59,688 bases of DNA from a virus: IMG/VR virus record IMGVR_UViG_3300033404_000002, positions 1-59,688 of that record, one strand, 5' to 3'. Under the pieces are notes generated by a model. The model was not told the DNA's origin. It made no database searches and was given only the letters and a program-made list of their open reading frames with translations. Made by a program: the position numbers and the translations under genes. This document shows positions 1 to 59,688 of the stretch, piece after piece; the first letter of the stretch is position 1; the number at the start of each line of letters is the position of its first letter.

Positions 1-55
1 ATCCGGTCGACGTCGGTGAGCACCTTGCGTGCCGCCTCGGCGCTCCCGGTCAGCG
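1..55. repeat. Terminal direct repeat, left copy
   Basis: The first 55 bases are identical to 59634-59688. The tape-measure reading frame continues across the join without a stop, so the contig is circular. A repeat of exactly 55 bases is what a de Bruijn assembler with k=55 leaves on a circular contig; a real packaging end is not implied. Confidence 0.97.
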
Positions 56-428
56 TCTCGAGCGATACTGCGATGTCCTCAAAGCTTGCCGCGAGCGCGA
101 GCCCATCTCCTGCCAGCCGAGAAATCGCGATGCCTGTGAGCGCCGCACCGATCGCGGTGAAGCCCGCCGCGAGCAGCGGAGCAAAACCCGCCAGCCGCAA
201 AAAGCGGTTGCCCAGCACGCGGCCGACAGTCCCCGTTGCTTCGACGACCGGAGTCAACGCCCGAAGCGCGCTGCCGAGCACGAGGAAGGCGCCAGAAGCG
301 CGAGACGCACCGCTCTCGGCGCGCTCGCCGGTCTGATCGAGCTGCCGGTTTACCTCGCTGAGATCATTTTGGAGTTCGCCGGACTCGGCGTTGAACTGGA
401 CTGTCAGCGTTCCGGCGTCTAGGCCCAT
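1..428 (-). CDS. Tape measure protein, N-terminal part (continues at 59688)
   Basis: This is the start of the tail tape-measure gene, which is split by the arbitrary opening of the circle. The ATG is at 428 and begins MGLDAGTLTVQFNAE. The frame runs off position 1 and continues in frame from 59633 down to a TGA at 57104, giving a protein of 985 residues. The N-terminal hydrophobic stretch (LLAAGFTAIGAALTGIAI) followed by a helical block is typical of long-tail tape measures. The start overlaps the end of the frameshifted tail chaperone extension by 65 bases, the usual arrangement in which chaperone and tape measure are made together. Confidence 0.93.
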   Translation of the reverse strand, partial: MGLDAGTLTVQFNAESGELQNDLSEVNRQLDQTGERAESGASRASGAFLVLGSALRALTPVVEATGTVGRVLGNRFLRLAGFAPLLAAGFTAIGAALTGIAISRLAGDGLALAASFEDIAVSLETLTGSAEAARKVLTDVDR

Positions 429-801
429 TGTGATTCACCCGCACTGCGTTGCTCGATGCGAAATTGGTAAGCGCGTCCTGCACATCCCGGCCGGCCGATG
501 AGCTCGGCGACCGTCCGCCGCGCGTCTCGCCGAGTTCTCTGGCGAGCTTTTGCAGCGGCTTGTCCTTGCCCGAAAAGCCGACCGACGTCGCCATCGCCGC
601 AAGCCTCGTCTCGAGCAAAATAGTCTCTCGGCGCCGCTTGCTCGCGGCCTCGGCGAACATCTCAATCTGGGGCCACGTCATGCTCATCAGCTCGGCGAAT
701 CGGTATCCGCAGCTGATGAGGAAGTCGAACGCCTCTGAGAGCGATTGGACTGGAGCGGAGCCCGCGCGATGAGCCGCATGCCCTGCACGAGCTCCACTAC
801 T
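364..801 (-). CDS. Tail assembly chaperone extension made by -1 frameshift (gpT-like)
   Basis: This open frame lies in the -1 frame relative to the 687-1163 gene and has no convincing start of its own. A ribosome slipping at 801-807 would join residues 1-121 of the short form to 145 further residues, giving a fusion of about 266. The conserved-looking part begins SLSEAFDFLISCGYRFAELM and is rich in helix. The frame ends at 364, 65 bases inside the tape-measure gene. The G/GT pairing is an established feature of long-tailed phages. Confidence 0.78.
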   Translation of the reverse strand, partial: SSGARAGHAAHRAGSAPVQSLSEAFDFLISCGYRFAELMSMTWPQIEMFAEAASKRRRETILLETRLAAMATSVGFSGKDKPLQKLARELGETRGGRSPSSSAGRDVQDALTNFASSNAVRVNHNGPRRRNADSPVQRRVRRTPK

Positions 802-1163
802 TTTGGGATAGCACCGCCCCCGTCCGGCTTGACTAGAGACGTCTCGATCACCGCCTCGCACAGAGTGATGAAATCGTCCCACGTCGCGCGGCTGTCGAGC
901 TCCTCAGGCGTCCATCCGAGCGTGAGCTCGACGATCGCGCGCATTTCGGGCATCGCGAGATCGAGCAGCCGCTGCACTTCGATCTCGCCGCTCACGCCCT
1001 CGGCCTGCAGTTTCTTGAGCAGCGACCCGACCAGGCCCATGCCGCGCGCGCCGGTCGTGATGTTCCACTCCGCGACCGCCACGATGCGGCCCGTGCTGAG
1101 CCGCACTTCCTTCACGGGGAACAGAATTTTGAGCTCCTGCTCCGCCGTCTTTCGATTCGCCAT
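687..1163 (-). CDS. Tail assembly chaperone, short form (gpG-like)
   Basis: 158 residues, directly upstream of the tape measure and downstream of the tail tube gene, the position held by the lambda G/T chaperones. The N-terminal half is a small folded domain; the C-terminal tail after the frameshift site is Ser/Arg-rich and low in complexity, as expected for the in-frame product when most of the conserved continuation lies in the -1 frame. Its job by family is to coat the tape measure before tube polymerisation. Identification rests on position, size and frameshift architecture rather than sequence similarity. Confidence 0.8.
   Translation of the reverse strand: MANRKTAEQELKILFPVKEVRLSTGRIVAVAEWNITTGARGMGLVGSLLKKLQAEGVSGEIEVQRLLDLAMPEMRAIVELTLGWTPEELDSRATWDDFITLCEAVIETSLVKPDGGGAIPKVVELVQGMRLIARAPLQSNRSQRRSTSSSAADTDSPS
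801..807 (-). promoter_or_regulatory. Slippery heptamer for programmed -1 frameshift
   Basis: On the minus strand the bases read C CCA AAA in the zero frame, a perfect X XXY YYZ slippery heptamer (CCCAAAA), inside the overlap between the two chaperone frames. Slippage by one base gives CCC AAA and continues into the 364 frame. Confidence 0.82.
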
Positions 1164-1261
1164 TTATCGCACCCCCACTGCGCAACGTACAACACCGCAA
1201 CGCCGTGCGGTGGCACGCTTTTTCGGATTTCTCGCACCTACGAAAGCCTGAGTCCGAACGC

Positions 1262-1300
1262 AAAAACCCCCCGCCCGCGCCGAAGCACGAACGGGGGGTT
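1262..1300 (-). terminator. Rho-independent terminator after the tail tube gene
   Basis: On the minus strand a perfect 9-bp stem (AACCCCCCG / CGGGGGGTT, bases 1292-1300 with 1265-1273) is followed directly by further Ts. It sits between the stop of the tail tube gene and the chaperone gene, where many phages attenuate transcription after a very highly expressed gene. Confidence 0.75.
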
Positions 1301-1361
1301 TGGGGGGTTTGGAGTCCAGGCAGGCACGACGCCTGGAACACCAGCGAGAGAACCTCTTGCG

Positions 1362-2459
1362 CTATGGCGTCTCGGGATAGACCTGCATCGTGCCGAACCG
1401 CACCTGACCGCCGGCATCGAACAGGTCGATCGCCAGCTGAGAGACCTGGAATTCGTCGCGGTTGAACGTGAACGAGTCGTCCGTGAGCCGCACCGAGCTC
1501 AGGGGAATCGTCCACAGCATGTTGATGCCAACGTCGGTGAGCAGCCGCACGCGCGTCTGCCCCTGGAATACAAACTGCGTGAAGGGCTTGAGCTGATCGT
1601 GATCGACCAGCACGTGATCGTAGGCGGCTTGCATTGGCTGGAAGTTTTTGAACTCGTCCGAGGCGCCATTGAACGAGAGCACGCGCACCCGGCCGGGCTT
1701 TGGGTCGACGGTGAAATCGGTATTCAGCACGGTCGCAAACGTCGGCTCGTAGGTCGCCTCGATCAGCACACCGCTCGCGGGCGCCTCACCCGCGGGATAG
1801 GTGATCTGCCCGCCCGTCGCGACGGCACCCGTCACGATGGCGATCTCTCCAGCCATCGGCGTAGAGCCGGCGACGAGGTCGCCTGTGCGGTCGACCACCG
1901 TCAGGCCGGTTGTCTCGCGGTACAGCGAGACGTCGCCGATGACGTTGATTTTGAAATCCAGTGTGAAGTCGCCCGTCGTCTCTCCGAACGTCCCGCCCTG
2001 CCCCGTGCCCACGCTCTCGAGCACGATCTCATCCGCCGTCACGACGACCGTTGAGTCATCGAGCAGCTGATTCGTCAGGTCCAGGAAGTCCTCGGGATCG
2101 TCGGTCAGCACGAACGGGTCGCCGACGACCGAATTCGCGGCCGCTCCGACGATGTTGACCAGCGTCGACGAGCCGAACATCAGTTGCATGTTCTCTGGGC
2201 TGTGCTGGAACAGCCCGACGTTCAGCACCGCATCGAATTGGCGCACGAGCTCGCGCACCTTGACCGAGACGCCGCTTTGCGCCGATCTGAGCGTCACGAG
2301 CTCGAGCGACTTGGCAATCTCTGCCGAGTCGACGATGCCGAGCGATCGGAACGGACCAAAAGCACCGTTCCCAAGGTTCGGCGCGAACTCAATAAACGGC
2401 ATGCCCAGCTGCAGAAAATCCACAGTGAGCGTATCGACTGGACGAGGTTCTACGGACAT
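1362..2459 (-). CDS. Major tail tube protein
   Basis: 365 residues, beta-rich, placed between the tail terminator/connector genes and the frameshifted tail chaperones and followed by a terminator, which is the standard site of the major tail protein. The middle (about residues 120-260) reads like an inserted Ig-like or receptor domain rich in Thr, Val and Gly, making it longer than the compact 150-250-residue tube proteins. Assignment is by synteny and composition. Confidence 0.75.
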   Translation of the reverse strand: MSVEPRPVDTLTVDFLQLGMPFIEFAPNLGNGAFGPFRSLGIVDSAEIAKSLELVTLRSAQSGVSVKVRELVRQFDAVLNVGLFQHSPENMQLMFGSSTLVNIVGAAANSVVGDPFVLTDDPEDFLDLTNQLLDDSTVVVTADEIVLESVGTGQGGTFGETTGDFTLDFKINVIGDVSLYRETTGLTVVDRTGDLVAGSTPMAGEIAIVTGAVATGGQITYPAGEAPASGVLIEATYEPTFATVLNTDFTVDPKPGRVRVLSFNGASDEFKNFQPMQAAYDHVLVDHDQLKPFTQFVFQGQTRVRLLTDVGINMLWTIPLSSVRLTDDSFTFNRDEFQVSQLAIDLFDAGGQVRFGTMQVYPETP

Positions 2460-2475
2460 ACAAGCAGCCTCCTAG

Positions 2476-2994
2476 CTAGCTAAAGATGATGGGCTTTGAG
2501 CGCACCGTGAACGACTGCGTCGTGCGGTAGCGTCCGTCACGTCCGTCGGCGTCTCTACCCAGTCGAAACGGCGGGAAATCCGCCGTGATACGCCAGATTC
2601 TGATTCCCCTGAATACACCCCGCGCCAGAGGATTCGCACCGTTGCTCTGCCCGCCGTTTTCCTGCAGCCGCTCGTAGATCTCGCGCTGCGTCTGCATGAC
2701 GCTCTCGTAGCTCGGGTGTCTGCACTGAATTGTGATGGTGTTGGTTTCGCCGAGCAGCAGCTGCGGCTCGAGACCGCCGTCCGTGAACACCGTGATCGCG
2801 AGCTGCGCCGTCGTCTGGTACGGGGTCAGGTCCAGCAAGCCGTCGGTGTCATCGGTCGGCACGGGCGGCTCCTGCTGCACGAAGATCACACGATTCGCGG
2901 GGTCCGGATCGTCGTACAGACCGCCGAACGAAGCGAGCGGCGCGGGCGGAGCGCTGAGGTACTCTGCAATCGCCTGCTCCAGACCGATCGACAT
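2476..2994 (-). CDS. Putative tail terminator / tail completion protein
   Basis: 172 residues starting MSIGLEQAIAEYL, lying immediately before the tail tube gene and after a gp10-like gene. In siphophages this slot is the protein that caps the tail tube and joins it to the connector. The N-terminal helix followed by a strand-rich core fits that fold. No diagnostic motif is visible, so the call is positional. Confidence 0.55.
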   Translation of the reverse strand: MSIGLEQAIAEYLSAPPAPLASFGGLYDDPDPANRVIFVQQEPPVPTDDTDGLLDLTPYQTTAQLAITVFTDGGLEPQLLLGETNTITIQCRHPSYESVMQTQREIYERLQENGGQSNGANPLARGVFRGIRIWRITADFPPFRLGRDADGRDGRYRTTQSFTVRSKPIIFS

Positions 2995-3006
2995 GGCTGC
3001 CCCTTC

Positions 3007-3396
3007 CTAGCTGAGCGCCTGCCGGATTTCGCGCTCGACACGGCGCCGAAATCGCTCAATGAACAGCCGCCGCTTTGCGTCGAGCGCACGGCTCAAAAAC
3101 TTGCGACCCGCATTCGGCTTGAGCGCGGTCACGGGTCCAGGATTGAAAAATCCCTCGTGCTGGTAGAGCGCATATTCTTCGCTGTAAAACACCGTGTGCG
3201 TGATGAGGTTTTTTTGCCGGTCAACGCGCGTGCCGGCTGTATTGATCATCAGACCCGTTAGCTGTGGTGCCAGGTCGCGCGAGTCTGAGAGCGTCTCCTC
3301 GGCCGCACCCTGCTGCTCGTCCTCGAGCCCTGCGAGCGCCGCCTTGATGGCGCGGTCGATGTTTTTCTGAACCTGGCGCCGCCCTGTGAGCGCCAC
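3007..3396 (-). CDS. HK97 gp10-like head-tail joining / minor protein
   Basis: 129 residues. The order 'helical N-terminus, APQLTG segment, strands, Tyr-Glu-Gly segment (YALYQHEG), basic helical C-terminus' is the pattern of the HK97 gp10-like family, which is normally encoded just before the tail terminator, as here. The stop is 13 bases from the next start. Role by family: tail completion or head-tail joining. Confidence 0.65.
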   Translation of the reverse strand: MALTGRRQVQKNIDRAIKAALAGLEDEQQGAAEETLSDSRDLAPQLTGLMINTAGTRVDRQKNLITHTVFYSEEYALYQHEGFFNPGPVTALKPNAGRKFLSRALDAKRRLFIERFRRRVEREIRQALS

Positions 3397-3399
3397 CGA

Positions 3400-3756
3400 T
3401 CAGCCGATCTCGAGCAGCAGGTGATCGAGCTCCGAGCCCACGTAGAACGGGGACACACGGCGGATCAGCTGGCGCTTTTTCAGCACACCGCGAAAATCGG
3501 TGTATTGCAGGTGGTCGCCTTCCATTACATCCAGCACCTCGCCCTCGCAGTCTGTCGGGTCCAGCCGAAACGCTGCCGTGATCTGGTGCTCCCGTCCGTC
3601 CGGATCGCGGATCACGTGCGTCGACGGCTCGGCGTGCGCCATGAGATTCGCGGCGAGCAGCGTCGGCGCTCCGACCTCGTCGCTGCCCGGTCCCGCGCGG
3701 TTCGGTCGGTAGATCGCCAGGTCGCATACGTTGAACGCATCGGCGCAGATCGACAC
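3400..3756 (-). CDS. Putative head closure (stopper) protein
   Basis: 118 residues between the adaptor-like gene (3761) and the gp10-like gene (3007). It is strand-rich and contains DPDGREHQI and GDHLQYTDFRGVLKKRQLI, consistent with the small SH3-like beta barrel of stopper proteins that seal the portal after packaging. Positional call. Confidence 0.5.
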   Translation of the reverse strand: MSICADAFNVCDLAIYRPNRAGPGSDEVGAPTLLAANLMAHAEPSTHVIRDPDGREHQITAAFRLDPTDCEGEVLDVMEGDHLQYTDFRGVLKKRQLIRRVSPFYVGSELDHLLLEIG

Positions 3757-3760
3757 GGCG

Positions 3761-4219
3761 CTACCAGCCCGCCCAGAGCAGGCTTACCGGCCGCGGTGTG
3801 GGCTGCGTCGAGCCCGGATCGTCATGCATCCCGCGCCAGAACGTCGGCTGTACGCGGTCGGTATCCAGCGCATCGCGTTCCTTTTCGGCGATCGACTGGC
3901 CGCCGGCGTAGATCGTCGCACCCTGATCGGCCTGCGCGCGCAGCTTGGCCGCCAGCGCGGCATAGTTCTTGGACAGCTCGGCCAGCTGCTTTGAGCTCCC
4001 GCCCACGCGGTACGTCACCGATTTCGCGAAGTGCGCACAGAGCGCATCCGCCGCAGCGGCCGCGGCGTAATAGAGCCCGCACTCGGAGTCGAGAAAGAAC
4101 TGGATTTCCGCGTCGAAGAGTTTCGCCGACGCGCATTCGGTCTCGCCGACCAGCAGACGAACGGCATCAATCGGCCGTCCAGTTGGGTTGCAAGTGTACG
4201 TCTTACCACTCGATGCCAT
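3761..4219 (-). CDS. Head-tail adaptor-like protein
   Basis: 152 residues. An Ala-rich helical segment (AAAAAADALCAHFAKSV) follows a VGETE...FDAEIQFFLD region, the layout of phage adaptor proteins that dock on the portal ring. It is the first of four small connector genes after the capsid gene. Role inferred from position and helical content. Confidence 0.5.
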   Translation of the reverse strand: MASSGKTYTCNPTGRPIDAVRLLVGETECASAKLFDAEIQFFLDSECGLYYAAAAAADALCAHFAKSVTYRVGGSSKQLAELSKNYAALAAKLRAQADQGATIYAGGQSIAEKERDALDTDRVQPTFWRGMHDDPGSTQPTPRPVSLLWAGW

Positions 4220-4245
4220 TCGTCTGCCCTCTCTAGCCTAGTTGG

Positions 4246-4548
4246 CTAGTCAGTCTCGCTATCGGGTGCCTGCCTGCGGCGGGCGGGTCGCGGGGCGGGC
4301 TCGGGCTCCGGGCGCAGTGCAGGGTCCGACCCTGCGGCTGCACGCGGCACCGCCTGAGGCGGCACACCGCTTAGCCCCTTCACTCCGATGCGGCCGGCTT
4401 GTATTTCGCGCGCGAGCGCGTTTCCGGGCCAGCTGCTGGCCTCTGGGATCACCTCGCCCGGCTGGACGACCCGCAGGCGCGGCCGCCCTCGCTGGTCCAG
4501 TGTGAGGCCCTGCACCTTGCAATGCTGCAGTGCGATGTATTCAGCCAT
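4246..4548 (-). CDS. Small capsid-associated protein of unknown function
   Basis: 100 residues, 12 bases downstream of the major capsid gene. The first half resembles a short folded domain (QHCKVQGLTLDQRGRPRLRV, PGEVI); the second half is a Pro/Arg/Ala-rich tail, PEPEPAPRPARRRQ, probably disordered. Could be a minor head protein; no family recognised. Confidence 0.5.
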   Translation of the reverse strand: MAEYIALQHCKVQGLTLDQRGRPRLRVVQPGEVIPEASSWPGNALAREIQAGRIGVKGLSGVPPQAVPRAAAGSDPALRPEPEPAPRPARRRQAPDSETD

Positions 4549-4560
4549 GCCCTACCGCCT

Positions 4561-5631
4561 TTAGCTGATCGGTGCGAGGAACAGGTGCCCGAGCTCGTTC
4601 GCCACGATGCGCGTGTCGAACGCGAGCTCGCATTCCACGCGGTCAGCCTTCAGATGCGCCATGCGAAAGCGCATCATGCGGCTGGCAAACGCCGAGGCGC
4701 CGAGCAGCCCAGTCCATGCGAACGTGTAGCCCGCGGACGGTACGGCCAGCCCTGGATTGCGCGCGCGGTGCACCAGCAGCGCGTTGTCGCCGACGATGAA
4801 GTCAGACGCCTCGGCGAGACCCTCAGCTGCTGAGTTCTGCACCGCCTCGGCGACTAGCACCTCTTCGAGCTCGAGCACCGCAGCGAGATGCGCGCGCGAG
4901 ACCGTCGCGATGCCGCTCGTCTGTCCCGCGTTGATGCGCGTCACAAAATCCGGGTGATCCTGCAGCACCGCCCAGACCCGAGGACTGAGTACCAGCACGT
5001 TCGGCTTTCGGCCGGTCGCAGCCTGCCGATTGATGATCTCGGCTCGAATGTCTGCGATCGGAGTCGAGCCGACCGCATCCCAGAGCGTGCCAGGCGTATT
5101 CTCACCCGCCCACACACCCGTGATGAAATACGACTCGGCCCAAGTGACGTCGCGCAGAATCATGCACTGCGACATGAGGAAGCGCGTCGCATCCTCATCC
5201 GGCCGCAGCTCCGCATCGGAGTTCGAGCGCTCCTCGTCCGCGATGTCCTTGTGTACCGCGAAGACGTCGCAGAAATACAGGTCCCGGGTAAGCCCGTAGC
5301 CCGAGCCGGCGGACTCGGTCGCGGGTGCACGGCGGCGCGCTTCGCTTCGGTTGAAATCTGCCCGGCTGTACGTCGTGAACATGTTCGACTGAAAATTGAC
5401 CGGGACGACTGGGAACACCTTGTCTGCAATCCAGACGTCCTCGGTCTGCGCGAAGTCGATCGAAATATCGGTCAGCGCACGGTCGACGTGCACGTCCGAC
5501 GCGGTCGGCTGCAGCTTGGCGAAGCGCGTGCTGCGCCCCGCCGCGGTGCCACGCGAGCGGATCGGAAAATTCCGAGTCTTCGCGTAGCGAGCGCGCCTGC
5601 GCGCGCTCCCATACTGTTGAATGTCTCTCAT
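4561..5631 (-). CDS. Major capsid protein
   Basis: 356 residues. The N-terminal 35 residues are Arg-rich, then the body runs strongly folded with IADKVFPVVPV, NFQSNMFTTYSRADF and a C-terminal half with VLSPRVWAVLQDHPDF, features of the large-capsid HK97-like proteins annotated next to DUF2190-type decoration proteins. A Shine-Dalgarno GAGGAG lies about 11 bases before the ATG. It follows the decoration gene and precedes the connectors. It builds the capsid shell. Confidence 0.85.
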   Translation of the reverse strand: MRDIQQYGSARRRARYAKTRNFPIRSRGTAAGRSTRFAKLQPTASDVHVDRALTDISIDFAQTEDVWIADKVFPVVPVNFQSNMFTTYSRADFNRSEARRRAPATESAGSGYGLTRDLYFCDVFAVHKDIADEERSNSDAELRPDEDATRFLMSQCMILRDVTWAESYFITGVWAGENTPGTLWDAVGSTPIADIRAEIINRQAATGRKPNVLVLSPRVWAVLQDHPDFVTRINAGQTSGIATVSRAHLAAVLELEEVLVAEAVQNSAAEGLAEASDFIVGDNALLVHRARNPGLAVPSAGYTFAWTGLLGASAFASRMMRFRMAHLKADRVECELAFDTRIVANELGHLFLAPIS

Positions 5632-5648
5632 GTCGAAAACTCCTCGAG

Positions 5649-5660
5649 CTGAGCGCCGAA
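5649..5660 (-). other. Small UUCG hairpin before the capsid gene
   Basis: In the 35-base gap between the decoration and capsid genes the minus strand reads GCGCTTCGGCGC, a 4-bp stem closed by a stable cUUCGg loop, just upstream of the capsid Shine-Dalgarno. It may stabilise the capsid message; it is too short and lacks a T-run to be a terminator. Confidence 0.35.
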
Positions 5661-5666
5661 GCGCAA

Positions 5667-6041
5667 TTAGTTGAGCTGCCCGCCGCGTAGTAGTTCGACG
5701 GTGATGATCTCGCCCGCACCGGCAGAGCCCAGCCGCGCGATGCCCGCGACCCGGTCGCCCGACGCCGCATCGACTGCGCGTCCCGTTGCGTCCGAAGTGA
5801 CCTCCGCGCCGATCGTCACGGCGTCGCCGGAGACGACCTTAGAGAGTCCGTCGGACATATACGCGACCGCTCGGTCAATCGCGCTTGCGTTGTTGTCCTG
5901 CGCCACACCGATCACCGCCACGCCAGCACCCGCCAGCACCGCGCGCCCGTTGCCGTCGACCGCGAGAAAACGAAACTGCGCACCGCTTAAGTCCCCGGCA
6001 GCGTCGATGCTGTGCAGATCACCGGGAGTCTGAAAAGCCAT
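5667..6041 (-). CDS. Capsid decoration-like protein (DUF2190-type)
   Basis: 124 residues from the ATG at 6041, which has GGAGG eight bases upstream; a TTG five codons earlier is less likely. The sequence is Gly/Ala/Val-rich with GVAQDNN, GDAVTIGAEVTSD and GIARLGSAGAGEIITVELL, the pattern of small beta-rich proteins encoded just before the capsid gene and thought to stud the capsid. A 6-bp hairpin (TCGGCG/CGCCGA) sits in the leader. Confidence 0.65.
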   Translation of the reverse strand: MAFQTPGDLHSIDAAGDLSGAQFRFLAVDGNGRAVLAGAGVAVIGVAQDNNASAIDRAVAYMSDGLSKVVSGDAVTIGAEVTSDATGRAVDAASGDRVAGIARLGSAGAGEIITVELLRGGQLN

Positions 6042-6102
6042 AGTGAAAACCTCCAATATCGGCGCATCGCCGAAGTTTGAGTGAAGCGGGACTCAGTCCG
6101 CG

Positions 6103-7260
6103 CTAGTTGACGTTCTGCTCGTCCCTGTAGTCCTCATACAGATCGGGATTGTCACGCATGACCTGCACGCGGCACTTCTCGATGCTCATGGCTGGATTCT
6201 TCTCGTGCATCGCCTCGGCGAGTTTGCAAATTTCCATGTACGCGGCGTCGCCCTCTGGTGCCGCATCGCCCAGTGCGGTGCCGAGCTCATCGAACAGCCC
6301 GCCGCTGCGCCGGATGGCAGCAGCCTGCGCCTCGAAGCTCTTGACGAGCTCTGCGCGCACGCTCTCGTCTTCGATTTTCCACAGCTTCTCGATCAGCGCT
6401 TCGCGAGGCTCGGGCATGCCCTCGAGGTCGCCTACAGACTTTGCGAACGCTGCGCGCGCGGCGCTGGCCTTGAGCACCGAGACGTCTGCGAGCATCGCCT
6501 TGGCCTGCGCCTCGGCTCTATCTGCGCGATCGTGTGCGGCTTTGAGCAGCGGCTCAACGCTCTTCCTGATCGCCTCGGGCAGACCCTCGAGCGGGTCGAG
6601 CTTCTTGGGCTCGTCTTTGGTGCCCTTCAGCTTCGCAATGTCTGCGGTGAGCGTGGCGATCTGTGCGCTCTGCTCTTCGCTCTTTTTGACTGCGGCTTCG
6701 ACGGCCGCGCGATCCTCTGGGCTCAGCTTGCTGAGATCCATCCTGTGACCCTCCTGCGTTGAGCCGGTCGACTTGTCCGGCGGTTGGAATTGAAACAGCG
6801 CTGCGAGCGTGCTTGCTACTTCGTGCACGTCCGGACGGAACAGCCCGCCCATGCGCTTGACGATGCGGCCAGCCATGATGGCGGCCAGATCCGTATCGAT
6901 GCTGCCGACGAATTGGCCGATCGTCTCGCGGATGCGGTCCTCGGCCGGGCCCTGGTCGCCCTGCTCGACGAATAGGATCGTCCAGACCGAGTGGCTGAGA
7001 TCATCGATCCGCGATCTGATCACTTCGACGATCTGGTCGCCCATGCGATCCTGGCGGATCTCGTCAAAAAGCCGCTTCTCGATCTGCTCGGCCGACTCGC
7101 GCGCGCGCAGTAGATCTCGCACGCGCTGTGCGACCTCGCCGACCTCGCCAGACCGGGCGCGCTTGAACAGCGAGATGAGCGCGGGCGGATTGTCGCCCTC
7201 ATCGACCAGAGACACCTCATCGATCACTACGTCGCGGAGCCATTCCCTAGGCAGCGGCAT
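6103..7260 (-). CDS. Putative scaffold / prohead core protein
   Basis: 385 residues from the ATG at 7260 (AAAGGAA upstream); a GTG at 7287 is an alternative. The N-terminus contains VIDEVSLVDEGDNPPALISLF, resembling proteins linked to XkdF-type proteases. The middle and C-terminus are a long charged helical region (KKSEEQSAQIATLTADIAKL) typical of scaffolds, ending at DEQNVN. It overlaps the protease gene by 14 bases and precedes decoration and capsid genes. Confidence 0.6.
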   Translation of the reverse strand: MPLPREWLRDVVIDEVSLVDEGDNPPALISLFKRARSGEVGEVAQRVRDLLRARESAEQIEKRLFDEIRQDRMGDQIVEVIRSRIDDLSHSVWTILFVEQGDQGPAEDRIRETIGQFVGSIDTDLAAIMAGRIVKRMGGLFRPDVHEVASTLAALFQFQPPDKSTGSTQEGHRMDLSKLSPEDRAAVEAAVKKSEEQSAQIATLTADIAKLKGTKDEPKKLDPLEGLPEAIRKSVEPLLKAAHDRADRAEAQAKAMLADVSVLKASAARAAFAKSVGDLEGMPEPREALIEKLWKIEDESVRAELVKSFEAQAAAIRRSGGLFDELGTALGDAAPEGDAAYMEICKLAEAMHEKNPAMSIEKCRVQVMRDNPDLYEDYRDEQNVN

Positions 7261-7654
7261 CGACTGATTCCTTTCGTGCACTGCCACCGATTGAGAACGC
7301 CCGGAACCTGCGCGACTTCACGCCCTCCCATGCATCGTCATCGGTGACTTTGAATCCGATGAACCATCCGCGTTTCTTCGATACGATTCCGAGCGCCTGC
7401 GCGATCTCGTCTGTGATGACGATCGAGTGGCAGACCTCGCCAGCTGAGCGTTTGTGCATCTGCCCGCCGATACGCGACTCGAGCATGAAGCCCTCTGCGG
7501 CTTTCTCGATGTCGGCGATCGAGACGGCCTGCCCGCTGTGATCGATGACCTGCGCACCGCTCTCATCGTTCGATACGTAGCCCCAACCGAATACGATGCG
7601 GCGCTCCGCGTCCAGCTTCTCGATTTCGACGCGGTGCTGTAGCTCTCCGGCCAT
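7247..7654 (-). CDS. XkdF-like prohead protease domain protein
   Basis: 135 residues. The pattern RRIVFGWGYVSNDESG, HKRSAGEVCHSIVITDEI and KKRGWFIGFKVTDDDAW...FRAFSIGG matches the PBSX XkdF family, thought to be a head maturation serine protease: the His of HKR and the Ser of FSIGG are the plausible catalytic residues. It is made as a separate small protein whose stop overlaps the scaffold start. Confidence 0.72.
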   Translation of the reverse strand: MAGELQHRVEIEKLDAERRIVFGWGYVSNDESGAQVIDHSGQAVSIADIEKAAEGFMLESRIGGQMHKRSAGEVCHSIVITDEIAQALGIVSKKRGWFIGFKVTDDDAWEGVKSRRFRAFSIGGSARKESVDAAA

Positions 7655-7657
7655 CTC

Positions 7658-8881
7658 TCAACGCCCTTTCTTCGGTGAGGTAGTGCGCCAGTGCGGGCGC
7701 GAACGTTTCTTGCGGCGTGCAGCGATGGGCACGCGGAACGGTCCCGGCTGCCCAGAGCCGGGCAAGCTCGGGAACGGCAGAATCGTGGCGCCAGAATCAT
7801 CTTGTAGGTCTGGCACGAGGCCACGGCCGAGCGCAGCGGCCGCGCCGGCGAGCGCAGCACCGATCAGGAACAGCGGCACTGCCGCGCCGCCTCTACCTGG
7901 CGGCCTGGTCCCCGGTATGGTTCCCGATCGGCTCTCGTCGCTGCCCGACGGGTCCGGGTCGTCGCCATACTCCAGGAAACATCGACACGAAACATGCCCG
8001 GGCGGACTGAGTCCGACGAAGCCGCGGCTCGAAAAGCTGTCGTTGAACCGGATCGTCACGCCGTGCAGAGGCTCGCAGATGGGGCACACACGGTCATCCA
8101 GGACGGTGAACCACGTCTTATAGAGCAGCGACGTGTCGACTTGATTGCTCGCTGCGGCCTGCTCCCAAAAACCGCGCTCGCCGTGCTGGATCGCGACCTG
8201 CGTCTCGTTCTCGGCGATGTTGCGCCCGCGCTGGCGCAGCAGCCGATTGCGGTAGTTCTCCACGTCTTCGGCGATCGCCTCGCGCGCGAGCGCGGTATCC
8301 GCCTGCTCGCTGACGATGCGCTGCGCGGTGATGCGCTCCTCGAAGCGCGCGAGCGCTTTGGCCTGCTGGCGTGTGAGACCTACTTTCTGCCCGATGTCGC
8401 GCGCGGCCTGCGTCGGCGAAAAGCCCTGCGTCAGACTGTCCGCGACGATCTGGTTCACGGCTTTGCGGGTCTCGGCGTTGATCCCCACGATGCGCTGGCC
8501 GCCCTGCCCGCGGATGAACCGCTCGGCGATGTCGGTGATCAGACTGGGGTCGATATCGATCGAGGGCGCACCCGAGAAGCGCAGCCCCAGCCGTGCACCG
8601 CCATCGATCGCTTCGCGAAATTGATTCGACAGCGCGGTCGCAATGTCCGCCTGGATCGACGCCAGCCCTTCCTCGGGCACGCCCAGCACCGTGCCTGTGA
8701 GGATGCGCCCGAGCAGCTCCTCGGTTACGTCGAAGCGTCCGCGCTCGATGATCTCGAGATACTCGCGCTCAAACTTCGCTGCGAGCGCCTCGCGCAGCTC
8801 GCGGTTCGCCTGCCGTTCCTTGCGGCTTACCTTGGCGATCGGCCCGCGCCTGCGGGATTTCGCAGCCGCGAATCGAAACAT
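7658..8881 (-). CDS. MuF-like head morphogenesis protein
   Basis: 407 residues from the ATG at 8881, preceded by GGGAGAG. The central region holds the Mu F motif set: a helical stretch, AENETQVAIQHGER, then WFTVLDDRVCPICEPLHG and GHVSCRCFLEY with paired cysteines. The C-terminus adds a hydrophobic Gly/Ala segment (PLFLIGAALAGAAAALG) and an Arg/Lys tail, an unusual extension that might bind membrane or be ejected. Lies between the portal and the protease, as usual. Role: minor head protein needed for assembly or ejection. Confidence 0.85.
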   Translation of the reverse strand: MFRFAAAKSRRRGPIAKVSRKERQANRELREALAAKFEREYLEIIERGRFDVTEELLGRILTGTVLGVPEEGLASIQADIATALSNQFREAIDGGARLGLRFSGAPSIDIDPSLITDIAERFIRGQGGQRIVGINAETRKAVNQIVADSLTQGFSPTQAARDIGQKVGLTRQQAKALARFEERITAQRIVSEQADTALAREAIAEDVENYRNRLLRQRGRNIAENETQVAIQHGERGFWEQAAASNQVDTSLLYKTWFTVLDDRVCPICEPLHGVTIRFNDSFSSRGFVGLSPPGHVSCRCFLEYGDDPDPSGSDESRSGTIPGTRPPGRGGAAVPLFLIGAALAGAAAALGRGLVPDLQDDSGATILPFPSLPGSGQPGPFRVPIAARRKKRSRPHWRTTSPKKGR

Positions 8882-8892
8882 GCAGGCTCTCC

Positions 8893-9042
8893 CTAGAGTG
8901 GGTCCGGATCGCCCGGCCGCCGTGCGCGCAGCGTCAGGCAGCGTTTGCATTCGAGGGAGCGGCGCAGCACCAGATGCGGCGTCTGTCCGCCGCAGCGTCT
9001 GCAGGCCGCTTGCGCCAGGTATCCCGCGCACTGCGCGCCCAT
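8893..9042 (-). CDS. 49-residue zinc-ribbon-like protein
   Basis: A short frame filling the gap between portal and MuF genes. It has two CxxC knuckles (CRRC and CKRC, about residues 14-17 and 32-35), and its stop is 11 bases before the MuF start, where it shares the operon. GGCGAG lies upstream of the ATG. The paired cysteines predict one bound zinc. Function unknown. Confidence 0.5.
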   Translation of the reverse strand: MGAQCAGYLAQAACRRCGGQTPHLVLRRSLECKRCLTLRARRPGDPDPL

Positions 9043-9130
9043 CGTCTCGCCGGATCGGCCGGCTGGTCCGCGTGCCGGCCTGCTCGCCTGCGGCCGGCTG
9101 GCTGGACTGCCCAGCTGTACGCTCGCGCGG

Positions 9131-10513
9131 CTAGTCGGAGAGGTCATCGGTCGTAGCCGGCGGCTTGGGCGGCTGCGGCCCGGGCAAAGGCGGCAGCGGC
9201 AGCTCGGACGGATCCTCGTCCGGCAGGCCCGCCTGCTGGCGCAGGTGGCGCTGCGTGGCCGGTCCCGTGAGGTCGATTCCGGCGTTCGTGAGCTGCGCGA
9301 CGTACGCTCCCAGCTTCTCGATCGATACGCTTTCGATGTCGCCGTGCGCCAGCGTCGGCGTCTCATCGGCTACGAACGCGTTCAGCTCGAGCAGCCGTGG
9401 GATCGCGAAGCGGTTGAACTGCTCGACGATCGCCTCGAGAAACGCCCCGATGGCCACCGCAAACAGCTCAGTCTTGCTCTCAGCGAGCGCGAATGATCCG
9501 GTCTGCCCCGCCTGCCCCAGCATCAGGAAATCGGCGAGCACGGTGCCCACAATGCGGCGGTCGTAGCGATTGATGATCGCGTCGGTGTCGAACTGCCGCT
9601 GTCCGCCGGTTGTGAGCAGCTCGATTTTGTAGGTCTGGTTGCCCTTCTCGTCGTATGCCAGCGGAAATACGATGCCCTCTTTTTCATCGCGGCGAATGTT
9701 CGTCACGATCTGCTCGATTTCCCTGCGCAGTGCGCGCTGCTCGTCTGTGCAGTTCGGGTTTAGCAGCTTGGGCGGCACGAGCGCCATCGGCAGGCCGGTC
9801 AGGTCGCGGTCGACGCCGATTGCCTCGATCGTCTCGATTTTGGTTTTCATGTACCAGGGCCGGTAGGCGTTGCGCAGGATGCTGCGCCCTTCTGGATTGC
9901 CTTTGTGCGCGCTCGGACGAAACAGCAGCAGCCGCTGAATCGGGATGACGCGGATGCGGAAATCCGGCAGCGCCTGTTGATGCAGCCCGATCACGTCGCC
10001 GTGCTCGTCGAACAGCCACCGCTCGATGGTTTCCTGCGCGCGCAGCGCGAGCCGCTTCCAGCCGATGCGCCCGTCTCGGTGTTTGGATCCGAGCGCCGGG
10101 TCGATGTTGCGGCCGCTCCTGCGTTTGTAGACCTCCTCGATCGGTGCGAAGCCAGCCCAGAGCATCGAGAGAATCTCGGAGAGCGTATCGTCCCACGTGT
10201 CATGCATGTCGAAGAGGCAGCTCTCGACGAATTCGGCGATATCGACGTCTCGTGGCGACTCGCTCGCCGGCTCTACGCTCCAGTCTACTTGCCGGATGAG
10301 CATCTCGATCGCGAACAGCAGCGCGCCGATGACCGGGTCGTTGTCGCGCATCTGCTTGAGCACTTTGATTCCGCGCTTGCCGCGCAGCTCGGGCAAGAAC
10401 TCCTCATGAATCATTCCGCCGTGCTGCTCGAGCCCAGAGACTCCGAGTGCTTCGAGCGGGTCGGTGCGGTCCGCTCCCGGCAGGAGCTTCAGCACACTGT
10501 CGTCTGTGGCCAC
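9131..10513 (-). CDS. Portal protein
   Basis: 460 residues, directly after the large terminase (TAGTG overlap, GTG start). The N-terminus PELRGKRGIKVLKQMRDNDP and the VIGALLFAIEMLIRQVDWSV stretch are characteristic of Mu gp29-type/DUF935-like portals; the middle has GFAPIEEVYK and the C-terminus ends in a Pro-rich tail. Forms the dodecameric DNA channel at the capsid vertex. Confidence 0.88.
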   Translation of the reverse strand: MATDDSVLKLLPGADRTDPLEALGVSGLEQHGGMIHEEFLPELRGKRGIKVLKQMRDNDPVIGALLFAIEMLIRQVDWSVEPASESPRDVDIAEFVESCLFDMHDTWDDTLSEILSMLWAGFAPIEEVYKRRSGRNIDPALGSKHRDGRIGWKRLALRAQETIERWLFDEHGDVIGLHQQALPDFRIRVIPIQRLLLFRPSAHKGNPEGRSILRNAYRPWYMKTKIETIEAIGVDRDLTGLPMALVPPKLLNPNCTDEQRALRREIEQIVTNIRRDEKEGIVFPLAYDEKGNQTYKIELLTTGGQRQFDTDAIINRYDRRIVGTVLADFLMLGQAGQTGSFALAESKTELFAVAIGAFLEAIVEQFNRFAIPRLLELNAFVADETPTLAHGDIESVSIEKLGAYVAQLTNAGIDLTGPATQRHLRQQAGLPDEDPSELPLPPLPGPQPPKPPATTDDLSD

Positions 10514-11892
10514 TACATTGCCCCCCAGGGTGAACTGCGGTCGGCCTTGCCAATACCGCTCACGCTCTGCACCTCGTCGAGTTTACTGCCCATCAGCTCG
10601 GTGATCGCCCACACCAGAGCATCGAGCCGGCCGGGCGAGTAGTCCGACTGTCCCGGCACAAAATTGCAGCATTGATCCTCCAGGTCGGTGAAATATCCGA
10701 CGTGGTGCACCCGTCCCTGCTCGTAGAGCCCGACGATCGGCTCGGCCCGGATCGCCTTGCCGCGCGATGCGTTCACAGCCTTGTAGGGGAATTCCTCGCG
10801 GACGGTGCGCAGGGTGATCTCGACGAGCTCGCCGCCGTTGTTGACCTCGCCGACGATGCGGTCGGCGCTCTGTGCATCGAACACGTCGAGCACCTTGTGC
10901 GACCACTGGAGCGGACCCATGTCGCCGCTCTCATCCTGCAGCACGTAGAAATGCGAGGTGAGCTTGCCGCGCGCGTTTCGGTGCCAGGAACGGCCCGCCG
11001 CCACGATGCCAACCTCGTCCGCATCCTCGCCGGTCGTGGTGTTGGGATCGACCGCGACGACGATGCGGTCAAGGTCCGGCGTCACTTCGCCCGCGCCCAG
11101 TCGGTGATCGTCGAAGAGCTTGCGGCCCCAGAGCGCGCCGTCGGCCTCGTCGAGAATCTTGGCAAAGATCTCCTGTTGGCCTTTGGTCGTCCCTGCGTTC
11201 TTCTCGATCACCTCATCGAAAAACGAGGGTGCGAGATTGCGCTGGTTGTCGTACGTCGAGCCGCCCGTGACCACAGTGTGATCACGCGCGTACAGCTCCT
11301 TCAGGAAGCGCAGCGGCCTCGGGGTCGTGGTGATGCACAGACGCGGCTTTGGGCCCGCGCGCAGCGTATACATCAGGTTATCCCATGACGCGCGCAGCCG
11401 GACCCAGGATGCGAGCTCGTCCGCCCATGCGAATTCAAACTCCGGACCGCGGATCGAGTCGGGTTTCTCGGCCGAACGGCACAGCACTTTCGAGCCGTTC
11501 GGGAAGATCAGCCGGCGGTTGCTGGGCTCGTATTTGGGCATCTCCCAGGGCGCGCAGCACGCCAGGATGCCGGAGGGCCCCTCGATCATGACGTCGCGGA
11601 TGTCGGCCGCGGTGCGCGCGATGATGCCGCCTCGGCGTCCAGGCGCGCGCAGCGCCTCTTTACGAATCCACTCTGCGCCCGTCCGGGTCTTCCCAAATCC
11701 GCGGCCTGCGTTTAGCGCCCAAATGAACCAGGGCCCTTCGGGCTCGCACTGCTCGGGGCGTGCAAATTCGCCCTCCCAGTCGAACAGACTCGCGGCGATT
11801 TCGCGCTGCTCCTGCTCGCCCAGGTCGGTGAGCAGCGTGCGCACCGCATCGTCCGGCTCATCGATGAGCTGCTCGAGGAGCTCGCTACGCAA
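10513..11892 (-). CDS. Terminase large subunit
   Basis: 459 residues. ATPase motifs are clear: Walker A GRGFGKT at 63-69, Walker B FAWADE at about 154-159, a coupling ITTTPRPL segment near 188. The C-terminal RNase H-like nuclease shows VVAVDPNTTT (Asp near 282), GEVNNGGE and SPGRLDALVWA. It packages DNA through the portal. The start is TTG at 11892, overlapping the previous gene by 8 bases and lacking a clear Shine-Dalgarno, so the true start could be some codons later. Confidence 0.95.
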   Translation of the reverse strand: MRSELLEQLIDEPDDAVRTLLTDLGEQEQREIAASLFDWEGEFARPEQCEPEGPWFIWALNAGRGFGKTRTGAEWIRKEALRAPGRRGGIIARTAADIRDVMIEGPSGILACCAPWEMPKYEPSNRRLIFPNGSKVLCRSAEKPDSIRGPEFEFAWADELASWVRLRASWDNLMYTLRAGPKPRLCITTTPRPLRFLKELYARDHTVVTGGSTYDNQRNLAPSFFDEVIEKNAGTTKGQQEIFAKILDEADGALWGRKLFDDHRLGAGEVTPDLDRIVVAVDPNTTTGEDADEVGIVAAGRSWHRNARGKLTSHFYVLQDESGDMGPLQWSHKVLDVFDAQSADRIVGEVNNGGELVEITLRTVREEFPYKAVNASRGKAIRAEPIVGLYEQGRVHHVGYFTDLEDQCCNFVPGQSDYSPGRLDALVWAITELMGSKLDEVQSVSGIGKADRSSPWGAM

Positions 11893-12241
11893 CTACGGGA
11901 AGCACCGATGAGCGCTGCGCTTTGAGCCCTGGTCCGCCGTCAAAGTCGATCGTGACGAGCACGATCTGCCCGGCCGCGAAGCCGTTCGCAGCGTCGATAA
12001 AGACGCTGGTCTGGTAATCGTTCGACGGCGGACTGACCTCGGGCATCGGCACGGGTCCCAAAATCGGCAGACCCGTGCCGTGGTCTGTGAACGAGACGGT
12101 CACCGTGGCACCCGTCACCTCGCTCGGAGGTGTGTCCGCCTCGTTCAGCGCATCGAGAAACTGGAACAGCGCATCGGAGTTGAACGCCATGCTACCGCAC
12201 TCGGTGAGCGTGATGCCGTTGACGAGTGCGTTGCATGCCAT
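11885..12241 (-). CDS. Conserved-looking beta-rich protein before terminase
   Basis: 118 residues from the ATG at 12241 (GAGGT upstream). Contains TGATVTVSFTDHGTG and a C-terminal ANGFAAGQIVLVTIDFDGG; the FAAGQ...VT phrase recurs in the 17833 gene and is common in virion proteins with small beta domains. Possibly a minor virion protein; no function assigned. Confidence 0.6.
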   Translation of the reverse strand: MACNALVNGITLTECGSMAFNSDALFQFLDALNEADTPPSEVTGATVTVSFTDHGTGLPILGPVPMPEVSPPSNDYQTSVFIDAANGFAAGQIVLVTIDFDGGPGLKAQRSSVLPVVA

Positions 12242-12243
12242 AG

Positions 12244-12471
12244 CTACCTCACCCGCTCCGCGATGTCCTTGGCGTACTCCGCGAGCCATCCATTGGTATA
12301 TTGATATTCCATCCCGGGCGTCAGCTTGAGAAGCACAGATTCGACCTTTCCGGGTGAGAGATGTCCGTCGCGCATGAGCCAATAGAGCAGCGCAACGAGC
12401 GGGTCTGACGATGAGACGGACCCTGAGCGCTCTCGCATAGCCTCATTGGATCCGCCCACCGACTCCGCCAT
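12244..12471 (-). CDS. Small protein of unknown function
   Basis: 75 residues, ending two bases before the next start and beginning right after the 12472 stop, so it is translated in the same operon. The core LLYWLMRDGHLSPGKVESVLLKL looks like a small helical domain. Not recognised. Confidence 0.6.
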   Translation of the reverse strand: MAESVGGSNEAMRERSGSVSSSDPLVALLYWLMRDGHLSPGKVESVLLKLTPGMEYQYTNGWLAEYAKDIAERVR

Positions 12472-13044
12472 TTATACGCCCAGCATCTCGTGATTTACGA
12501 ACACCTTGAGCGTATCGTCGGCCGTCTTGTCGAACGACGCGGCGAATGCGTAGCCCGTGAGCAGCGGCTCGGAAGCGCCCGGAGAGGTGTTCGTGATCGT
12601 GCCGTGCGTGATCCCGGCCTGCGTGAAGTCGCCCTGCGTCCAGCTCGTGCGCCAGGTCACCACGTCGATGCCGGTCGTGCCCGAATTGTCGGCATCTCCG
12701 TCGTCGGTCTGCGGATACGATCCGTCGATCGCTTTCTGCGTCGCGGTGACGACGGTGAAATCGGACCGATCGGCTGTCTTGCCGGGCGTCCCAGCCGTCG
12801 CCAATTCCATGATGGGCGTTCCGAAATTCGTCGGCGTCTCGCCCGCACCCTGCTCGGCGTAGTATTGATCCCCGAGGTCGGTGACGATGTTCGACGCAGG
12901 GATGACGAGCAAGCCGCTGGGCCTGTGCAGCACCGCGAAGACGTTTCTGTGTCGCGGCTGGAGCGCGTCGAAGCGGCGGAACCATAGGCCCGCACGGCTG
13001 CGCAGCACGCCCTCGAGTCCGTCTACTGCTGATCTGATGAGCAT
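12472..13044 (-). CDS. Putative virion structural protein
   Basis: 190 residues; GGAGG lies before the ATG. After an N-terminal basic part the rest is Thr/Gly/Asp-rich and strand-forming (PIMELATAGTPGKTADRSDF, TGIDVVTWRTSWTQGDF), like a small receptor or decoration domain. It lies downstream of the giant repeat protein and may be part of the same structure. Inference from composition and context. Confidence 0.5.
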   Translation of the reverse strand: MLIRSAVDGLEGVLRSRAGLWFRRFDALQPRHRNVFAVLHRPSGLLVIPASNIVTDLGDQYYAEQGAGETPTNFGTPIMELATAGTPGKTADRSDFTVVTATQKAIDGSYPQTDDGDADNSGTTGIDVVTWRTSWTQGDFTQAGITHGTITNTSPGASEPLLTGYAFAASFDKTADDTLKVFVNHEMLGV

Positions 13045-13064
13045 CGGTGCAAATCCTCCGGCGT

Positions 13065-13280
13065 CTAGTGGATAGAGCGGGCGCTGCCGCTCGGAATGTC
13101 TCTGAGCACTGCGCTGACGTGTTCCTTGACGGGCTCGCGCGAGTTCGCGCCGCTGCGCCCGGGCTTCGCAGCGCGCTCCTGCAGCACGTTTGAGACCGCG
13201 AGCAGTACGACTAGCGTTACGAAGCCGCCCGCAGCGAATGCGATCAGGAGCAGCAGCAAGCTTCCGAAGACGCCAAACAT
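13065..13280 (-). CDS. Small single-pass membrane protein
   Basis: 71 residues. Residues about 5-32 form one long hydrophobic helix (SLLLLLIAFAAGGF continuing VTLVVLLAVS), followed by a basic cytoplasmic-type tail. GAGGG precedes the ATG. Size and topology would suit a holin-like or membrane-remodelling protein, but it is far from the lysis genes at 43.7-44.8 kb. Confidence 0.55.
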   Translation of the reverse strand: MFGVFGSLLLLLIAFAAGGFVTLVVLLAVSNVLQERAAKPGRSGANSREPVKEHVSAVLRDIPSGSARSIH

Positions 13281-13298
13281 ATTACAGCCCTCGCTTTT

Positions 13299-16200
13299 TC
13301 ACGGTTCATCGATGCGGACAGTGCCGCGCACCGCACTCTGCCCCATGCGCACACGGCCGGACACGGTGCCAGCGCCGAAGATCGCGGACGCTGAGACGGC
13401 GGCTCGGATGATCGCGCGTCCGATGAGCTTGCCGACCGTGCCGAGCGCGTCCAGCTGACTCTCGAGCACGCTCACCAGGTCCTCGGCGACGCGGACGATG
13501 CCGCGCACGCGGACCGCCTCGTCGAGCAGGCTCTCGAGCTCGGTGTGCACGCGCGCGAGCGCGCGGCTGCGTGTGGCGACTTCGATCGACCGGACCAGGT
13601 CCTCGGCGATGCGGACGAGCCCGAGCGCGTGCGCACTGCTGTGCACGATCTGGACGGCGTGCGTGACGGCGCGCAGCAGTCCGCGGCTGTGTGTGGCGCT
13701 CTCGGGCAGCTGCTCTGCCTCATCGACGCTCTTGAGCAGCCCCAGCGCGTGCCGCGCGCTCTCAGTGAGCTGCACGAGCGCCGAAACCGCTCGGCTGAGG
13801 TCCCTTGGGGCCCGCGTGCTCTCGCCCCGCTGCACGAGCTCATCCGATAGACGTGCGAGCGTGCGAGTGCGCACAGCGCCCTCTATCAGCGTCACCAGGG
13901 CGCCCACGGCCCGAATCAAGCCGACCCGCCGGGCGAGCGTCTCAGCGAGCTGCACCGTCTCGCTGACCGCCTTGCGCAGCCCGGTGACGCGCAGCGCCTG
14001 CTCTACGATCTGGACCGGCTCGCTGTGCTGGCGCATGCGACCGCGCAAAAGATCAGCAGATTCAAGCACTTGCACGACTTCCGAGAGCGCCCGTGCGAGC
14101 GTGCGGGCACGCACCTGCGCGTCGGCGAGCTGCACGAGCTCATCGATAGCGCGGACGGCGCTCCGCAGCCGAGCGATCGTTTCGGCGACCGAGAGCTGCT
14201 CATCCCTGAAGCGAAGCAGCCCGCGCACCCGGCTCGTCGACTCAGAAAGCTGCAGCGCCTCGTCGGCCGCGCGCACCAGGCCGCGCACCTGCAGTGCGCT
14301 CCCCAGCACCTGTAGCGCCTCGTCGGCCACGCGCACAAGCGCGAACATGCGCGCCACGCTCTGGGCCAGCCGCTCTGTCTCATCGACCGCGCGGGCAAGC
14401 GTCCGCACGCGCTCCGCGTCCTCGAGCGCATTTTCGAGCTCATCGGTCGCACGCACCAGTCCGCGGATCGCGGCGAGCGTTTGCGCGACCTGCACGAGCT
14501 CACCGTGCGCCCGGACGAGTCCCAGCGCGCGCACTGCGCCCTCGCTGCTCTCGATCACGTCGGCGAGCACGCGGACGAGGCCACGTACGCTGACCGAGTC
14601 TTCGAGCAGCTGCAGCGCCTCGTCGATGACTTGCACAATCTTCGCGACGCCGGCCTGGACGACGTCCTCGAGTATTCGTTCCGTCTCGTCGACGGCGCGC
14701 ACCAGGCCGCGCAACTTGGCTGCGCTCTCGGTGAGCTGCACGAGCTCGGATATGGACCGGATCAGCGTCCGCGCTGCGGCGTGCGTCTGTGCGAGCTGCT
14801 CGAGCTCCTGGACCGCTCTGGCGAGCGCGCGGGCGCGCACGGCGCTCTCTGAGATGCTCTGCGACTCGCTGACCGCTCTGGCGAGTGCGCGGATGCGGGC
14901 GAGTGTCTCGCCGAGCTCCAGCGCTTCGCTGACCGCTTTGCAGATGGCGCGAATGTGCGCCACGTCCTCGGCGATCTGCTCTGGCTCATCGACCGCGCGC
15001 GAGAGCGCGCGCATGCGCGCAGACGTCTCGTCGGCTGTGATGCTCTCGCCCGCCAGCCGCGCCATCGTGCGCACGCGGAGCACGTCCTGCTCGGCCGTGA
15101 CGGATCCGTCCCGGGTCCGCGCCATCGTGCGCGCACGCCCGGGCACCTCGGCGAGCGTCACCGCGTCGCCTGCAGCGCGAATCAGTCCGCTCGCGCGCGC
15201 GATGCTCTCGGCCACATCGACCGCCTCGCTGATCTGGCGGATCAGTGCACGCACGCCGGCGCGCGTCTCGTCTGGGCTGAGCTCCTCGCTGCGCTGGCGC
15301 GAGAGCTCGCGTGCGGCGAGCCGCGTCTCATCCAGCTCGACCGTCTCGCCGTGCACCTGCGCCAGCAGCGCGCCCGAGACGTTCTCGATCACGCAGTGCA
15401 GCTGCGCGCGGCCGGCTGCAAGGACGAATTGCCAGGAAATGGCATAGCCCGTGTCCGAGTAATTGACCATCAGCGCGCCGAGGTCGGTCGACACTGTGCG
15501 GCAGCGCAGCACGTGCTGCAGCAGATGCTCCTGCTGTTCGTTCGACGTGCTCTGACCGTCTTCGGAGTTGACCTGCACGCAGCCGATCACTGCAGGCTCG
15601 CGGTCGTTCGCCGCTACGTAGCTGAGCGACTGCGGGCCCGCATCGACGTCCTGCTCGAGCGTCCCGACGGTTTGCACGCGAGAGCCTCCGAACAGGATGC
15701 AGTGCGGCCTCCAGCCGATGTTGCGGTCGACGATTCCGGTCCCCGTCGGGCTGGACACAAAGCCGAATTCGGTGCGCGCACCCGGCCAGCGAATGGCGAG
15801 ATAGGCGACCTGGACGGTGCCGGGCGTGTCCTGATGGTTGACCAGGCGGAATCCCGCATCGCGCTCGGGCTCTGCTTTGACTTTCCATTGCGCACCGCTG
15901 GCTGAGCTCACGCCGGCCACAAAGCCGCTGTCTGCGGCGCTGACGGGTGCCGTCGTCGTCACGCCACTCGGGATCGTGTGACAGAGCATTGCCTGCTCGG
16001 TGGCCGCGCCCAGCCGCGTGCGCAGCCGTGCACCGCCGAACGTATAGCTCGCACCTGTGATTGCCGAGTCGTTCAGCTGACCTCCGGCGCCGGCCATGAA
16101 CAGCACGTCCGGGTCGCCGATCGAGAGCGCGACCGAAGACACGTTCCCGCGCCCTGGCACGGTCGCGATCCCTGCCTGGATCTCGAGCTCTTCGCCTGCG

Positions 16201-17594
16201 AAAAACAGGAAGTCGACGAGGTACGCCACACCGTTCGTTGCGCCGATGTTGATACGGATCCCATCGGGCACGAACGCATCGAGGTTCGCCTCGACCGCGA
16301 CCGCGCCGGCCGTGCCGCTGCCGGTCTGCAGCAGCATGATCAGCTCATCGCTAGCCCCGCGGCTGTGCACCTGCGTCGTACCCACTGCGTCTACGGAGCG
16401 CATAGCGCAGGCCGCCTGCGCGGGTCCGGTAGCGCTCGCAAAGCCTCTGCAGACCGATAGATTATCGGTCAATCCTCCCGCGGTGCCGGTCCGTGTGATG
16501 CCCAGCACGAGCACGCCTTTGGGCGTACGTCCACCGAGCGTGTTGTTCGTGGCCGTGATGGTCTGCAGCCCGGTCGATGTGTTGAGCGCCACGCGCCTGT
16601 GCACCGCAGCCACGCGCGGCCGCGTATCCACCACGATCACGCGTTTCGCTGCACTGCGATTCCCGCCGTTGTCGGTGACGAATACGTACATCCGCCCTTG
16701 CGCGATCGCACCGCGATTCGCGGTGAAGGTGATGGACGAGGCGGACCATGACGTGACGGTCTGCGTCACTTTCGTCGCAGCCGCGTAGTTGGAGCTGCTG
16801 GCGAGCTCTACCGTTCCTGCGCCCTGCGTGGCCCCAAACAGGCTGCCCGCTGCGACCGTGCTGGCACCCTGCGCGATCCAGGTATCGGCTGCCTGCGGCG
16901 ATGCCGTGACGCTCGAGACCGAGATACGCGCCTCGGGAATCCGAATCGAGATGCCGTTGTTCTCTTCGCTCGAGTTCGGATTCCACGTGCGCGTGGCGGA
17001 TGCACCCGGCGATGCCTGGATCTCGATTGCGCTCGCCAGCGAGACGTCCGCGCCGAACGTCCCGCCGTTGCTCATCGTGGCCTGAATAAACGTCGTGCTG
17101 CCGGGTGCGATGTTCGATTCGGTACCCGGTACCTCATCGTCGTCGATCAGCGCGACGCGCAAGATCGCCTCATTCGAGTAGACCGTCGTGACGGACGGGG
17201 ATACAGGGTCGCCCGAGCCTTGCGGATTCTCGGCAATCTGCGCAATGCCGTGCACGCCCGAGTCCGGGTCGTAGCCGCGAATCGCGATGATCTGTCCGAC
17301 CATCAGCGAAGAGGTCGAGCACGTCCAGGTATACGAGGCCGGCTCGCTGCTCGCGATGCGCGTCTGGATCAGCAGCTCGGGCACGCTCGGAGGTGAGCCG
17401 CCCGAGATGTAGCGCCCGCCGGGCTGCCGGGTCCAGTCCTTGTGATGGTCCGTTACGCCGTCTTCGTTCTCCCCCTGCGCGATGAGCGCTACGAGCAGGT
17501 CCCCGTCTGCGTGCGTGGGCACCGACACCGCGAGCGAGGTGACCTCGGAGCTGCCGGACGTGGCCTCGGCGTTGCCGATCACGGTTACCGCCAC
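13299..17594 (-). CDS. Giant virion-type protein with 20-residue tandem repeats
   Basis: 1431 residues (GTG start at 17594 with a G-rich Shine-Dalgarno). Residues 1 to about 740 are Ser/Thr/Gly-rich and beta-forming, with several adhesin-like blocks (VTVIGNAEATSGSSEVTSL, GISIRIPEARISVSSVTASP). From about 748 to 1385 the chain consists of about 31 back-to-back units of 20 residues with consensus E-x-V-Q-L-x-E-S-x-x-R-x-R-x-L-x-R-A-V-D/S; one unit is 22 long. A short Gly/Arg-rich tail follows. The repeat should form a regular amphipathic helical solenoid or coiled-coil rod. Position between small structural genes and terminase suggests a long surface fibre or filament; the function is not known. 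Confidence 0.75.
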   Translation of the reverse strand: MAVTVIGNAEATSGSSEVTSLAVSVPTHADGDLLVALIAQGENEDGVTDHHKDWTRQPGGRYISGGSPPSVPELLIQTRIASSEPASYTWTCSTSSLMVGQIIAIRGYDPDSGVHGIAQIAENPQGSGDPVSPSVTTVYSNEAILRVALIDDDEVPGTESNIAPGSTTFIQATMSNGGTFGADVSLASAIEIQASPGASATRTWNPNSSEENNGISIRIPEARISVSSVTASPQAADTWIAQGASTVAAGSLFGATQGAGTVELASSSNYAAATKVTQTVTSWSASSITFTANRGAIAQGRMYVFVTDNGGNRSAAKRVIVVDTRPRVAAVHRRVALNTSTGLQTITATNNTLGGRTPKGVLVLGITRTGTAGGLTDNLSVCRGFASATGPAQAACAMRSVDAVGTTQVHSRGASDELIMLLQTGSGTAGAVAVEANLDAFVPDGIRINIGATNGVAYLVDFLFFAGEELEIQAGIATVPGRGNVSSVALSIGDPDVLFMAGAGGQLNDSAITGASYTFGGARLRTRLGAATEQAMLCHTIPSGVTTTAPVSAADSGFVAGVSSASGAQWKVKAEPERDAGFRLVNHQDTPGTVQVAYLAIRWPGARTEFGFVSSPTGTGIVDRNIGWRPHCILFGGSRVQTVGTLEQDVDAGPQSLSYVAANDREPAVIGCVQVNSEDGQSTSNEQQEHLLQHVLRCRTVSTDLGALMVNYSDTGYAISWQFVLAAGRAQLHCVIENVSGALLAQVHGETVELDETRLAARELSRQRSEELSPDETRAGVRALIRQISEAVDVAESIARASGLIRAAGDAVTLAEVPGRARTMARTRDGSVTAEQDVLRVRTMARLAGESITADETSARMRALSRAVDEPEQIAEDVAHIRAICKAVSEALELGETLARIRALARAVSESQSISESAVRARALARAVQELEQLAQTHAAARTLIRSISELVQLTESAAKLRGLVRAVDETERILEDVVQAGVAKIVQVIDEALQLLEDSVSVRGLVRVLADVIESSEGAVRALGLVRAHGELVQVAQTLAAIRGLVRATDELENALEDAERVRTLARAVDETERLAQSVARMFALVRVADEALQVLGSALQVRGLVRAADEALQLSESTSRVRGLLRFRDEQLSVAETIARLRSAVRAIDELVQLADAQVRARTLARALSEVVQVLESADLLRGRMRQHSEPVQIVEQALRVTGLRKAVSETVQLAETLARRVGLIRAVGALVTLIEGAVRTRTLARLSDELVQRGESTRAPRDLSRAVSALVQLTESARHALGLLKSVDEAEQLPESATHSRGLLRAVTHAVQIVHSSAHALGLVRIAEDLVRSIEVATRSRALARVHTELESLLDEAVRVRGIVRVAEDLVSVLESQLDALGTVGKLIGRAIIRAAVSASAIFGAGTVSGRVRMGQSAVRGTVRIDEP
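13440..15352 (-). repeat. Tandem 60-bp / 20-residue repeat array
   Basis: About 31 diverged units of exactly 60 bp (one 66 bp) inside the 13299-17594 gene. Units differ at many synonymous and nonsynonymous sites while keeping the residue pattern, so the array is old and selected for protein structure, not a recent slippage product. Confidence 0.9.
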
Positions 17595-17622
17595 GCTGCC
17601 CCCCCGTTGCCTATTGCTGCGC

Positions 17623-17638
17623 TATCGACCGATCGATA
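17623..17638. promoter_or_regulatory. TATCGA-N4-TCGATA element (perfect)
   Basis: Perfect 16-bp inverted repeat TATCGACCGATCGATA. On the plus strand it runs into GATAAT (17635-17640), a 5/6 match to a -10 box, 54 bases before the small plus-strand ORF at 17694. A shorter related palindrome, GATCGGCCGATA, follows at about 17652. Confidence 0.75.
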
Positions 17639-17693
17639 ATGTTCTGCCGTGATCGGCCGATAGGATGGGTACACAGACACGGGAGCCCGCACC

Positions 17694-17861
17694 ATGATCC
17701 GACACCAGAACGCCGCTCAGCCGATCCAGACCCGCGCGATGTTTGGCGCGCTTGATTTTGCCGAGCTGCTCTGCGAGCTGCTGTTCGAGGCATGGCGCGA
17801 GCATCTCGAACGCGGCACGGCGGAGGAAGGTGTTAGGGCGCAGTCCCGCCGAGCTCGTTGA
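17694..17861 (+). CDS. Small antisense plus-strand ORF with own control element
   Basis: 55 residues, too short for most gene finders. ATG at 17694 has GGGAG about 8 bases upstream and the perfect TATCGA-N4-TCGATA element further up, the same arrangement as plus-strand genes 23 kb away. The product is acidic and helical after residue 15 (FAELLCELLFEAWREHLERG). It overlaps the last 29 bases of the minus-strand 17833 gene. Unknown function; a competing minus-strand frame (17622-17804) looks less protein-like. Confidence 0.5.
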   Translation: MIRHQNAAQPIQTRAMFGALDFAELLCELLFEAWREHLERGTAEEGVRAQSRRAR

Positions 17862-18438
17862 CCGCCACGATGACGCGCGCGGTCGCTTCTGGGCCCGTGC
17901 CGTAGAGCACGCGCTCGAGCACCGCACCGCTCGCTACCACCTCGTTCGTCAGCAGGTCGCCCGTCACATCGATGCGGGTCGTGGTGCCGCCCGCTATGCG
18001 GTAGATCCCGTTATTGGGGCCCGAGGCGCCCGGCACGGTGACTAGGCGAAAGCTCTGGCCGGCTGCGAATCCGTCTGCGGCGAAGCTGCCTGCGCTGCGC
18101 GTGATGGTATCGGGACCAGCCTCGACGTTCGCGATTGTGATCTGCGGATTGCCGGTCATGACTACACCATCGTTCACCAGCAGCTCGCCGATGCCGGCAA
18201 TGTCTTCGATCACGCTGGCGAGTTGCTCGCGCGCGGCAGCATTCGCGAGCGTCTGCGCCCAGCCGATGAGCGTAGACAGCTCGGACTGTTCGGATGCGCT
18301 CATGCCGAACATAGCGTGCAGCTGCGCGGGTGTGAGCTTGCCGCGGATCAGCTCGCGCATCGCAGAGCCGAAGGACATGACGGGAATGCGCGCCTCGCCC
18401 TCGGCGAGCCGGCCGATGAGTCGTTCAAACAGGCCCAT
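17833..18438 (-). CDS. Putative structural protein
   Basis: 201 residues from the ATG at 18438 (GAAAGGAAG upstream). The N-terminal part is helical (MGLFERLIGRLAEGEARI, SFGSAMRELIRGKLTPAQLH); the C-terminal part is a beta domain with SFAADGFAAGQSFRLV and NNGIYRIAGGTTTRIDVTGD, a phrase typical of phage virion proteins. It is the gene directly before the giant repeat protein and may anchor it. Inference from context. Confidence 0.6.
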   Translation of the reverse strand: MGLFERLIGRLAEGEARIPVMSFGSAMRELIRGKLTPAQLHAMFGMSASEQSELSTLIGWAQTLANAAAREQLASVIEDIAGIGELLVNDGVVMTGNPQITIANVEAGPDTITRSAGSFAADGFAAGQSFRLVTVPGASGPNNGIYRIAGGTTTRIDVTGDLLTNEVVASGAVLERVLYGTGPEATARVIVAVNELGGTAP

Positions 18439-18880
18439 GAGCTTCCTTTCGGCCGATCGGCACATCGTGAAATAGCGGGTCGTAGCGCTGCGCACGGCGC
18501 AGTGCGGTGTCCACCGAGCCCTCGTCCTGCTCGATCGCAAAAACGTCGTAGCAGCCCTCTGCGAGCGCACCGAGCACGGTAGAGCCCGAGCCATCGAACC
18601 AGTCACAGTCTATCGCCCATCGCATGGGCTCCGCTCCGAACGCGTCTGTCAGATGTCCGCGCGGCAAACTGCATAATTTCAAGTCGGAGATCTCGAAGCT
18701 CACCGATTCGCGGTGACAATCCGCGCGGTAGCGCGTGATGCGCAATGCAGAATTGCGCTCGATCGAGAAGCGCTTCACGGGCCTCCTACAGATGGCGCAC
18801 CACGGGGGCTCTACTTGCCCCATGCCTACGGCAACCTCTGAGTCGACCGTGCGGCTCAGATCCGCAACAAAGCCGTTCAC
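18425..18880 (-). CDS. Unknown protein with CxxC knuckle
   Basis: 151 residues, GTG start overlapping the Acb2-like gene's stop. CAIC (about residues 28-31) precedes RRPVKRFSIERNS, and an additional Cys/His pair lies in YRADCHRES, giving a possible zinc site; the C-terminal half is compact and acidic. Not recognised. Operon partner of the Acb2-like gene. Confidence 0.55.
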   Translation of the reverse strand: MNGFVADLSRTVDSEVAVGMGQVEPPWCAICRRPVKRFSIERNSALRITRYRADCHRESVSFEISDLKLCSLPRGHLTDAFGAEPMRWAIDCDWFDGSGSTVLGALAEGCYDVFAIEQDEGSVDTALRRAQRYDPLFHDVPIGRKEAHGPV

Positions 18881-19116
18881 GGCTCGGGGTCGAGCGAGTC
18901 GTGATGCATCGCGATTCCTTGATTCGCGCGAAAGCGCACAGCCTCGAGCTCGGTGAGCGCAAGCGCCTGCTCACGCGAGAACGGCACGAGATTGCGGATG
19001 AGCTTGGCGAGCTCGTAGCACGCCTCGTTGACTGCATCGTGACGCACGACCGCCTCTTTCGTCGGTGCGTGATACCGGAAGCGCTCGAGCAGCTCAGCAT
19101 CGGTCGGTGCGGGCAT
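18877..19116 (-). CDS. acb2: Acb2/Tad1-type cyclic nucleotide sponge (anti-CBASS family)
   Basis: 79 residues. RFRYHAPTKEAVVRHDAVNE, the middle ACYELAKLI and the C-terminal FSREQALALTELEAVRFRAN match the helical-hairpin family typified by phage Acb2 (F-x-YH-x-P ... CP-SREK-x-x-ALT-x-LEEAV-x-WAN). These small hexameric proteins bind cyclic oligonucleotide alarm signals and so blunt CBASS and Thoeris immunity. AGAGGTGA precedes the ATG. It sits among small genes before the structural block, as in other phages. Ligand range cannot be read from sequence. Confidence 0.75.
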   Translation of the reverse strand: MPAPTDAELLERFRYHAPTKEAVVRHDAVNEACYELAKLIRNLVPFSREQALALTELEAVRFRANQGIAMHHDSLDPEP

Positions 19117-19119
19117 CGG

Positions 19120-19356
19120 TCACCTCTTTCGCGGTTTGCCCCAGCGGGTGCTGTGCACGTGACAGCAGACCGGCGCGCGTTTGCGCGGTGGCGGAGGAGG
19201 AGGAGGAGGGCGCGGGCCAACCGGTGCGCGGGTCTGCGGCTTTGGATTGTCCACGACGCGGCGCCCTGCGCCATCACTGAGCTGGAGTCGGATCGACTGC
19301 ACGAGGCAGATCAGCCCGAGCGCGAACAGCACTAGCGTCCAGTCCCCCTCGGTCAT
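19120..19356 (-). CDS. Small membrane protein with polyproline tail
   Basis: 78 residues; ATGA overlap with the preceding gene. An N-terminal transmembrane helix (WTLVLFALGLICLVQSI) is followed by a linker and a run of eight prolines flanked by basic residues (GPRPPPPPPPPRKRAP), then CCHVH. Topology resembles small lysis or spanin-like proteins but no lipobox is present. Function unknown. Confidence 0.55.
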   Translation of the reverse strand: MTEGDWTLVLFALGLICLVQSIRLQLSDGAGRRVVDNPKPQTRAPVGPRPPPPPPPPRKRAPVCCHVHSTRWGKPRKR

Positions 19357-19781
19357 GGCGCAGCATAACCCTCGCGGTCGGGTTTGGGCACGATCGAGCC
19401 GCCGCCGAACAGGCGCAGGCCGGACCAGCGTGCGTAGCAGCGCGCACGGTAGAGCCAGCCCATGCCGAAGCGGGCCTGCCCTGCGAGCGCGAGCAGCAGC
19501 CGCCTGTGATGATCGTCTGCGAGCCGGCGTAGGTAGGACGCTTCCCACGGTGAAATCAGGTTTCGGTACTGCACAGAGCGCAGCACGTAATACCAGAAAT
19601 CATGAATCGGTGCGGGCAGATCCGACCACGCTACCGTGGTGACACCGATGACAACGCCGCAGATGCGATCGGTCGATAGGCTCGAGCCGTCGGAGCCGTG
19701 CCAGCCTGCGCCAATGGCGTCGTCCCACTCCTCGCGCGAGGGCGCACGGCCGCAGCGCACGCGGATTACACCCACGGTCAC
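19353..19781 (-). CDS. Unknown protein, weakly DUF1353-like
   Basis: 142 residues, GTG start. The stretch PAPIHDFWYYVL ... RRLADDHHRRLLLALAG ... RCYARWSGLRLFGGG resembles the HD-Y-x-A-D-x-x-F-x-x-A-L pattern of DUF1353, a family often found near phage lysis or structural genes. Similarity is by eye only. Confidence 0.45.
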   Translation of the reverse strand: MTVGVIRVRCGRAPSREEWDDAIGAGWHGSDGSSLSTDRICGVVIGVTTVAWSDLPAPIHDFWYYVLRSVQYRNLISPWEASYLRRLADDHHRRLLLALAGQARFGMGWLYRARCYARWSGLRLFGGGSIVPKPDREGYAAP

Positions 19782-19790
19782 GGCGGGACG

Positions 19791-19997
19791 CTAGGGATTT
19801 TTGCGGCGCAGCCAGCTCATGAGCAGGCCGGGCAGCCCGGTAGCGAGCACTACGGCCGCTGTGACGATCTGCGGGTCGTAGTCGTTGTGTGCGGAGATCG
19901 CTGCGGCGAGCGTGGCGAGCGCGGCAATTGTGGCGCTCTCGCCCTCGACGCGGGCGTTACTCTGCTCGGCCTTCGGTGTTTGGCTGCGCGGCTGCAT
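19791..19997 (-). CDS. Small protein with C-terminal hydrophobic helix
   Basis: 68 residues; strong GGAGGG before the ATG. A charged N-terminus, an Ala-rich helix (IAALATLAAAISA) and a membrane-like helix (VTAAVVLATGLPGLLMSW) ending in RRKN give holin-like topology. It could be a membrane protein working with the two neighbouring membrane genes. Confidence 0.5.
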   Translation of the reverse strand: MQPRSQTPKAEQSNARVEGESATIAALATLAAAISAHNDYDPQIVTAAVVLATGLPGLLMSWLRRKNP

Positions 19998-20009
19998 GCG
20001 GGTGCCCTC

Positions 20010-20456
20010 CTAGAGCCATGTTTCGACGATGACGGGATCGTCCTCGGGTGAGCGCGGAAGCAAGACGAGCCCGGGCGGGATCGAGGCGCGCGCCAGCTGG
20101 ATCGTCTGCGTAAGCGCCCACGGTCTGATGTCGGCCAGTGGCGCGCGGACGCCCGGCACCACGCGCCAGCGGCGGACGACGTAGGCGTACTGCGGCCAGT
20201 CCTTGGGCCGCTGGTAGATCACGTAGTTCAGGAGCTCGGCCTGCGTGCTGTCCGCTTCCGGCGCGGCTGGCGGAGCGCTCCCGCACCCGGCGCAGCCCGC
20301 ATCGCCGGACGCATGCGACTCCTCGCACGTCCGCGGAGCGCCCTGGATCTGCTCGGCTGTACGTCCGCAGCGCACGCAGCGCAGATGCGGGAAGCACAGA
20401 TGATGCCGCTCGATCGCCACCTGCTCGAGCAGCGGGTCGGGAAGCGGCCGGCGCAT
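20010..20456 (-). CDS. Zinc-binding protein of unknown function
   Basis: 148 residues, TGATG overlap with the preceding gene. Cysteine pairs CVRC (about 27-30) and CAGC (about 55-58) with nearby C and H suggest one or two zinc ribbons; the C-terminal half (LNYVIYQRPKDWPQYAYVV) is a separate folded part. Not recognised. Confidence 0.5.
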   Translation of the reverse strand: MRRPLPDPLLEQVAIERHHLCFPHLRCVRCGRTAEQIQGAPRTCEESHASGDAGCAGCGSAPPAAPEADSTQAELLNYVIYQRPKDWPQYAYVVRRWRVVPGVRAPLADIRPWALTQTIQLARASIPPGLVLLPRSPEDDPVIVETWL

Positions 20457-20659
20457 CAGCGTAATTTTCGGACCGCGCGCAGCACGCGCGCGAACTGCAC
20501 CGCGACGACGGACTGCCCGGCAAGGAACAGTCCTGCGGCTGTGAGCAGGCGCCCGTACGCGAGCGCCAGCAGGGCGAGCGACGCTGCGATGACGACTACG
20601 GGCAGGGCGAGCGCCCAGATCTCCCAGCGCAGCGCCTCCAGGCGCTCCTGGCGCGTCAT
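20456..20659 (-). CDS. Small membrane protein, two helices
   Basis: 67 residues with hydrophobic segments about 17-35 (LALPVVVIAASLALLALAYG) and 38-52, a basic C-terminus (LRAVRKLR) and overlapping neighbours on both sides. Unknown role; topology fits a small inner-membrane protein. Confidence 0.5.
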   Translation of the reverse strand: MTRQERLEALRWEIWALALPVVVIAASLALLALAYGRLLTAAGLFLAGQSVVAVQFARVLRAVRKLR

Positions 20660-20964
20660 GGGTCCAGCTCCTGGCGTCCCCTCAGATCGTCCAGTGCCTT
20701 CAGATCGTCCAGTGCCTCGGCGTAGCCTTCACGCGCGGCGCGCTGAGCCTCTTTATGGGCCTGTACGAGCGCGACCCGCAGCCCGCGGCGCTCTGCGTCC
20801 AGATGCTCGATCAGTTCTGCGGCCGCATCGAGCAGCCCATCGAGGACGACCTCGCGGCCGGTGATGCGCTGCTGCAGCTCCCGCAGCTTTCGCGGCACAT
20901 CGGGCAGCACGGCCTCGAGCTGCCGCGCTCGCCGCAGCCTGGCGATCAAGCTGCTGTCACACAT
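20656..20964 (-). CDS. Coiled-coil protein
   Basis: 102 residues, nearly all charged heptads (LRELQQRITGREVVLDGLLD). Near the end LDDLKALDDL is produced by a tandem 18-base duplication at about 20683-20718 (CAGATCGTCCAGTGCCTT). Overlaps both neighbours by 4-8 bases. Function unknown. Confidence 0.5.
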   Translation of the reverse strand: MCDSSLIARLRRARQLEAVLPDVPRKLRELQQRITGREVVLDGLLDAAAELIEHLDAERRGLRVALVQAHKEAQRAAREGYAEALDDLKALDDLRGRQELDP

Positions 20965-21307
20965 CGCGCCAGACCTGCTCGCCGCGATAGAGCATGAGCG
21001 AGAAGCGTGCGCTCAAGTCGTCGGCGAGCAGCTCGCCGGGTGGTTGCCCATCGAATCCGTTGCGCCAGACGGGCGGAGTCGAATGCGAGTCTAAGTAGTA
21101 GTCGAGCAAACCCGCGTGCGGCGCCCGAAAGTACACGATCGCGACGGGATAGGGCTCCGTTTTGCGGGACATGCAAGAGATCCAGGTGGGATGCGCAGCC
21201 AATACCCACGGCCGATACTCGAGAAATTCCGGGCGGTTGCCCTCCGCTGGCATGCGGAAGTGTGCGAGCGCCGCGGCGAGCGTGGCGTGTGCGTAGTCCT
21301 CAGCCAT
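20957..21307 (-). CDS. Unknown small protein
   Basis: 116 residues from the ATG at 21307; a start at 21328 is possible but would overlap more. Contains PWVLAAHPTWISCMSRK and AGLLDYYLDSHSTPPVWRNG, a compact mixed fold. Found between two small unknown genes; not recognised. Confidence 0.55.
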   Translation of the reverse strand: MAEDYAHATLAAALAHFRMPAEGNRPEFLEYRPWVLAAHPTWISCMSRKTEPYPVAIVYFRAPHAGLLDYYLDSHSTPPVWRNGFDGQPPGELLADDLSARFSLMLYRGEQVWRDV

Positions 21308-21623
21308 CGGGCTCGGCCTTGCGCGCACGCACGATCTTCACGTCCGAGTAAAAGACTTTGAGCAACTCGGTGAGCTGATCCATCGTGCGCCGCTGATCGC
21401 TCGGATCGATTCCGCGCGCCTCGGCATACGTGCGCAGCAGCACCGTGCCGATCGTCAGCGGGAAGTCGTATTCCACGCCTTTTTCGACGATCTGGGATTT
21501 CAGTGCAGAGGCGCGCAGCAGAAACGCGGTGCCGAGCTGCCGCACTGCGGCCTGATCGTCCAGCAGATCCGCGTCGCCCAGCTCCAGCAGCCGGCGCTCC
21601 TCGTCGGTGATCCGCTCACTCAC
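21300..21623 (-). CDS. Unknown helical protein
   Basis: 107 residues from GTG at 21623, which overlaps the previous stop. Helical throughout (RRLLELGDADLLDDQAAVRQ, QRRTMDQLTELLKVFY). It lies two genes after the small-terminase candidate and could belong to the packaging module. Confidence 0.5.
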   Translation of the reverse strand: MSERITDEERRLLELGDADLLDDQAAVRQLGTAFLLRASALKSQIVEKGVEYDFPLTIGTVLLRTYAEARGIDPSDQRRTMDQLTELLKVFYSDVKIVRARKAEPDG

Positions 21624-22197
21624 CGGCCGGCCCCGATGGCGCGCGCGGCTCGTCGTCGTCGTCCCGACTTTCGCTTCCCAAGCGGCACTCGAATTCGTGC
21701 TCAAACCACAGATAACCGTGGGGGTATCCCGTCTGCGGATCGATCGGGACGCCTCGAAAATTTCGTGCCAAATCCGCCAAATTTGACACATCCGCCGGAA
21801 ATTCGTTACTACCGGGGGTAGGTGTGCCGGCTCGGCCGGATCTCCGAAGCGTTCCCCCCGCTTCGGGGGCAGCTTCAAGGAGATTCGGCTTTCGGGTCGT
21901 GTCAATGCTTTCGCACTGCCTTTGCTGTGCCCTTCGCGGTCCCGACGCAGTGAGCTCCGAATGCTCGTGAGCCGCCGCTTTCGCTCCGCGCTCCGCCCTC
22001 GTTGCCCCGTGCTGCCCATGCCGGAGCGCCGCAGACTCGCGCTGCTCGCTTGCGTCGCACGCTCCCTCGCTGCGCTCGCTCGCGTCTCGCTCTCTTAAAT
22101 CCAAGGGCATCGGATCGCGGGCTGGAGCTGTCCGCTCGGCGTGCGGCTTCGCGCGAGCATACGGTGGAGCGTCATTGCGGCCATTCGCCTCGCTCAT
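21616..22197 (-). CDS. Unknown protein, disordered N-terminus
   Basis: 193 residues, ATGA overlap with the small-terminase candidate. Residues 1-110 are Arg/Ala/Glu-rich and probably disordered; the C-terminal 60 residues are folded-looking (SNLADLARNFRGVPIDPQTG, YLWFEHEFECRLG) with an acidic tail. An AT-rich patch (about 21755-21815) with two GGCGGAT direct repeats lies within it. Confidence 0.45.
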   Translation of the reverse strand: MSEANGRNDAPPYARAKPHAERTAPARDPMPLDLRERDASERSEGACDASEQRESAALRHGQHGATRAERGAKAAAHEHSELTASGPRRAQQRQCESIDTTRKPNLLEAAPEAGGTLRRSGRAGTPTPGSNEFPADVSNLADLARNFRGVPIDPQTGYPHGYLWFEHEFECRLGSESRDDDDEPRAPSGPAGE

Positions 22198-22892
22198 TCG
22201 CGGCCGCGCGAGCGCTTGAGCTGCTCAATCTTCTGCATGATGATGCTGCGCAGATCGGCCTGCACTTCGACGGGTCCACCATCGGGCCCGGAGAACTCCA
22301 CGCTCTTGATGTCCGCCTGACCGGCGTGATTTTTGCCGAGCCAAATGAGCAGCGCTGGATTGAGCTGCCGCGCGCTTTTGAGCTGCAGCTGCTTGACGTC
22401 GAGCTCGATCGCCGCGCGACCCGCATCGAACGCTTGCCGCACTGCGCCGCCCTCGGCGAGCCGCTGCTCGAAGAGGCTCTTCGAGACGTGCAGCAGCCGC
22501 GCGATCGAATGCTGCGTGATGCCCTGCGCCGCGAGCTCGTATACGTCGCTGGGGTCGAGCTCGATGCGCGGTTTCCCGCGCCACTCGCCGGGCGCTCTGG
22601 GCTCTAGGGTCCGCGCGGGTTTCGTGGAGCCCGGCCTGCGCTCGTGGAGCTTCTGGCTTGTGCCGCTGCCCTCTCCGGCGAGCAGGCGGGGAATCCACGG
22701 CTCGCTGTCCGGCGCTGCGGCCTCGGGTGGCTTCGCTGCGCTGCGTGAGGCACTGCGCGCTCTCGGGCGCTTCGGTCTGGGGGTCGCGGGCGGGTCGTCC
22801 TTGGGCGGCTCGCCGCCGCCGCCGCCGCTCTTTCGCGGATTCTTGCGTGCGGCCTTGCGCCTTGTAGGCTTTTCCTGAGCCATTTCGGGCAC
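22194..22892 (-). CDS. Candidate terminase small subunit
   Basis: 232 residues. A long basic, Pro/Ala-rich N-terminus is followed by an HTH (QGITQHSIARLLHVSKSLFE) and then VRQAFDAGRAAIELDVKQLQ and ALLIWLGKNHAGQAD. The order HTH, 'A-F-x-x-G-R-A' helix, 'x-x-x-IWLGKN-x-x-G' is what many phage small terminases show. It recognises viral DNA for packaging in such phages. It lies about 10 kb upstream of the large subunit rather than beside it, which lowers confidence. First gene after the promoter at 22.95 kb. Confidence 0.6.
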   Translation of the reverse strand: MPEMAQEKPTRRKAARKNPRKSGGGGGEPPKDDPPATPRPKRPRARSASRSAAKPPEAAAPDSEPWIPRLLAGEGSGTSQKLHERRPGSTKPARTLEPRAPGEWRGKPRIELDPSDVYELAAQGITQHSIARLLHVSKSLFEQRLAEGGAVRQAFDAGRAAIELDVKQLQLKSARQLNPALLIWLGKNHAGQADIKSVEFSGPDGGPVEVQADLRSIIMQKIEQLKRSRGRE

Positions 22893-22944
22893 TTATCCAC
22901 AAATCAGCTGTGTGCAGCTGCGTGCGCGATCTTCCCGACGATAC

Positions 22945-22976
22945 CGACATAATGTCGATTTCATGAGAGTTGTCAA
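22945..22976 (-). promoter_or_regulatory. Sigma70-like promoter with overlapping operator
   Basis: On the minus strand TTGACA (22971-22976) is a consensus -35. A -10-like CATTAT (22949-22954) follows at 16 bases; TTATGT two bases on gives 18. The -10 is embedded in a perfect 13-bp palindrome CGACATAATGTCG (22945-22957). It precedes the small-terminase candidate, so it likely drives the late/packaging series and is probably regulated. Confidence 0.65.
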
Positions 22977-23008
22977 GCATTTGCGTCGTTGTATTGCCCA
23001 TTGAGTAA

Positions 23009-23350
23009 TCACTTTTCAATCACTCCCTGCGCAGCTTTTAGCAGCTCCACGCAGGTACGTCGATTCGCTTGTAAACTTTTCGTTCTGCGCTGAAATTTCT
23101 GCACGATCTGCGCGCCGATTCGGCGGATCGTGCCTCGCAGATGCGCGCTGCGTGCGGACGGGTGCGCGCCTCGATGCAGCGGCTCGGGCGGCTCGCACGG
23201 CTCGTCATCGTGCAGCGGATTCGGTCCGATCGGCCTGGCGTGGTCGCAGCGGTGCGTCCAGACGCCCAGGATCAGGAGCCAGCGCTGCGGCTCTGCGTGC
23301 CGGGAGCTCCCGCAGCGCGGGCAATCGGCGAGCATCGCAGCGGCGCTCAT
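23009..23350 (-). CDS. Small zinc-knuckle protein
   Basis: 113 residues from ATG at 23350 (ATGA overlap). CPRC (about 10-13) plus HRC give a likely zinc site; the C-terminal third is basic and helical (FQRRTKSLQANRRTCVELLK). Last gene before the 22.95-kb promoter. Function unknown. Confidence 0.5.
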   Translation of the reverse strand: MSAAAMLADCPRCGSSRHAEPQRWLLILGVWTHRCDHARPIGPNPLHDDEPCEPPEPLHRGAHPSARSAHLRGTIRRIGAQIVQKFQRRTKSLQANRRTCVELLKAAQGVIEK

Positions 23351-23886
23351 GCGCGCCCCTTGGGCCCGCGCCCGGCCGCATTCATCCACTCCCTCACCCG
23401 CTCGGGCATCGCTTCGCTCACCGGCGGCGCGGCGATCGGTGCCGGGTCGAGCTCGCGGCGCAGCAGCGGCCGGAACGTGAACACCCGCTCTTTACTGGGA
23501 TCACAGCCGATCTGATGCGCCAGATCGACGAGCGCGCCCAGCGCGCTGGTGCCGACCCCGTACGCCTCGCCCAGCACGTGATCGCTCCGCAGGGCGTACC
23601 ACTTCGCCGGCCGAACGATCACGGCGCCCGCCAGGTGCGCATAGATTCCGGCGTCATCATCATTGCAGCCCCATTTCTCGGCGAGCCTGAGCACCTGGTC
23701 CCAGTCGCAGCCCGCTACGCGCGCCTCGATGAGAACGTCCCAGGCGTTCATGCGATCTGCGAGGTCGATCGGCCACATCGCGCGCACGCACGTGCTCTCG
23801 CGCAGATCGAGCTCAGTGCCGGGCAGTTCGCGCTTGTAGATCAGCGACCCATTTTCGTGCAGGTAAAACCAGCCGCTACGAGCCAT
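23347..23886 (-). CDS. Conserved phage protein of unknown function
   Basis: 179 residues from the ATG at 23886. The sequence GWFYLHENGSLIYKRELPG, RESTCVRAMWPIDLADRMNA, RLAEKWGCNDDDAGIYAHL and the C-terminal PSKERVFTFRPLLRR is a pattern I recognise from many phage early regions, always without assigned function. Overlaps its neighbours by 4 and 11 bases. Confidence 0.65.
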   Translation of the reverse strand: MARSGWFYLHENGSLIYKRELPGTELDLRESTCVRAMWPIDLADRMNAWDVLIEARVAGCDWDQVLRLAEKWGCNDDDAGIYAHLAGAVIVRPAKWYALRSDHVLGEAYGVGTSALGALVDLAHQIGCDPSKERVFTFRPLLRRELDPAPIAAPPVSEAMPERVREWMNAAGRGPKGRA

Positions 23887-24238
23887 CGGTGCGCCCTCGC
23901 GGATCGAACGGCGGCACAAGCGCCTCGCGCAGCGCGATGACCTTGCTGCAGCGCCCACACGCACGCGGCTCGCAGAGCCCGTAGTGGCACAGCTGATCCG
24001 TCAGGTCGGTTCCTAGCTCGGCAAACGGCCGCGCGGCTCCAACCAGCTGCTCATAACCGCGGATCTGCCGGAGCAGCTCCGATTCACGCTGGGTCTTGGC
24101 GCTGACCACCTGGAGATAGCTCGCGGTCGCATCGGCGAGCAGCATGACCTCGCGGGCCAGCGCCTCCGCGTCGTGCTGCAGGTCCGCGGTCGGCTCCAGG
24201 CCGCAGTGGCGCAGCGCCTGCTCAATGATTCCGGACAT
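23876..24238 (-). CDS. Small protein with C-terminal zinc knuckle
   Basis: 120 residues. Helical N-terminus, then FAELGTDLTDQLCHYGLCEP and CGRCSKVIALREAL. The C-terminal domain is clearly paralogous to the 24295 protein (LAEFGKDLRRRKCHLG...CARCRLVLRLRTA). Probably binds zinc with its four cysteines. Unknown function. Confidence 0.55.
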   Translation of the reverse strand: MSGIIEQALRHCGLEPTADLQHDAEALAREVMLLADATASYLQVVSAKTQRESELLRQIRGYEQLVGAARPFAELGTDLTDQLCHYGLCEPRACGRCSKVIALREALVPPFDPRGRTDGS

Positions 24239-24268
24239 TTTCCCGCCTTTCTTGCCCCCAACAAACCT

Positions 24269-24293
24269 CGACTGAACGTGAGGCGTTCAGTCG
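24269..24293 (-). terminator. Perfect 10-bp hairpin after the 24295 gene
   Basis: CGACTGAACG and CGTTCAGTCG pair perfectly around a 5-base loop immediately downstream of the 24295 stop. The minus-strand 3' flank is AGGTTTGTT, so the U-tract is weak; a terminator, a processing signal or a protein-binding palindrome are all possible. Confidence 0.45.
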
Positions 24294-24294
24294 T

Positions 24295-24516
24295 TTAGCT
24301 GCGCTTAGGCTTCGCCCGCGGCCATCCGAACGGGCGCATCGCGGTGCGCAGCCGCAGCACCAGGCGACAGCGCGCGCACTCGTTCGCCGTGCTGATGCCG
24401 AGGTGACACTTGCGCCGCCGCAGGTCCTTGCCGAATTCGGCAAGCGGCTCCGCGGCCTCGAGCAGCGCGGTCACGCGCTCGGCAAATTCGAGCGGCTCGC
24501 GCGGCTCGCGCATCAC
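24295..24516 (-). CDS. Small zinc-knuckle protein, paralogue of 23876
   Basis: 73 residues, overlapping the next gene by 4 bases. PLAEFGKDLRRRKCHLGIST and ECARCRLVLRLRTAMRPFG align with the C-terminal domain of the 23876 protein, keeping three cysteines and the following basic helix. A local duplication followed by loss of the N-terminal helical domain is the simplest explanation. Confidence 0.55.
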   Translation of the reverse strand: MMREPREPLEFAERVTALLEAAEPLAEFGKDLRRRKCHLGISTANECARCRLVLRLRTAMRPFGWPRAKPKRS

Positions 24517-24701
24517 CGCAGCATCCGGTCGAGCGTATCGCGGTGCAGCTCGTCGGCGATCGCCTCGGCCGCGCGATCGAACTCGGCGCGTGCGCGCGCG
24601 CTCTGCTCCCGCGGCTCGATGACCCTCTCATTCGCAAGCCGCCGTGCGACCCGGTCCGCGATCCTTGCGAACGTGTCCGCGTCCACCGTGATGGTTTTCA
24701 C
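24513..24701 (-). CDS. Small helical protein
   Basis: 62 residues, MKTITVDADTFARIADRVAR, then a charged amphipathic helix. Overlaps both neighbours by 4 bases. The opening strand and helix could be a short dimerisation unit. Unknown. Confidence 0.5.
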   Translation of the reverse strand: MKTITVDADTFARIADRVARRLANERVIEPREQSARARAEFDRAAEAIADELHRDTLDRMLR

Positions 24702-24898
24702 CGCCGTGCGATCTCGAGCTCAACCGCCAGCTGGTAGAGCTGCCTGCGCAGCGCCAGCGGCGCCATCGGCATCGGCGCCACGCCGGGCATTACCCCTCGC
24801 GAGCGGCGCAGCTCGCGCTGGCGGGCGCTCTTGCACGGACGGCACCACGCACAGGACTGCACACGTCCGCGCACGCCGCAGCGCTTGCACGGCTTCAT
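24698..24898 (-). CDS. Small zinc-finger protein
   Basis: 66 residues. CKRCGVRGRVQSCAWCRPCK near the N-terminus gives several CxxC-type ligands followed by a basic stretch and a hydrophobic helix. Immediately downstream of the methyltransferase (4-base overlap). Could be DNA- or RNA-binding. Confidence 0.55.
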   Translation of the reverse strand: MKPCKRCGVRGRVQSCAWCRPCKSARQRELRRSRGVMPGVAPMPMAPLALRRQLYQLAVELEIARR

Positions 24899-25719
24899 TT
24901 GAGTGCGCTCCGAATCGCTGCAGCGAGCGCTCTGCCCATCGCCTGCGGCACGCCGTTAGCGATCGCCTTGCGCTTGCCTTGGATCGTCAGCGGGCAGTGG
25001 TCCAGGAAGTCCTCGGGCAGACCCTGCAGCTCGAGCATTTGCCCCAGCGTGTATCGCGCCGGGCTACCCCTGTGTCCGCCCGTCACGCCGATTTCACCGG
25101 AGTGTCGGCCCGTCACGCTCTGCACCTTTGTGCGAGATTTCGGAAATTCACTAGGTGTGGATGCGTGCCCTGATCCCACTGCTGTGGACTTTACCTTTGC
25201 GCTGCCGCCGAGTATCGCCGGATTCTCAGGCAACTCGAAACACGCGAAGTCGATCCAGCGCCGCAAATCCACCGGCTCGCGATCTCGCAGCCCGAACCAG
25301 AAACGGCGTCTGCGGCGTTGCTCCTGAGGCAGCGAGTCCTCGCCCGTGAGCGAGGAATTATCGAGCAGGCAGCTGTGAACGCCGTATCCATCGATCTCCA
25401 GTGTCGGAGCGTGTGGGACGTTCTCGCGCAAGAACCAGCCGGGCTGTGCCTCTCGGATGATCCGCTCGAATTCAGGAGTCATATCCGGAAAACTCGGCTC
25501 CAGTCCTTTCGCCCGGACCAGATTCGATAGCCGGCTGTGCGACTGGCACGGATCCCCGCCGATCACGCCCGCAAATACTCCGCGCGGTGGCATGAAGGCT
25601 CGAACGTCGCCGCCCCAGATCACATCGGGCCCGCGCACCACGCAATAGCCGTGTGCCTCAAACGCCCGGTCAAGCAGCCCGAGCCCAGGGAAAATCGAGA
25701 GCACGAGCTCACCCGCCAT
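24895..25719 (-). CDS. C5-cytosine DNA methyltransferase
   Basis: 274 residues from the ATG at 25719. Ordered motifs of the family are visible: motif I SIFPGLGLLD (8-17), motif IV GGDPCQSHS with the catalytic Cys at 58, motif VI ENVP (99-102), motif VIII QRRRRRF (134-140), and a C-terminal motif IX/X region (LELQGLPEDF, GKRKAIANGVPQAMG). Motif IV reads DPCQ where PPCQ is usual. No cognate restriction enzyme is nearby, so it probably protects phage DNA from host restriction. Target sequence unknown. Confidence 0.9.
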   Translation of the reverse strand: MAGELVLSIFPGLGLLDRAFEAHGYCVVRGPDVIWGGDVRAFMPPRGVFAGVIGGDPCQSHSRLSNLVRAKGLEPSFPDMTPEFERIIREAQPGWFLRENVPHAPTLEIDGYGVHSCLLDNSSLTGEDSLPQEQRRRRRFWFGLRDREPVDLRRWIDFACFELPENPAILGGSAKVKSTAVGSGHASTPSEFPKSRTKVQSVTGRHSGEIGVTGGHRGSPARYTLGQMLELQGLPEDFLDHCPLTIQGKRKAIANGVPQAMGRALAAAIRSALK

Positions 25720-26329
25720 CGCCGCCGCCGCGCTCTCGCGTCGCTGCGTCGTCCAGCGTCTCGGCCGTTTGCATGGCAGCGTTGGCCGCCACGATCGCGT
25801 CCCACAGGGTGAGTTCGCGAATCTCGGGCAGAATCTTCGCACTGTACCCTCGCCACTCGACCGACCAGCACCCGGTTTCACCCTCACCGAGCACGAAAAA
25901 CGCCTTGACCGAGGACTCGCGCACGCAATCGAGCAAGCGGTCGCGCACGGCCATCTCACCGCGCAGCGCACCCGCCTCGTGTTCTGCCGCTGTTAGTTGA
26001 TTGCGCACTCGGTGGAGCTCGTCGGCCATCCGCGCGAAGGCAACGGCGCGGGCGTTGCCCGCACGCTGCAGCGCATCGATGCGCGCGTGCAGTAGGTGCT
26101 CCTCGGTCGCGAGCGCGTCCGCCTGCTCCGCGACGCGGCGATCCAGTCGCACAATCCTCGCCAGCTCCCGGTTCAGCTCAACGCGCGCCGCTTCGAGCGC
26201 GCCGAGCGCTGCGAGAAGCTGCGTGCGCATCCAGTCCGCACTGTCTGAGACGTATTCGCCTTGCTCCTGCAGCTCGGCCCAAAGCTCTACATCTTCCTCG
26301 CTCCACTCGAGCGGATTCGGTGCGCCCAT
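25709..26329 (-). CDS. Coiled-coil protein
   Basis: 206 residues from the ATG at 26329. Residues about 30-130 are a long charged coiled coil (LVAL-type heptads with RVELNRELARIVRLDRRVAE); the C-terminal part (KAFFVLGEGETGCWSVEWRG) is a small folded domain. Overlaps the methyltransferase start by 11 bases. Not recognised. Confidence 0.55.
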   Translation of the reverse strand: MGAPNPLEWSEEDVELWAELQEQGEYVSDSADWMRTQLLAALGALEAARVELNRELARIVRLDRRVAEQADALATEEHLLHARIDALQRAGNARAVAFARMADELHRVRNQLTAAEHEAGALRGEMAVRDRLLDCVRESSVKAFFVLGEGETGCWSVEWRGYSAKILPEIRELTLWDAIVAANAAMQTAETLDDAATRERGGGDGG

Positions 26330-26493
26330 CACAGCCCTGCGCCTTCGTGATACCGATGGCACGCGCCGCAGTAGCGGTGCTCGACGTCTGCCGGGTGGTA
26401 GGACAGCCGACTGCAGCGCAGGCACCAGATGAACAGACCCGCCGCACCGTTCCACCCGATGTAATACGTGGGCTCGCGCGCAGGCTGCGTCAT
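26329..26493 (-). CDS. 54-residue zinc-finger protein
   Basis: Below usual length cut-offs but tightly packed: ATGA overlap upstream and TGATG overlap downstream. YYIGWNGAAGLFIWCLRCSR and YCGACHRYHE form a compact CxxC...CxxC/H zinc finger of a kind common in phage early regions. Function unknown. Confidence 0.6.
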   Translation of the reverse strand: MTQPAREPTYYIGWNGAAGLFIWCLRCSRLSYHPADVEHRYCGACHRYHEGAGL

Positions 26494-26927
26494 CGACCCA
26501 AATCTCGTCGCCAGACGAACGGCATCGGTAACGTCTCGTGCACGCTCACCCACAGGTGGCGCATGTTCGCTACGTTGACCACGTCGCGCTGCCGCGGGTA
26601 GACCTCGACCGCATCGTGATCCGCATAGCCTGCCTCGGCTTTGAGCTGCTGCAGCTCGTCCCACGTGATGCGATCGCCCCAGCGCGCACCGTCCACAGCC
26701 AGAACGTTGCGGATCACGCTCAGCCGCACGACACCGTGCTCTGCGCCGAACTCCAGCATCAGGAAGCGGCGCGAGCGATACACGCGCACAGGCGGCACGC
26801 TCAGCTTCCAGTGCGGCCACGTCGCGGGATCGACGAGTTTGAGCTGCTCGGGCCACTGCGCATTTTCTTGCTCCAGATAGCTCCGCGCCTCGGCGAGCTC
26901 CTCGGACGTGAAACGCGAGAAGTCCAT
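26490..26927 (-). CDS. Conserved phage protein (DUF7694-like)
   Basis: 145 residues. The C-terminal half holds ITWDELQQLKAEAGYADHDA, VEVYPRQRDVVNVANMRHLW and a final proline-Phe-Trp, a signature common to many phage and bacterial hypothetical proteins (DUF7694 by recollection). The N-terminal 50 residues are an extra helix-rich domain. Function unknown. Confidence 0.65.
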   Translation of the reverse strand: MDFSRFTSEELAEARSYLEQENAQWPEQLKLVDPATWPHWKLSVPPVRVYRSRRFLMLEFGAEHGVVRLSVIRNVLAVDGARWGDRITWDELQQLKAEAGYADHDAVEVYPRQRDVVNVANMRHLWVSVHETLPMPFVWRRDLGR

Positions 26928-26930
26928 CGC

Positions 26931-27383
26931 TCAGTGCTTCCCCTGATTCGCGAGCGCCTCATGGGCACACTCGGTCAGCTTCGCGGCGAGATCGAGCGCT
27001 TCTGCACCGTCCATGCCCAGATGCGCCACAGGCTTGCCGAATACCACTCGGACGGAGCGCCCATCGGCTCGCACTCCAAAGCGCAGCTCTCCCTCATCGG
27101 CCTCGTTTTCCTTGCCCTCGGGATAGACGCCCGTCGCGCCCAGACCGACGGGCGCTTCGAACTCATCGAGCGCCAGATGCAAAGCCTCGATCAGCGCTCT
27201 CGCGGAATATTCGGTGAGCCGCATCGAGAGCACCGGGCTCGAGAACGCGAGCACAGGCCCCAGCTTGTCGTGGCCGCAGATGATCCCGCACTGATCCTCT
27301 GCTAGCTGGCTGAAGTCGAACGGGGGCAAGCCGCCCGGGTCTACGTCTTCGACGATCCGCGTGCGGCGCTCGGTCCCTTTCAT
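26931..27383 (-). CDS. Unknown protein
   Basis: 150 residues, mixed alpha/beta: GIICGHDKLGPVLAFSSPVL, then a helix (TEYSARALIEALHLALDEFE) and a strand pair (GELRFGVRADGRSVRVVFG). Overlaps the next gene by 4 bases. Not recognised. Confidence 0.55.
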   Translation of the reverse strand: MKGTERRTRIVEDVDPGGLPPFDFSQLAEDQCGIICGHDKLGPVLAFSSPVLSMRLTEYSARALIEALHLALDEFEAPVGLGATGVYPEGKENEADEGELRFGVRADGRSVRVVFGKPVAHLGMDGAEALDLAAKLTECAHEALANQGKH

Positions 27384-27529
27384 CGCGCACCCTCGTCTGC
27401 GCGGTCGAGCTCATCGGCCAACGCCACAAGCGCCGCGGCGAGCTCGCGCGCAGCCAGGCCGACGCGCGTGACGGCTTCCTCAAACTCGAATACGACCCGG
27501 CGATGCTCGATGCACAGGAAAACGCTCAT
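27380..27529 (-). CDS. Small protein, start uncertain
   Basis: 49 residues from the ATG at 27529 (MSVFLCIEHRRVVFEFEEAV); a TTG at 27607 would give 75 residues with a basic N-terminus. Helical C-terminus. Stop overlaps the next gene's ATG by four bases, supporting translation. Unknown. Confidence 0.45.
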   Translation of the reverse strand: MSVFLCIEHRRVVFEFEEAVTRVGLAARELAAALVALADELDRADEGAR

Positions 27530-27628
27530 CTGCGGATCGGCCACCGCGCGGCTCTCGCGCTGCGCGCTGCGGCGCAGCCGGCCGAGCGCGAGCGCTACGC
27601 AGTTCAACGGCCCAGCTCCGCGCCGGCG

Positions 27629-28072
27629 CTACCGCGCACTGCACTGCTCCGGAATGTCCGGACACAGCCGGCCAGAAGCGTTGCAGACGCACGCAATGCG
27701 CCCGCTCACGAGAGCCGGCGGCTCCAGGCACACGCACCGGCAGACCGCATCCGTGCAGCCCGCGCACAGCGAGTTGAAGCAGACACCCTGCAGGTTATCC
27801 ATCGCATCCCAGCAGGCATCCGTCTCGGTCAATCCCATGCCGGCCGAGCCCTCGCGCACGCCGTCGTCGTTCCGGAAATCCTCGCAGATCTGCGGGTCGA
27901 TCGGCGGATCGCGCGGGTCGTCAAAGCCCTCATCGAAGCACTCGTCATCCGGGAGCAGTGGGCCGATGAAATCGGGGTCACAGCCGAGCTGCGCGTGTGC
28001 GCTAGCCGGACCCCAGAAAAGCAGTACGAACGCGAACGCAAGCAGTGCGAGATATACGTAGGTGCGGACCAT
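27629..28072 (-). CDS. Secreted cysteine-rich protein
   Basis: 147 residues from the ATG at 28072. A signal peptide (VYLALLAFAFVLLFWGPAS) ends in an A-H-A site before QLGCDPDF. The mature part is acidic with about 15 cysteines, crowded in CTDAVCRCVCLEP and CVCNASGRLC, so a disulphide-bonded exported protein is predicted. It is the downstream partner of the membrane HEAT-like gene. No family recognised; export by an infected cell suggests a surface or periplasmic task such as exclusion. Confidence 0.65.
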   Translation of the reverse strand: MVRTYVYLALLAFAFVLLFWGPASAHAQLGCDPDFIGPLLPDDECFDEGFDDPRDPPIDPQICEDFRNDDGVREGSAGMGLTETDACWDAMDNLQGVCFNSLCAGCTDAVCRCVCLEPPALVSGRIACVCNASGRLCPDIPEQCSAR

Positions 28073-28073
28073 G

Positions 28074-28835
28074 TTAGCGGGCTCCTGCACGGCCCAGCGC
28101 ATCCTGCGCGGCCTTGCGTACGGGGTCGGATGAATCGGTGAGCAGCGTGCGCGCGATCGGCACCACGCCGTCATCGCGCACGTAGGCGAGCGCCTGCGCG
28201 ACGACCAGCCGCACGGCGGGAGAGGGATCCCTCGCGGCCTCGCTCAGGTACGGCAATGCCTTGGGGCTGCGCAGCCGCGAGAGATCGTTCGCAGCCCGAA
28301 AGCGCCGCTCCTCGTCGTACTGGGGCGCGATCTGCTGGCCGACCTGCTCCGCAATGCGCTCGCTCTCGCGCGCATCGCCGCGGCGCTCCAGCGCAGCCGC
28401 TGCGGCGAACATCCACATACGGTTGCCGGACTGCGCCCACTCGTAGAGCTGCGTCTCGACCGCGCCGCTCGGCTCATCGGCGAGCGAGAGAATCGCGGCG
28501 TAGGCTTGGCCCCAGTCGCCCGAGCGCGCGCGCGGACTCAGCGCGTCCAGCTGGCGCTGCACCGCCTCGATCTTTTGATCCGGCGCGAGTGCACTGGCGC
28601 TCGGGCGCCCCACTGCGGGCGCGGGCGCACTCGTGCCCGGTGCCCGCGCTACAGCGCCGCCGGGCACGGGCGTGGCGCTATTCGAGCCCTCGCCCTGTGG
28701 CTGCTCCGCAGCCGCTGCGCTGGGCCGCTCGGGCAGCGTGACGTGCGTGCGCTTGACCGTGCTCGCACCGAGCCCAAAGCCCAGCGCAGCCGTGCACAGA
28801 TAAGCGATCGGGTGAAACCATCGTGCTCTACTCAT
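28074..28835 (-). CDS. Membrane-anchored HEAT-like repeat protein
   Basis: 253 residues from the ATG at 28835 (GGGAG upstream). A single N-terminal transmembrane helix (PIAYLCTAALGFGLGAST) is followed by an Ala/Pro/Gly-rich linker (about 40-100) and a helical C-terminal domain. The last 70 residues contain two HEAT-like units (PKALPYLSEAARDPSPAVRL and GVVPIARTLLTDSSDPVRKA). The signal-anchor puts the repeats outside the cytoplasmic membrane. Stop and next start are separated by one base, so it is co-translated with the cysteine-rich protein. Unknown function. Confidence 0.6.
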   Translation of the reverse strand: MSRARWFHPIAYLCTAALGFGLGASTVKRTHVTLPERPSAAAAEQPQGEGSNSATPVPGGAVARAPGTSAPAPAVGRPSASALAPDQKIEAVQRQLDALSPRARSGDWGQAYAAILSLADEPSGAVETQLYEWAQSGNRMWMFAAAAALERRGDARESERIAEQVGQQIAPQYDEERRFRAANDLSRLRSPKALPYLSEAARDPSPAVRLVVAQALAYVRDDGVVPIARTLLTDSSDPVRKAAQDALGRAGAR

Positions 28836-28893
28836 CGACAAAACTCCCGTGCAACCCCCGCAAAATCGGTCAATCGGCCGCAGCCCAAACCCA

Positions 28894-29091
28894 CTAAATG
28901 CGCCCGAGCAGATCACTCGGGTCGATCTCCTCGACGAGCTCCGCGCATGCGCCGATCACGATGCGGTGCATTTCGCCATTGTGAGATTGCTCTGCGAACT
29001 CAAGCAGCCGGTTTACAGCTGCCTCCTGAAAGGCGCGCATGCCAGCCAGCATCGCCTCGTCACCGAAGCCGTCCGCGCGCTTACTGCTCAT
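28894..29091 (-). CDS. Small helical protein after recT
   Basis: 65 residues from the ATG at 29091, overlapping recT by 11 bases. Contains MLAGMRAFQEAAVNRLLEFA and VIGACAELVEEIDPSDLLGR. Probably cytoplasmic; not recognised. A role in recombination is only suggested by position. Confidence 0.5.
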   Translation of the reverse strand: MSSKRADGFGDEAMLAGMRAFQEAAVNRLLEFAEQSHNGEMHRIVIGACAELVEEIDPSDLLGRI

Positions 29092-29953
29092 CGGCCTGCG
29101 CGTCCGCCTCGTCGTATACCGCATCGCCCAGTGGCGCTTCGGGCACTTCGGGCGCGAGCGTGCCCAGATTTTGAGGCAGCCCGAACGTCGCTTGCTCGTC
29201 GAGCGTGGTCCCGGTCGCCAGCCGCTCGATCGACGTGGGCAGGCGCTTCGAGAGATGCCGGAGCGCCGTTTTCATCCACATCTCATCGGGATAGCGCTGC
29301 CAGGGCGAGCTCGCGCCTTCGGATGAGCGGCTCGCCGCTTTCGCCTGCAGCACCTTGTCACGCGTCAGCACGTCGAACATCACCACATCGGTGTTTTTCA
29401 GCTGCGCGAGCGCGTACGCATGCGTCATCTTGTTCGCGTCTTCGACGCCGCTCACATCGCGGTCGTCGCACGGCACGTGATCGAGAAAGCCTCGCGTGCC
29501 GTACTGATACTGGAACCGGTCGACCGCACCGTACACGACATTCGCCGAGACCATCGCCAGCTCGCCGGACTGATACGCCATTTTGAGTAGCCCGCGGTAG
29601 CCGAGCATGAGCTGCACTTCGCTGCAGCCCTTCTGCGTGTTGCGGAACGGCAGCAGCCAGCACTCGCCATTGATGCCCGGCATCAGCCCCAGCTGCGCCG
29701 CCTGCACCACCGAGCCGACCAGTGAGCTCTGCGTACACTGTAAAAGTTTCGGCTCCAGCGCAACTGAGGTCATGACGAGCTCGATCATGCGTCCCGAGGT
29801 CACCGACCGCGGCAAAACCGCGTCAAACTTCGCTTGATAGCCGCCCAGCAGCGTCCGTACCGTCGCGTGCTGCGTCCGCAGTACCGCTACAGCTCTCTCC
29901 GCCTGATTCGCCGCTCCTGCCGCCGTCTGCGGCCTCGCGCGTGATGCTCCCAT
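29081..29953 (-). CDS. recT: RecT-family single-strand annealing protein
   Basis: 290 residues. Family pattern is plain: TSVALEPKLLQCTQSSLVGS, VVQAAQLGLMPGINGECWLL, PFRNTQKGCSEVQLMLGYRG, LLKMAYQSGEL, VYGAVDRFQYQYGT, then PWQRYPDEMWMKTALRHLSK. It anneals complementary single strands and pairs with the exonuclease encoded just upstream (30197). GAGGGG lies before the ATG. The 5' end overlaps a membrane/zinc ORF by 131 bases. Confidence 0.93.
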   Translation of the reverse strand: MGASRARPQTAAGAANQAERAVAVLRTQHATVRTLLGGYQAKFDAVLPRSVTSGRMIELVMTSVALEPKLLQCTQSSLVGSVVQAAQLGLMPGINGECWLLPFRNTQKGCSEVQLMLGYRGLLKMAYQSGELAMVSANVVYGAVDRFQYQYGTRGFLDHVPCDDRDVSGVEDANKMTHAYALAQLKNTDVVMFDVLTRDKVLQAKAASRSSEGASSPWQRYPDEMWMKTALRHLSKRLPTSIERLATGTTLDEQATFGLPQNLGTLAPEVPEAPLGDAVYDEADAQADEQ

Positions 29954-30200
29954 CTGTGCTTACCCCTCTTGTGTGTGTGTGTTTAGGATTGCACTTCGCG
30001 TGAAATATGTACGCCGTCTCGCCGACGATGCGCGGCACGAGCGCCTCGGGCGAGGCAAACGGCTCGCCGCAAAAATCGCAGTGTGCGCGGCGCCATCGTG
30101 CGATCAGCCGCTGCCCGACGTACCAGAGCGCACCGACCACGGGCAGCCACAGCAGCGCCTGTGCGATCCCGACGAGCAGGACGGCCAGCGGACCGCTCAC
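29823..30200 (-). CDS. Small membrane protein with zinc knuckle, 3' end overlaps recT
   Basis: 125 residues between exonuclease (4-base overlap) and recT. An N-terminal transmembrane helix (AVLLVGIAQALLWLPVVGAL) precedes CDFC and a later Cys (FHAKC). After residue 81 the frame runs 131 bases into recT, an unusual overlap, and a (CA)n tract lies exactly at the transition (about 29970-29983). The last 44 residues are Ser/Gly-rich and may be a by-product of the overlap. Confidence 0.5.
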   Translation of the reverse strand: MSGPLAVLLVGIAQALLWLPVVGALWYVGQRLIARWRRAHCDFCGEPFASPEALVPRIVGETAYIFHAKCNPKHTHTRGVSTDGSITREAADGGRSGESGGESCSGTADAARDGTDAAGRLSSEV

Positions 30201-31111
30201 CGCGGCTTCGGCATGCGCAGCACGGTAAAACTCGTGTCTTCTACGGTGTAGCCTTTGCGCTGCTGCAGTTTGTGCGTCGCCACGCGCCCATCGGGCATGC
30301 GCGCTACTTCCGCATCGCCGAACATGGCAAGGATTCTATTTTTCAGCTCGTCCTCTTTGCCTTTGCAGGTTTTGAGCTCGGCTTTGATCGCGACGAGCGC
30401 GTCCGCCAGCAGCACGAAGTCGTTTCCCACCGCGATCTCCTTTCCGCCGATCGGCTGCGGATACAGCGCCTTGAGCGCGTTCGCGGTAGACACCGATCCG
30501 TCCGCCTCGGGCGCCTCGCCGCGCAGCACCGCGCCGTAAAATTCCTCGGTCCGCGCCACCAGCCGCTCGATGTAGTTCTCATCGCGGCGCACCGGGTGCA
30601 CCTCGAACGCCGCACCGCCAAAGCCGCCCAGACGCAGGTACCCCACGTTCGCACGCCGAAAACCCGTCACGGCGAGCTGATGCTGCACCTGGCAGAAGAC
30701 ATCTTCGGGGACCACGCCGTCCCACTCGTACGACGTGGCTTTCGCCTCGCAGAGCACGTTGAGCTCCTCGCCCCGCGGGCCGACCGCTCGCGCGTCGGGC
30801 GTGCACAGCATCCACGGCCACTTCACAGAGCGCAGCAGCTCGCCCCAGCGTACATGCGCCGTCTTCGTCTTCTCGGCCGTGCGCTCGATGACGTAGTTCT
30901 CGAGAAACTGCCCTAGCCGTGCGCTCTCGCCCGCAGTGGCGTCAAAGTCGTCGACCAGCTTCGAGGCGAACACCGCATAGGGCGAGGTCCAGGGCGAGAG
31001 CCCCATCACAGCGGCCGCGTCCGAGCTGCCGATGCCGCCCTGGCGAAGCCGCAGCCACTCCGTGCGCGTCACGTCCGCGCCGATCACCTCAAACGCTGGC
31101 TGTTTCCCCAT
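30197..31111 (-). CDS. YqaJ-type (lambda exonuclease superfamily) recombination nuclease
   Basis: 304 residues from the ATG at 31111; a GTG nine bases earlier is also possible. RLRQGGIGSSDAAAVMGLSP is the family's opening, followed by LGQFLE (Glu), the catalytic MLCTPDARAVG (Asp) and VLCEAKATSYEWD (Glu-x-Lys), and CQVQHQLAVTGFRRANVGY. It resects double-stranded ends to give RecT its substrate. The C-terminus adds a helical region. Confidence 0.92.
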   Translation of the reverse strand: MGKQPAFEVIGADVTRTEWLRLRQGGIGSSDAAAVMGLSPWTSPYAVFASKLVDDFDATAGESARLGQFLENYVIERTAEKTKTAHVRWGELLRSVKWPWMLCTPDARAVGPRGEELNVLCEAKATSYEWDGVVPEDVFCQVQHQLAVTGFRRANVGYLRLGGFGGAAFEVHPVRRDENYIERLVARTEEFYGAVLRGEAPEADGSVSTANALKALYPQPIGGKEIAVGNDFVLLADALVAIKAELKTCKGKEDELKNRILAMFGDAEVARMPDGRVATHKLQQRKGYTVEDTSFTVLRMPKPR

Positions 31112-31156
31112 GCGCGCCACGATAGCGTGGCCGCATGCACAAGTCGATAGCGCAGC

Positions 31157-31402
31157 TCAGTGCGTGGTGTCGGGCGGCGCGTCCTCACCCGGCTCGGCGT
31201 GCGTGCCGTCGCGGGTGACCGCCTCCCAGCGGTCCATCGCCCGGTTGAACTCCGCGCAGAGCGTCGCTTGGATCGCGCGCAGCTGCGCAGGCAGCGCGGC
31301 GAGCTCGGGCGAATCCGCCTCGATCGTCTGCACACCATCGAGCAGCCTCTTGGCGTCGTCATGCGCGTGCATCAGTGCCTGAATACGTTGCCTAATTTTC
31401 AT
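31157..31402 (-). CDS. Small helical protein between helicase and exonuclease
   Basis: 81 residues, MKIRQRIQALMHAHDDAKRL, a coiled-coil-like protein with acidic C-terminus. Start overlaps the helicase stop by 11 bases. Unknown. A TCGATAGCGCAG sequence (31147-31158), identical to half of the 17.6-kb element, lies at its 3' end. Confidence 0.5.
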   Translation of the reverse strand: MKIRQRIQALMHAHDDAKRLLDGVQTIEADSPELAALPAQLRAIQATLCAEFNRAMDRWEAVTRDGTHAEPGEDAPPDTTH

Positions 31403-32984
31403 AGCGTGGTCCGTCCCTCTCAGCTGTCAGCCGCCCGCTCGACCAGTCAAGCTCAAGCCGCGCGCGCGTGCCGATCTCTGCACTCCAGCCCTTCACCACC
31501 TCGAGATGCTTCACGCGCGAGGGGTCGATATCGTCCTTCGTCATCACCAGCGACAGATGCGCCTTGTGATCGACGAAGCGGCCGAAACTCTGGCCGCTGC
31601 GGTTCGTCTCGCCCAGCGCCAGAAACGAGATCTCGCCGCCCAGCGCGCTCGTCACGTTGAGCGCCCACATTGCGAGGCGCTTGAGCGCGCTCACACCGAA
31701 CGTATCGCGCGACCCTTCCGTAGCGATCAGCCCTTGGTCGATAAAGCTGGTGATCGAATCGAAGACGACGAGCATGCGATCCTCGGTCACGCGGCTCGCG
31801 ATGAGCTCGATCAATCTCGGCAGATCGGCACCGAAGCGCACATCGATCAGTTCCCAGCGCTCGGGCGTCACCTCCGGATCAAGCCCGATCCCGCGCAGAT
31901 ACGCACTCACGCGGCGGGCAATCGTTACGGCCGGCATCTCGGCGTTCAGGTAGAGCGCATGCCAACCACCGTAAATCGCCGCGCTCACCGAACTCGCGAC
32001 CGCCAGGAACGACTTGCCCGCACCGGGACCACCTGAGACGAGCGTGAAACCCTGAAACTCCGTGATCGGGCTGATTCCGTCGATGCCCGACGTCCAGGTC
32101 GGCGCTGCGACACTTCGCGCGAGCGCTCCGAAATCCGTGACCACGCGGAAGGGATCTCCGATCTCCAGACTCGCGCGGATGATGCGGCGCTTCGCCGCAA
32201 GCGGATCGGCTGCAGCTTGCTCGTCCTCGCTCGCAACCGGGACGAATTCGTGCAAGCCCTTGCCGGCCAGTAGATGGTCCGAGGCGTCCTTGCCGGTCGC
32301 CGCTTCCACGATGCGCAGTTTCACTGCGAACGCTCGCAGCGCTTTGTATACCTTCGCGCCGTGCTCGCGGCCGGCGGGGTCCTTGTCCTGCACGATCGTC
32401 ACGTCGGCGCCCCGGAACAGCGCGCCGTACTCGGGCCGGAATTTTCCCGCTCCGCCGCTGTTGCACGTCGCGACCGCGCCGGCGTGCTCGAGCGCGTGCA
32501 CGTCGCGTTCGCCCTCGCACACGTGCACCGGGTCGCCCGCATCGATCGCGCGCAGTAGCTCGGGCAGGCGATACAGAAGCGTGCTTACGCCGTGCATGTT
32601 CCACGTCCAGCCGCCTCGCCCGTCCGGGCGGCGCTGCATAAAACCCTTGGGCTCTCTGCGCTCGACTTGATAGACCAGCTTGCCCTGCGCATCGCGGTAG
32701 TCGTACCGCTCGACGACCTTGGCTCGGCGCGAGTGCGAGATCGGCGTGCGGCTGGCGTTATGCGTCACACCGCATTTGCACGCACCCTCGAGCAGATGCG
32801 CGTACGCACCGCCCGCGTTTTGCGGCAATCCGCCCGCGAATTCCTCGCGCGTGCAGCAGATGAATTCTTCGGTCTGGTAGCCCGCACAGCGGATGCCCTG
32901 CCCGCGCATCGCGCGGTCGTAGCCTTGGCAGATCGGACACGGTGAATCGCGGGTGAGAAAGCGCGCCGTGATCTTCTGCGTCAT
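31392..32984 (-). CDS. Primase-helicase (Toprim + RecA-like ATPase)
   Basis: 530 residues from the ATG at 32984 (ATGA overlap). N-terminus: zinc-type cysteines (CPIC near 16-19, CC near 43, CKCG near 70). Then a Toprim domain with CEGERD (about 156-161) and VQDKDPAGREHG (about 199-210). The C-terminal half is a RecA/DnaB-like ATPase with Walker A GGPGAGKS (about 318-325), Walker B MLVVFDSIT and a following NRSGQSFGRFVDHKA region. It lacks a separate DnaB-type N-terminal domain, so it acts in replication as primase/helicase or a RepA-like motor. Confidence 0.85.
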   Translation of the reverse strand: MTQKITARFLTRDSPCPICQGYDRAMRGQGIRCAGYQTEEFICCTREEFAGGLPQNAGGAYAHLLEGACKCGVTHNASRTPISHSRRAKVVERYDYRDAQGKLVYQVERREPKGFMQRRPDGRGGWTWNMHGVSTLLYRLPELLRAIDAGDPVHVCEGERDVHALEHAGAVATCNSGGAGKFRPEYGALFRGADVTIVQDKDPAGREHGAKVYKALRAFAVKLRIVEAATGKDASDHLLAGKGLHEFVPVASEDEQAAADPLAAKRRIIRASLEIGDPFRVVTDFGALARSVAAPTWTSGIDGISPITEFQGFTLVSGGPGAGKSFLAVASSVSAAIYGGWHALYLNAEMPAVTIARRVSAYLRGIGLDPEVTPERWELIDVRFGADLPRLIELIASRVTEDRMLVVFDSITSFIDQGLIATEGSRDTFGVSALKRLAMWALNVTSALGGEISFLALGETNRSGQSFGRFVDHKAHLSLVMTKDDIDPSRVKHLEVVKGWSAEIGTRARLELDWSSGRLTAERDGPRYEN

Positions 32985-33997
32985 CGCTCGTCTCGCTCGC
33001 CGCCCAGGACGGTGATGTTTTTCGCCCATGCCTTCATGAGCGCCTCATCGCTCGGCATCGGGCGCAGCGGGTTGCCGTTTATGTCGGTCGGCGGACCGCG
33101 CTCCGCATCTTCGCGGCGACGACGTTCGGCTACCTGCTCGCGAAGCGCCTGCAACTGATACTCGCGGTACTTCGAGCCCGGCTCGATCTGGCGCAGGTAC
33201 TGCCGCCAGTAGCGAAGGATCACACTGCGCAGCGTGGTGCGCTTGCCGTTGAGCTCGGACTCGGCCACGGCTTCCTCGGCGATCCGTAGCTGCGTGTGCA
33301 GCCAAAGCTCTTTCTCGCGGTCCAGCGCTTCGCCGGGTGCATCGCTGAGAATGTTGAGCGCCCGCTGAACATCGCGCTTCAGCGCCGCGATTGCAACAGC
33401 GGACTCCGTCGCCGGATCGGATTCCACCGGCAGCTGCGGTTGCGTGAGCCTCTCATCTTTTGAGATTGAGTGAGAGTTGAGTGGCGCCGAAGGCGCAGGG
33501 CGCGAAGCGCCCTCCGGTTCCGGCGCTCGCTCGTCCGAGCGTGCCGCCAGACCCACTCCACTACCACCAGACACCAGACCAGAACCACCAGACCAGAGCC
33601 CGGATTCCCCGGGGGATCCGCGGAGCTCCGCGGAATTCCGCGGACAGTCGCGGGGATCCGGAAACTTGCTTGTTTCCGCACGTTTAGACTTGCCCCTGTG
33701 CTTCTCCCAATTTATGAGGGCGAGATATTGCCACCCCCCCACAGTGTAAACCTGCACAGGCCCGGACCCGGACGGGTCGCACTGCTGTAGCTCAGTGAGC
33801 CACCCTTGAATTTCAGCCTCTGTCACGTCCGGACGGGCCGGAAAGCAAACAGAACGCAAAACTTCGAGGCGAGCATCGCACCGGCCGAATTCGTCCACGG
33901 CCAAAATCAGCCGCTGAAAAAACCAGTCTGCGCCGCGGCTCACACGACTCAGAGAACGGCTAGAGAGAATGTCGCCTCGGATTACTCGGCTCGGCAT
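32981..33997 (-). CDS. Replication initiator-like protein
   Basis: 338 residues, first gene of the leftward replication series. Residues 1-105 look like the winged-helix N-terminus of phage replisome organisers (RVIRGDILSSRSLSRVSRGA, WFFQRLILAVDEFGRCDARL, GGWQYLALINWEKHRG). A Gly/Ser-rich linker (about 120-150) is encoded by repeated DNA that could be the origin. The C-terminal part is helical (DNA-D-like). GGGAGGG precedes the ATG. Likely loads the helicase encoded next. Confidence 0.7.
   Translation of the reverse strand: MPSRVIRGDILSSRSLSRVSRGADWFFQRLILAVDEFGRCDARLEVLRSVCFPARPDVTEAEIQGWLTELQQCDPSGSGPVQVYTVGGWQYLALINWEKHRGKSKRAETSKFPDPRDCPRNSAELRGSPGESGLWSGGSGLVSGGSGVGLAARSDERAPEPEGASRPAPSAPLNSHSISKDERLTQPQLPVESDPATESAVAIAALKRDVQRALNILSDAPGEALDREKELWLHTQLRIAEEAVAESELNGKRTTLRSVILRYWRQYLRQIEPGSKYREYQLQALREQVAERRRREDAERGPPTDINGNPLRPMPSDEALMKAWAKNITVLGGERDER
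33537..33660. repeat. Repeat cluster in the initiator linker, origin candidate
   Basis: Two repeat types lie within 120 bases: CCACCAGACCAGA-like direct repeats (about 33566-33598) and three TCCGCGGA octamers spaced every ten bases (about 33617-33644), with relatively AT-rich flanks at about 33450-33480 and 33663-33725. Iterons inside the initiator gene, next to an AT-rich stretch, is the lambda O/ori design. Confidence 0.5.
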
Positions 33998-34072
33998 CTA
34001 CTCGCCCTCCCGCAGGCAACTCGTGCGCAACTTCGCGGTGAGCTTGACGTGACCTATCTGTTCGACCAGCAT
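33998..34072 (-). CDS. 24-residue leader ORF before the replication gene
   Basis: ATG at 34072 has a perfect AGGAG seven bases upstream, and the TAG stop abuts the initiator ATG (TAGATG). The peptide is MLVEQIGHVK... ending LREGE. Its arrangement suggests translational coupling to the initiator; it may be a regulatory leader rather than a functional protein. Confidence 0.45.
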   Translation of the reverse strand: MLVEQIGHVKLTAKLRTSCLREGE

Positions 34073-34084
34073 GGGCTGACTCCT

Positions 34085-34193
34085 GTGTTCATTGGTTTTC
34101 CCGTGTTCATTGGTTTTCCCGTGTTCATGGGTTTGCTCTCGTGTTCATGAGTTTTCCTCTGTTCATCGGTCCTTTGTGCATGGGTTGCTCCTG
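34085..34193. repeat. Six iteron-like repeats in the divergent control region
   Basis: Units of 17-20 bases begin at 34085, 34103, 34121, 34141, about 34159 and about 34176; the core is GTGTTCATTGGTTTTCCC, first two copies identical. Read on the minus strand each contains ATGAACAC followed by GGGAAAACC, so every unit carries an ATG and a purine-rich run. The 390-base region 34001-34389 also holds the hairpin at 34239 and no long gene. Confidence 0.75.
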
Positions 34194-34238
34194 CTCTCTA
34201 GTGAGATTCAACTCAAGTCAAGCTGTCAGCGGGTACTC

Positions 34239-34269
34239 GGGCCCCATGAGAAACGCACTCATGGGGCCC
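34239..34269. other. Perfect 12-bp inverted repeat
   Basis: GGGCCCCATGAG and CTCATGGGGCCC flank a 7-base loop. It stands between the divergent gene sets; the plus-strand flank TCTTCGTTC is only weakly T-rich. It could terminate plus-strand read-in, or bind a dimeric protein. Confidence 0.65.
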
Positions 34270-34389
34270 TCTTCGTTCGGCCGCCGGCATCATGCCGAGC
34301 CCGCAATTCACACGCAAGACTGTGGAAAACGTGTGGAAAACCCCGTGCGGCTTATGCTTTTTCTTCGGAATTGCGCTATTCAATCCTGC

Positions 34390-34794
34390 ATGCCGTTGTT
34401 ATGGCTGCATCACAATCCCGGTTTCTGGTATCTGACACACGACGGGCTCACACTCGTGCGCAAGGTGCAGCGCATCACGCTCTGCGGTGTGCGGTTCCTG
34501 ATCGATCCCGAGGGGCAGCGCCGTGCGCGCGCGGCGAGCAAGCGCGTCACGCACGCGTGGGCGGTCGGGACCGAGCACGCGGCCATCCGCGCGCCGGGCC
34601 AGCCCTGCAGCTACAGCGCGAGCGGCTCGGGCGAGTTTGAGGCATACGACGGCGCGCTGTGGTTGACCCTGCTCGGCGCCGCCTACGCCACGTTTTGGTG
34701 TGACGCCCAGGGCGACGCCAAGGCTTCCGTCATCGGCCCGCTACGCGGCCGTGCCGAGCGCAGACGCGTGCAGCAGTACGGGGGCCACGTGTGA
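34390..34794 (+). CDS. Unknown protein, first rightward gene
   Basis: 134 residues from the ATG at 34390 (MPLLWLHHNPGFWYLTHDGL). An upstream in-frame ATG at 34354 is possible. AT-rich upstream DNA (TTATGC ... CTATTC) may be its promoter. Contains a mixed fold with GEFEAYDGALWLTLLGAAYA. GTGA overlap with the nuclease gene. Not recognised. Confidence 0.55.
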   Translation: MPLLWLHHNPGFWYLTHDGLTLVRKVQRITLCGVRFLIDPEGQRRARAASKRVTHAWAVGTEHAAIRAPGQPCSYSASGSGEFEAYDGALWLTLLGAAYATFWCDAQGDAKASVIGPLRGRAERRRVQQYGGHV

Positions 34795-35123
34795 TCGCCC
34801 GAGTGCGCGAAGATCGCATGAACGGGCTCGAGCGCGACTACGCCTATCAGCTGTGGCTGCGCCAGCGAGCGGGCGAGGTGCGCAGCTACGCATTTGAAGG
34901 CATCAAGCTGCGGCTTGGCTTTGATGCGTGGTACACGCCGGATTTCGCGCCCGTGTGGCTCGCCGATGACACCGTCGAGATCCATGAGTGCAAAGGACGG
35001 TGGAGAGAAGCGGCGCGCGTGCGCATCAAAGCCGCCGCCGCACTGCATCCGATTTTCCGCTTCGTCGCGGTGACGCGCACGCAGGGCGTCTGGCGCTTCG
35101 AGTCGATACCGAGCTGGCCGTGA
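34791..35123 (+). CDS. PD-(D/E)XK nuclease-like protein (DUF1064-type)
   Basis: 110 residues from GTG at 34791; the conserved part starts MNGLERDYAYQL at 34818. The active-site pattern is visible: Glu-14, YTPDFAPV (Asp-51), and EIHECKGRW (Glu-66-x-Lys-68). Such small phage nucleases of the DUF1064 group are found with replication genes and may act as recombination or repair endonucleases. GTGA overlaps on both sides. Confidence 0.78.
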   Translation: MIARVREDRMNGLERDYAYQLWLRQRAGEVRSYAFEGIKLRLGFDAWYTPDFAPVWLADDTVEIHECKGRWREAARVRIKAAAALHPIFRFVAVTRTQGVWRFESIPSWP

Positions 35124-35494
35124 AAGTCTTCGCGTACGCGGCGCCGACCCGGCGCTACCCGCTACAGACCGTGCTCGAGCTGCTGCATGACCGCGTCTAC
35201 TCGGCGATCCCACGCAGCCATTACGTCGAGATCTGGGGCGCCGACATTGCCACGATGCAGCCCGAGCTCGGCCTCATCCGCGCGCTGCACCGCAAATACG
35301 CTCCCGATCACGTCTGGATCATCGGCCGCAAGGAATCGGCCGCGCAAGGGCTGGCGCTGCGCGGCTACTACCAGCCGCTGGATTCGCGTCAGCCCGCTGT
35401 GCTCGGGATCCCGCACCCCGCACCCGGCCCACACTGGGGCAAGCCCGAGAACGCCGAGCTGTGGGCGGAATTTATCCGCGCGCACACGACGTAA
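35120..35494 (+). CDS. Unknown protein
   Basis: 124 residues from GTG at 35120. Contains RSHYVEIWGADIATMQPELG and HVWIIGRKESAAQGLALRGY; looks like a compact alpha/beta protein. Ends eight bases before the stop of the convergent regulator gene. Not recognised. Confidence 0.55.
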   Translation: MKVFAYAAPTRRYPLQTVLELLHDRVYSAIPRSHYVEIWGADIATMQPELGLIRALHRKYAPDHVWIIGRKESAAQGLALRGYYQPLDSRQPAVLGIPHPAPGPHWGKPENAELWAEFIRAHTT

Positions 35495-35501
35495 GCGTGC
35501 G

Positions 35502-35837
35502 CTAGCTCGCTCGCCGGCCGCTTCCCGTGTCCGCGGGCAGCTCGCCGCGCTCCTGCGCTTCACGGCGCATGCGCTCGAGCTTCTGTGCGACCTTTTTTTG
35601 CTCCGCCAGCCGCGCCAGCCGCCCATCCATCCGCCGCACCCCGCGCATCAGATCGTCGGGCAGCAGATCCTCGAGCGAGACCTCGCCGAGCGTGCCGCGC
35701 ACGATCGCGGCACACGTATGCGCCTGCGGCGTTTTGCCCGTGGTGAGCCGCGACACCGTGCTTTGCGGTACGCCGAGCACCTCCGCGACCTCCGTCTGAC
35801 TCATGCCGTATTTCGTCATCCACTTCGCGAATTTCAA
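35502..35837 (-). CDS. XRE-family (Cro/CI-like) regulator
   Basis: 111 residues, TTG start with AAGGAG seven bases upstream. The HTH is clear at about residues 13-31 (MSQTEVAEVLGVPQSTVSRL). A helical region and a basic C-terminal tail (KLERMRREAQERG) follow; there is no LexA/CI-type protease domain, so it is Cro-like or a small repressor. It is the only minus-strand gene in the rightward block and faces two operator-like elements upstream (35898, 35938). Best candidate to bind the dispersed TATCGA repeats (inference). Confidence 0.8.
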   Translation of the reverse strand: MKFAKWMTKYGMSQTEVAEVLGVPQSTVSRLTTGKTPQAHTCAAIVRGTLGEVSLEDLLPDDLMRGVRRMDGRLARLAEQKKVAQKLERMRREAQERGELPADTGSGRRAS

Positions 35838-35897
35838 CGCGTGCTCCTTTGCCCCTCAATGGCCTCATCGGACGGCGGGCACAGAACTTGACTAGGG

Positions 35898-35913
35898 TAT
35901 CAAAGTTTCGATT
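35898..35913. promoter_or_regulatory. TATCGA-type element, degenerate copy
   Basis: TATCAAAGTTTCGATT, two mismatches from the 16-bp consensus, 61 bases upstream of the XRE start and next to a -35-like TTGACT (35888-35893) on the plus strand. Confidence 0.55.
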
Positions 35914-35937
35914 CCCGCGGCGCGGCTTGCACCCGGC

Positions 35938-35953
35938 TATCGATCCGTAGATA
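35938..35953. promoter_or_regulatory. TATCGA-type element in the XRE divergent region
   Basis: TATCGATCCGTAGATA, one mismatch from the consensus. On the plus strand TTGCAC and GATACT lie 17 bases apart around it, so it would sit between -35 and -10 of a rightward promoter for the 36012 gene. Confidence 0.6.
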
Positions 35954-36011
35954 CTCCCGTAGGCTGCGGGCGCGCGTGGCGTGGCCGCGCCCCAGCCACG
36001 AAAGGAGCCTC

Positions 36012-36341
36012 ATGGCCGAGACCGAAAAGCTTCACGAGATGGTCGAGCAGGCGATTGCGCGGGCGGTCCAGCACTGCCCTACTCCCTACATGGCCGATGG
36101 CGTCGAGCTCTACCTGCGGCGCGGCATCGCGACGGGTGGATTCATGCAGGCGCTGCTGCGCAACGACCTCATGGAATCCTTTGCGCAGGCAGACGATAAC
36201 AACCGGCATCTGATGTTTCGGTGGGCCGAGTGGCTCTACAATCACTGCCCACGCGCTGCCGCCGGCTCGGCCGAGAAAGTCGAGCAGTGGAAAGCGATGG
36301 GCGGATTTACCGGCGCTGCGGCTGCGGATTCCCCACAGTAA
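36012..36341 (+). CDS. Conserved phage protein of unknown function
   Basis: 109 residues with AAAGGAG before the ATG. The run ELYLRRGIATGGFMQALLRN, DLMESFAQADDNNRHLMFRW and LYNHCPRAAAGS is a widespread phage pattern (short helical protein) without known function. First rightward gene after the XRE divergent control region, so a cro-like early position. Confidence 0.65.
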   Translation: MAETEKLHEMVEQAIARAVQHCPTPYMADGVELYLRRGIATGGFMQALLRNDLMESFAQADDNNRHLMFRWAEWLYNHCPRAAAGSAEKVEQWKAMGGFTGAAAADSPQ

Positions 36342-36386
36342 GGGGCCGGCGCGCTACCCACCGATCCCGCTGGTAGAGTGGACCGC

Positions 36387-36884
36387 ATGCCCGCAGACGT
36401 GCACGAGCTCTCCGAGCGCATCAGCGTTGTAGAGACCGGGCTCGAAGGGCTGCGCAATCAGATCGGCGGACTGGGGCGAAGTCTCGAGAAGTACGCCACC
36501 GACACCGATCGCTCGATCACGACGATCGGCACGCGGCTCTCCGAGAGCGCACGCACGCCCTGGGGAACGCTCGCCGCGTGGGCTTCCGTCGTGCTCGCGA
36601 TCGGCGCGGTGTGGATGATGGGCTACGTGCGCGACCTCGAGCGCCTCGAGGCGGCGCTGCGCAGCGTCGACGCCACGCAGGACGCACACCAGCACGACGG
36701 CCATCCCGCGCGCCTCGAAGCGATGATTATCGCGCTACAAGAGCGCGCACTGCGCATCGAAGATGAGCTCCGCACCGTACGTAGCAACCGCTTTACCGCG
36801 GCAGACGGACTGCAACTCGAGCGCAGGATCGAGCGCGAACTCGACTGGCTGCGCAGCAAGCTGCAGCGCGCAGACGCCGACTGA
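36387..36884 (+). CDS. Membrane-anchored coiled-coil protein
   Basis: 165 residues from the ATG at 36387 (a GTG at 36378 is possible). Coiled coil at about 5-45, a transmembrane helix (GTLAAWASVVLAIGAVWMMG), then a second coiled coil with RTVRSNRFTAADGLQLERRI. Similar membrane/coiled-coil proteins occur beside phage lysis genes, but this one is 7 kb away. Unknown role. Confidence 0.6.
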   Translation: MPADVHELSERISVVETGLEGLRNQIGGLGRSLEKYATDTDRSITTIGTRLSESARTPWGTLAAWASVVLAIGAVWMMGYVRDLERLEAALRSVDATQDAHQHDGHPARLEAMIIALQERALRIEDELRTVRSNRFTAADGLQLERRIERELDWLRSKLQRADAD

Positions 36885-36889
36885 AGAGC

Positions 36890-36905
36890 TATCAAGTTTT
36901 CAATA
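36890..36905. promoter_or_regulatory. TATCGA-type element, degenerate copy
   Basis: TATCAAGTTTTCAATA, two mismatches, immediately followed by TATCGCCGCCGATA. It begins six bases after the 36884 stop and lies 54 bases before the next gene, so it marks an internal transcription start candidate. Confidence 0.5.
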
Positions 36906-36958
36906 TCGCCGCCGATACGTATCTCAGGAGCCGGGGACAGCAAAGGGGAGATACAGGC

Positions 36959-37186
36959 ATGGTTGATTCAGTAGCACTGGCACAGGTCGAGCGGTTTGAG
37001 GCAGGCATCCGGGCGCGCAGCACCGAGATCGCAGAGCAGGATATCGTGCGGATCTCTCTGCTCAGCTACGTCGCGGCAGGCGAGACGATCAGAGGCGAGT
37101 TCAGCTCCGATCTGTGCACGCTGCTCAGCGACGCGCACGCACGCATCGAGCGCGCCAGACTGCGCGCCCTGCAGGTGATCAATTGA
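36959..37186 (+). CDS. Small helical protein
   Basis: 75 residues with AAAGGGGAG upstream of the ATG. Helical (DSVALAQVERFEAGIRARST, TLLSDAHARIERARLRALQ). Follows a TATCGA-type element. TTGA overlap with the next gene. Not recognised. Confidence 0.6.
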   Translation: MVDSVALAQVERFEAGIRARSTEIAEQDIVRISLLSYVAAGETIRGEFSSDLCTLLSDAHARIERARLRALQVIN

Positions 37187-37401
37187 GCGACCGGCTTTGC
37201 CCGCGAGCCGAAGCGAAAGCGCGCTGCATCCGCCTCACCTCGAGACCAGGGCCCACCCGTGGCGCGCACTTCGCCGCGGCGCTCCTGGACCGCCTCGAGG
37301 CCGAGCCCGACATGATTGTCGAGCGGCATCACTGGGCGCTACTCGAGGGCTTCGAGCTGCTCGCGGGGTTTCGCCCGCGCCCGCCGCGTATGCCAGAATA
37401 G
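37183..37401 (+). CDS. Small protein, TTG start
   Basis: 72 residues. Basic N-terminus (CPRAEAKARCIRLTS), then helical (FAAALLDRLEAEPDMIVERH, HWALLEGFELLAGF). Start chosen from the TTGA overlap. Unknown. Confidence 0.5.
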   Translation: MSDRLCPRAEAKARCIRLTSRPGPTRGAHFAAALLDRLEAEPDMIVERHHWALLEGFELLAGFRPRPPRMPE

Positions 37402-37406
37402 GCCGC

Positions 37407-37697
37407 ATGGGAGCTCCCGTGCCGGCGCAGTCCGCTGCCCTCTATATCGTGGGCATCTACGAGCACACAGTGCTCGTGGGCCGCATTTCGGCCATGAACA
37501 AGGCGCGCGCCGAGGAAATTTTGCAGCGCAGGCCCGGCCCCGACGGTGAACAGCTCCAGGAGTGGCAGAGCGGCACGCGCTGGGAGCTGCTCGGCACCTA
37601 TCCCGAGCTCGTCGCCGGCTGGACGTTCGACCGCGCCGACGAGGCATACGCCGTCGCACGGACCAACCAAATCAGCTACCCGCGTCCCGACCGCTAG
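37407..37697 (+). CDS. Unknown protein
   Basis: 96 residues, beta/alpha: ALYIVGIYEHTVLVGRISAM, then WELLGTYPELVAGWTFDRAD. Not recognised; same direction and close spacing as neighbours. Confidence 0.5.
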   Translation: MGAPVPAQSAALYIVGIYEHTVLVGRISAMNKARAEEILQRRPGPDGEQLQEWQSGTRWELLGTYPELVAGWTFDRADEAYAVARTNQISYPRPDR

Positions 37698-37741
37698 CAC
37701 GCCCGCCGCACTACTTGCGCGCACTTGATAGTCTTGGCCCG

Positions 37742-38311
37742 GTGACCGGACTGTCAGCCGAAACGGTGCTCTGGCGCTGCCTCGCCCTGCAGCAGCGCCT
37801 GGAATCGATCCCCAGCCGCCCGCTCGCCCACGCCCGCGGCCTGCAGTTTGGCGCCCGCTGTATCGCCTGCCGCCGGCCGGCCGAAGAGGCGCGGCTCGAG
37901 GAGTACGACGCGGAGCGCCGCGCCAGCCGCTGGCTGTGCATGCACTGCGGCTGCGCATGGCCGGTGAACGTGGCGTTTCTGCTCCGCGGCGGGCTGCACG
38001 AGACCCGCCGCAGCGGCCGCGCCGACGAGCTCGCCGAGCTCGCCACGCTGCGCGCCATCCTCGAGCGGCTCACCGCACGCCAGCAGGTGACCTACCTGCT
38101 CCTATATCAGTATGAAAACATTAGGGATTTCGATCTTTTGGCCGCGGCTCTGCGCAGCCGCTTCCCGCGCATGGCCGTGCCGCACGGCAGCCGCGGACCG
38201 CGCCCGGAGCAGTGGAGCGCGTGGGCTGCCCGCACCGTGGTCACCGAGTCGCGCGCGCGCATCACAGCGGAAATCCGCGCACGCGGCCTTGCCCCTGCGC
38301 TGGTCGGCTGA
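37742..38311 (+). CDS. Zinc-ribbon protein of unknown function
   Basis: 189 residues, GTG start at 37742. CIAC (about 40-43) and CMHC (about 70-73) form a zinc ribbon with a conserved Trp-Pro after it. The C-terminal 100 residues are helical, with LATLRAILERLTARQQVTYL and a basic end, possibly nucleic-acid binding. A half-site TTGATA lies at 37727. Confidence 0.5.
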   Translation: MTGLSAETVLWRCLALQQRLESIPSRPLAHARGLQFGARCIACRRPAEEARLEEYDAERRASRWLCMHCGCAWPVNVAFLLRGGLHETRRSGRADELAELATLRAILERLTARQQVTYLLLYQYENIRDFDLLAAALRSRFPRMAVPHGSRGPRPEQWSAWAARTVVTESRARITAEIRARGLAPALVG

Positions 38312-38313
38312 GC

Positions 38314-38556
38314 ATGCCTTGGGAGCGCTGCATCGGCCTCGAGCCGCCCACAGCCGAGGTCATGAACCGCTGGGAAGCTGAGGGCTGGCAGCGCATACAG
38401 GTCATCGCAGCGCCCGCCACGCACTCCCAGACCGGCGAGTCCGCCGGAGCGGTCTACGTCGTCTGGCTGTGGCGCCCCAGAGGGGGCACCTACAAGCGTC
38501 CCGCGTTCCCCGTACGCCTGGCACCGCGCGCTCTCGGTCCTCTCGATGACGCCTGA
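38314..38556 (+). CDS. Small unknown protein
   Basis: 80 residues; start two bases after the previous stop. Contains MNRWEAEGWQRIQVIAAPAT and GAVYVVWLWRPRGG, a small beta-rich unit. Overlaps the HTH gene by 11 bases. Confidence 0.5.
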   Translation: MPWERCIGLEPPTAEVMNRWEAEGWQRIQVIAAPATHSQTGESAGAVYVVWLWRPRGGTYKRPAFPVRLAPRALGPLDDA

Positions 38557-38893
38557 GGACGACGATCTGGACTCGCTTGACCCCGAGCCGCCGCGCTTTC
38601 CCCGGACGCCCTACCGCACTCCCCGCAAGTCCCAGCGGCGGACGATCAGCGCGGAGCCTGAAGCGGTGAGCATCCCCGAAGCCGCGCGCCTACTCGGCGT
38701 GCACGAGCAGACGGTGCGCAACTGGATCCGGCGCAACGCGATCCGCGCGTTCCACACGCCCTCGCCCGGAGGGTCCAAGTATGGCCAGCGCTGGCGCATC
38801 ACGCGCGACGACATTGCGCGCTTCCGCGTGCGCAACCTCAACAGCACCGAGCCGATCCGCGCACGGAAGATCCGCTCAAAGCTACTGCCTTGA
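38546..38893 (+). CDS. Excisionase/MerR-type DNA-binding protein
   Basis: 115 residues. After a disordered, Pro/Asp/Arg-rich 40 residues comes VSIPEAARLLGVHEQTVRNW and GQRWRITRDDIARF, the winged HTH of the excisionase (HTH_17) family. With no recombinase in the genome it is more likely a transcriptional regulator. A TATCGA-type element lies two bases after its stop. Confidence 0.7.
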   Translation: MTPEDDDLDSLDPEPPRFPRTPYRTPRKSQRRTISAEPEAVSIPEAARLLGVHEQTVRNWIRRNAIRAFHTPSPGGSKYGQRWRITRDDIARFRVRNLNSTEPIRARKIRSKLLP

Positions 38894-38894
38894 G

Positions 38895-38910
38895 TATCGA
38901 TTTCTCGATC
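38895..38910. promoter_or_regulatory. TATCGA-type element with extended -10 downstream
   Basis: TATCGATTTCTCGATC, one mismatch from consensus, followed after three bases by TGCTATGCT, a good extended -10. The predicted transcript would start just before the DUF1643 gene. Confidence 0.6.
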
Positions 38911-38938
38911 GCGTGCTATGCTCCCGCCCGTGGTCAAG

Positions 38939-39484
38939 ATGAGCGCACAGATCGGCTCCGAGCAACGCACTGCATGGTATTCCGCCTGCGGACACTACCG
39001 CTACCAGCTCAACGTGGCATGGGAGAGCATGCTACCGGCAGTGCAGTTTATCGGGCTCAATCCCTCGACCGCGACCGAGCGGCAGGACGACCCGACCGTG
39101 CGCCGCTGTAAGCGCTTCGCGGAGGGCTGGGGCTACGGAACGCTGGTCATGACGAATCTCGCCGCGTTCCGCGCCACCGATCCCGCGCGGATGCACAGCG
39201 CACCAGACCCGATCGGACCGGAGAACGACGTGGAATTTCTCGGCTCGCGCGGGCCCGCCGTCGTGATCTGCGCGTGGGGCACGCACGCCAAGGATCCGGC
39301 GCTGTACCGCCACAGCCTCGCCGTGCTCGCCAAACTCAGCCAGCGCGCGCACGTGCTCCGGCTCACCCGCGAGGGCTTTCCGAGCCACCCGCTGTATCTG
39401 CCCGCCGCCTTGCGCCCCGTGCCCTACCACGCAGCGCAGCCCCCGCTCTCGATGGCGGGCAGTGCCGAGCAGCCCGCACGGTGA
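38939..39484 (+). CDS. DUF1643 family protein
   Basis: 181 residues from the ATG at 38939. The signature is plain: FIGLNPSTATERQDDPTVRR, CKRFAEGWGYGTLVMTNLAA, ATDPARMHSAPDPIGPEND and VVICAWGTHAKDP, ending in SHPLYL. DUF1643 proteins are common in phages and mobile elements; their function is unknown to me. GTGA overlap with the next gene. Confidence 0.82.
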   Translation: MSAQIGSEQRTAWYSACGHYRYQLNVAWESMLPAVQFIGLNPSTATERQDDPTVRRCKRFAEGWGYGTLVMTNLAAFRATDPARMHSAPDPIGPENDVEFLGSRGPAVVICAWGTHAKDPALYRHSLAVLAKLSQRAHVLRLTREGFPSHPLYLPAALRPVPYHAAQPPLSMAGSAEQPAR

Positions 39485-39729
39485 ACAGCCGCCCGTGCCG
39501 CTACTGCGGGATGCAAATCGCGTTCGTGAAGCACGTCGGATCCGGCCGCATGCTACCGCTGCAGTTGGTGAAAAATGTGTATGGCATCGAGGGCGAGCTC
39601 GCCACGCCGCACAATCTCGGCGAGAGCTACGTCAGCCACTGGGAAACGTGCCCCAACGTGGCCGACGCGAAGGCGGACGCAGCGCGCGCACTCGAGGATG
39701 AGTGCAAGCGCGCGGATCCCGACTCATGA
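39481..39729 (+). CDS. Small zinc-finger protein
   Basis: 82 residues, GTG start. CRYCGMQIAFVKHVGSGRML and a later HWETCP (His and Cys about 40 residues on) give a CxxC...HxxxC zinc finger seen in many phage small proteins. Function unknown. Confidence 0.6.
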   Translation: MNSRPCRYCGMQIAFVKHVGSGRMLPLQLVKNVYGIEGELATPHNLGESYVSHWETCPNVADAKADAARALEDECKRADPDS

Positions 39730-40109
39730 GCGAGCGCATGGAAGGCAACGCCACGCGGATGAGCACGAATGAAGAGCTGCGCTTTCTCGCGCGCATCCTG
39801 TGCGGACCGCAAACCGGAGCTCTGTTCAGCAACCGGCATAAAGGACACTGGGGCAATCAAAGCCTCGACTGGCTGTGTGCCCGCGCACGCGAAGAGCTCC
39901 ACGAGCTACAGGTCGCAATTCGCGCGTTCAACGGCGCGGACGAGGACGCGCTCGGCCGCACGCTGGAAGCGCTCGAGCATGAGTGCGCCGACGTGGCCAA
40001 TTTCGTCGCGATGATTCTGGACGTGGCTCGCGCGCGCGTACACGAGCACAATGAGCAACGTGAGAGCGAAGTGGACCGAGCACCGCGTCGCCCCACTGAT
40101 GGGCAATAA
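39726..40109 (+). CDS. MazG-like nucleotide pyrophosphohydrolase
   Basis: 127 residues, ATGA overlap. GHWGNQSLDWLCARAREELH followed by HECADVANFVAMILDVA gives the helical EE-x-x-E ... E-x-x-D arrangement of the all-alpha NTP-PPase (MazG/dUTPase-like) superfamily. Such enzymes cleave NTPs or dNTPs to monophosphates, and phage forms may adjust nucleotide pools or alarmones. Substrate not predictable. Confidence 0.7.
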   Translation: MSERMEGNATRMSTNEELRFLARILCGPQTGALFSNRHKGHWGNQSLDWLCARAREELHELQVAIRAFNGADEDALGRTLEALEHECADVANFVAMILDVARARVHEHNEQRESEVDRAPRRPTDGQ

Positions 40110-40269
40110 TCAGCGCTGCGAGCGCTGCGGCGAGGTGATCGTCCGCATCGACCCGTGCCTAGGCTCGACCTGCTTTAGGCCCGGCGTGGTCTACCGCAGC
40201 GCGAATCTCGCGGTGGCCGAATTGCCCAGCGGCGAGCACGCCGTGCCCTGCGAGCCGTGGTTCGGCTGA
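40099..40269 (+). CDS. Small zinc-binding protein
   Basis: 56 residues from ATG 40099; an ATG at 40051 would give 72 residues overlapping the MazG-like gene more. CERC near the start and a later DPCLGSTC give zinc ligands. Unknown. Confidence 0.5.
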   Translation: MGNNQRCERCGEVIVRIDPCLGSTCFRPGVVYRSANLAVAELPSGEHAVPCEPWFG

Positions 40270-40436
40270 TCTGCTTTTACTGCGCGCGGAGCGTCTCGGA
40301 CGAGCTGCCCGAGGGCTCCGTCCTGCGCGCGATCGCGATCTGCCCAGAGTGCATCGAACGCGCAGGCGATGACGTCTGGGACGCGCTCGCGCTTGCGATA
40401 GGGCCACCCAAAGCCCTGGGATGTGACGAGTGCTAA
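40257..40436 (+). CDS. 59-residue double-CxxC protein (previously uncalled)
   Basis: GTG start at 40257 overlapping the end of the preceding gene; stop TAA at 40434-40436. VRLICFYCARSVSDELPEGS and AIAICPECIERAG give CxxC and CPEC knuckles 25 residues apart, plus a terminal CDEC. It fills what would otherwise be a 250-base gap, and resembles small phage zinc ribbons. Confidence 0.6.
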   Translation: MVRLICFYCARSVSDELPEGSVLRAIAICPECIERAGDDVWDALALAIGPPKALGCDEC

Positions 40437-40474
40437 GGGTTTCGCCGGATCCGTCGATACGGCTAGCGTAGCTC

Positions 40475-40490
40475 TATCCACTAGTCGATA
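40475..40490. promoter_or_regulatory. TATCGA-type element, one mismatch
   Basis: TATCCACTAGTCGATA leads into GATAAT (40487-40492), a near-consensus -10, in the 89-base gap before the 40526 gene. Downstream comes GGGGCACAGACAGTCTGG, a CAGAC box shared with the 17.6-kb and 40.9-kb copies. Confidence 0.7.
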
Positions 40491-40525
40491 ATGCAGGGGC
40501 ACAGACAGTCTGGAGTGTCGCCCGC

Positions 40526-40921
40526 ATGCCCCCGCAGCCAACGCGCACGAACGTCTATCTCGAGCTGCCGCTCGATGCCGCAGACGCCCTCATCGCCTGC
40601 AACGTCCTGGACGCGCACGCCGATCGCCTGACCACGGGCTGCAGCGCGCGCACAAACCCGAGCGCGTACGACCGCGCCCATGCCCTGCGCGTCCTCGTGC
40701 TGCTCATCGAGCGCGGCTGCGAGCTCAGCTGGGGCGCCCTGTGGCCGCAGGCGAGCTCGCCCATTCGCTACGAGCTGCCGCTGTTTCCCGCCGCGGCGCT
40801 CCTCTTGCTCGAGACGCTCGAGCTAGAAAAAGCACTGCTGCCGCTGCGCACCGCGCTCGAGCGCCTGTGCGTCCAGACCTGGGGCGAGGACTGGACCGAG
40901 CTGCTGGGCATCGATGAATAG
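40526..40921 (+). CDS. Unknown helical protein
   Basis: 131 residues. Helical and Leu-rich (YDRAHALRVLVLLIERGCEL, PAAALLLLETLELEKALLP). It forms its own small transcription unit behind a TATCGA-type element. No family recognised. Confidence 0.55.
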   Translation: MPPQPTRTNVYLELPLDAADALIACNVLDAHADRLTTGCSARTNPSAYDRAHALRVLVLLIERGCELSWGALWPQASSPIRYELPLFPAAALLLLETLELEKALLPLRTALERLCVQTWGEDWTELLGIDE

Positions 40922-40934
40922 GGCTCAAGTCCTC

Positions 40935-40950
40935 TATCGAGAGGTCGATA
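40935..40950. promoter_or_regulatory. TATCGA-N4-TCGATA element (perfect)
   Basis: TATCGAGAGGTCGATA, perfect inverted repeat, in the gap before the 41003 gene. It is preceded by GGCTCAAGTCCTC and followed by an AGTCTG...CAGACT hairpin. Confidence 0.8.
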
Positions 40951-41002
40951 AGTCTGGTGGGTAGACAGACTCCGACTCAACATTCGCTGAAAGGTACACA
41001 CG

Positions 41003-41380
41003 ATGGACACGAAAAAGATACTCACAGCCACATTGACCGACCGAGCGCCCGTCAATTTCCTCGAGAACGCGTGGCCGCGTATCGCGAGCGTCACTGGCGA
41101 TTCGTACTCCGGTCATGACGGTGCAGTGCATGATCAAGCGCGCGCGCAAGGCGAGCTCGATCAGTACTGGATCCGGGTCCGACGTCACACGGACGGCCGA
41201 GTGCTAGTGTACGCCGGCGTCGAGACCGGATGGCACAGTGACCTCAAGCAGTGGAAGGGCGGAGAACTGCTCGACGCTGGCGAGGATATCGCGCAGACCA
41301 TCAAGCGCGTCACAAGGGGACGCATGCCAGACTGGGTCGCGGACGAGTGCATCGCAGAGCTGCCCGCGGAGCGCATCTGA
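41003..41380 (+). CDS. Conserved-looking protein of unknown function
   Basis: 125 residues, GAAAGG before the ATG. Contains WPRIASVTGDSYSGHDGAVH, YWIRVRRHTDGRVLVYAGVE and GELLDAGEDIAQTIKRVTRG, a beta-then-alpha layout that I associate with a widespread phage hypothetical family. First gene of a three-gene unit behind a perfect TATCGA element. Confidence 0.6.
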   Translation: MDTKKILTATLTDRAPVNFLENAWPRIASVTGDSYSGHDGAVHDQARAQGELDQYWIRVRRHTDGRVLVYAGVETGWHSDLKQWKGGELLDAGEDIAQTIKRVTRGRMPDWVADECIAELPAERI

Positions 41381-41628
41381 TGCCGCGCGCGGAGATCATC
41401 GAGCAGGGGAACGGACTCGCGGGCGCGGGCGAGTACGTCGCCGGCGACGATGGGCAAGTCTACGTCATCACAGACGAGCTCGGCGGCCGCATCCGGACTG
41501 GGCCGGCCGGCTGCGGAAATCGGTACGACGCGCTCGTCGAGCTCGCGCACTGGAGCGACGTCAGCGACGACGACGAGCCGTACTGCTCCGCAACGATCTC
41601 TGAGGACGAGGGCGAGGCCGACGCGTGA
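41380..41628 (+). CDS. Small acidic protein
   Basis: 82 residues, TGATG overlap. GEYVAGDDGQVYVITDELGG and an acidic C-terminus (DVSDDDEPYC ... EDEGEADA). Possibly a DNA-mimic-like protein by charge, but nothing else supports that. Unknown. Confidence 0.55.
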   Translation: MPRAEIIEQGNGLAGAGEYVAGDDGQVYVITDELGGRIRTGPAGCGNRYDALVELAHWSDVSDDDEPYCSATISEDEGEADA

Positions 41629-41903
41629 AAGTCAGTCTCAGGCTCGCACCGCGCAAATTCGTGCAGGTCGACGTCCTCGACTCCCGCTGTCCGCTCCGTC
41701 CCTGCTTCTGGTCGACCGAGCACATGATCCGCAGCGCAGGCGCAGGCGCCTCGGGCACCTCGTCGCGCAGTAGCGGCATGCTGGTCTGCGGACACCGAGA
41801 TCAGACCGGGTGCCCGCAGCCGATCCCGGAGCCGCTGCCCAAAGCCGATGCGCACTACCTGCGCAAGGACCGCGCCTGGCAGAAATCCGAACCGAAGGGC
41901 TAA
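41625..41903 (+). CDS. Small Cys-containing protein
   Basis: 92 residues, GTGA overlap. KVSLRLAPRKFVQVDVLDSR, CPLRPCFW, then CGHRDQTGCP: four cysteines and a histidine could bind metal. Basic C-terminus. Unknown. Confidence 0.5.
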   Translation: MKVSLRLAPRKFVQVDVLDSRCPLRPCFWSTEHMIRSAGAGASGTSSRSSGMLVCGHRDQTGCPQPIPEPLPKADAHYLRKDRAWQKSEPKG

Positions 41904-41910
41904 AGGTTTC

Positions 41911-41926
41911 TATCGAGAGGTCGATA
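41911..41926. promoter_or_regulatory. TATCGA-N4-TCGATA element (perfect)
   Basis: TATCGAGAGGTCGATA, identical to the 40935 copy, preceded by GGCTAAAGGTTTC. Located 50 bases before the 41962 start. Confidence 0.8.
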
Positions 41927-41961
41927 AGTAGGTCATGAACAGCAACAAGGAGCGAGCAACC

Positions 41962-42165
41962 ATGACCAAGAATCAAGCCCGGATCCTGGACCGACAGACC
42001 AACGCAATCGCGGGCGTTCTCCTGCGGGCTAACGTGACGCACCCGAGCCAGACCACGATGAAGGACTACCGCCGAGCCGAGCGGAAGGCCCACGCCGACG
42101 GCGAGCGCGTCCGGCGCCAGCTCGGCATTGAGTCGCTCACCGATCGGTGCTACGACGGGGCCTGA
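41962..42165 (+). CDS. Small basic protein
   Basis: 67 residues from ATG 41962 (AAGGAG upstream); an in-frame ATG at 41935 lies closer to the element. Basic and helical (MTKNQARILDRQTNAIAGVL, MKDYRRAERKAHADGERVRR). Could be nucleic-acid binding. Monocistronic unit. Confidence 0.55.
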   Translation: MTKNQARILDRQTNAIAGVLLRANVTHPSQTTMKDYRRAERKAHADGERVRRQLGIESLTDRCYDGA

Positions 42166-42196
42166 GGGCCTCGCCCCTCGGGGGGCTAAAGGTTTC

Positions 42197-42212
42197 TATC
42201 GAGCGGTCGATA
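42197..42212. promoter_or_regulatory. TATCGA-N4-TCGATA element (perfect)
   Basis: TATCGAGCGGTCGATA, preceded by the same GGCTAAAGGTTTC as the 41911 copy. Drives or controls the 42278 secreted-protein gene. Confidence 0.8.
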
Positions 42213-42232
42213 CAGAGAGAGAGAGTTCAAAC

Positions 42233-42256
42233 GTGGGCCGCTGGGGGGCGGCCCAC
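42233..42256 (+). promoter_or_regulatory. 5' leader hairpin before the secreted protein gene
   Basis: GTGGGCCGC and GCGGCCCAC pair perfectly (9 bp) around TGGGGG. The purine-rich AGAGAGAGAA ribosome site follows 5 bases later, so the structure may tune translation or mRNA stability of the 42278 gene. Confidence 0.55.
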
Positions 42257-42277
42257 ACTCAAGAGAGAGAACACAGC

Positions 42278-42724
42278 ATGAATCACCGAAGCACGTTCGC
42301 CTCGATCCTCGCGGTCGCAGTCCTGGTCACCCTCGCACCCGCCCAGAGCCACGCCGGCGAGACCGGCAATTACTTCGCCGCAGCCGGCCAGAAACTCGGG
42401 TTTGGCGCGCTCAGCGCGCTCTACTCTCCGCTCGAGCTCATCGTCACGCCCGTCGCCTTCGGCCTGCAGATGGACCGAGACGGGCGCTCCCTGCTCGGTG
42501 TGCTGTGCGGCATCCCCGCCGGCGCCGTCAACATGAGCATGCGGCTGGCGGAAGGCTCGCGCGACGTGCTCACATTCCCGCTCACCACAGGCGCGCGCGA
42601 CTACGGGTTTTCGGCATCGCCCCACGTCACCGGGTGGAACATGCTACGGGTCGAACGACCGCAGGCCCACAGCATCCCGGCGTTCTCGCCCCAGAAGCGC
42701 AGCGCGATCCCCTCGCTCGACTAG
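42278..42724 (+). CDS. Secreted TIGR04073-like protein
   Basis: 148 residues. Signal peptide MNHRSTFASILAVAVLVTLA with cleavage near SHA-GET. The mature part (KLGFGALSALYSPLELIVTP, GIPAGAVNMSMRLAEGSRDV, LTFPLTTGARDYGF) resembles the TIGR04073 family of exported proteins, which bacteria with exosortase systems carry in several copies; function unknown. Rare in a phage and expressed from its own element-controlled unit, so it may alter the envelope of the infected or lysogenic cell (inference). Confidence 0.6.
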   Translation: MNHRSTFASILAVAVLVTLAPAQSHAGETGNYFAAAGQKLGFGALSALYSPLELIVTPVAFGLQMDRDGRSLLGVLCGIPAGAVNMSMRLAEGSRDVLTFPLTTGARDYGFSASPHVTGWNMLRVERPQAHSIPAFSPQKRSAIPSLD

Positions 42725-42820
42725 GCGCCCTCGCCCCGCTCCCGGCCCGTCCCGCGCCGGCTGTCGCCTGCCCCGTCCCGCAGGCCGCAGCCGGCGCACT
42801 GCGTTTCGCGCGCCGGTATC

Positions 42821-43759
42821 ATGGCTGCACACGCGCGGCACCGAGAGCTGCGCTGCGGAGGGTATGTGCCGACACAGAACGATGCGCTGGCCTTGCTGCG
42901 GCGCGCTGCCGCAGCGGAGTGCTACCGACTGCACCCGCAGGTGCGCCTTGAGCTCGCGGCCGATGATCTCGTCGGCGAGATGATCGTGCGGCTGGGCGCA
43001 GACCTCAGCCGCATTCACTGCCGGGCCTTCGCTCGTCAGCTCGCGCGCAACGTCTGCACCGACTGGCAGCGCAAGCTGCTCGGCCAGACACCCGGCGGAC
43101 GGCTCGCGCGCCAGCGCTATCAGAGCGCAGCCTACGGCAGCTCCGCCATCGCGGACGCGGACGAGGGCGCGGACGATCCGAGCGCACCGCGGGTCTGGCA
43201 ACGAGTAGACCCGCGCACGGCAGAAGCGGCGCTGATCGCGCAGCAACCCGCGCTCGCCGACCGCCTGCGGGATCTGCCCACGCTTGAGCGCCGTGCACTG
43301 CTGCTGCGCACCCGCGGCCTGCCACACCGAGCGGTCTGCGAGCAGCTCGGACTGCAGCGCACGAGCATCGGCTACTCGGTCGCGCTCGAGCACCGCGGAC
43401 TGCGCCGCCTTGAGGGCGCGCGCATCGCAGAGCGCATCGCGCACCGACCACGCCGGCCGCTCGCGCTCCGGTCCGAGCCGCCCGATCCGCGCCCGCCGAT
43501 GCTCGTGCACAGCGCTTTCAGTCGCTACCTGGATCATGCCCAGCTGCCCGCGCTCTCGCTCGCCGACCGCACCCTGATCACCGCCAAGGCTGCCGGCATC
43601 CCGCACCGCGAGATCTGCGCCATGCTCGGCAAACCCGAGCGCTACATCCCGGTCGTGCCCCAGCGCGCCAAGCGCATCGCGCGCAAGCTCGAGGGCCTTG
43701 CCGTCCGCGCGCGCGTGCGCGCTGCTCAGCGTGCCGCCGCCCGCGAGGTGCTCGCGTGA
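42821..43759 (+). CDS. Sigma-factor-like regulator with two HTH segments
   Basis: 312 residues. Region-2-like part: LAADDLVGEMIVRLGADLSR, FARQLARNVCTDWQRKLLG. Region-4-like part: LERRALLLRTRGLPHRAVCE, QLGLQRTSIGYSVALEHRGL. A second, related HTH occurs near the C-terminus: LADRTLITAKAAGIPHREIC and AMLGKPERYIPVVPQRAKRI. This layout fits an ECF-type sigma factor with a duplicated region 4. It lies just before the lysis genes, where phage late activators are often encoded. GTGA overlap with the holin candidate. Confidence 0.62.
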   Translation: MAAHARHRELRCGGYVPTQNDALALLRRAAAAECYRLHPQVRLELAADDLVGEMIVRLGADLSRIHCRAFARQLARNVCTDWQRKLLGQTPGGRLARQRYQSAAYGSSAIADADEGADDPSAPRVWQRVDPRTAEAALIAQQPALADRLRDLPTLERRALLLRTRGLPHRAVCEQLGLQRTSIGYSVALEHRGLRRLEGARIAERIAHRPRRPLALRSEPPDPRPPMLVHSAFSRYLDHAQLPALSLADRTLITAKAAGIPHREICAMLGKPERYIPVVPQRAKRIARKLEGLAVRARVRAAQRAAAREVLA

Positions 43760-44034
43760 CCGAGTGGGCGGTCGAAGTCCTCGCGCAAACACCGGTCGCG
43801 GTCGCGGTGCTCGCAGCGGTGCAGATGATGCTGCGCCATCAGCAGCGGGTCTATGAACGCTTCCGCAAGGCGCACGAGGACTCCGAGAAGCGCTCGGCCG
43901 AGGTGATCCGAGATTCATCGGAAGCCATCCGGGAGTGCGCGCGTGCGCACGGCGAAGCGAGCGCACGGTTTTCCGAGGCGACGCAGCTGATTCGCCAGCT
44001 CGCAGCCCACCAGGGCGGGCAGGTCGCCGGCTGA
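43756..44034 (+). CDS. Holin candidate (BhlA-like topology)
   Basis: 92 residues, GTG start. One N-terminal hydrophobic helix (VEVLAQTPVAVAVLAAVQMM) followed by a charged coiled coil (RVYERFRKAHEDSEKRSAEV). Directly precedes the endolysin with a TGATG overlap. Single-helix plus charged-tail proteins in this slot are holin or holin-accessory candidates. Confidence 0.6.
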   Translation: MTEWAVEVLAQTPVAVAVLAAVQMMLRHQQRVYERFRKAHEDSEKRSAEVIRDSSEAIRECARAHGEASARFSEATQLIRQLAAHQGGQVAG

Positions 44035-44828
44035 TGAGCGATCCCGAGATCTGCAGCGCGCTACACCTGCAGCTATTGCTCGGACGGCTGGGCGCGAGCT
44101 ACCTCCTGCTCGACGGCCGCATCGACTCCGCCACGGCCGACGCCGTGCGCACCTACCAGCACAGCTCGGGACTCGTCCCGGACGGCGTCGCGGGCCCGAT
44201 CACCCGCGCCGCGCTCACTGCGGACGCGCTCGCCCGCTCGCTCGCGGAGCGATTCGACGCCTTTGACGGCTTTCGCGGCTCGCTCGGCCTGCTCGTGCAG
44301 TGGGAGGGGCACGCCGGCGCGCCCTACGTACCCACCGGTCCGCATTCCGGCCTGACACTCGATCCAGGCTTTGACCTGCGCTTTCACCACGCAGGCGAGC
44401 TGCGCGCACTCTATCGCAACGTGTTCACGGCCAAGCAGCTCGGGGTGCTCGCCGGAGCCTGCGGCCTGAAAAACGCAGACGCACGTGCGTTTTGCGCACA
44501 GCTCGAGCCCGGCGCATTTGCGATCGGCCGCACCGCGGCCGCGCTCGTGCTGCCCCGCATCGCCGCGCCGTACTGGGACGCCGTGCTCAGCGTGACGCAG
44601 CACGTGGTGCTCGCGCCGCCAGCCGTGCAGTCCGCCCTGCTCTCGCTCGCGTACAACGCCGGACCCGACGACCTCGAGCCGCTGCGCGGCATGCTCACCC
44701 GCAAGGACTGGCACCTACTGCCCGCCGCCTTCGCGGCGATCCCCAAGGTACAGGCCCGCCGCGAAGCCGAAGCCGATCTCATCGCGTGGGCGCTTGGCTC
44801 GCGCACCGAGCCCGGGCTACTCGCCTAG
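44034..44828 (+). CDS. Endolysin: peptidoglycan-binding domain plus muramidase
   Basis: 264 residues. Residues about 8-60 form a PG_binding_1 domain (LDGRIDSATADAVRTYQHSS, GLVPDGVAGPITRAAL). The catalytic part starts VQWEGHAGAPYVP with Glu-91 as the expected acid, then SGLTLDPGFDLRF and a later ALLSLAYNAGPDDL, like T4-lysozyme/pesticin-type muramidases. No signal peptide, so it needs the holin. The 3' end overlaps the convergent secreted-protein gene by 12 bases. Confidence 0.82.
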   Translation: MSDPEICSALHLQLLLGRLGASYLLLDGRIDSATADAVRTYQHSSGLVPDGVAGPITRAALTADALARSLAERFDAFDGFRGSLGLLVQWEGHAGAPYVPTGPHSGLTLDPGFDLRFHHAGELRALYRNVFTAKQLGVLAGACGLKNADARAFCAQLEPGAFAIGRTAAALVLPRIAAPYWDAVLSVTQHVVLAPPAVQSALLSLAYNAGPDDLEPLRGMLTRKDWHLLPAAFAAIPKVQARREAEADLIAWALGSRTEPGLLA

Positions 44829-45410
44829 CGGCACCGGCACCTGCGCCGCCTCGATCGTCCGCGCAAAGCGCTCCCACGCCTGCTGCTCCAGCAGGCTCGC
44901 ACGGCCGATCTCGCCGGCCAGCTGCTCGAGCGCCTGCAGCAGCACAGGCGCGTTCGGCACGCTCGGGGGCGAGGTGAGCTCGCCGATGATGAAGCTGCCC
45001 AAGCTCGTCGCACCGCGGCCGGCCGAGTTCACCGCATACGCCCGATATTCGTTCCGGCGCGACCGATCCGGCGTGACCGTCACCGCAGCGATCTGAGTGA
45101 GCGGCACATCAGGCCGGATGCCGCACGGATTCGCGGTGTAGGCTCGCTCCTCAAACCGGAAGAGCGTGCCGCCCGCCGTCGTGGTGAGCGGCTGCTCGGT
45201 GCACACGTCGCTGCCGTCGACGCCAGGCTGGAAAAAGCACACGCGGTCCGCGAGCTGCATGGTCGCAGCGTCCTGCGGCCAGTGAGAAATCAGCAGATAG
45301 CGCCCGCCTGTGAGCGCCCGCACGTCGCATAGCTGCCCCTGTGCAGCGGCCGAGCCCGCCAGACAGAGCGCCCACAGCGCCACGATTCCCCGAACGACCC
45401 ATCGATGCAT
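44817..45410 (-). CDS. Secreted protein of unknown function
   Basis: 197 residues from ATG 45410. Signal peptide (MHRWVVRGIVALWALCLAGS) with A-A-A-Q cleavage. The mature protein is beta-rich with four or five cysteines and a fibronectin-type-like stretch (NEYRAYAVNSAGRGATSL), then a helical C-terminus. It converges with and overlaps the endolysin gene, so the two transcripts are antisense at their ends. Possibly a late periplasmic protein or moron. Confidence 0.6.
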   Translation of the reverse strand: MHRWVVRGIVALWALCLAGSAAAQGQLCDVRALTGGRYLLISHWPQDAATMQLADRVCFFQPGVDGSDVCTEQPLTTTAGGTLFRFEERAYTANPCGIRPDVPLTQIAAVTVTPDRSRRNEYRAYAVNSAGRGATSLGSFIIGELTSPPSVPNAPVLLQALEQLAGEIGRASLLEQQAWERFARTIEAAQVPVPLGE

Positions 45411-45638
45411 CGTGCTCTCACCCCCATGAGTTTGTGCCGATCCTACCAGCCGAGGCGGACTCCAAACAGCAGCCACACGCAGGAGAAAGCGCCAGAAGCA
45501 GGCGCCCCCGCACCGTTTCCGGAGCGGTCTGGCAAACAGTGGATTTTTACGAGCTTTGCGCGTTGCAACGTTGAGCGCTGAGAGTTTTTAGCTGTGAGCG
45601 TTCAGCGTTCAGCGTTGACCAGGCTCGTATTCCGAGCA
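45411..45638. other. Intergenic region with short direct repeats
   Basis: 228 bases without a convincing gene. Contains GCGTTCAGCGTTCAGCGTTG (three GTTCAGC/GTTGACC-type units, about 45599-45620) and a self-complementary GAGCGCTGA nearby. Likely holds the promoter of the secreted-protein gene and the 3' trailer of the tRNA. Confidence 0.4.
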
Positions 45639-45640
45639 TG

Positions 45641-45712
45641 GAGAAACGGCGGGACTCGAACCCGCACTTCACGATTTCAGGTCGTGTGGTCTACCGTTTG
45701 ACCTACGTTTTT
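45641..45712 (-). tRNA. tRNA-like gene, anticodon UGA by position, non-canonical C33
   Basis: 72 bases fold as a cloverleaf on the minus strand: acceptor AAAAACG/CGTTTCT (one A-C mismatch), D-stem GGTC/GACC with a GG-containing loop, anticodon stem CACGA/TCGTG with loop CCTGAAA, variable AAGT, T-stem GCGGG/CCCGC with loop TTCGAGT. By position the anticodon is TGA (Ser), but U33 is replaced by C and the long Ser variable arm is missing. It may be degenerate, or have a special role. Confidence 0.7.
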
Positions 45713-45745
45713 GCGCTTCTGTTTTCCCTCTTCGCTGCCGAAGTC

Positions 45746-46294
45746 CTAAACCTCGATTGTCGTCGTAGCATTGACCACGCTCAGCCGCCCGTCGAGCACA
45801 CCGAGGGTACTCTGATGCTGCTCGCGCAGCGTCTGCAGCTCCGCCAGCCCGAGCATCAGGGCCAGCCGCACCGGCTCGCCCGAGCTCCCCGTATTGTCCG
45901 TGCGCATGCGCAGATTTTGCTGCGCCACCGTCGACTGAAGCCGCTCGATGTGACCGACCAGCGCCGCTAGCTCCGCTCCGTAGCCTTTCGCGATCTCCCG
46001 CCGCCAGATCAGCCACTCGCCGACCGAGCGGGTCACGCCCTCGATTTCGACGCGCACCTCGAAATTTTTCAGCGCGATCGCACGCCGCAGCGCCACCGCA
46101 CGGGCCCGCAGGTCGCGGCTCGAGTCCATGCGCTGGGCGATCTGCGCAGCCGCTGTGCTCTGCTCGCGCTCGAACGGGTCGCGCTGCCGCTCGTCGCGCG
46201 CCACGTGATCGAGTACGAATTTTGCGTTCATCGCGAGCCGGTCGCCGAGAATTTTCAGCTCTGCGAGCGCCTCACTGATCGTCAATACTTCCAT
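45746..46294 (-). CDS. Unknown helical protein
   Basis: 182 residues, helical (ISEALAELKILGDRLAMNAK, VTRSVGEWLIWRREIAKGYG, LALMLGLAELQTLREQHQST). Ends 33 bases before the tRNA-like gene and overlaps the preceding gene by 23 bases. Not recognised. Confidence 0.6.
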   Translation of the reverse strand: MEVLTISEALAELKILGDRLAMNAKFVLDHVARDERQRDPFEREQSTAAAQIAQRMDSSRDLRARAVALRRAIALKNFEVRVEIEGVTRSVGEWLIWRREIAKGYGAELAALVGHIERLQSTVAQQNLRMRTDNTGSSGEPVRLALMLGLAELQTLREQHQSTLGVLDGRLSVVNATTTIEV

Positions 46295-46565
46295 TGCCCG
46301 CTCCCTCGAATTTGAATAGCTCCGCCTGCTTGCTCGCGGGCTCGGCCGTGAACGCCTCGAGCACCCGATCGAGCTCGGCGAGCATCGCAGCCCGGATCTG
46401 CGCCGCCTCGCTCTCGGTGTACTCGTAGAGCGCGGGATTCGCGCAGCGCGCGAGCGCCCGCAGGTGTTTCACCGCGAGCTGCGCACGCCGCTCGGCGACC
46501 TCGAGGAAGCGCGCCCGGCGATCCTTGCGGGCCACGGGAGCCGCCGGGCTAGCGCGCTTGCGCAT
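46272..46565 (-). CDS. Small helical protein
   Basis: 97 residues from ATG 46565 (GGGAAG upstream). Basic N-terminus, then RRAQLAVKHLRALARCANPA and YEYTESEAAQIRAAMLAELD. Resembles small phage proteins found with ribbon-helix-helix regulators. Overlaps neighbours on both sides. Confidence 0.55.
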   Translation of the reverse strand: MRKRASPAAPVARKDRRARFLEVAERRAQLAVKHLRALARCANPALYEYTESEAAQIRAAMLAELDRVLEAFTAEPASKQAELFKFEGAGNGSIDDQ

Positions 46566-46884
46566 GCTGCGCTTCCCGCCACCGTGCAGCCCTACGGCCG
46601 CTCGCCAGCCGCTCGAGCGCCGACTCGTATCGCTTGGCCACATCCGGCTGCGATGCCCGCAGGGCAATCGCAGCACGCACAGCCGTCTCGACGATTTCGC
46701 TCTGCGTCGTATCGAGCGCGAGCGCCAGAGCCCGCAAGCTGCGATGCGTGTCTCGGTCCAGGCAGACCCCGATTTTGACTTTCGTGCCCCCCGGCGAGCG
46801 TGCCCCAGCACCACGGACGCGCTTGCGCGCCGCGTGCTGGTCCCACTCCGCGTTGTGTGGCGCATTCCCTATGCTCCCGATCAT
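46549..46884 (-). CDS. Ribbon-helix-helix DNA-binding protein
   Basis: 111 residues. KVKIGVCLDRDTHRSLRALA and LALDTTQSEIVETAVRAAI give the beta strand and two helices of an RHH (CopG/Arc-like) domain at about residues 35-70; the C-terminal tail is basic and helical. A perfect 16-bp palindrome 64-79 bases upstream (46948-46963) is a likely operator, suggesting autoregulation. First gene after the tail-fibre terminator. Confidence 0.75.
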   Translation of the reverse strand: MIGSIGNAPHNAEWDQHAARKRVRGAGARSPGGTKVKIGVCLDRDTHRSLRALALALDTTQSEIVETAVRAAIALRASQPDVAKRYESALERLASGRRAARWREAQHAQAR

Positions 46885-46947
46885 GCGCCGACCTTAGCAG
46901 ACCTGAGTCATTGCATGCTCGCGCACGGCCGCTGCGCTCTTCGTTCG

Positions 46948-46963
46948 TCACCCGAACGGGTGA
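46948..46963. promoter_or_regulatory. 16-bp palindrome upstream of the RHH gene
   Basis: TCACCCGAACGGGTGA is perfectly self-complementary. It lies between the terminator and the RHH gene; an extended -10-like TGCTAAGGT follows nearer the start (minus strand). Confidence 0.6.
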
Positions 46964-46984
46964 TCCCCCCGTCCCGCAGACGCG

Positions 46985-47018
46985 AAAATGGGGCCCCAGC
47001 CGAAGCCAGAGCCCCATT
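46985..47018 (-). terminator. Terminator at the end of the tail-fibre series
   Basis: On the minus strand AATGGGGC and GCCCCATT (8 bp) close a stem with an inner UUCG-type loop, ending in TTTTC. It follows the coiled-coil gene at 47106 and separates the tail-fibre series from the RHH unit. Confidence 0.65.
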
Positions 47019-47105
47019 CGCTCATGTCCCAGGGCTTCGCAGCCGTAGGCCGATCCCGCGGCTACGAATGCTCGCCACAAGCGGCCCTGTTCCGCGCGCG
47101 CGAGT

Positions 47106-47384
47106 CTACTCGATCGGCCGGCCGGCGAGTTCTTGCGCCAGCCGTGCGCGGTCCGCCGACAGCCGCCGGAACTCCGCTGCAGCGTTCTCCGCCCGCAGCC
47201 GCAGCTCTTTCACCTCGGCGTCGAGCTTCTCGCAGCGCTCGGCCAGCATCCCCGCGTGCTCGAGCTGCGCCAGCGCGTGCGCCTCAGCGCGCCGCGCACG
47301 CTGCTCCAGGCGCCACAGCTCCGCCACGTCCCACGCGCGCATCAGCTCCGCCACATCCCACCCGCGCAACAGCCATCTCAGCAT
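47106..47384 (-). CDS. Coiled-coil protein with internal repeat
   Basis: 92 residues. Opens with a nine-residue tandem repeat (GWDVAELMR, AWDVAELWR), then an uninterrupted charged coiled coil (RAEAHALAQLEHAGMLAERC, EKLDAEVKELRLRAENAAAE). Last gene of the tail series; might be a fibre chaperone. Unknown. Confidence 0.55.
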   Translation of the reverse strand: MLRWLLRGWDVAELMRAWDVAELWRLEQRARRAEAHALAQLEHAGMLAERCEKLDAEVKELRLRAENAAAEFRRLSADRARLAQELAGRPIE

Positions 47385-47394
47385 GGGCGCATTC

Positions 47395-48960
47395 TCACAC
47401 GATCCGCTGAAGATTGAGTTCGGCTCTCACATTCAGCGCCCCGCTCGTGTCCGTGTGCGCCGTCTGCAGCCGCACCACTTGCCCCGCCGTGACGCTGATC
47501 GAGTCGATCGAGAGCGCCACGATGGTAACGCCGGCGCTCGCGGGCGAGAGCCGCTGCTGCCGCACCGCCGCGCCGTTCACCTCGATCGCTACGTGCCGGA
47601 TGCCGTCCAGGTTGCCCGCCGGGAATTCGACCTCGCCCGAGATCGCAAAGCGCCCGCCGTGCCCGGTCGGGACAGTGAAGTCCGCCGAACTCGCAGTGAA
47701 GTAGCCGCCCACGTCCGCAACCTCGGTGTCGAAGACGGTATTCGCGAGCGTGCCGCTGTTGCCGACCGAGACAGAGGCCACCGACGCCGAAACGCGTCCC
47801 TGCGTGGCGCTATTGATCTGCCCCTGCGGGTTGCCCTCGAGCTCGTCTGCACCGGCGCCTACGAGCGCCCAGTGGTCCTCCGCCACCCGCCGCAGCCCTG
47901 TGTTCGGGTCGCTCTGGAACGAGAGCGCGGGCAGCGCGGCCGTGCCGTTCTGGATCTGCACCCGCGCCGCGCCCGCCGACTCGATCACCCGCAGCGCCTC
48001 GATCCCGCCCGCGATCAGCCGCCACTCATCGGTAGCGACGTACCCGAGCCCGTTGTCGGAGTCGATGAATGCGAGCGGAGGGGTCGCCAGCGCGGTGCCG
48101 TTGCGCAGCAGCGCCTGCGGCTGGTTCGCCACCGACTCCGCGAAGCGCATCACCTCGGTCGCCAGCACCGTCACGCCGAGCACGCTAGAGCCGGGCGTGC
48201 CGAACAGCCCAGTAGTGCGGTCGTACGTCGCGCCATCGCCCAGCGTGAGCCCGGGCAGCGCCAGCGTGCCACCGATCGCAATCGGCAGCAGCGCCGCCTG
48301 ATCCGCATCGGCCGAGACGAGCTCGCCGCCCATGATCCGCACGATGTCCGCAATGCGGTCCGCGATCCGGTCGTAGGTGAACGGCGGGATCGCCGCGTCC
48401 GAGCCCTGACCGTAGTTCTCCTGGATCCGCAGATTCTGGAAGTCGTGGCCCGCCGGCAGCACCGTCTCAAGCCGCAGCAGCGTCGCCGTCGTGAACTGCG
48501 CACCGTCCCACGTCACAGAGTAGAGATCCATCACGCCCTGCGAGCTCAGCGTCTCAAGCGTCACTGTGCCGTTCTGCCTCAGTGCCACGAAGCGCGCACC
48601 GCTCACACCCGAGCCCGTGAGCGTCGACGTGGTCAGCAGCTCGACCTTGCCCACGCCCGTGAGCGCCACGCCCGGCGGGATCTGAATCTGCGTGTCACCG
48701 CTCAGGAACGCGACCGGCGCGAAGCTCGTCGCATCGACGAAGCCAGAGACGACCAGTGGGGCGCTCGGCGAGGTGAGCAGATCGCTCACCAGCGTCGCGG
48801 ACTGACCCGAGAACGCTGCAATCTCCGCGTTGATCTGATTGATCGCCGTCTGAATCGCGGTGTAGTTCGCATCGTGGTCGCCCGGATAGTTCGCGTAGGT
48901 CGCGGCGCCCGCTCCCTGCCCGTCGACAAAGCTCTTCAGCAGGTTCACGTCTGCAGCCAT
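47395..48960 (-). CDS. Tail fibre with C1q-like C-terminal domain
   Basis: 521 residues. N-terminal helical part (NYTAIQTAINQINAEIAAFS) as in fibre stalks, a Gly/Thr-rich middle with repeats such as NGTALATPPLAFIDSDNGLG and NGTAALPALSFQSDPNTGLR, and a C-terminal jelly-roll (GYFTASSADFTVPTGHGGRF, VNGAAVRQQRLSPASAGVTI, VVRLQTAHTDTSGALNVRAE) that looks C1q/TNF-like. Probably a distal fibre contacting the host. Confidence 0.72.
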   Translation of the reverse strand: MAADVNLLKSFVDGQGAGAATYANYPGDHDANYTAIQTAINQINAEIAAFSGQSATLVSDLLTSPSAPLVVSGFVDATSFAPVAFLSGDTQIQIPPGVALTGVGKVELLTTSTLTGSGVSGARFVALRQNGTVTLETLSSQGVMDLYSVTWDGAQFTTATLLRLETVLPAGHDFQNLRIQENYGQGSDAAIPPFTYDRIADRIADIVRIMGGELVSADADQAALLPIAIGGTLALPGLTLGDGATYDRTTGLFGTPGSSVLGVTVLATEVMRFAESVANQPQALLRNGTALATPPLAFIDSDNGLGYVATDEWRLIAGGIEALRVIESAGAARVQIQNGTAALPALSFQSDPNTGLRRVAEDHWALVGAGADELEGNPQGQINSATQGRVSASVASVSVGNSGTLANTVFDTEVADVGGYFTASSADFTVPTGHGGRFAISGEVEFPAGNLDGIRHVAIEVNGAAVRQQRLSPASAGVTIVALSIDSISVTAGQVVRLQTAHTDTSGALNVRAELNLQRIV

Positions 48961-48961
48961 G

Positions 48962-50152
48962 TCAGATCTCCATTCCGTTCGCGTTCAGAACGGTGATTTT
49001 GGGATAGCCTGCCGTGCCCCAGCGCGAGAACGCCTGGAACGCGGTGCGCGCAAAGTACGCCTCAATCGCCAGCCGCTCCGCACCGCTCACAGTGCGGTCG
49101 AGCACCAGCACCTCCGCAATCCGGCCGTTATGCGTGCCCGCCGCCGCCGCGGCGCTGTAGCCGAGCGACGAGGCGCCCAGACCCAGACCCGCCGCTGCCG
49201 TCGTGATCGTCGTCAGCAGCGTCCCGTCCTGATACAGCGCCACGCTGTTGTAGTCCGCCGCGACCATCTCGATCAGCGTCGGCGACGTGCCGATCGTCGC
49301 GCCCGAGTCCTCGACCCCCGCGCCCACGTCGATCGCCCAGCGGTCCGCCGCGGCCTGCCGTGAGAGCAGGCGGAAATTCGACAGCTCGAGCACCGCATCC
49401 GCACCCGCGCCCGCCGCATCCTTGTTGAGCAGCACGAACACGGACAGCTCGCCCGGCGAGCCCTCGACTACGTTCGCGCTGGCGTCCATGCGGTCGGTCA
49501 CACCGTCGAAATCGACCGAGCTGCGCGCCGTCACGAGGTAGAGCGGATCAAAGCGCCGGTAAACCGGAGGGTTTACTGCCGCCACGAACGAGACCGTAGT
49601 CGGCGCCTTCGCGGTGAGCTGCAGCACGTCCGCGCCGTCCGCATCGCTCGCGACGAGAATGCCGGCGGGCAGCCCCAGCGCCCGGTCGTACGCGCGTACC
49701 CAGACCAGCACGTCCGGGTCGGCCGCAGGGTCGAACAGCTCCTCGGGCCCCTCGCCCCGGTAGTAGACGTAGGGCTCGCGCACGATCGTGTTGCCGACGT
49801 TGCCGCCGGGCTCGCTCAGATTCGTCGCCTCGTCTACGTCGGTAATGTTGCCTTGCTGCGTCACGCGGTCCGCAGGCGCCACAATCTGATAGCGCCCCTG
49901 CGCGTTGCGATCGAGGTACACCGACGAGCCCGCCTGCGCGTAGAAGCGCGCCTTGGGTCCGTTGATCTTTACCGGCACATCGCGCAGCACCTGCGCGGCG
50001 CCGATGTCGACGTCCGATACGAACGTGGGCGCGGTGCTCCCGGTCGCGTCGAACGTTTTCAGCTGCGGCGCGGTAATCACCGTGCCGCGGATGCGCCCTT
50101 GCGTTGCCGACGCACGGATCTCTCGCTGTATCAGGCGCTTGAGGTCGCTCAC
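48962..50152 (-). CDS. Tail fibre/baseplate protein with LamG-like C-terminus
   Basis: 396 residues. The C-terminal 180 residues (SSVDFDGVTDRMDASANVVE, NSVALYQDGTLLTTITTAAA, NGRIAEVLVLDRTVSGAERL) match concanavalin/LamG-like sugar-binding domains; the N-terminal part is a beta-rich attachment segment (PQLKTFDATGSTAPTFVSDV). Overlaps the hub gene by four bases. Confidence 0.65.
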   Translation of the reverse strand: MSDLKRLIQREIRASATQGRIRGTVITAPQLKTFDATGSTAPTFVSDVDIGAAQVLRDVPVKINGPKARFYAQAGSSVYLDRNAQGRYQIVAPADRVTQQGNITDVDEATNLSEPGGNVGNTIVREPYVYYRGEGPEELFDPAADPDVLVWVRAYDRALGLPAGILVASDADGADVLQLTAKAPTTVSFVAAVNPPVYRRFDPLYLVTARSSVDFDGVTDRMDASANVVEGSPGELSVFVLLNKDAAGAGADAVLELSNFRLLSRQAAADRWAIDVGAGVEDSGATIGTSPTLIEMVAADYNSVALYQDGTLLTTITTAAAGLGLGASSLGYSAAAAAGTHNGRIAEVLVLDRTVSGAERLAIEAYFARTAFQAFSRWGTAGYPKITVLNANGMEI

Positions 50153-51831
50153 GGCAGCACCCCGGGCGTCACTTCGAACGCATTGATCTGCGCGAGCGTC
50201 GTCTCGCCGCGCCGCAGCGTGCGGCTGATCGACTGAATCATGTAGCGCCGCGCGGCCAGCCCCGTGCCGATCGTGAAAATGTCGTCCGGCTCGAGCAGCA
50301 GGTCATGCACCGACGAGACGCTGCGCAGATTTTGCTTCGCGCGCTCCCTCCGGTACACGCGTACCGCAGCCGCATCTACGGCAGCCTGGCTGTTGAGCAG
50401 GTGATTTTCTATCTCGACTTCCTGCTGGTCGGCGCTGAGCACGCCTTTCTTGCGCGCCACGCCGACGAGCTCGCGAAATATGTACTCATAGGGCTGGCCG
50501 ACGATCTGATACTGACCGCGACCCTGCTGCCCCAGTATCGCGCAGATCGCCTCGACGATCGCGAGTGAGACAAAGTCGCCCACGCGGAACACCGTCACGC
50601 TGCCGATGCCTACGCCCTGATTCGGGATGTTCGCCGAGATCACCAGCGCCACCAGAATCAGGCCGACCAGCGCCGGGTGAAATCCGCCGTCTACCTCAAT
50701 CTCGCCCTCGACGCTGCCGCCGTCCGACTGCGGGAAATTCGTGAAATCCTCGGAGCCGAACGAGAACAGCGAATCGCCGACAGACGCGAGCACGTTCATG
50801 CGCACGCCGACCGCCTGCTGCGTCTTATCCTCGCTCCAGCGGACGGGGATCTCGCTGTCGGTGCTGAAAAATCCAGTCGTGATCGAGGCGCGCGCGATCT
50901 CCTGCACGCCCTGCACGATGCGGCTCAGATCCGGGTCCAGTCCCTTCACCGTGACGTGATTCGTGCCGTTGAACTCGAGCATGGGCCGCGTCAGCTCGCG
51001 GATGATCGTCGGCGAGGTGTACGTCCGCACCGGGCCTTTCGTGATGATCCCGTTCGACGTTCCGAGCTGTCCGTTGCCGAGAAATCGTGGCATGAAGCCC
51101 TCGGCGAACATGATCTTCGCGATCGAGACCAGCGGCGACTCGAGCACGAACTGCGTCGATCGAAACTGCGTCACCGACACACCGAGCCCGCTCACCGCAA
51201 TCTCGCTGCTATCGAGCCCCATCGACACCGTTGCGAGCGATAGGATCATGTCCAGGAAGCTGGTGCCCTGCGGAAAATTCACACTCGTGTTCGCATAGCG
51301 CAGGTAATCCACTTCGCGCGATGCGCACTTGAGTACGAGCTCGGAACGCCCGGTCGTGCGGTTGCGGTCCTGCGAGGGCTGCCCCTGAATCTTGCCTGTG
51401 AACGTGATCGGCCAGCTGCTCTCGTCCTCGGTCGCATCGCCCTCGCGGATCACCACGACATTGCGCTGCCGCAGCCAGCGCCCATCCGCATCCGGATCGC
51501 CCGCGGACGGCGCGTTGCTCACCGGGTCCAGGGTGCCGCGCGGGTCCATCACGCGCACGCTGACCGTCGTCGCCGCAACGCCCTGATCGATGTAGTCGCC
51601 GGCGACCTCGGTCACATCGACCGTCAGCACGTCCGCGGTGAAATTGCGCGGCCCCACGATCGCGGGGAACACCACGGACTCGCCGACGTTGCTGCGCACC
51701 ACGTCGTTGATGCGATATTCGCTCGCCTCGCCCTCGGTCGAGCGCAGGTCGTAGATATCCACGCGAAAGCGTGGGCTGCGCCGCTCCGCCGTCATGGCAG
51801 CATCGAGCACGATCGAGAGCGGCCGTGGCAC
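50149..51831 (-). CDS. Tail hub / baseplate protein
   Basis: 560 residues. Placed after the small tail protein and before the fibres. Contains SPRFRVDIYDLRSTEGEASE, WPITFTGKIQGQPSQDRNRT, and a hydrophobic segment PALVGLILVALVISANIP; the latter in an otherwise beta-rich protein is unusual. The C-terminal DDIFTIGTGLAARRYMIQSI resembles hub proteins. Central tail-tip role by position and size. Confidence 0.6.
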   Translation of the reverse strand: MPRPLSIVLDAAMTAERRSPRFRVDIYDLRSTEGEASEYRINDVVRSNVGESVVFPAIVGPRNFTADVLTVDVTEVAGDYIDQGVAATTVSVRVMDPRGTLDPVSNAPSAGDPDADGRWLRQRNVVVIREGDATEDESSWPITFTGKIQGQPSQDRNRTTGRSELVLKCASREVDYLRYANTSVNFPQGTSFLDMILSLATVSMGLDSSEIAVSGLGVSVTQFRSTQFVLESPLVSIAKIMFAEGFMPRFLGNGQLGTSNGIITKGPVRTYTSPTIIRELTRPMLEFNGTNHVTVKGLDPDLSRIVQGVQEIARASITTGFFSTDSEIPVRWSEDKTQQAVGVRMNVLASVGDSLFSFGSEDFTNFPQSDGGSVEGEIEVDGGFHPALVGLILVALVISANIPNQGVGIGSVTVFRVGDFVSLAIVEAICAILGQQGRGQYQIVGQPYEYIFRELVGVARKKGVLSADQQEVEIENHLLNSQAAVDAAAVRVYRRERAKQNLRSVSSVHDLLLEPDDIFTIGTGLAARRYMIQSISRTLRRGETTLAQINAFEVTPGVLP

Positions 51832-51833
51832 GG

Positions 51834-52478
51834 CTACACTTTCCCGACGATCCGGAAGCGGAGCTCCATCTCCCGGTCGATGTATCCGGTCGGCAGCACG
51901 TTCGCGCCGTCGAGCGCGTTCTCGATCGTGCCGCCTGCGGACAGCCCGCCCACGTCGCGAAAATCCTGCACATCAAAACGCCGCTCGCCTTGCCCGCCGC
52001 CGACGGTCAGCGAGAGCAGCTCAATCTGATAGGTGAACGCGTTTCGGTCGCGCGGCTCCCACGTGATGAACTCGTCCGATGCGAGAATCGACGAGTTGAT
52101 CAGGTAGTCGTAGAACTGCCGGAACAGCGCCGTCACGGCACTCGCCTTGCGGTCGGAGCCCGTCCACACTTCGACCACGATCTGGTCGCTCAGCTCCGTC
52201 TCGAAGCGCACCACGCGCGTTCCGCCGAGCGTGAGCACCGCATCGGTGATCGGGTGAGAGAGCACGTCGTTATCGAGATTGAATGTGCGGTCGGGATTCG
52301 AGCAGAGCCCGAACGTCGAATAGACCAGGTCGGGCAGCAGCGCCGAGGCGGAGTCCGGAAAGGTCATGCGCCTGCACGCATCGCGATCGCCGGCCGAGCC
52401 GATGCCCAAAAACGTCACTTCGGATTCGACGACGACCGGGTCGCCCTGCTGAATCGTAATCAGCGACTCGCCCGCCAT
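51834..52478 (-). CDS. Tail tip protein
   Basis: 214 residues, strand-rich (LITIQQGDPVVVESEVTFLG, FTYQIELLSLTVGGGQGERR). The C-terminal DREMELRFRIVGKV ends two bases from the hub start. Resembles distal tail-like proteins by position; no motif confirms it. Confidence 0.5.
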   Translation of the reverse strand: MAGESLITIQQGDPVVVESEVTFLGIGSAGDRDACRRMTFPDSASALLPDLVYSTFGLCSNPDRTFNLDNDVLSHPITDAVLTLGGTRVVRFETELSDQIVVEVWTGSDRKASAVTALFRQFYDYLINSSILASDEFITWEPRDRNAFTYQIELLSLTVGGGQGERRFDVQDFRDVGGLSAGGTIENALDGANVLPTGYIDREMELRFRIVGKV

Positions 52479-52479
52479 A

Positions 52480-52887
52480 TCAGCTCGTCCCCATGACCTG
52501 CAGATTGTCGATGTTGATCACAACCGGGTCGCCGTCCGCAACCGCCTTCGCGGTCTGAACCGTGCGGAAGTAAAGCAGGTTTCCTCCGCTGGGCGCGTCG
52601 AACAGGCCGACCGACGAGACCAGGCCCCACGGGCCGCCCGCCGCTGCGCCGAAATCGATTTTTGGGACGTTGCGCGCCGTCCACGGCGGACCATTCACGC
52701 CCCACAGCGCACCGCTGGCGGTCAGCCCCACCCGCGCATAGCCGGAGCCGGATACCTCAGTGCCGCCGCCCGCCTTGCCAGGCGAGGACGTGAACAGGGC
52801 CACGTAGACAACCGGGATCGCGGGCAGCGAGCCGCCGTTGAACACAGCCTTCAGGATGAGCTCGTCCAGGTAATCGCTCTGTGGCAT
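52480..52887 (-). CDS. Conserved tail-associated protein
   Basis: 135 residues from ATG 52887 (TGATG overlap). IPVVYVALFTSSPGKAGGGT, EVSGSGYARVGLTASGALWG and GLFDAPSGGNLLYFRTVQTA is a familiar phage tail-protein pattern of unknown exact role. Confidence 0.65.
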   Translation of the reverse strand: MPQSDYLDELILKAVFNGGSLPAIPVVYVALFTSSPGKAGGGTEVSGSGYARVGLTASGALWGVNGPPWTARNVPKIDFGAAAGGPWGLVSSVGLFDAPSGGNLLYFRTVQTAKAVADGDPVVINIDNLQVMGTS

Positions 52888-53729
52888 CAGGCCACGTCCC
52901 GAATTTGCGCGATGAACTGCGGCAAGGACTCGTCGACGCACGTGATCGACAGCCACGCATCATCGCCCGCCACGTAGCCAGAGCCCAGGCTCTCTGTGCC
53001 TGCCGGTAGTCCGATCGTCGTCGTACCGTCCCCGCCCGTGATCCGCACCAGCAGCGTGCGGCCGAGTACCAGACTCGTCGCAGTGAAGTTATTCGCACCC
53101 GCGCTCGCGGTGTAATCCAGGATCGTCGGGCCCTGGAAATCCAGCACCGTGCCCGCTGCAGCCGCGCGCGAAACCACTGCCGCATCGCCCGTCTGGGCGA
53201 AGCCGATCACGGTGAGCTCGCTACCCACCGCGAAGGGATCGGCCGCCTCGTTCATGAGCTCGAGCGAGGTCACCGCCACCGCGTCGTTGTGATAGCCGCC
53301 CGCCATGACTCTGCGGTATTCCGAGTCGGTGTTGCCGTCGTCGAAGACGAAAATGCCGGTCGCGTTCACCGCGTGCGGCTCGGCCTGCGCGTAGCGCATG
53401 ATCGATGCTTGGAACGTGGCAAACATGCCCGCGGTGCCTGCCTGATCCTCGTTGACGTGGCCCAGGATGAGCTCGGACGTGTTGAAGCCATCTCCGACGA
53501 TGGCCGAGGTCAGCCCGGCGGTCGTCGCGAAACTCGCGTTCGCGCGGTACACAGACGACGCATCGCCGTTGATGCGCAGGCCCACATACTGGTCATTGAC
53601 CGTGTTCGCGTCGAAGCGCACGCGCGCGAAGATGAGTAAGTCTTTTGCGCTCTGCGGAATGCTCGGCAGCGTGATCGACGCCGCAGGAGCCGCCAACGTC
53701 ACAGTCCTGGAGAAAATTATCGGTGCCAT
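52887..53729 (-). CDS. Tail fibre/tip protein
   Basis: 280 residues, beta-rich with Gly/Thr/Ala repeats (ARVRFDANTVNDQYVGLRIN, GFAQTGDAAVVSRAAAAGTV). Part of the tail-tip series; likely an adhesin or fibre subunit. Confidence 0.55.
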   Translation of the reverse strand: MAPIIFSRTVTLAAPAASITLPSIPQSAKDLLIFARVRFDANTVNDQYVGLRINGDASSVYRANASFATTAGLTSAIVGDGFNTSELILGHVNEDQAGTAGMFATFQASIMRYAQAEPHAVNATGIFVFDDGNTDSEYRRVMAGGYHNDAVAVTSLELMNEAADPFAVGSELTVIGFAQTGDAAVVSRAAAAGTVLDFQGPTILDYTASAGANNFTATSLVLGRTLLVRITGGDGTTTIGLPAGTESLGSGYVAGDDAWLSITCVDESLPQFIAQIRDVA

Positions 53730-53739
53730 GCACTCGCCC

Positions 53740-55023
53740 CTAGATGGTGTAGAGCCGCTCGGTAAACGGGTCGTCCAAGTATGTGCGCATCGTCTCGGTC
53801 GCGGTCTCGATCGCCGCGTTCACCTCAAAGCCCGCGGTGATGATGGCCGAGAACGTCACCCGCGGCTGCGGGTCGCCGACCTCGGTACCCGCTCCGATGA
53901 TCAGCTGCGGATGCGACGTCACGCCAGCGAAGAGCGGCGAATCGGGCGCGTCAAACGTGGCGAAGGCACGCCCCTGCGCGTCGGTCACGTCGAAGCCGGG
54001 CAGCGGGTCGTCGTCCGAGAAGATCAGCCCTGGGTCGCCCGCACGCACTGCGAAGCGCACCGCACGTAGGTTCGCGGGGACGCCGTCTACCGTGACGTCC
54101 GCCTGCAGCCGTGCCCCTCCGCCGACATGCACGAAGCGGTCAGCCGACAGCTCGCCCTCCGGATCGTCGCGGTCGATGTTCCAGCACAGGATGCCCGTTG
54201 CGCGCAGCGGGTCCGGATCGCTGCCTGCGACCGTGCTCTCGGCGATGATCTGGACCGCGACACTGCGCCGGCGCAGTGATCCGGGCGGGATCACCCGCCG
54301 CAGCCAGATGCCGATGTGCTGGTTATTGATCAGATTCGCGACCAGGGTGTCCGCGGTCGCGTAGCCGAAGGGATGGCGCCAGCCGCCCGTGCCACCCAGA
54401 AAACCGTCGCTGCCGCCACCGACCACGCGCGCACCGAGCGAGTTCAGGATGTCCGTCACACCGTCAGAGCGCTCGATGTAAAATCCGCTGCTCGCCTGAT
54501 GCATGCGGTCGACGCCCGCAGCGTCGAACGAGCCGAGCGGCACGAAGTAGATTTTGACCGCAGTCAGCGTTGCGCCGTGATTGTTCTCGAGCGTGATCGA
54601 CCGATACTCCGTAGTGCCCTGACTGGCCTGCTCCGACGTCACGTTCGCGAAGACGTTGCCCGGCAAATAGAGCCTGTAAAAGTCGCCGGACGTCGCCAGC
54701 CCGGGGCCGATTTCGCGGTCGAGCTTGAAGGATCCCGTGGCCGAGTCGAACGACATGATGCGCGCGGCCGCCATCGCAGCAGGACCCGTGAGCACCGCGA
54801 GCCATTTGAGTTCGTGCGCGTCGTCGCCGTCGCCGATCCTCGCCGAGTCGATCAGCTCGTTCCGGCGGTCCGCAGACTGCGTCGCGGTGATGGTGGACTG
54901 CTGATCGTGAATCAGCTGAGAGGCGCGCTGGCGCCCCAGCCAATTCGCCGGGTCCGGCTGGCTGCCGCCCTCCGAGCCGCCCGGCCCAGTAGATCCCGTG
55001 AAGCTGATTCCTTGTCCAGGCAT
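53740..55023 (-). CDS. Tail fibre/tip protein with Ig-like region
   Basis: 427 residues from ATG 55023. Opens Gly/Pro-rich (MPGQGISFTGSTGPGGSEGG), then WLGRQRASQLIHDQQSTITA. The last part (LQADVTVDGVPANLRAVRFA, VTDAQGRAFATFDAPDSPLF) reads like bacterial Ig-like domains. Overlaps the 55023 gene stop by one base. Confidence 0.55.
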   Translation of the reverse strand: MPGQGISFTGSTGPGGSEGGSQPDPANWLGRQRASQLIHDQQSTITATQSADRRNELIDSARIGDGDDAHELKWLAVLTGPAAMAAARIMSFDSATGSFKLDREIGPGLATSGDFYRLYLPGNVFANVTSEQASQGTTEYRSITLENNHGATLTAVKIYFVPLGSFDAAGVDRMHQASSGFYIERSDGVTDILNSLGARVVGGGSDGFLGGTGGWRHPFGYATADTLVANLINNQHIGIWLRRVIPPGSLRRRSVAVQIIAESTVAGSDPDPLRATGILCWNIDRDDPEGELSADRFVHVGGGARLQADVTVDGVPANLRAVRFAVRAGDPGLIFSDDDPLPGFDVTDAQGRAFATFDAPDSPLFAGVTSHPQLIIGAGTEVGDPQPRVTFSAIITAGFEVNAAIETATETMRTYLDDPFTERLYTI

Positions 55024-56738
55024 CAGGCCAGATCGGACGTGATCAGGTCGAGCTTGCCTACCAGATCGTCGTCGTCGGGATAGAAGACCGACGTGCGCGC
55101 ACGCCCGTCGCCGTCGGTCGAAGACGACGAGCCGAGCAGCGTGCCGTGCGCAGGTAGCGCACCCGTGCCGCGGTGCTCGTAGGCCGCAGAGACCAGCGTC
55201 GCGCCCTGCTGGTCCGTGACCCACGTGATCACACCCGTCGAGAGCACGACGGTAAAATCGGTGCTCTCGGCGAGCTCGATCCCATCGGCGAAGATGCGCA
55301 GCGAGCCCGCGGCGCTGCTCGGCACCGAATCGTCGATCGGTCCGTTTGCGACCGTGCTCGTCGTGCCGATGCCGCCGCTGATCGTCAGCGACTCCGCTTC
55401 GGTCGAGCGCCGGTCCAGCGTCCAGACGACCTCGAGGCCGGGCGCAGGCTCCGCCAGATCGCCCGACACCACCGTCTGAAAATCCGTCGTGTCGTTCGTC
55501 CGCGGTACCTTGAGCGGGCTGGGCGGTGTCACGATTACCGGGTCGGGTGATCGGCTCCAGAAGCTCACGCCGTTCTGTAGCGGCGCCTCTGAAAAGAGCG
55601 TGTCATGCGTCGCGGCGATCGCCACGAAGCGCCGGCGCACGGGATCCCATAGCAAATTGGGATAGTCCGCCTGTGCGAGTCGCCACTCGCGCTCACCCGG
55701 AATGCCGAACATTGGATTCATATCGAGCCGCACGCGACTGGTGAACGTGATCCGCCCGTGTTGGCGCTGCGGAACACCTGCGGCACTCGGCAACGCGTAC
55801 GGGTTGAAGTCGATGAATCGCACGTATGAATGCATAAACGTGCCCGGCGCGGGCGTACCACTGACCAGCGGACTGAACTTCCCCATCAGCGCGAGCTCGC
55901 CCTTGGGGCGGTTGAACACGCAATCCGTGTCGATGACCATCGTGCATACGAGCCAGTCAAACTCGTCTGATGCGATCGACGCCTCGACCTGATCGGCCCC
56001 AGCCGCGGGCGTACTGTCCGCACGCGCCGGGAACAGCGTAGGCGTAGGCGTTCCGCCCAGCCGACCGACGAGCAGCCGGGTCGACAGATCGATCCAGCCC
56101 CAGCCGCTCGTGAACGAGTTACCGCCGATCTCTCCGCTGGTACAGAACGAGAGCAGCAGCCCCTCGGGATAGACGTTGGTGCCCGTCGCGACCGTCTCGC
56201 CCGGTATCCCGTCCGTGATGCCGTCGAAAATCCACTGACCGCCCAGCCCGACGGGGCCCGCGACCGCGGACCAGCTGCCCTCGCCGGGCACTGAGAAGCC
56301 CGAGGCGTCGAAATCACCGTTCGCTGTGGGATACGCCGGACCCGCCTGGACGGTGAGCGTATCGGAATTCATCTCGTGCAGTACCTGATTAGAGCCCGCT
56401 CCCTGATGCGCAAACAGGCGCTGCGCACCGCTCACCGCGTCAAACTGCGCAGGGATCAAATTCATTCCGGCAGTGATTCCGAGCGCGGGCGCGGTGAATG
56501 AATTCGGTGCGGTCGCGTTCAGAAACTCCGGATCGAGCACGATCGGGTGCACGTTGCCGGTCGTAGACAGATAGGCCGGCACGTAGTAGCGATCGCGAGA
56601 CTGCAGATACTTCAGCCCGCCCCTGACGGTGTTGTTTTGCGCTCCAGCCTGCGCCAGCCCGCCCGAAAAACCGCCGTTCGTGCGGATCGCGATCAGGAAG
56701 TCAGTCCAGTCAAACGCGTTGGTCTGCAGCAGCGACAT
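55023..56738 (-). CDS. Large tail tip/fibre protein
   Basis: 571 residues, second gene after the tape measure. N-terminus NAFDWTDFLIAIRTNGGFSG; middle DEFDWLVCTMVIDTDCVFNR and GKFSPLVSGTPAPGTFMHSY; C-terminus Ig-like (GVITWVTDQQGATLVSAAYE). Beta-rich throughout. Likely part of the distal tail complex. Confidence 0.55.
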   Translation of the reverse strand: MSLLQTNAFDWTDFLIAIRTNGGFSGGLAQAGAQNNTVRGGLKYLQSRDRYYVPAYLSTTGNVHPIVLDPEFLNATAPNSFTAPALGITAGMNLIPAQFDAVSGAQRLFAHQGAGSNQVLHEMNSDTLTVQAGPAYPTANGDFDASGFSVPGEGSWSAVAGPVGLGGQWIFDGITDGIPGETVATGTNVYPEGLLLSFCTSGEIGGNSFTSGWGWIDLSTRLLVGRLGGTPTPTLFPARADSTPAAGADQVEASIASDEFDWLVCTMVIDTDCVFNRPKGELALMGKFSPLVSGTPAPGTFMHSYVRFIDFNPYALPSAAGVPQRQHGRITFTSRVRLDMNPMFGIPGEREWRLAQADYPNLLWDPVRRRFVAIAATHDTLFSEAPLQNGVSFWSRSPDPVIVTPPSPLKVPRTNDTTDFQTVVSGDLAEPAPGLEVVWTLDRRSTEAESLTISGGIGTTSTVANGPIDDSVPSSAAGSLRIFADGIELAESTDFTVVLSTGVITWVTDQQGATLVSAAYEHRGTGALPAHGTLLGSSSSTDGDGRARTSVFYPDDDDLVGKLDLITSDLA

Positions 56739-56741
56739 GCG

Positions 56742-57104
56742 CTAGTCCATTTCCTGGGTCACGCGCGTGCCGCTGCGCTCGTGCGTCACTGGGAGCGCCT
56801 TCGGCAGCTCGTTCGGCTCTGCCCTGCGCCGTTCTTTTGGCGCGCTCAGCATTTCGAGAATCGGCATGATCACCTCTCTGATCGTCTCGTTCCCGCCGTG
56901 CACGGCCGCCGCGCCCGCCTGCTGGCTGTTGCGCACCATGTCGACGAGCTGCTCGAGCGCGGCCAGCTTGCGCTGATCGAGCCGCAGCTGCTCGTGCTCG
57001 ATGTTCATCTGCGCCGCGGCAATCTGATTCGCTTGTCCGAGATGCGCTGCGATCTCGCGCAGCGACGCTGTCTTGCTGGCCTTGTCCGCGTCCTTTGCCG
57101 CCAT
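56742..57104 (-). CDS. Small helical protein next to the tape measure
   Basis: 120 residues, TGATG overlap with the tape-measure stop. Mostly coiled coil (MNIEHEQLRLDQRKLAALEQ, LVDMVRNSQQAGAAAV), C-terminus charged. Could be a tail assembly factor; no family recognised. Confidence 0.55.
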   Translation of the reverse strand: MAAKDADKASKTASLREIAAHLGQANQIAAAQMNIEHEQLRLDQRKLAALEQLVDMVRNSQQAGAAAVHGGNETIREVIMPILEMLSAPKERRRAEPNELPKALPVTHERSGTRVTQEMD

Positions 57105-59688
57105 CAGAAGAGCGCCGGGCCTTCGCTGCCAAGCGCCGACGTCGCCGCGCTCGATCCGCCGCTGGGGACGCTGCCCGTGCTCGCGCCGGTTGCGGCCCGC
57201 GCGGCCCGCGCAGTGTTCTCTTCGATGCGCAGCAGAATCTGATTCGTCCCGATGAACGAGTCTGCAATCGCGGGCGCTACCTGCGCGATCGCAATCCCGG
57301 TCGGGCCCGCCACGATGCCGCGCACCCGCTCGACGCTGTCCGCCGCCGAGCGCACCCGGCCCGCTTCGCTTCGCACGCGATCCTCGCGTCCGAACGCCTG
57401 CAGGCCCGCGCCCACGACTGCGAGCGCCGCATCGCCGAACAGCTCGCCTGCGCCCTCGCCGAACAGCCCGCCGAGCGATTCGCCGAGCCCGCCGAGCGGT
57501 CCGCCGGGCGCGGTGAGACCCGAGAAGAGCGCCCCGAACGCATCCGCTGCGCCGCTGAGCGCGCTATCGAGCAGCGCGCCCAGCCCGTCGACGGCGCTCT
57601 CGAATGCCTCGTCGAGCCCCTCCTGTGCACGGTCGCGGAGCAAGCCGCCTATGTTCGCGGCGAAATCCGCGCTCCGGCCGCCCGCCAGGTCGAGCAGCGA
57701 GTTGCCGAATGCGCGGGCCAGTCCCTCGCCCATGCTCTCCTCGACGACGAGCGGCAGCGTCTCGCGGATTTCCTGCGAGATGCGCGCCACCGCAGCCACT
57801 GCAGCCCGCGGATCATCGCCCGCAGCCACGAGCGCATCCTGCAGGTCGAGCGCGAATGCGGTCGCCTCGGCGGAATCGAACCGCGCAAGCTCGGCGATCT
57901 GCGCGTTCACGGCCTCGAGCGTGGCCGGCAGCGTCTGCTGCGCACGAAACTGCGCCTCGGCAAGCTCGGCCTGCTCCTCGAGCACCTTGGCGCGCTCCTC
58001 GATCAGCCTCGAGGTGATCAGCTCGGCAGTGACCCTGCGGCCGGCGATCTCGCCCAGGCGCTCGGCTGCAGCGATCTCCCGGTTCAGCTCCTCGATCCGG
58101 CGGTCCGCGCCCTCGAGCGCCCGCAGGTCGACCGCTGCGCGGATCTGATCGAGTTCGCGCGCAGCAGACAGCCGCTCGCCCTCGACCCGCCGCAGCGCGT
58201 CGATTTCTTCCTCTTCGATTCGTGCGATGCGGTCCAGCTCGGCCTGCTCCGCGCGGTCGCGGATCGCCTGCGCCACGTTCGCCGCAGCGCGGAGCTGCTC
58301 GGTCGCGTCCGCGCCGGCCGAGGTGAGCGCGTCGGAGAGCTGCACCGCGAAGTCGCGCGCCGCCGTCGGGTCGACCGTCCCCAGCGCTGCGATCTGCTCG
58401 TTTACCGCAGCGAGAATCTCCGGCAGGTTCTCCTCGGCCTGCGCGAGCGTGCGGGCGAGCTCGATGCGCTCACGCGCGAGCCCGTTCAGCACCTCGGCCT
58501 GCGTGGCGCGGTCTACTTCCGCCGCCTCGAGCGCCCCTACCCGGCGAATCTCCTCGTCCAGCGCGTCGATTTCAGCCTGGATCCCCTCGACCCGATTGAG
58601 CACAGCCAGGCTCTGCCGCAGATTTTCCGCGACCTTTTGCTGCGCCTCGGAGCGGTCCAGCAGCGAAGCGGCGTTTGCCTCGTTCGCAGCGGTGTTGCGC
58701 TGCGTCGCGGACGTGGCCTCGTCGAGCGCGAAGCGGAATTCGAACGTGTCGCCCGTGACGTCGATCAGCGAGTTCAGGAATCCAAAAAAGCTGCGCTCGG
58801 CGTTTCGCGCCGCGGGCACCAGCTGCGTGTTGAACACGTTCGCGAGCGCCTGAAACGGCGCGGAGTCGGTGAGGTCGATCGACTTGATCGTCGCGATCGC
58901 GCCGCTCAGATTCCCCGTTGCCAGCTGACCTGCGGCGAGCGCCACGCTGCCGAACGTCTCGACCAGCTCCTGAATCGCGGTGCCCGCAGCGAAAATCGCA
59001 GTCTGTACGCCCTGCAGCCCTGCACCGAAAATCGCGAATGCGGTACTCGCGACCTGTACGGCGGCTGCGCCGAGCGAGACCAGCAGATTGCGGAACAGAG
59101 TAAACAGCGCCGAGCTCGCCTGGATCGCCGGGCCGAAGTCTCGGACCGACTCGGTCAAATTGCCAAAGGCGCGCTGCGTGGCAAATGCGCGGCTCACCGC
59201 GTCCGGCGCGAGCAGCTCGCCGAACGTCCGGGACGTGGTCTGTGCTGCGATCGTGGCGTTCGAGAGCGCACCCGAAAGCGTCCGCGCGCGCGCCTCGGCC
59301 GCACCGAATGCCCGGCCGCCCTCGCTCGTCAGGTCGCGGAACGCCTGCAGCAGCGCCTCGCCCGAGAGCGCCGCGACGTCGGTCTGTCCAGACACCTCGA
59401 GCAGTAGCTGCGAGATGCCCGACTCGCGCAAAATCTCGGCCGAGCCCAGACCGCTCGTCAGCGCACGCTGGATGTTCGGCGCGATCTGCTCCAGGCCACG
59501 TCCAGACACCGCGGCGATGTCCGCGGCGATCGCGGTGAACTCGGAAATCGCATCCGTGTCCTCGCCGAATACGACCGCCAGCTGCCGCGCCGTGTCGCTC
59601 AGCTCCTGCAGCCCGAACGGCGTGGCGAGCACGATCCGGTCGACGTCGGTGAGCACCTTGCGTGCCGCCTCGGCGCTCCCGGTCAGCG
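57104..59688 (-). CDS. Tape measure protein, main part
   Basis: Continuation of the 1-428 gene across the circular join; together 985 residues, stop TGA at 57104. Early part: VRLL-type helical block with LTDVDRIVLATPFGLQELSD and SGLGSAEILRESGISQLLLE, a common tape-measure core. Then a long helical rod, hydrophobic segments near AGRSADF and DALFSGLTAP, and a Gly/Ser/Ala-rich C-terminus. Two regions of about 100 residues are related (LPEILAAVNEQIAALGTVDP near 545 and LPATLEAVNAQIAELARFDS near 710). At about 1.5 angstroms per residue the tail would be roughly 150 nm. Confidence 0.93.
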   Translation of the reverse strand, partial: LTGSAEAARKVLTDVDRIVLATPFGLQELSDTARQLAVVFGEDTDAISEFTAIAADIAAVSGRGLEQIAPNIQRALTSGLGSAEILRESGISQLLLEVSGQTDVAALSGEALLQAFRDLTSEGGRAFGAAEARARTLSGALSNATIAAQTTSRTFGELLAPDAVSRAFATQRAFGNLTESVRDFGPAIQASSALFTLFRNLLVSLGAAAVQVASTAFAIFGAGLQGVQTAIFAAGTAIQELVETFGSVALAAGQLATGNLSGAIATIKSIDLTDSAPFQALANVFNTQLVPAARNAERSFFGFLNSLIDVTGDTFEFRFALDEATSATQRNTAANEANAASLLDRSEAQQKVAENLRQSLAVLNRVEGIQAEIDALDEEIRRVGALEAAEVDRATQAEVLNGLARERIELARTLAQAEENLPEILAAVNEQIAALGTVDPTAARDFAVQLSDALTSAGADATEQLRAAANVAQAIRDRAEQAELDRIARIEEEEIDALRRVEGERLSAARELDQIRAAVDLRALEGADRRIEELNREIAAAERLGEIAGRRVTAELITSRLIEERAKVLEEQAELAEAQFRAQQTLPATLEAVNAQIAELARFDSAEATAFALDLQDALVAAGDDPRAAVAAVARISQEIRETLPLVVEESMGEGLARAFGNSLLDLAGGRSADFAANIGGLLRDRAQEGLDEAFESAVDGLGALLDSALSGAADAFGALFSGLTAPGGPLGGLGESLGGLFGEGAGELFGDAALAVVGAGLQAFGREDRVRSEAGRVRSAADSVERVRGIVAGPTGIAIAQVAPAIADSFIGTNQILLRIEENTARAARAATGASTGSVPSGGSSAATSALGSEGPALF
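59634..59688. repeat. Terminal direct repeat, right copy
   Basis: Exact copy of bases 1-55. When one copy is removed the genome is 59,633 bp. Confidence 0.97.

What the first reader, a model, noticed from the sequence alone, without database searches (positions are those of the whole stretch)
27629..28835. Exported pair: Cys-rich secreted protein and membrane-anchored HEAT-like protein
Two adjacent, co-translated genes in the early accessory belt both carry export signals. One has about 15 cysteines in about 120 mature residues; the other exposes helical repeat units beyond a transmembrane anchor and a long Ala/Pro linker. Exported disulphide-rich proteins are uncommon among phage early genes. 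Together they could form a surface complex such as a superinfection-exclusion or receptor-masking system (inference).
Basis: inference. Interest (0 to 1): 0.6.

Follow-up and report, generated by a model that had tools for sequence, protein, structure and literature searches.

The report
Phage-exported HEAT protein and cysteine-rich partner
An uncultivated phage carries, in its replication-gene block, two adjacent genes for proteins that appear to be sent out of the cytoplasm (a helical-repeat protein on a membrane tether and a small cysteine-packed protein); no relatives of either were found, and a role in changing the host envelope or blocking rival phages is plausible but unproven.

Summary
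On the minus strand, gene B (28074-28835, 253 aa) has a weak N-terminal membrane or signal segment, a 50-residue Ala/Pro linker and a HEAT solenoid (Pfam HEAT_2 2.6e-15; AlphaFold helices at residues 85-252). One base downstream, gene A (27629-28072, 147 aa) has a strong signal peptide and 14 Cys in 120 mature residues (1.1 expected). Both frames are the coding ones. The window is a complete circularly closed phage genome (55-bp identical ends). The pair sits below RecT and YqaJ, 14 kb from the lysis genes. Neither protein has a full-length relative in IMG/VR, INPHARED, Pfam, PHROGs or NCBIfam. A also has none in plasmids, PDB or the GTDB scan. The closest related phages lack both genes in the sequence held. 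B's solenoid matches only generic HEAT repeats. A bacterial genome does encode tandem lipoprotein/Ala-Pro/HEAT proteins of the same layout beside an exosortase. So this is an ORFan envelope-directed accessory pair. Superinfection exclusion or receptor masking remains the leading specific guess (about 0.25), but nothing here tests it. The features of spanins and of Llp/Cor-type exclusion lipoproteins were tested and not met. Interest is modest.

The parts
28074..28835 (-). Gene B: N-terminal membrane/signal segment (about residues 6-27), Ala/Pro-rich linker (35-84), HEAT-repeat solenoid (85-252); 253 aa
   Evidence: ORF and start; HEAT_2 2.6e-15 and HEAT 1.2e-8 over Pfam cut-offs; AF2 ten helices 85-252, pLDDT mostly 80-90; alphaRep/HEAT structures best in PDB by sequence and fold; hydropathy and codon statistics
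27629..28072 (-). Gene A: signal peptide (1-27, predicted cut AHA|QLGC) and 120-residue mature domain with 14 Cys, acidic first half, CxxC/CxC-rich second half; 147 aa
   Evidence: no Pfam, PHROG, PADLOC or PDB match; one sub-cut-off NCBIfam match (E 0.033) to the signal region only; AF2 of the mature part uninformative, pLDDT 51
28073..28073 (-). 1-base gap between B stop (TAA) and A start (ATG), with AGGAG inside B's 3' end as probable ribosome-binding site of A
27992..28072 (-). Coding part of A's predicted signal peptide
   Evidence: MVRTYVYLALLAFAFVLLFWGPASAHA, 12-residue hydropathy 3.08, highest of 76 window genes
28894..29091 (-). Upstream small ORF (65 aa) between RecT and B, same transcription direction; context
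29081..29953 (-). RecT single-strand annealing protein; context, marks the replication/recombination block
   Evidence: Pfam RecT 2.6e-35; PHROG 148
30197..31120 (-). YqaJ-type exonuclease; context
   Evidence: Pfam YqaJ 3.7e-21

Best explanation
A and B are an early-block accessory ('moron'-type) pair made to act in the host envelope. B is inserted through the inner membrane or exported through it, and presents a HEAT solenoid on a flexible Ala/Pro tether in the periplasm. A is secreted by the general secretory route and folds through disulphides. The likeliest arrangement is that B's solenoid is the binding platform and A its partner, or a second effector delivered by the same mRNA. The pair would bind or lock a host envelope component during infection, most plausibly to keep other phages from adsorbing or injecting. 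Shown here: the genes, frames, 1-base spacing, HEAT fold, Cys content and location. Predicted: export of both. Inferred: interaction, early timing, and any exclusion function.
For: Adjacent genes with a 1-base gap and an internal ribosome-binding site. Both N-termini are hydrophobic, A very strongly. 14 Cys (an even number) sit in an otherwise Cys-poor proteome. The solenoid is confirmed by profile, fold and PDB comparison. They lie in the minus-strand run of replication initiator, primase-helicase, YqaJ, RecT, B and A, away from the endolysin block at 43.8-44.8 kb. Absence from related phages is typical of accessory cargo. Bacteria encode exported proteins of B's layout: tandem lipoprotein/Ala-Pro/HEAT genes in L287, one 42% identical to B over 72 aa. 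Precedent: T5 Llp, a small exported protein with a disulphide, blocks FhuA from the periplasm, and many phages make exclusion proteins early (PMC9586334).
Against: No homolog, conserved pairing, host identity or expression data. B's N-terminal segment is only moderately hydrophobic. Early expression is inferred from gene order; no sigma-70 promoter-like site was found in 26-34.5 kb. Nothing links either protein to a receptor or an injection apparatus.
Confidence: 0.4

Rival explanations
1. The two genes are independent exported cargo: B a captured host-type HEAT scaffold, A a small secreted Cys-rich protein (for example metal-binding or protective in the periplasm). They benefit the infected or lysogenic host and do not act as one complex.
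For: B's layout has cellular precedent. A has CxCxC and CxC motifs like metal-binding or disulphide-rich peptides. Other phages carry unrelated Cys-rich exported proteins without a HEAT partner found: L217, L256 and G034 39562-39765.
Against: The 1-base spacing and shared export argue for coordinated production. The mature part of A has no His, and exported thiols are normally oxidised, which does not favour a metallothionein-like role.
Confidence: 0.3
2. The pair is an unusual lysis (spanin-like) system: B as inner-membrane component, A as partner crossing the periplasm.
For: Membrane-anchored periplasmic protein followed directly by a second exported protein, as in two-component spanins; disulphides matter in spanins (PMC6139136).
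Against: A has no lipobox (QLGC against [LVI][ASTVI][GAS]C); the genes are 14-16 kb from the endolysin block and on the other strand; B is a solenoid, not an extended coiled coil.
Confidence: 0.05
3. B is an anti-phage defence or anti-defence HEAT protein and A is incidental.
For: PADLOC HEAT-ARM_XIII matches B at 2.6e-10.
Against: Only 71 of 1972 model positions match and they are just HEAT repeats; no effector domain is present, and the N-terminus points outside the cytoplasm.
Confidence: 0.07
4. A is not a real gene; the Cys-rich frame is a by-product of a gene on the other strand.
For: Long plus-strand ORFs overlap it: 27468-28061 and 27503-28141.
Against: Codon log-odds +25.9 for A against -29.8 and -11.2 for the antisense ORFs; GC3 pattern, signal peptide, ribosome-binding site and operon direction all favour A.
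Confidence: 0.03

Closest known systems
Exported bacterial HEAT-repeat lipoproteins with Ala/Pro linker (L287 4766-5335 and 5335-5961; genome drawn from the phylum of Myxococcales MAG FL481)
   Same: Export signal, Ala/Pro-rich linker, C-terminal HEAT repeats; 42% identity to B over 72 aa
   Different: They have a lipobox-like GGC/LGC and stand beside an exosortase gene, with no Cys-rich partner found; B has no lipobox and a longer solenoid; similarity is limited to HEAT repeats
T5 Llp / T1-phi80 Cor superinfection-exclusion lipoproteins
   Same: Small exported phage protein; Llp has a Cys11-Cys58 disulphide and is described as expressed early (PMC9586334)
   Different: A has no lipobox, 14 Cys, no detectable homology to any PHROG, and a co-encoded HEAT partner
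Two-component spanins (Rz/Rz1)
   Same: Inner-membrane protein plus adjacent exported partner
   Different: No lipobox, no coiled coil, wrong genomic location and strand
P22 SieA and other inner-membrane exclusion proteins
   Same: Phage-encoded inner-membrane protein thought to act on injection (PMC10883804)
   Different: SieA is predicted to have three membrane helices and is about 160 aa; B has one N-terminal segment and a large soluble solenoid; no direct sequence comparison was made
Designed alphaRep / natural HEAT-repeat proteins
   Same: Same solenoid fold; best PDB sequence and fold matches
   Different: Artificial or cytoplasmic binders; fold only, not function

Membership tests
HEAT-repeat proteins | Tandem antiparallel helical repeats matching the HEAT profile over its curated cut-off | tested here: met
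   HEAT_2 56.9 bits (cut-off 27.7), HEAT 34.8 (23.5); ten-helix solenoid
Secreted disulphide-rich protein (gene A) | N-terminal signal peptide with signal peptidase I site | tested here: inconclusive
   Strong n/h/c regions, AHA|Q, top hydropathy in the genome; no trained predictor available
Secreted disulphide-rich protein (gene A) | Cys paired in disulphides | not testable with these tools
   14 Cys, an even number; AF2 model too poor
Llp/Cor superinfection-exclusion lipoproteins | Lipobox [LVI][ASTVI][GAS]C | tested here: not met
   Only candidate is QLGC at residues 28-31 (consensus quoted)
Llp/Cor superinfection-exclusion lipoproteins | Sequence relation to a known exclusion family | tested here: not met
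   No PHROG, Pfam or INPHARED match
Superinfection exclusion system (any) | Blocks adsorption or injection of a second phage | not testable with these tools
   Needs plaque and adsorption assays
Two-component spanin | o-spanin lipoprotein partner | tested here: not met
   A has no lipobox
Two-component spanin | Located with holin/endolysin genes | tested here: not met
   Endolysin at 44034-44828 on the plus strand; the pair is at 27.6-28.8 kb on the minus strand
PADLOC HEAT-ARM_XIII defence candidates | Full-length match to the 1972-position model | tested here: not met
   Only 71 positions match
Conserved two-gene system | Co-occurrence of A and B in independent genomes | tested here: not met
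   No second occurrence in viral contigs, INPHARED or related records for either gene; genome contigs scanned for A only

The most novel reading that the evidence does not exclude
A previously undescribed two-component phage exclusion or envelope-modifying device: an inner-membrane-tethered periplasmic HEAT solenoid that captures or displays a co-translated, disulphide-rich secreted protein to block a host receptor or DNA entry route.
Probability: 0.15. Interest if true: 0.6.

Novelty: new variant of a known kind. Interest (0 to 1): 0.3.

Why it matters
Phages often encode small exported proteins that reshape the host envelope or shut out rivals, but few are understood and most known ones are single lipoproteins or small membrane proteins. 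An exported HEAT solenoid paired with a Cys-packed secreted protein would be a different architecture for that job. As matters stand it is one ORFan pair from an uncultivated phage of unknown host, so its value is as a candidate for testing.

Tried and rejected
Direct relatives of A or B: none in IMG/VR, INPHARED at E<=1, plasmids for A or GTDB genome contigs for A. Weak hits of A in 284 genomes of the Myxococcales MAG's phylum and 398 genomes of the Gallionellaceae MAG's phylum were inspected and rejected: the alignments do not align the Cys pattern, and the best one lies antisense to a PAS/GGDEF/EAL gene. Synteny through TerL, a conserved structural gene, YqaJ and RecT reached related phages, but none carried the pair. 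A search for other Cys-rich exported ORFs in all fetched loci gave mostly frame artefacts plus two related lipoproteins (L217, L256) unlike A. The spanin, defence-HEAT and antisense-artefact ideas were considered and rejected (see rivals). The A structure model was too poor to use. Fold search of B in viral structures gave no match with E<=0.001. Host assignment failed: terminase relatives spread over several phyla. Three literature searches for a precise precedent were nearly empty.

Full report
What is there. The window is a complete virus record: its first and last 55 bases are identical, as expected for a circularly closed assembly of 59,633 bp. The pair lies on the minus strand. B (28074-28835, ATG 28835) is followed after one base by A (27629-28072, ATG 28072), whose AGGAG ribosome-binding site lies inside the end of B. 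The frames are the coding ones: codon log-odds are +25.9 (A) and +50.3 (B), all other frames and the overlapping antisense ORFs are negative, and GC by codon position resembles well-supported genes of the same phage.

Protein B. Residues 171-248 match HEAT_2 at 2.6e-15, over the Pfam cut-off. AlphaFold from the single sequence gives ten helices from 85 to 252 with confidence mostly 80-90, and the nearest solved structures by sequence and by fold are alphaRep/HEAT proteins. Residues 35-84 are a linker with 14 Ala and 9 Pro in 50. The N-terminus has a 22-residue uncharged stretch of moderate hydropathy, 4th of 76 genes on the GES scale; random sequence of B's solenoid composition reaches it with P 0.001-0.02. 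Export is therefore likely but not certain, and anchor versus cleaved signal is open.

Protein A. It has the strongest N-terminal hydrophobic core of the genome, a c-region ending AHA, then QLGC, which is not a lipobox. The 120-residue mature part holds 14 Cys against 1.1 expected from the phage proteome (P about 1e-11). The N-terminal half is very acidic and the C-terminal half carries CxxC, CxCxC and CxC spacings. It has no match in Pfam, PHROGs, PADLOC or PDB, only a sub-cut-off NCBIfam match confined to the signal region, and no usable model.

Context. Gene order along the minus strand runs from a replication-initiator-like gene, a primase-helicase (31392) and YqaJ (30197) through RecT (29081) and a 65-aa ORF to B and A, then to small genes of unknown function, a DUF7694 protein and a C5-methylase. 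The endolysin and a small candidate holin lie at 43.8-44.8 kb on the plus strand. So the pair belongs to the replication/early accessory block, not to lysis. No integrase was seen among the families searched, although not every gene was scanned.

Relatives. Two IMG/VR records are 99.5-99.99% identical fragments of this phage but do not reach the pair. The nearest distinct phages, G034 (46 kb) and G001 (30 kb), share structural genes at up to 77% amino-acid identity, and G035 shares fewer. None carries A or B. In G034 the genes downstream of its RecT (32% identical) are unrelated to A and B. These records are incomplete, so absence refers to the sequence held. Direct scans found no relative of A or B anywhere, and wider synteny scans through YqaJ, RecT and TerL found none either. 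Marginal hits for A in cellular genomes are chance.

Architectural precedent. In a genome drawn from the phylum of a Myxococcales MAG, two tandem genes encode lipoproteins with an Ala/Pro linker and HEAT repeats, end to end with an exosortase gene. One is 42% identical to B over 72 residues. This shows that exported HEAT proteins of B's layout exist in bacteria, so B may be captured host-type cargo. It does not show a shared function.

Function. The most economical reading is an envelope-directed accessory pair. Superinfection exclusion is the best-known job for small exported early phage proteins: T5 Llp is periplasmic, has a disulphide and is described as expressed early (PMC9586334), and P22 SieA acts from the inner membrane (PMC10883804). 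But the defining features of Llp/Cor lipoproteins and of spanins were tested and not met, and no result links this pair to a receptor. I put about 0.25 on exclusion or receptor masking specifically, inside about 0.4 for a jointly acting envelope pair.

Verdict. The pair is ordinary enough as accessory phage cargo, unusual in architecture, and has no comparative support so far.

Noticed in passing
window 1-55 and 59634-59688: Identical 55-bp ends: the record looks like a complete circularly closed genome.
   Followed up: yes
window 42278-42724 (+): Small exported protein before the lysis genes with a sub-cut-off but notable match (7.9e-4) to TIGR04073, an exosortase system-associated family; the best HEAT-layout relative of B also sits beside an exosortase. 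Possible hint at an exosortase-bearing host.
   Followed up: partly
window 42866-43759 (+): Sigma-70 region 4 / ECF-like protein directly upstream of the candidate holin and endolysin (Pfam 1.7e-6, NCBIfam TIGR02937 4.5e-8): a candidate phage-encoded sigma factor.
   Followed up: no
window 45640-45712 (-): A 73-nt tRNA called Ser(TGA) lacks the long variable arm of serine tRNAs and, read this way, has C at position 33; its decoding identity is odd.
   Followed up: no
L094 2317-2733 (record G034 40317-40733): Related phage G034 encodes a prokaryotic phospholipase A2-like protein (PF09056, 1.5e-6, just under the cut-off) near an Amidase_2 gene; possible lipid-attacking lysis or entry enzyme.
   Followed up: partly
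L094 1562-1765 (record G034 39562-39765); L217 about 4150-4610; L256 about 10000-10465: Other phages carry small Cys-rich apparent lipoproteins unrelated in sequence to A; those of L217 and L256 resemble each other.
   Followed up: partly
L287 4766-5961: Two tandem lipoprotein/Ala-Pro linker/HEAT-repeat genes end to end with an exosortase in a bacterial genome.
   Followed up: partly
window 39041-39484 (+): DUF1643 protein (2.9e-32) in the plus-strand accessory region.
   Followed up: no
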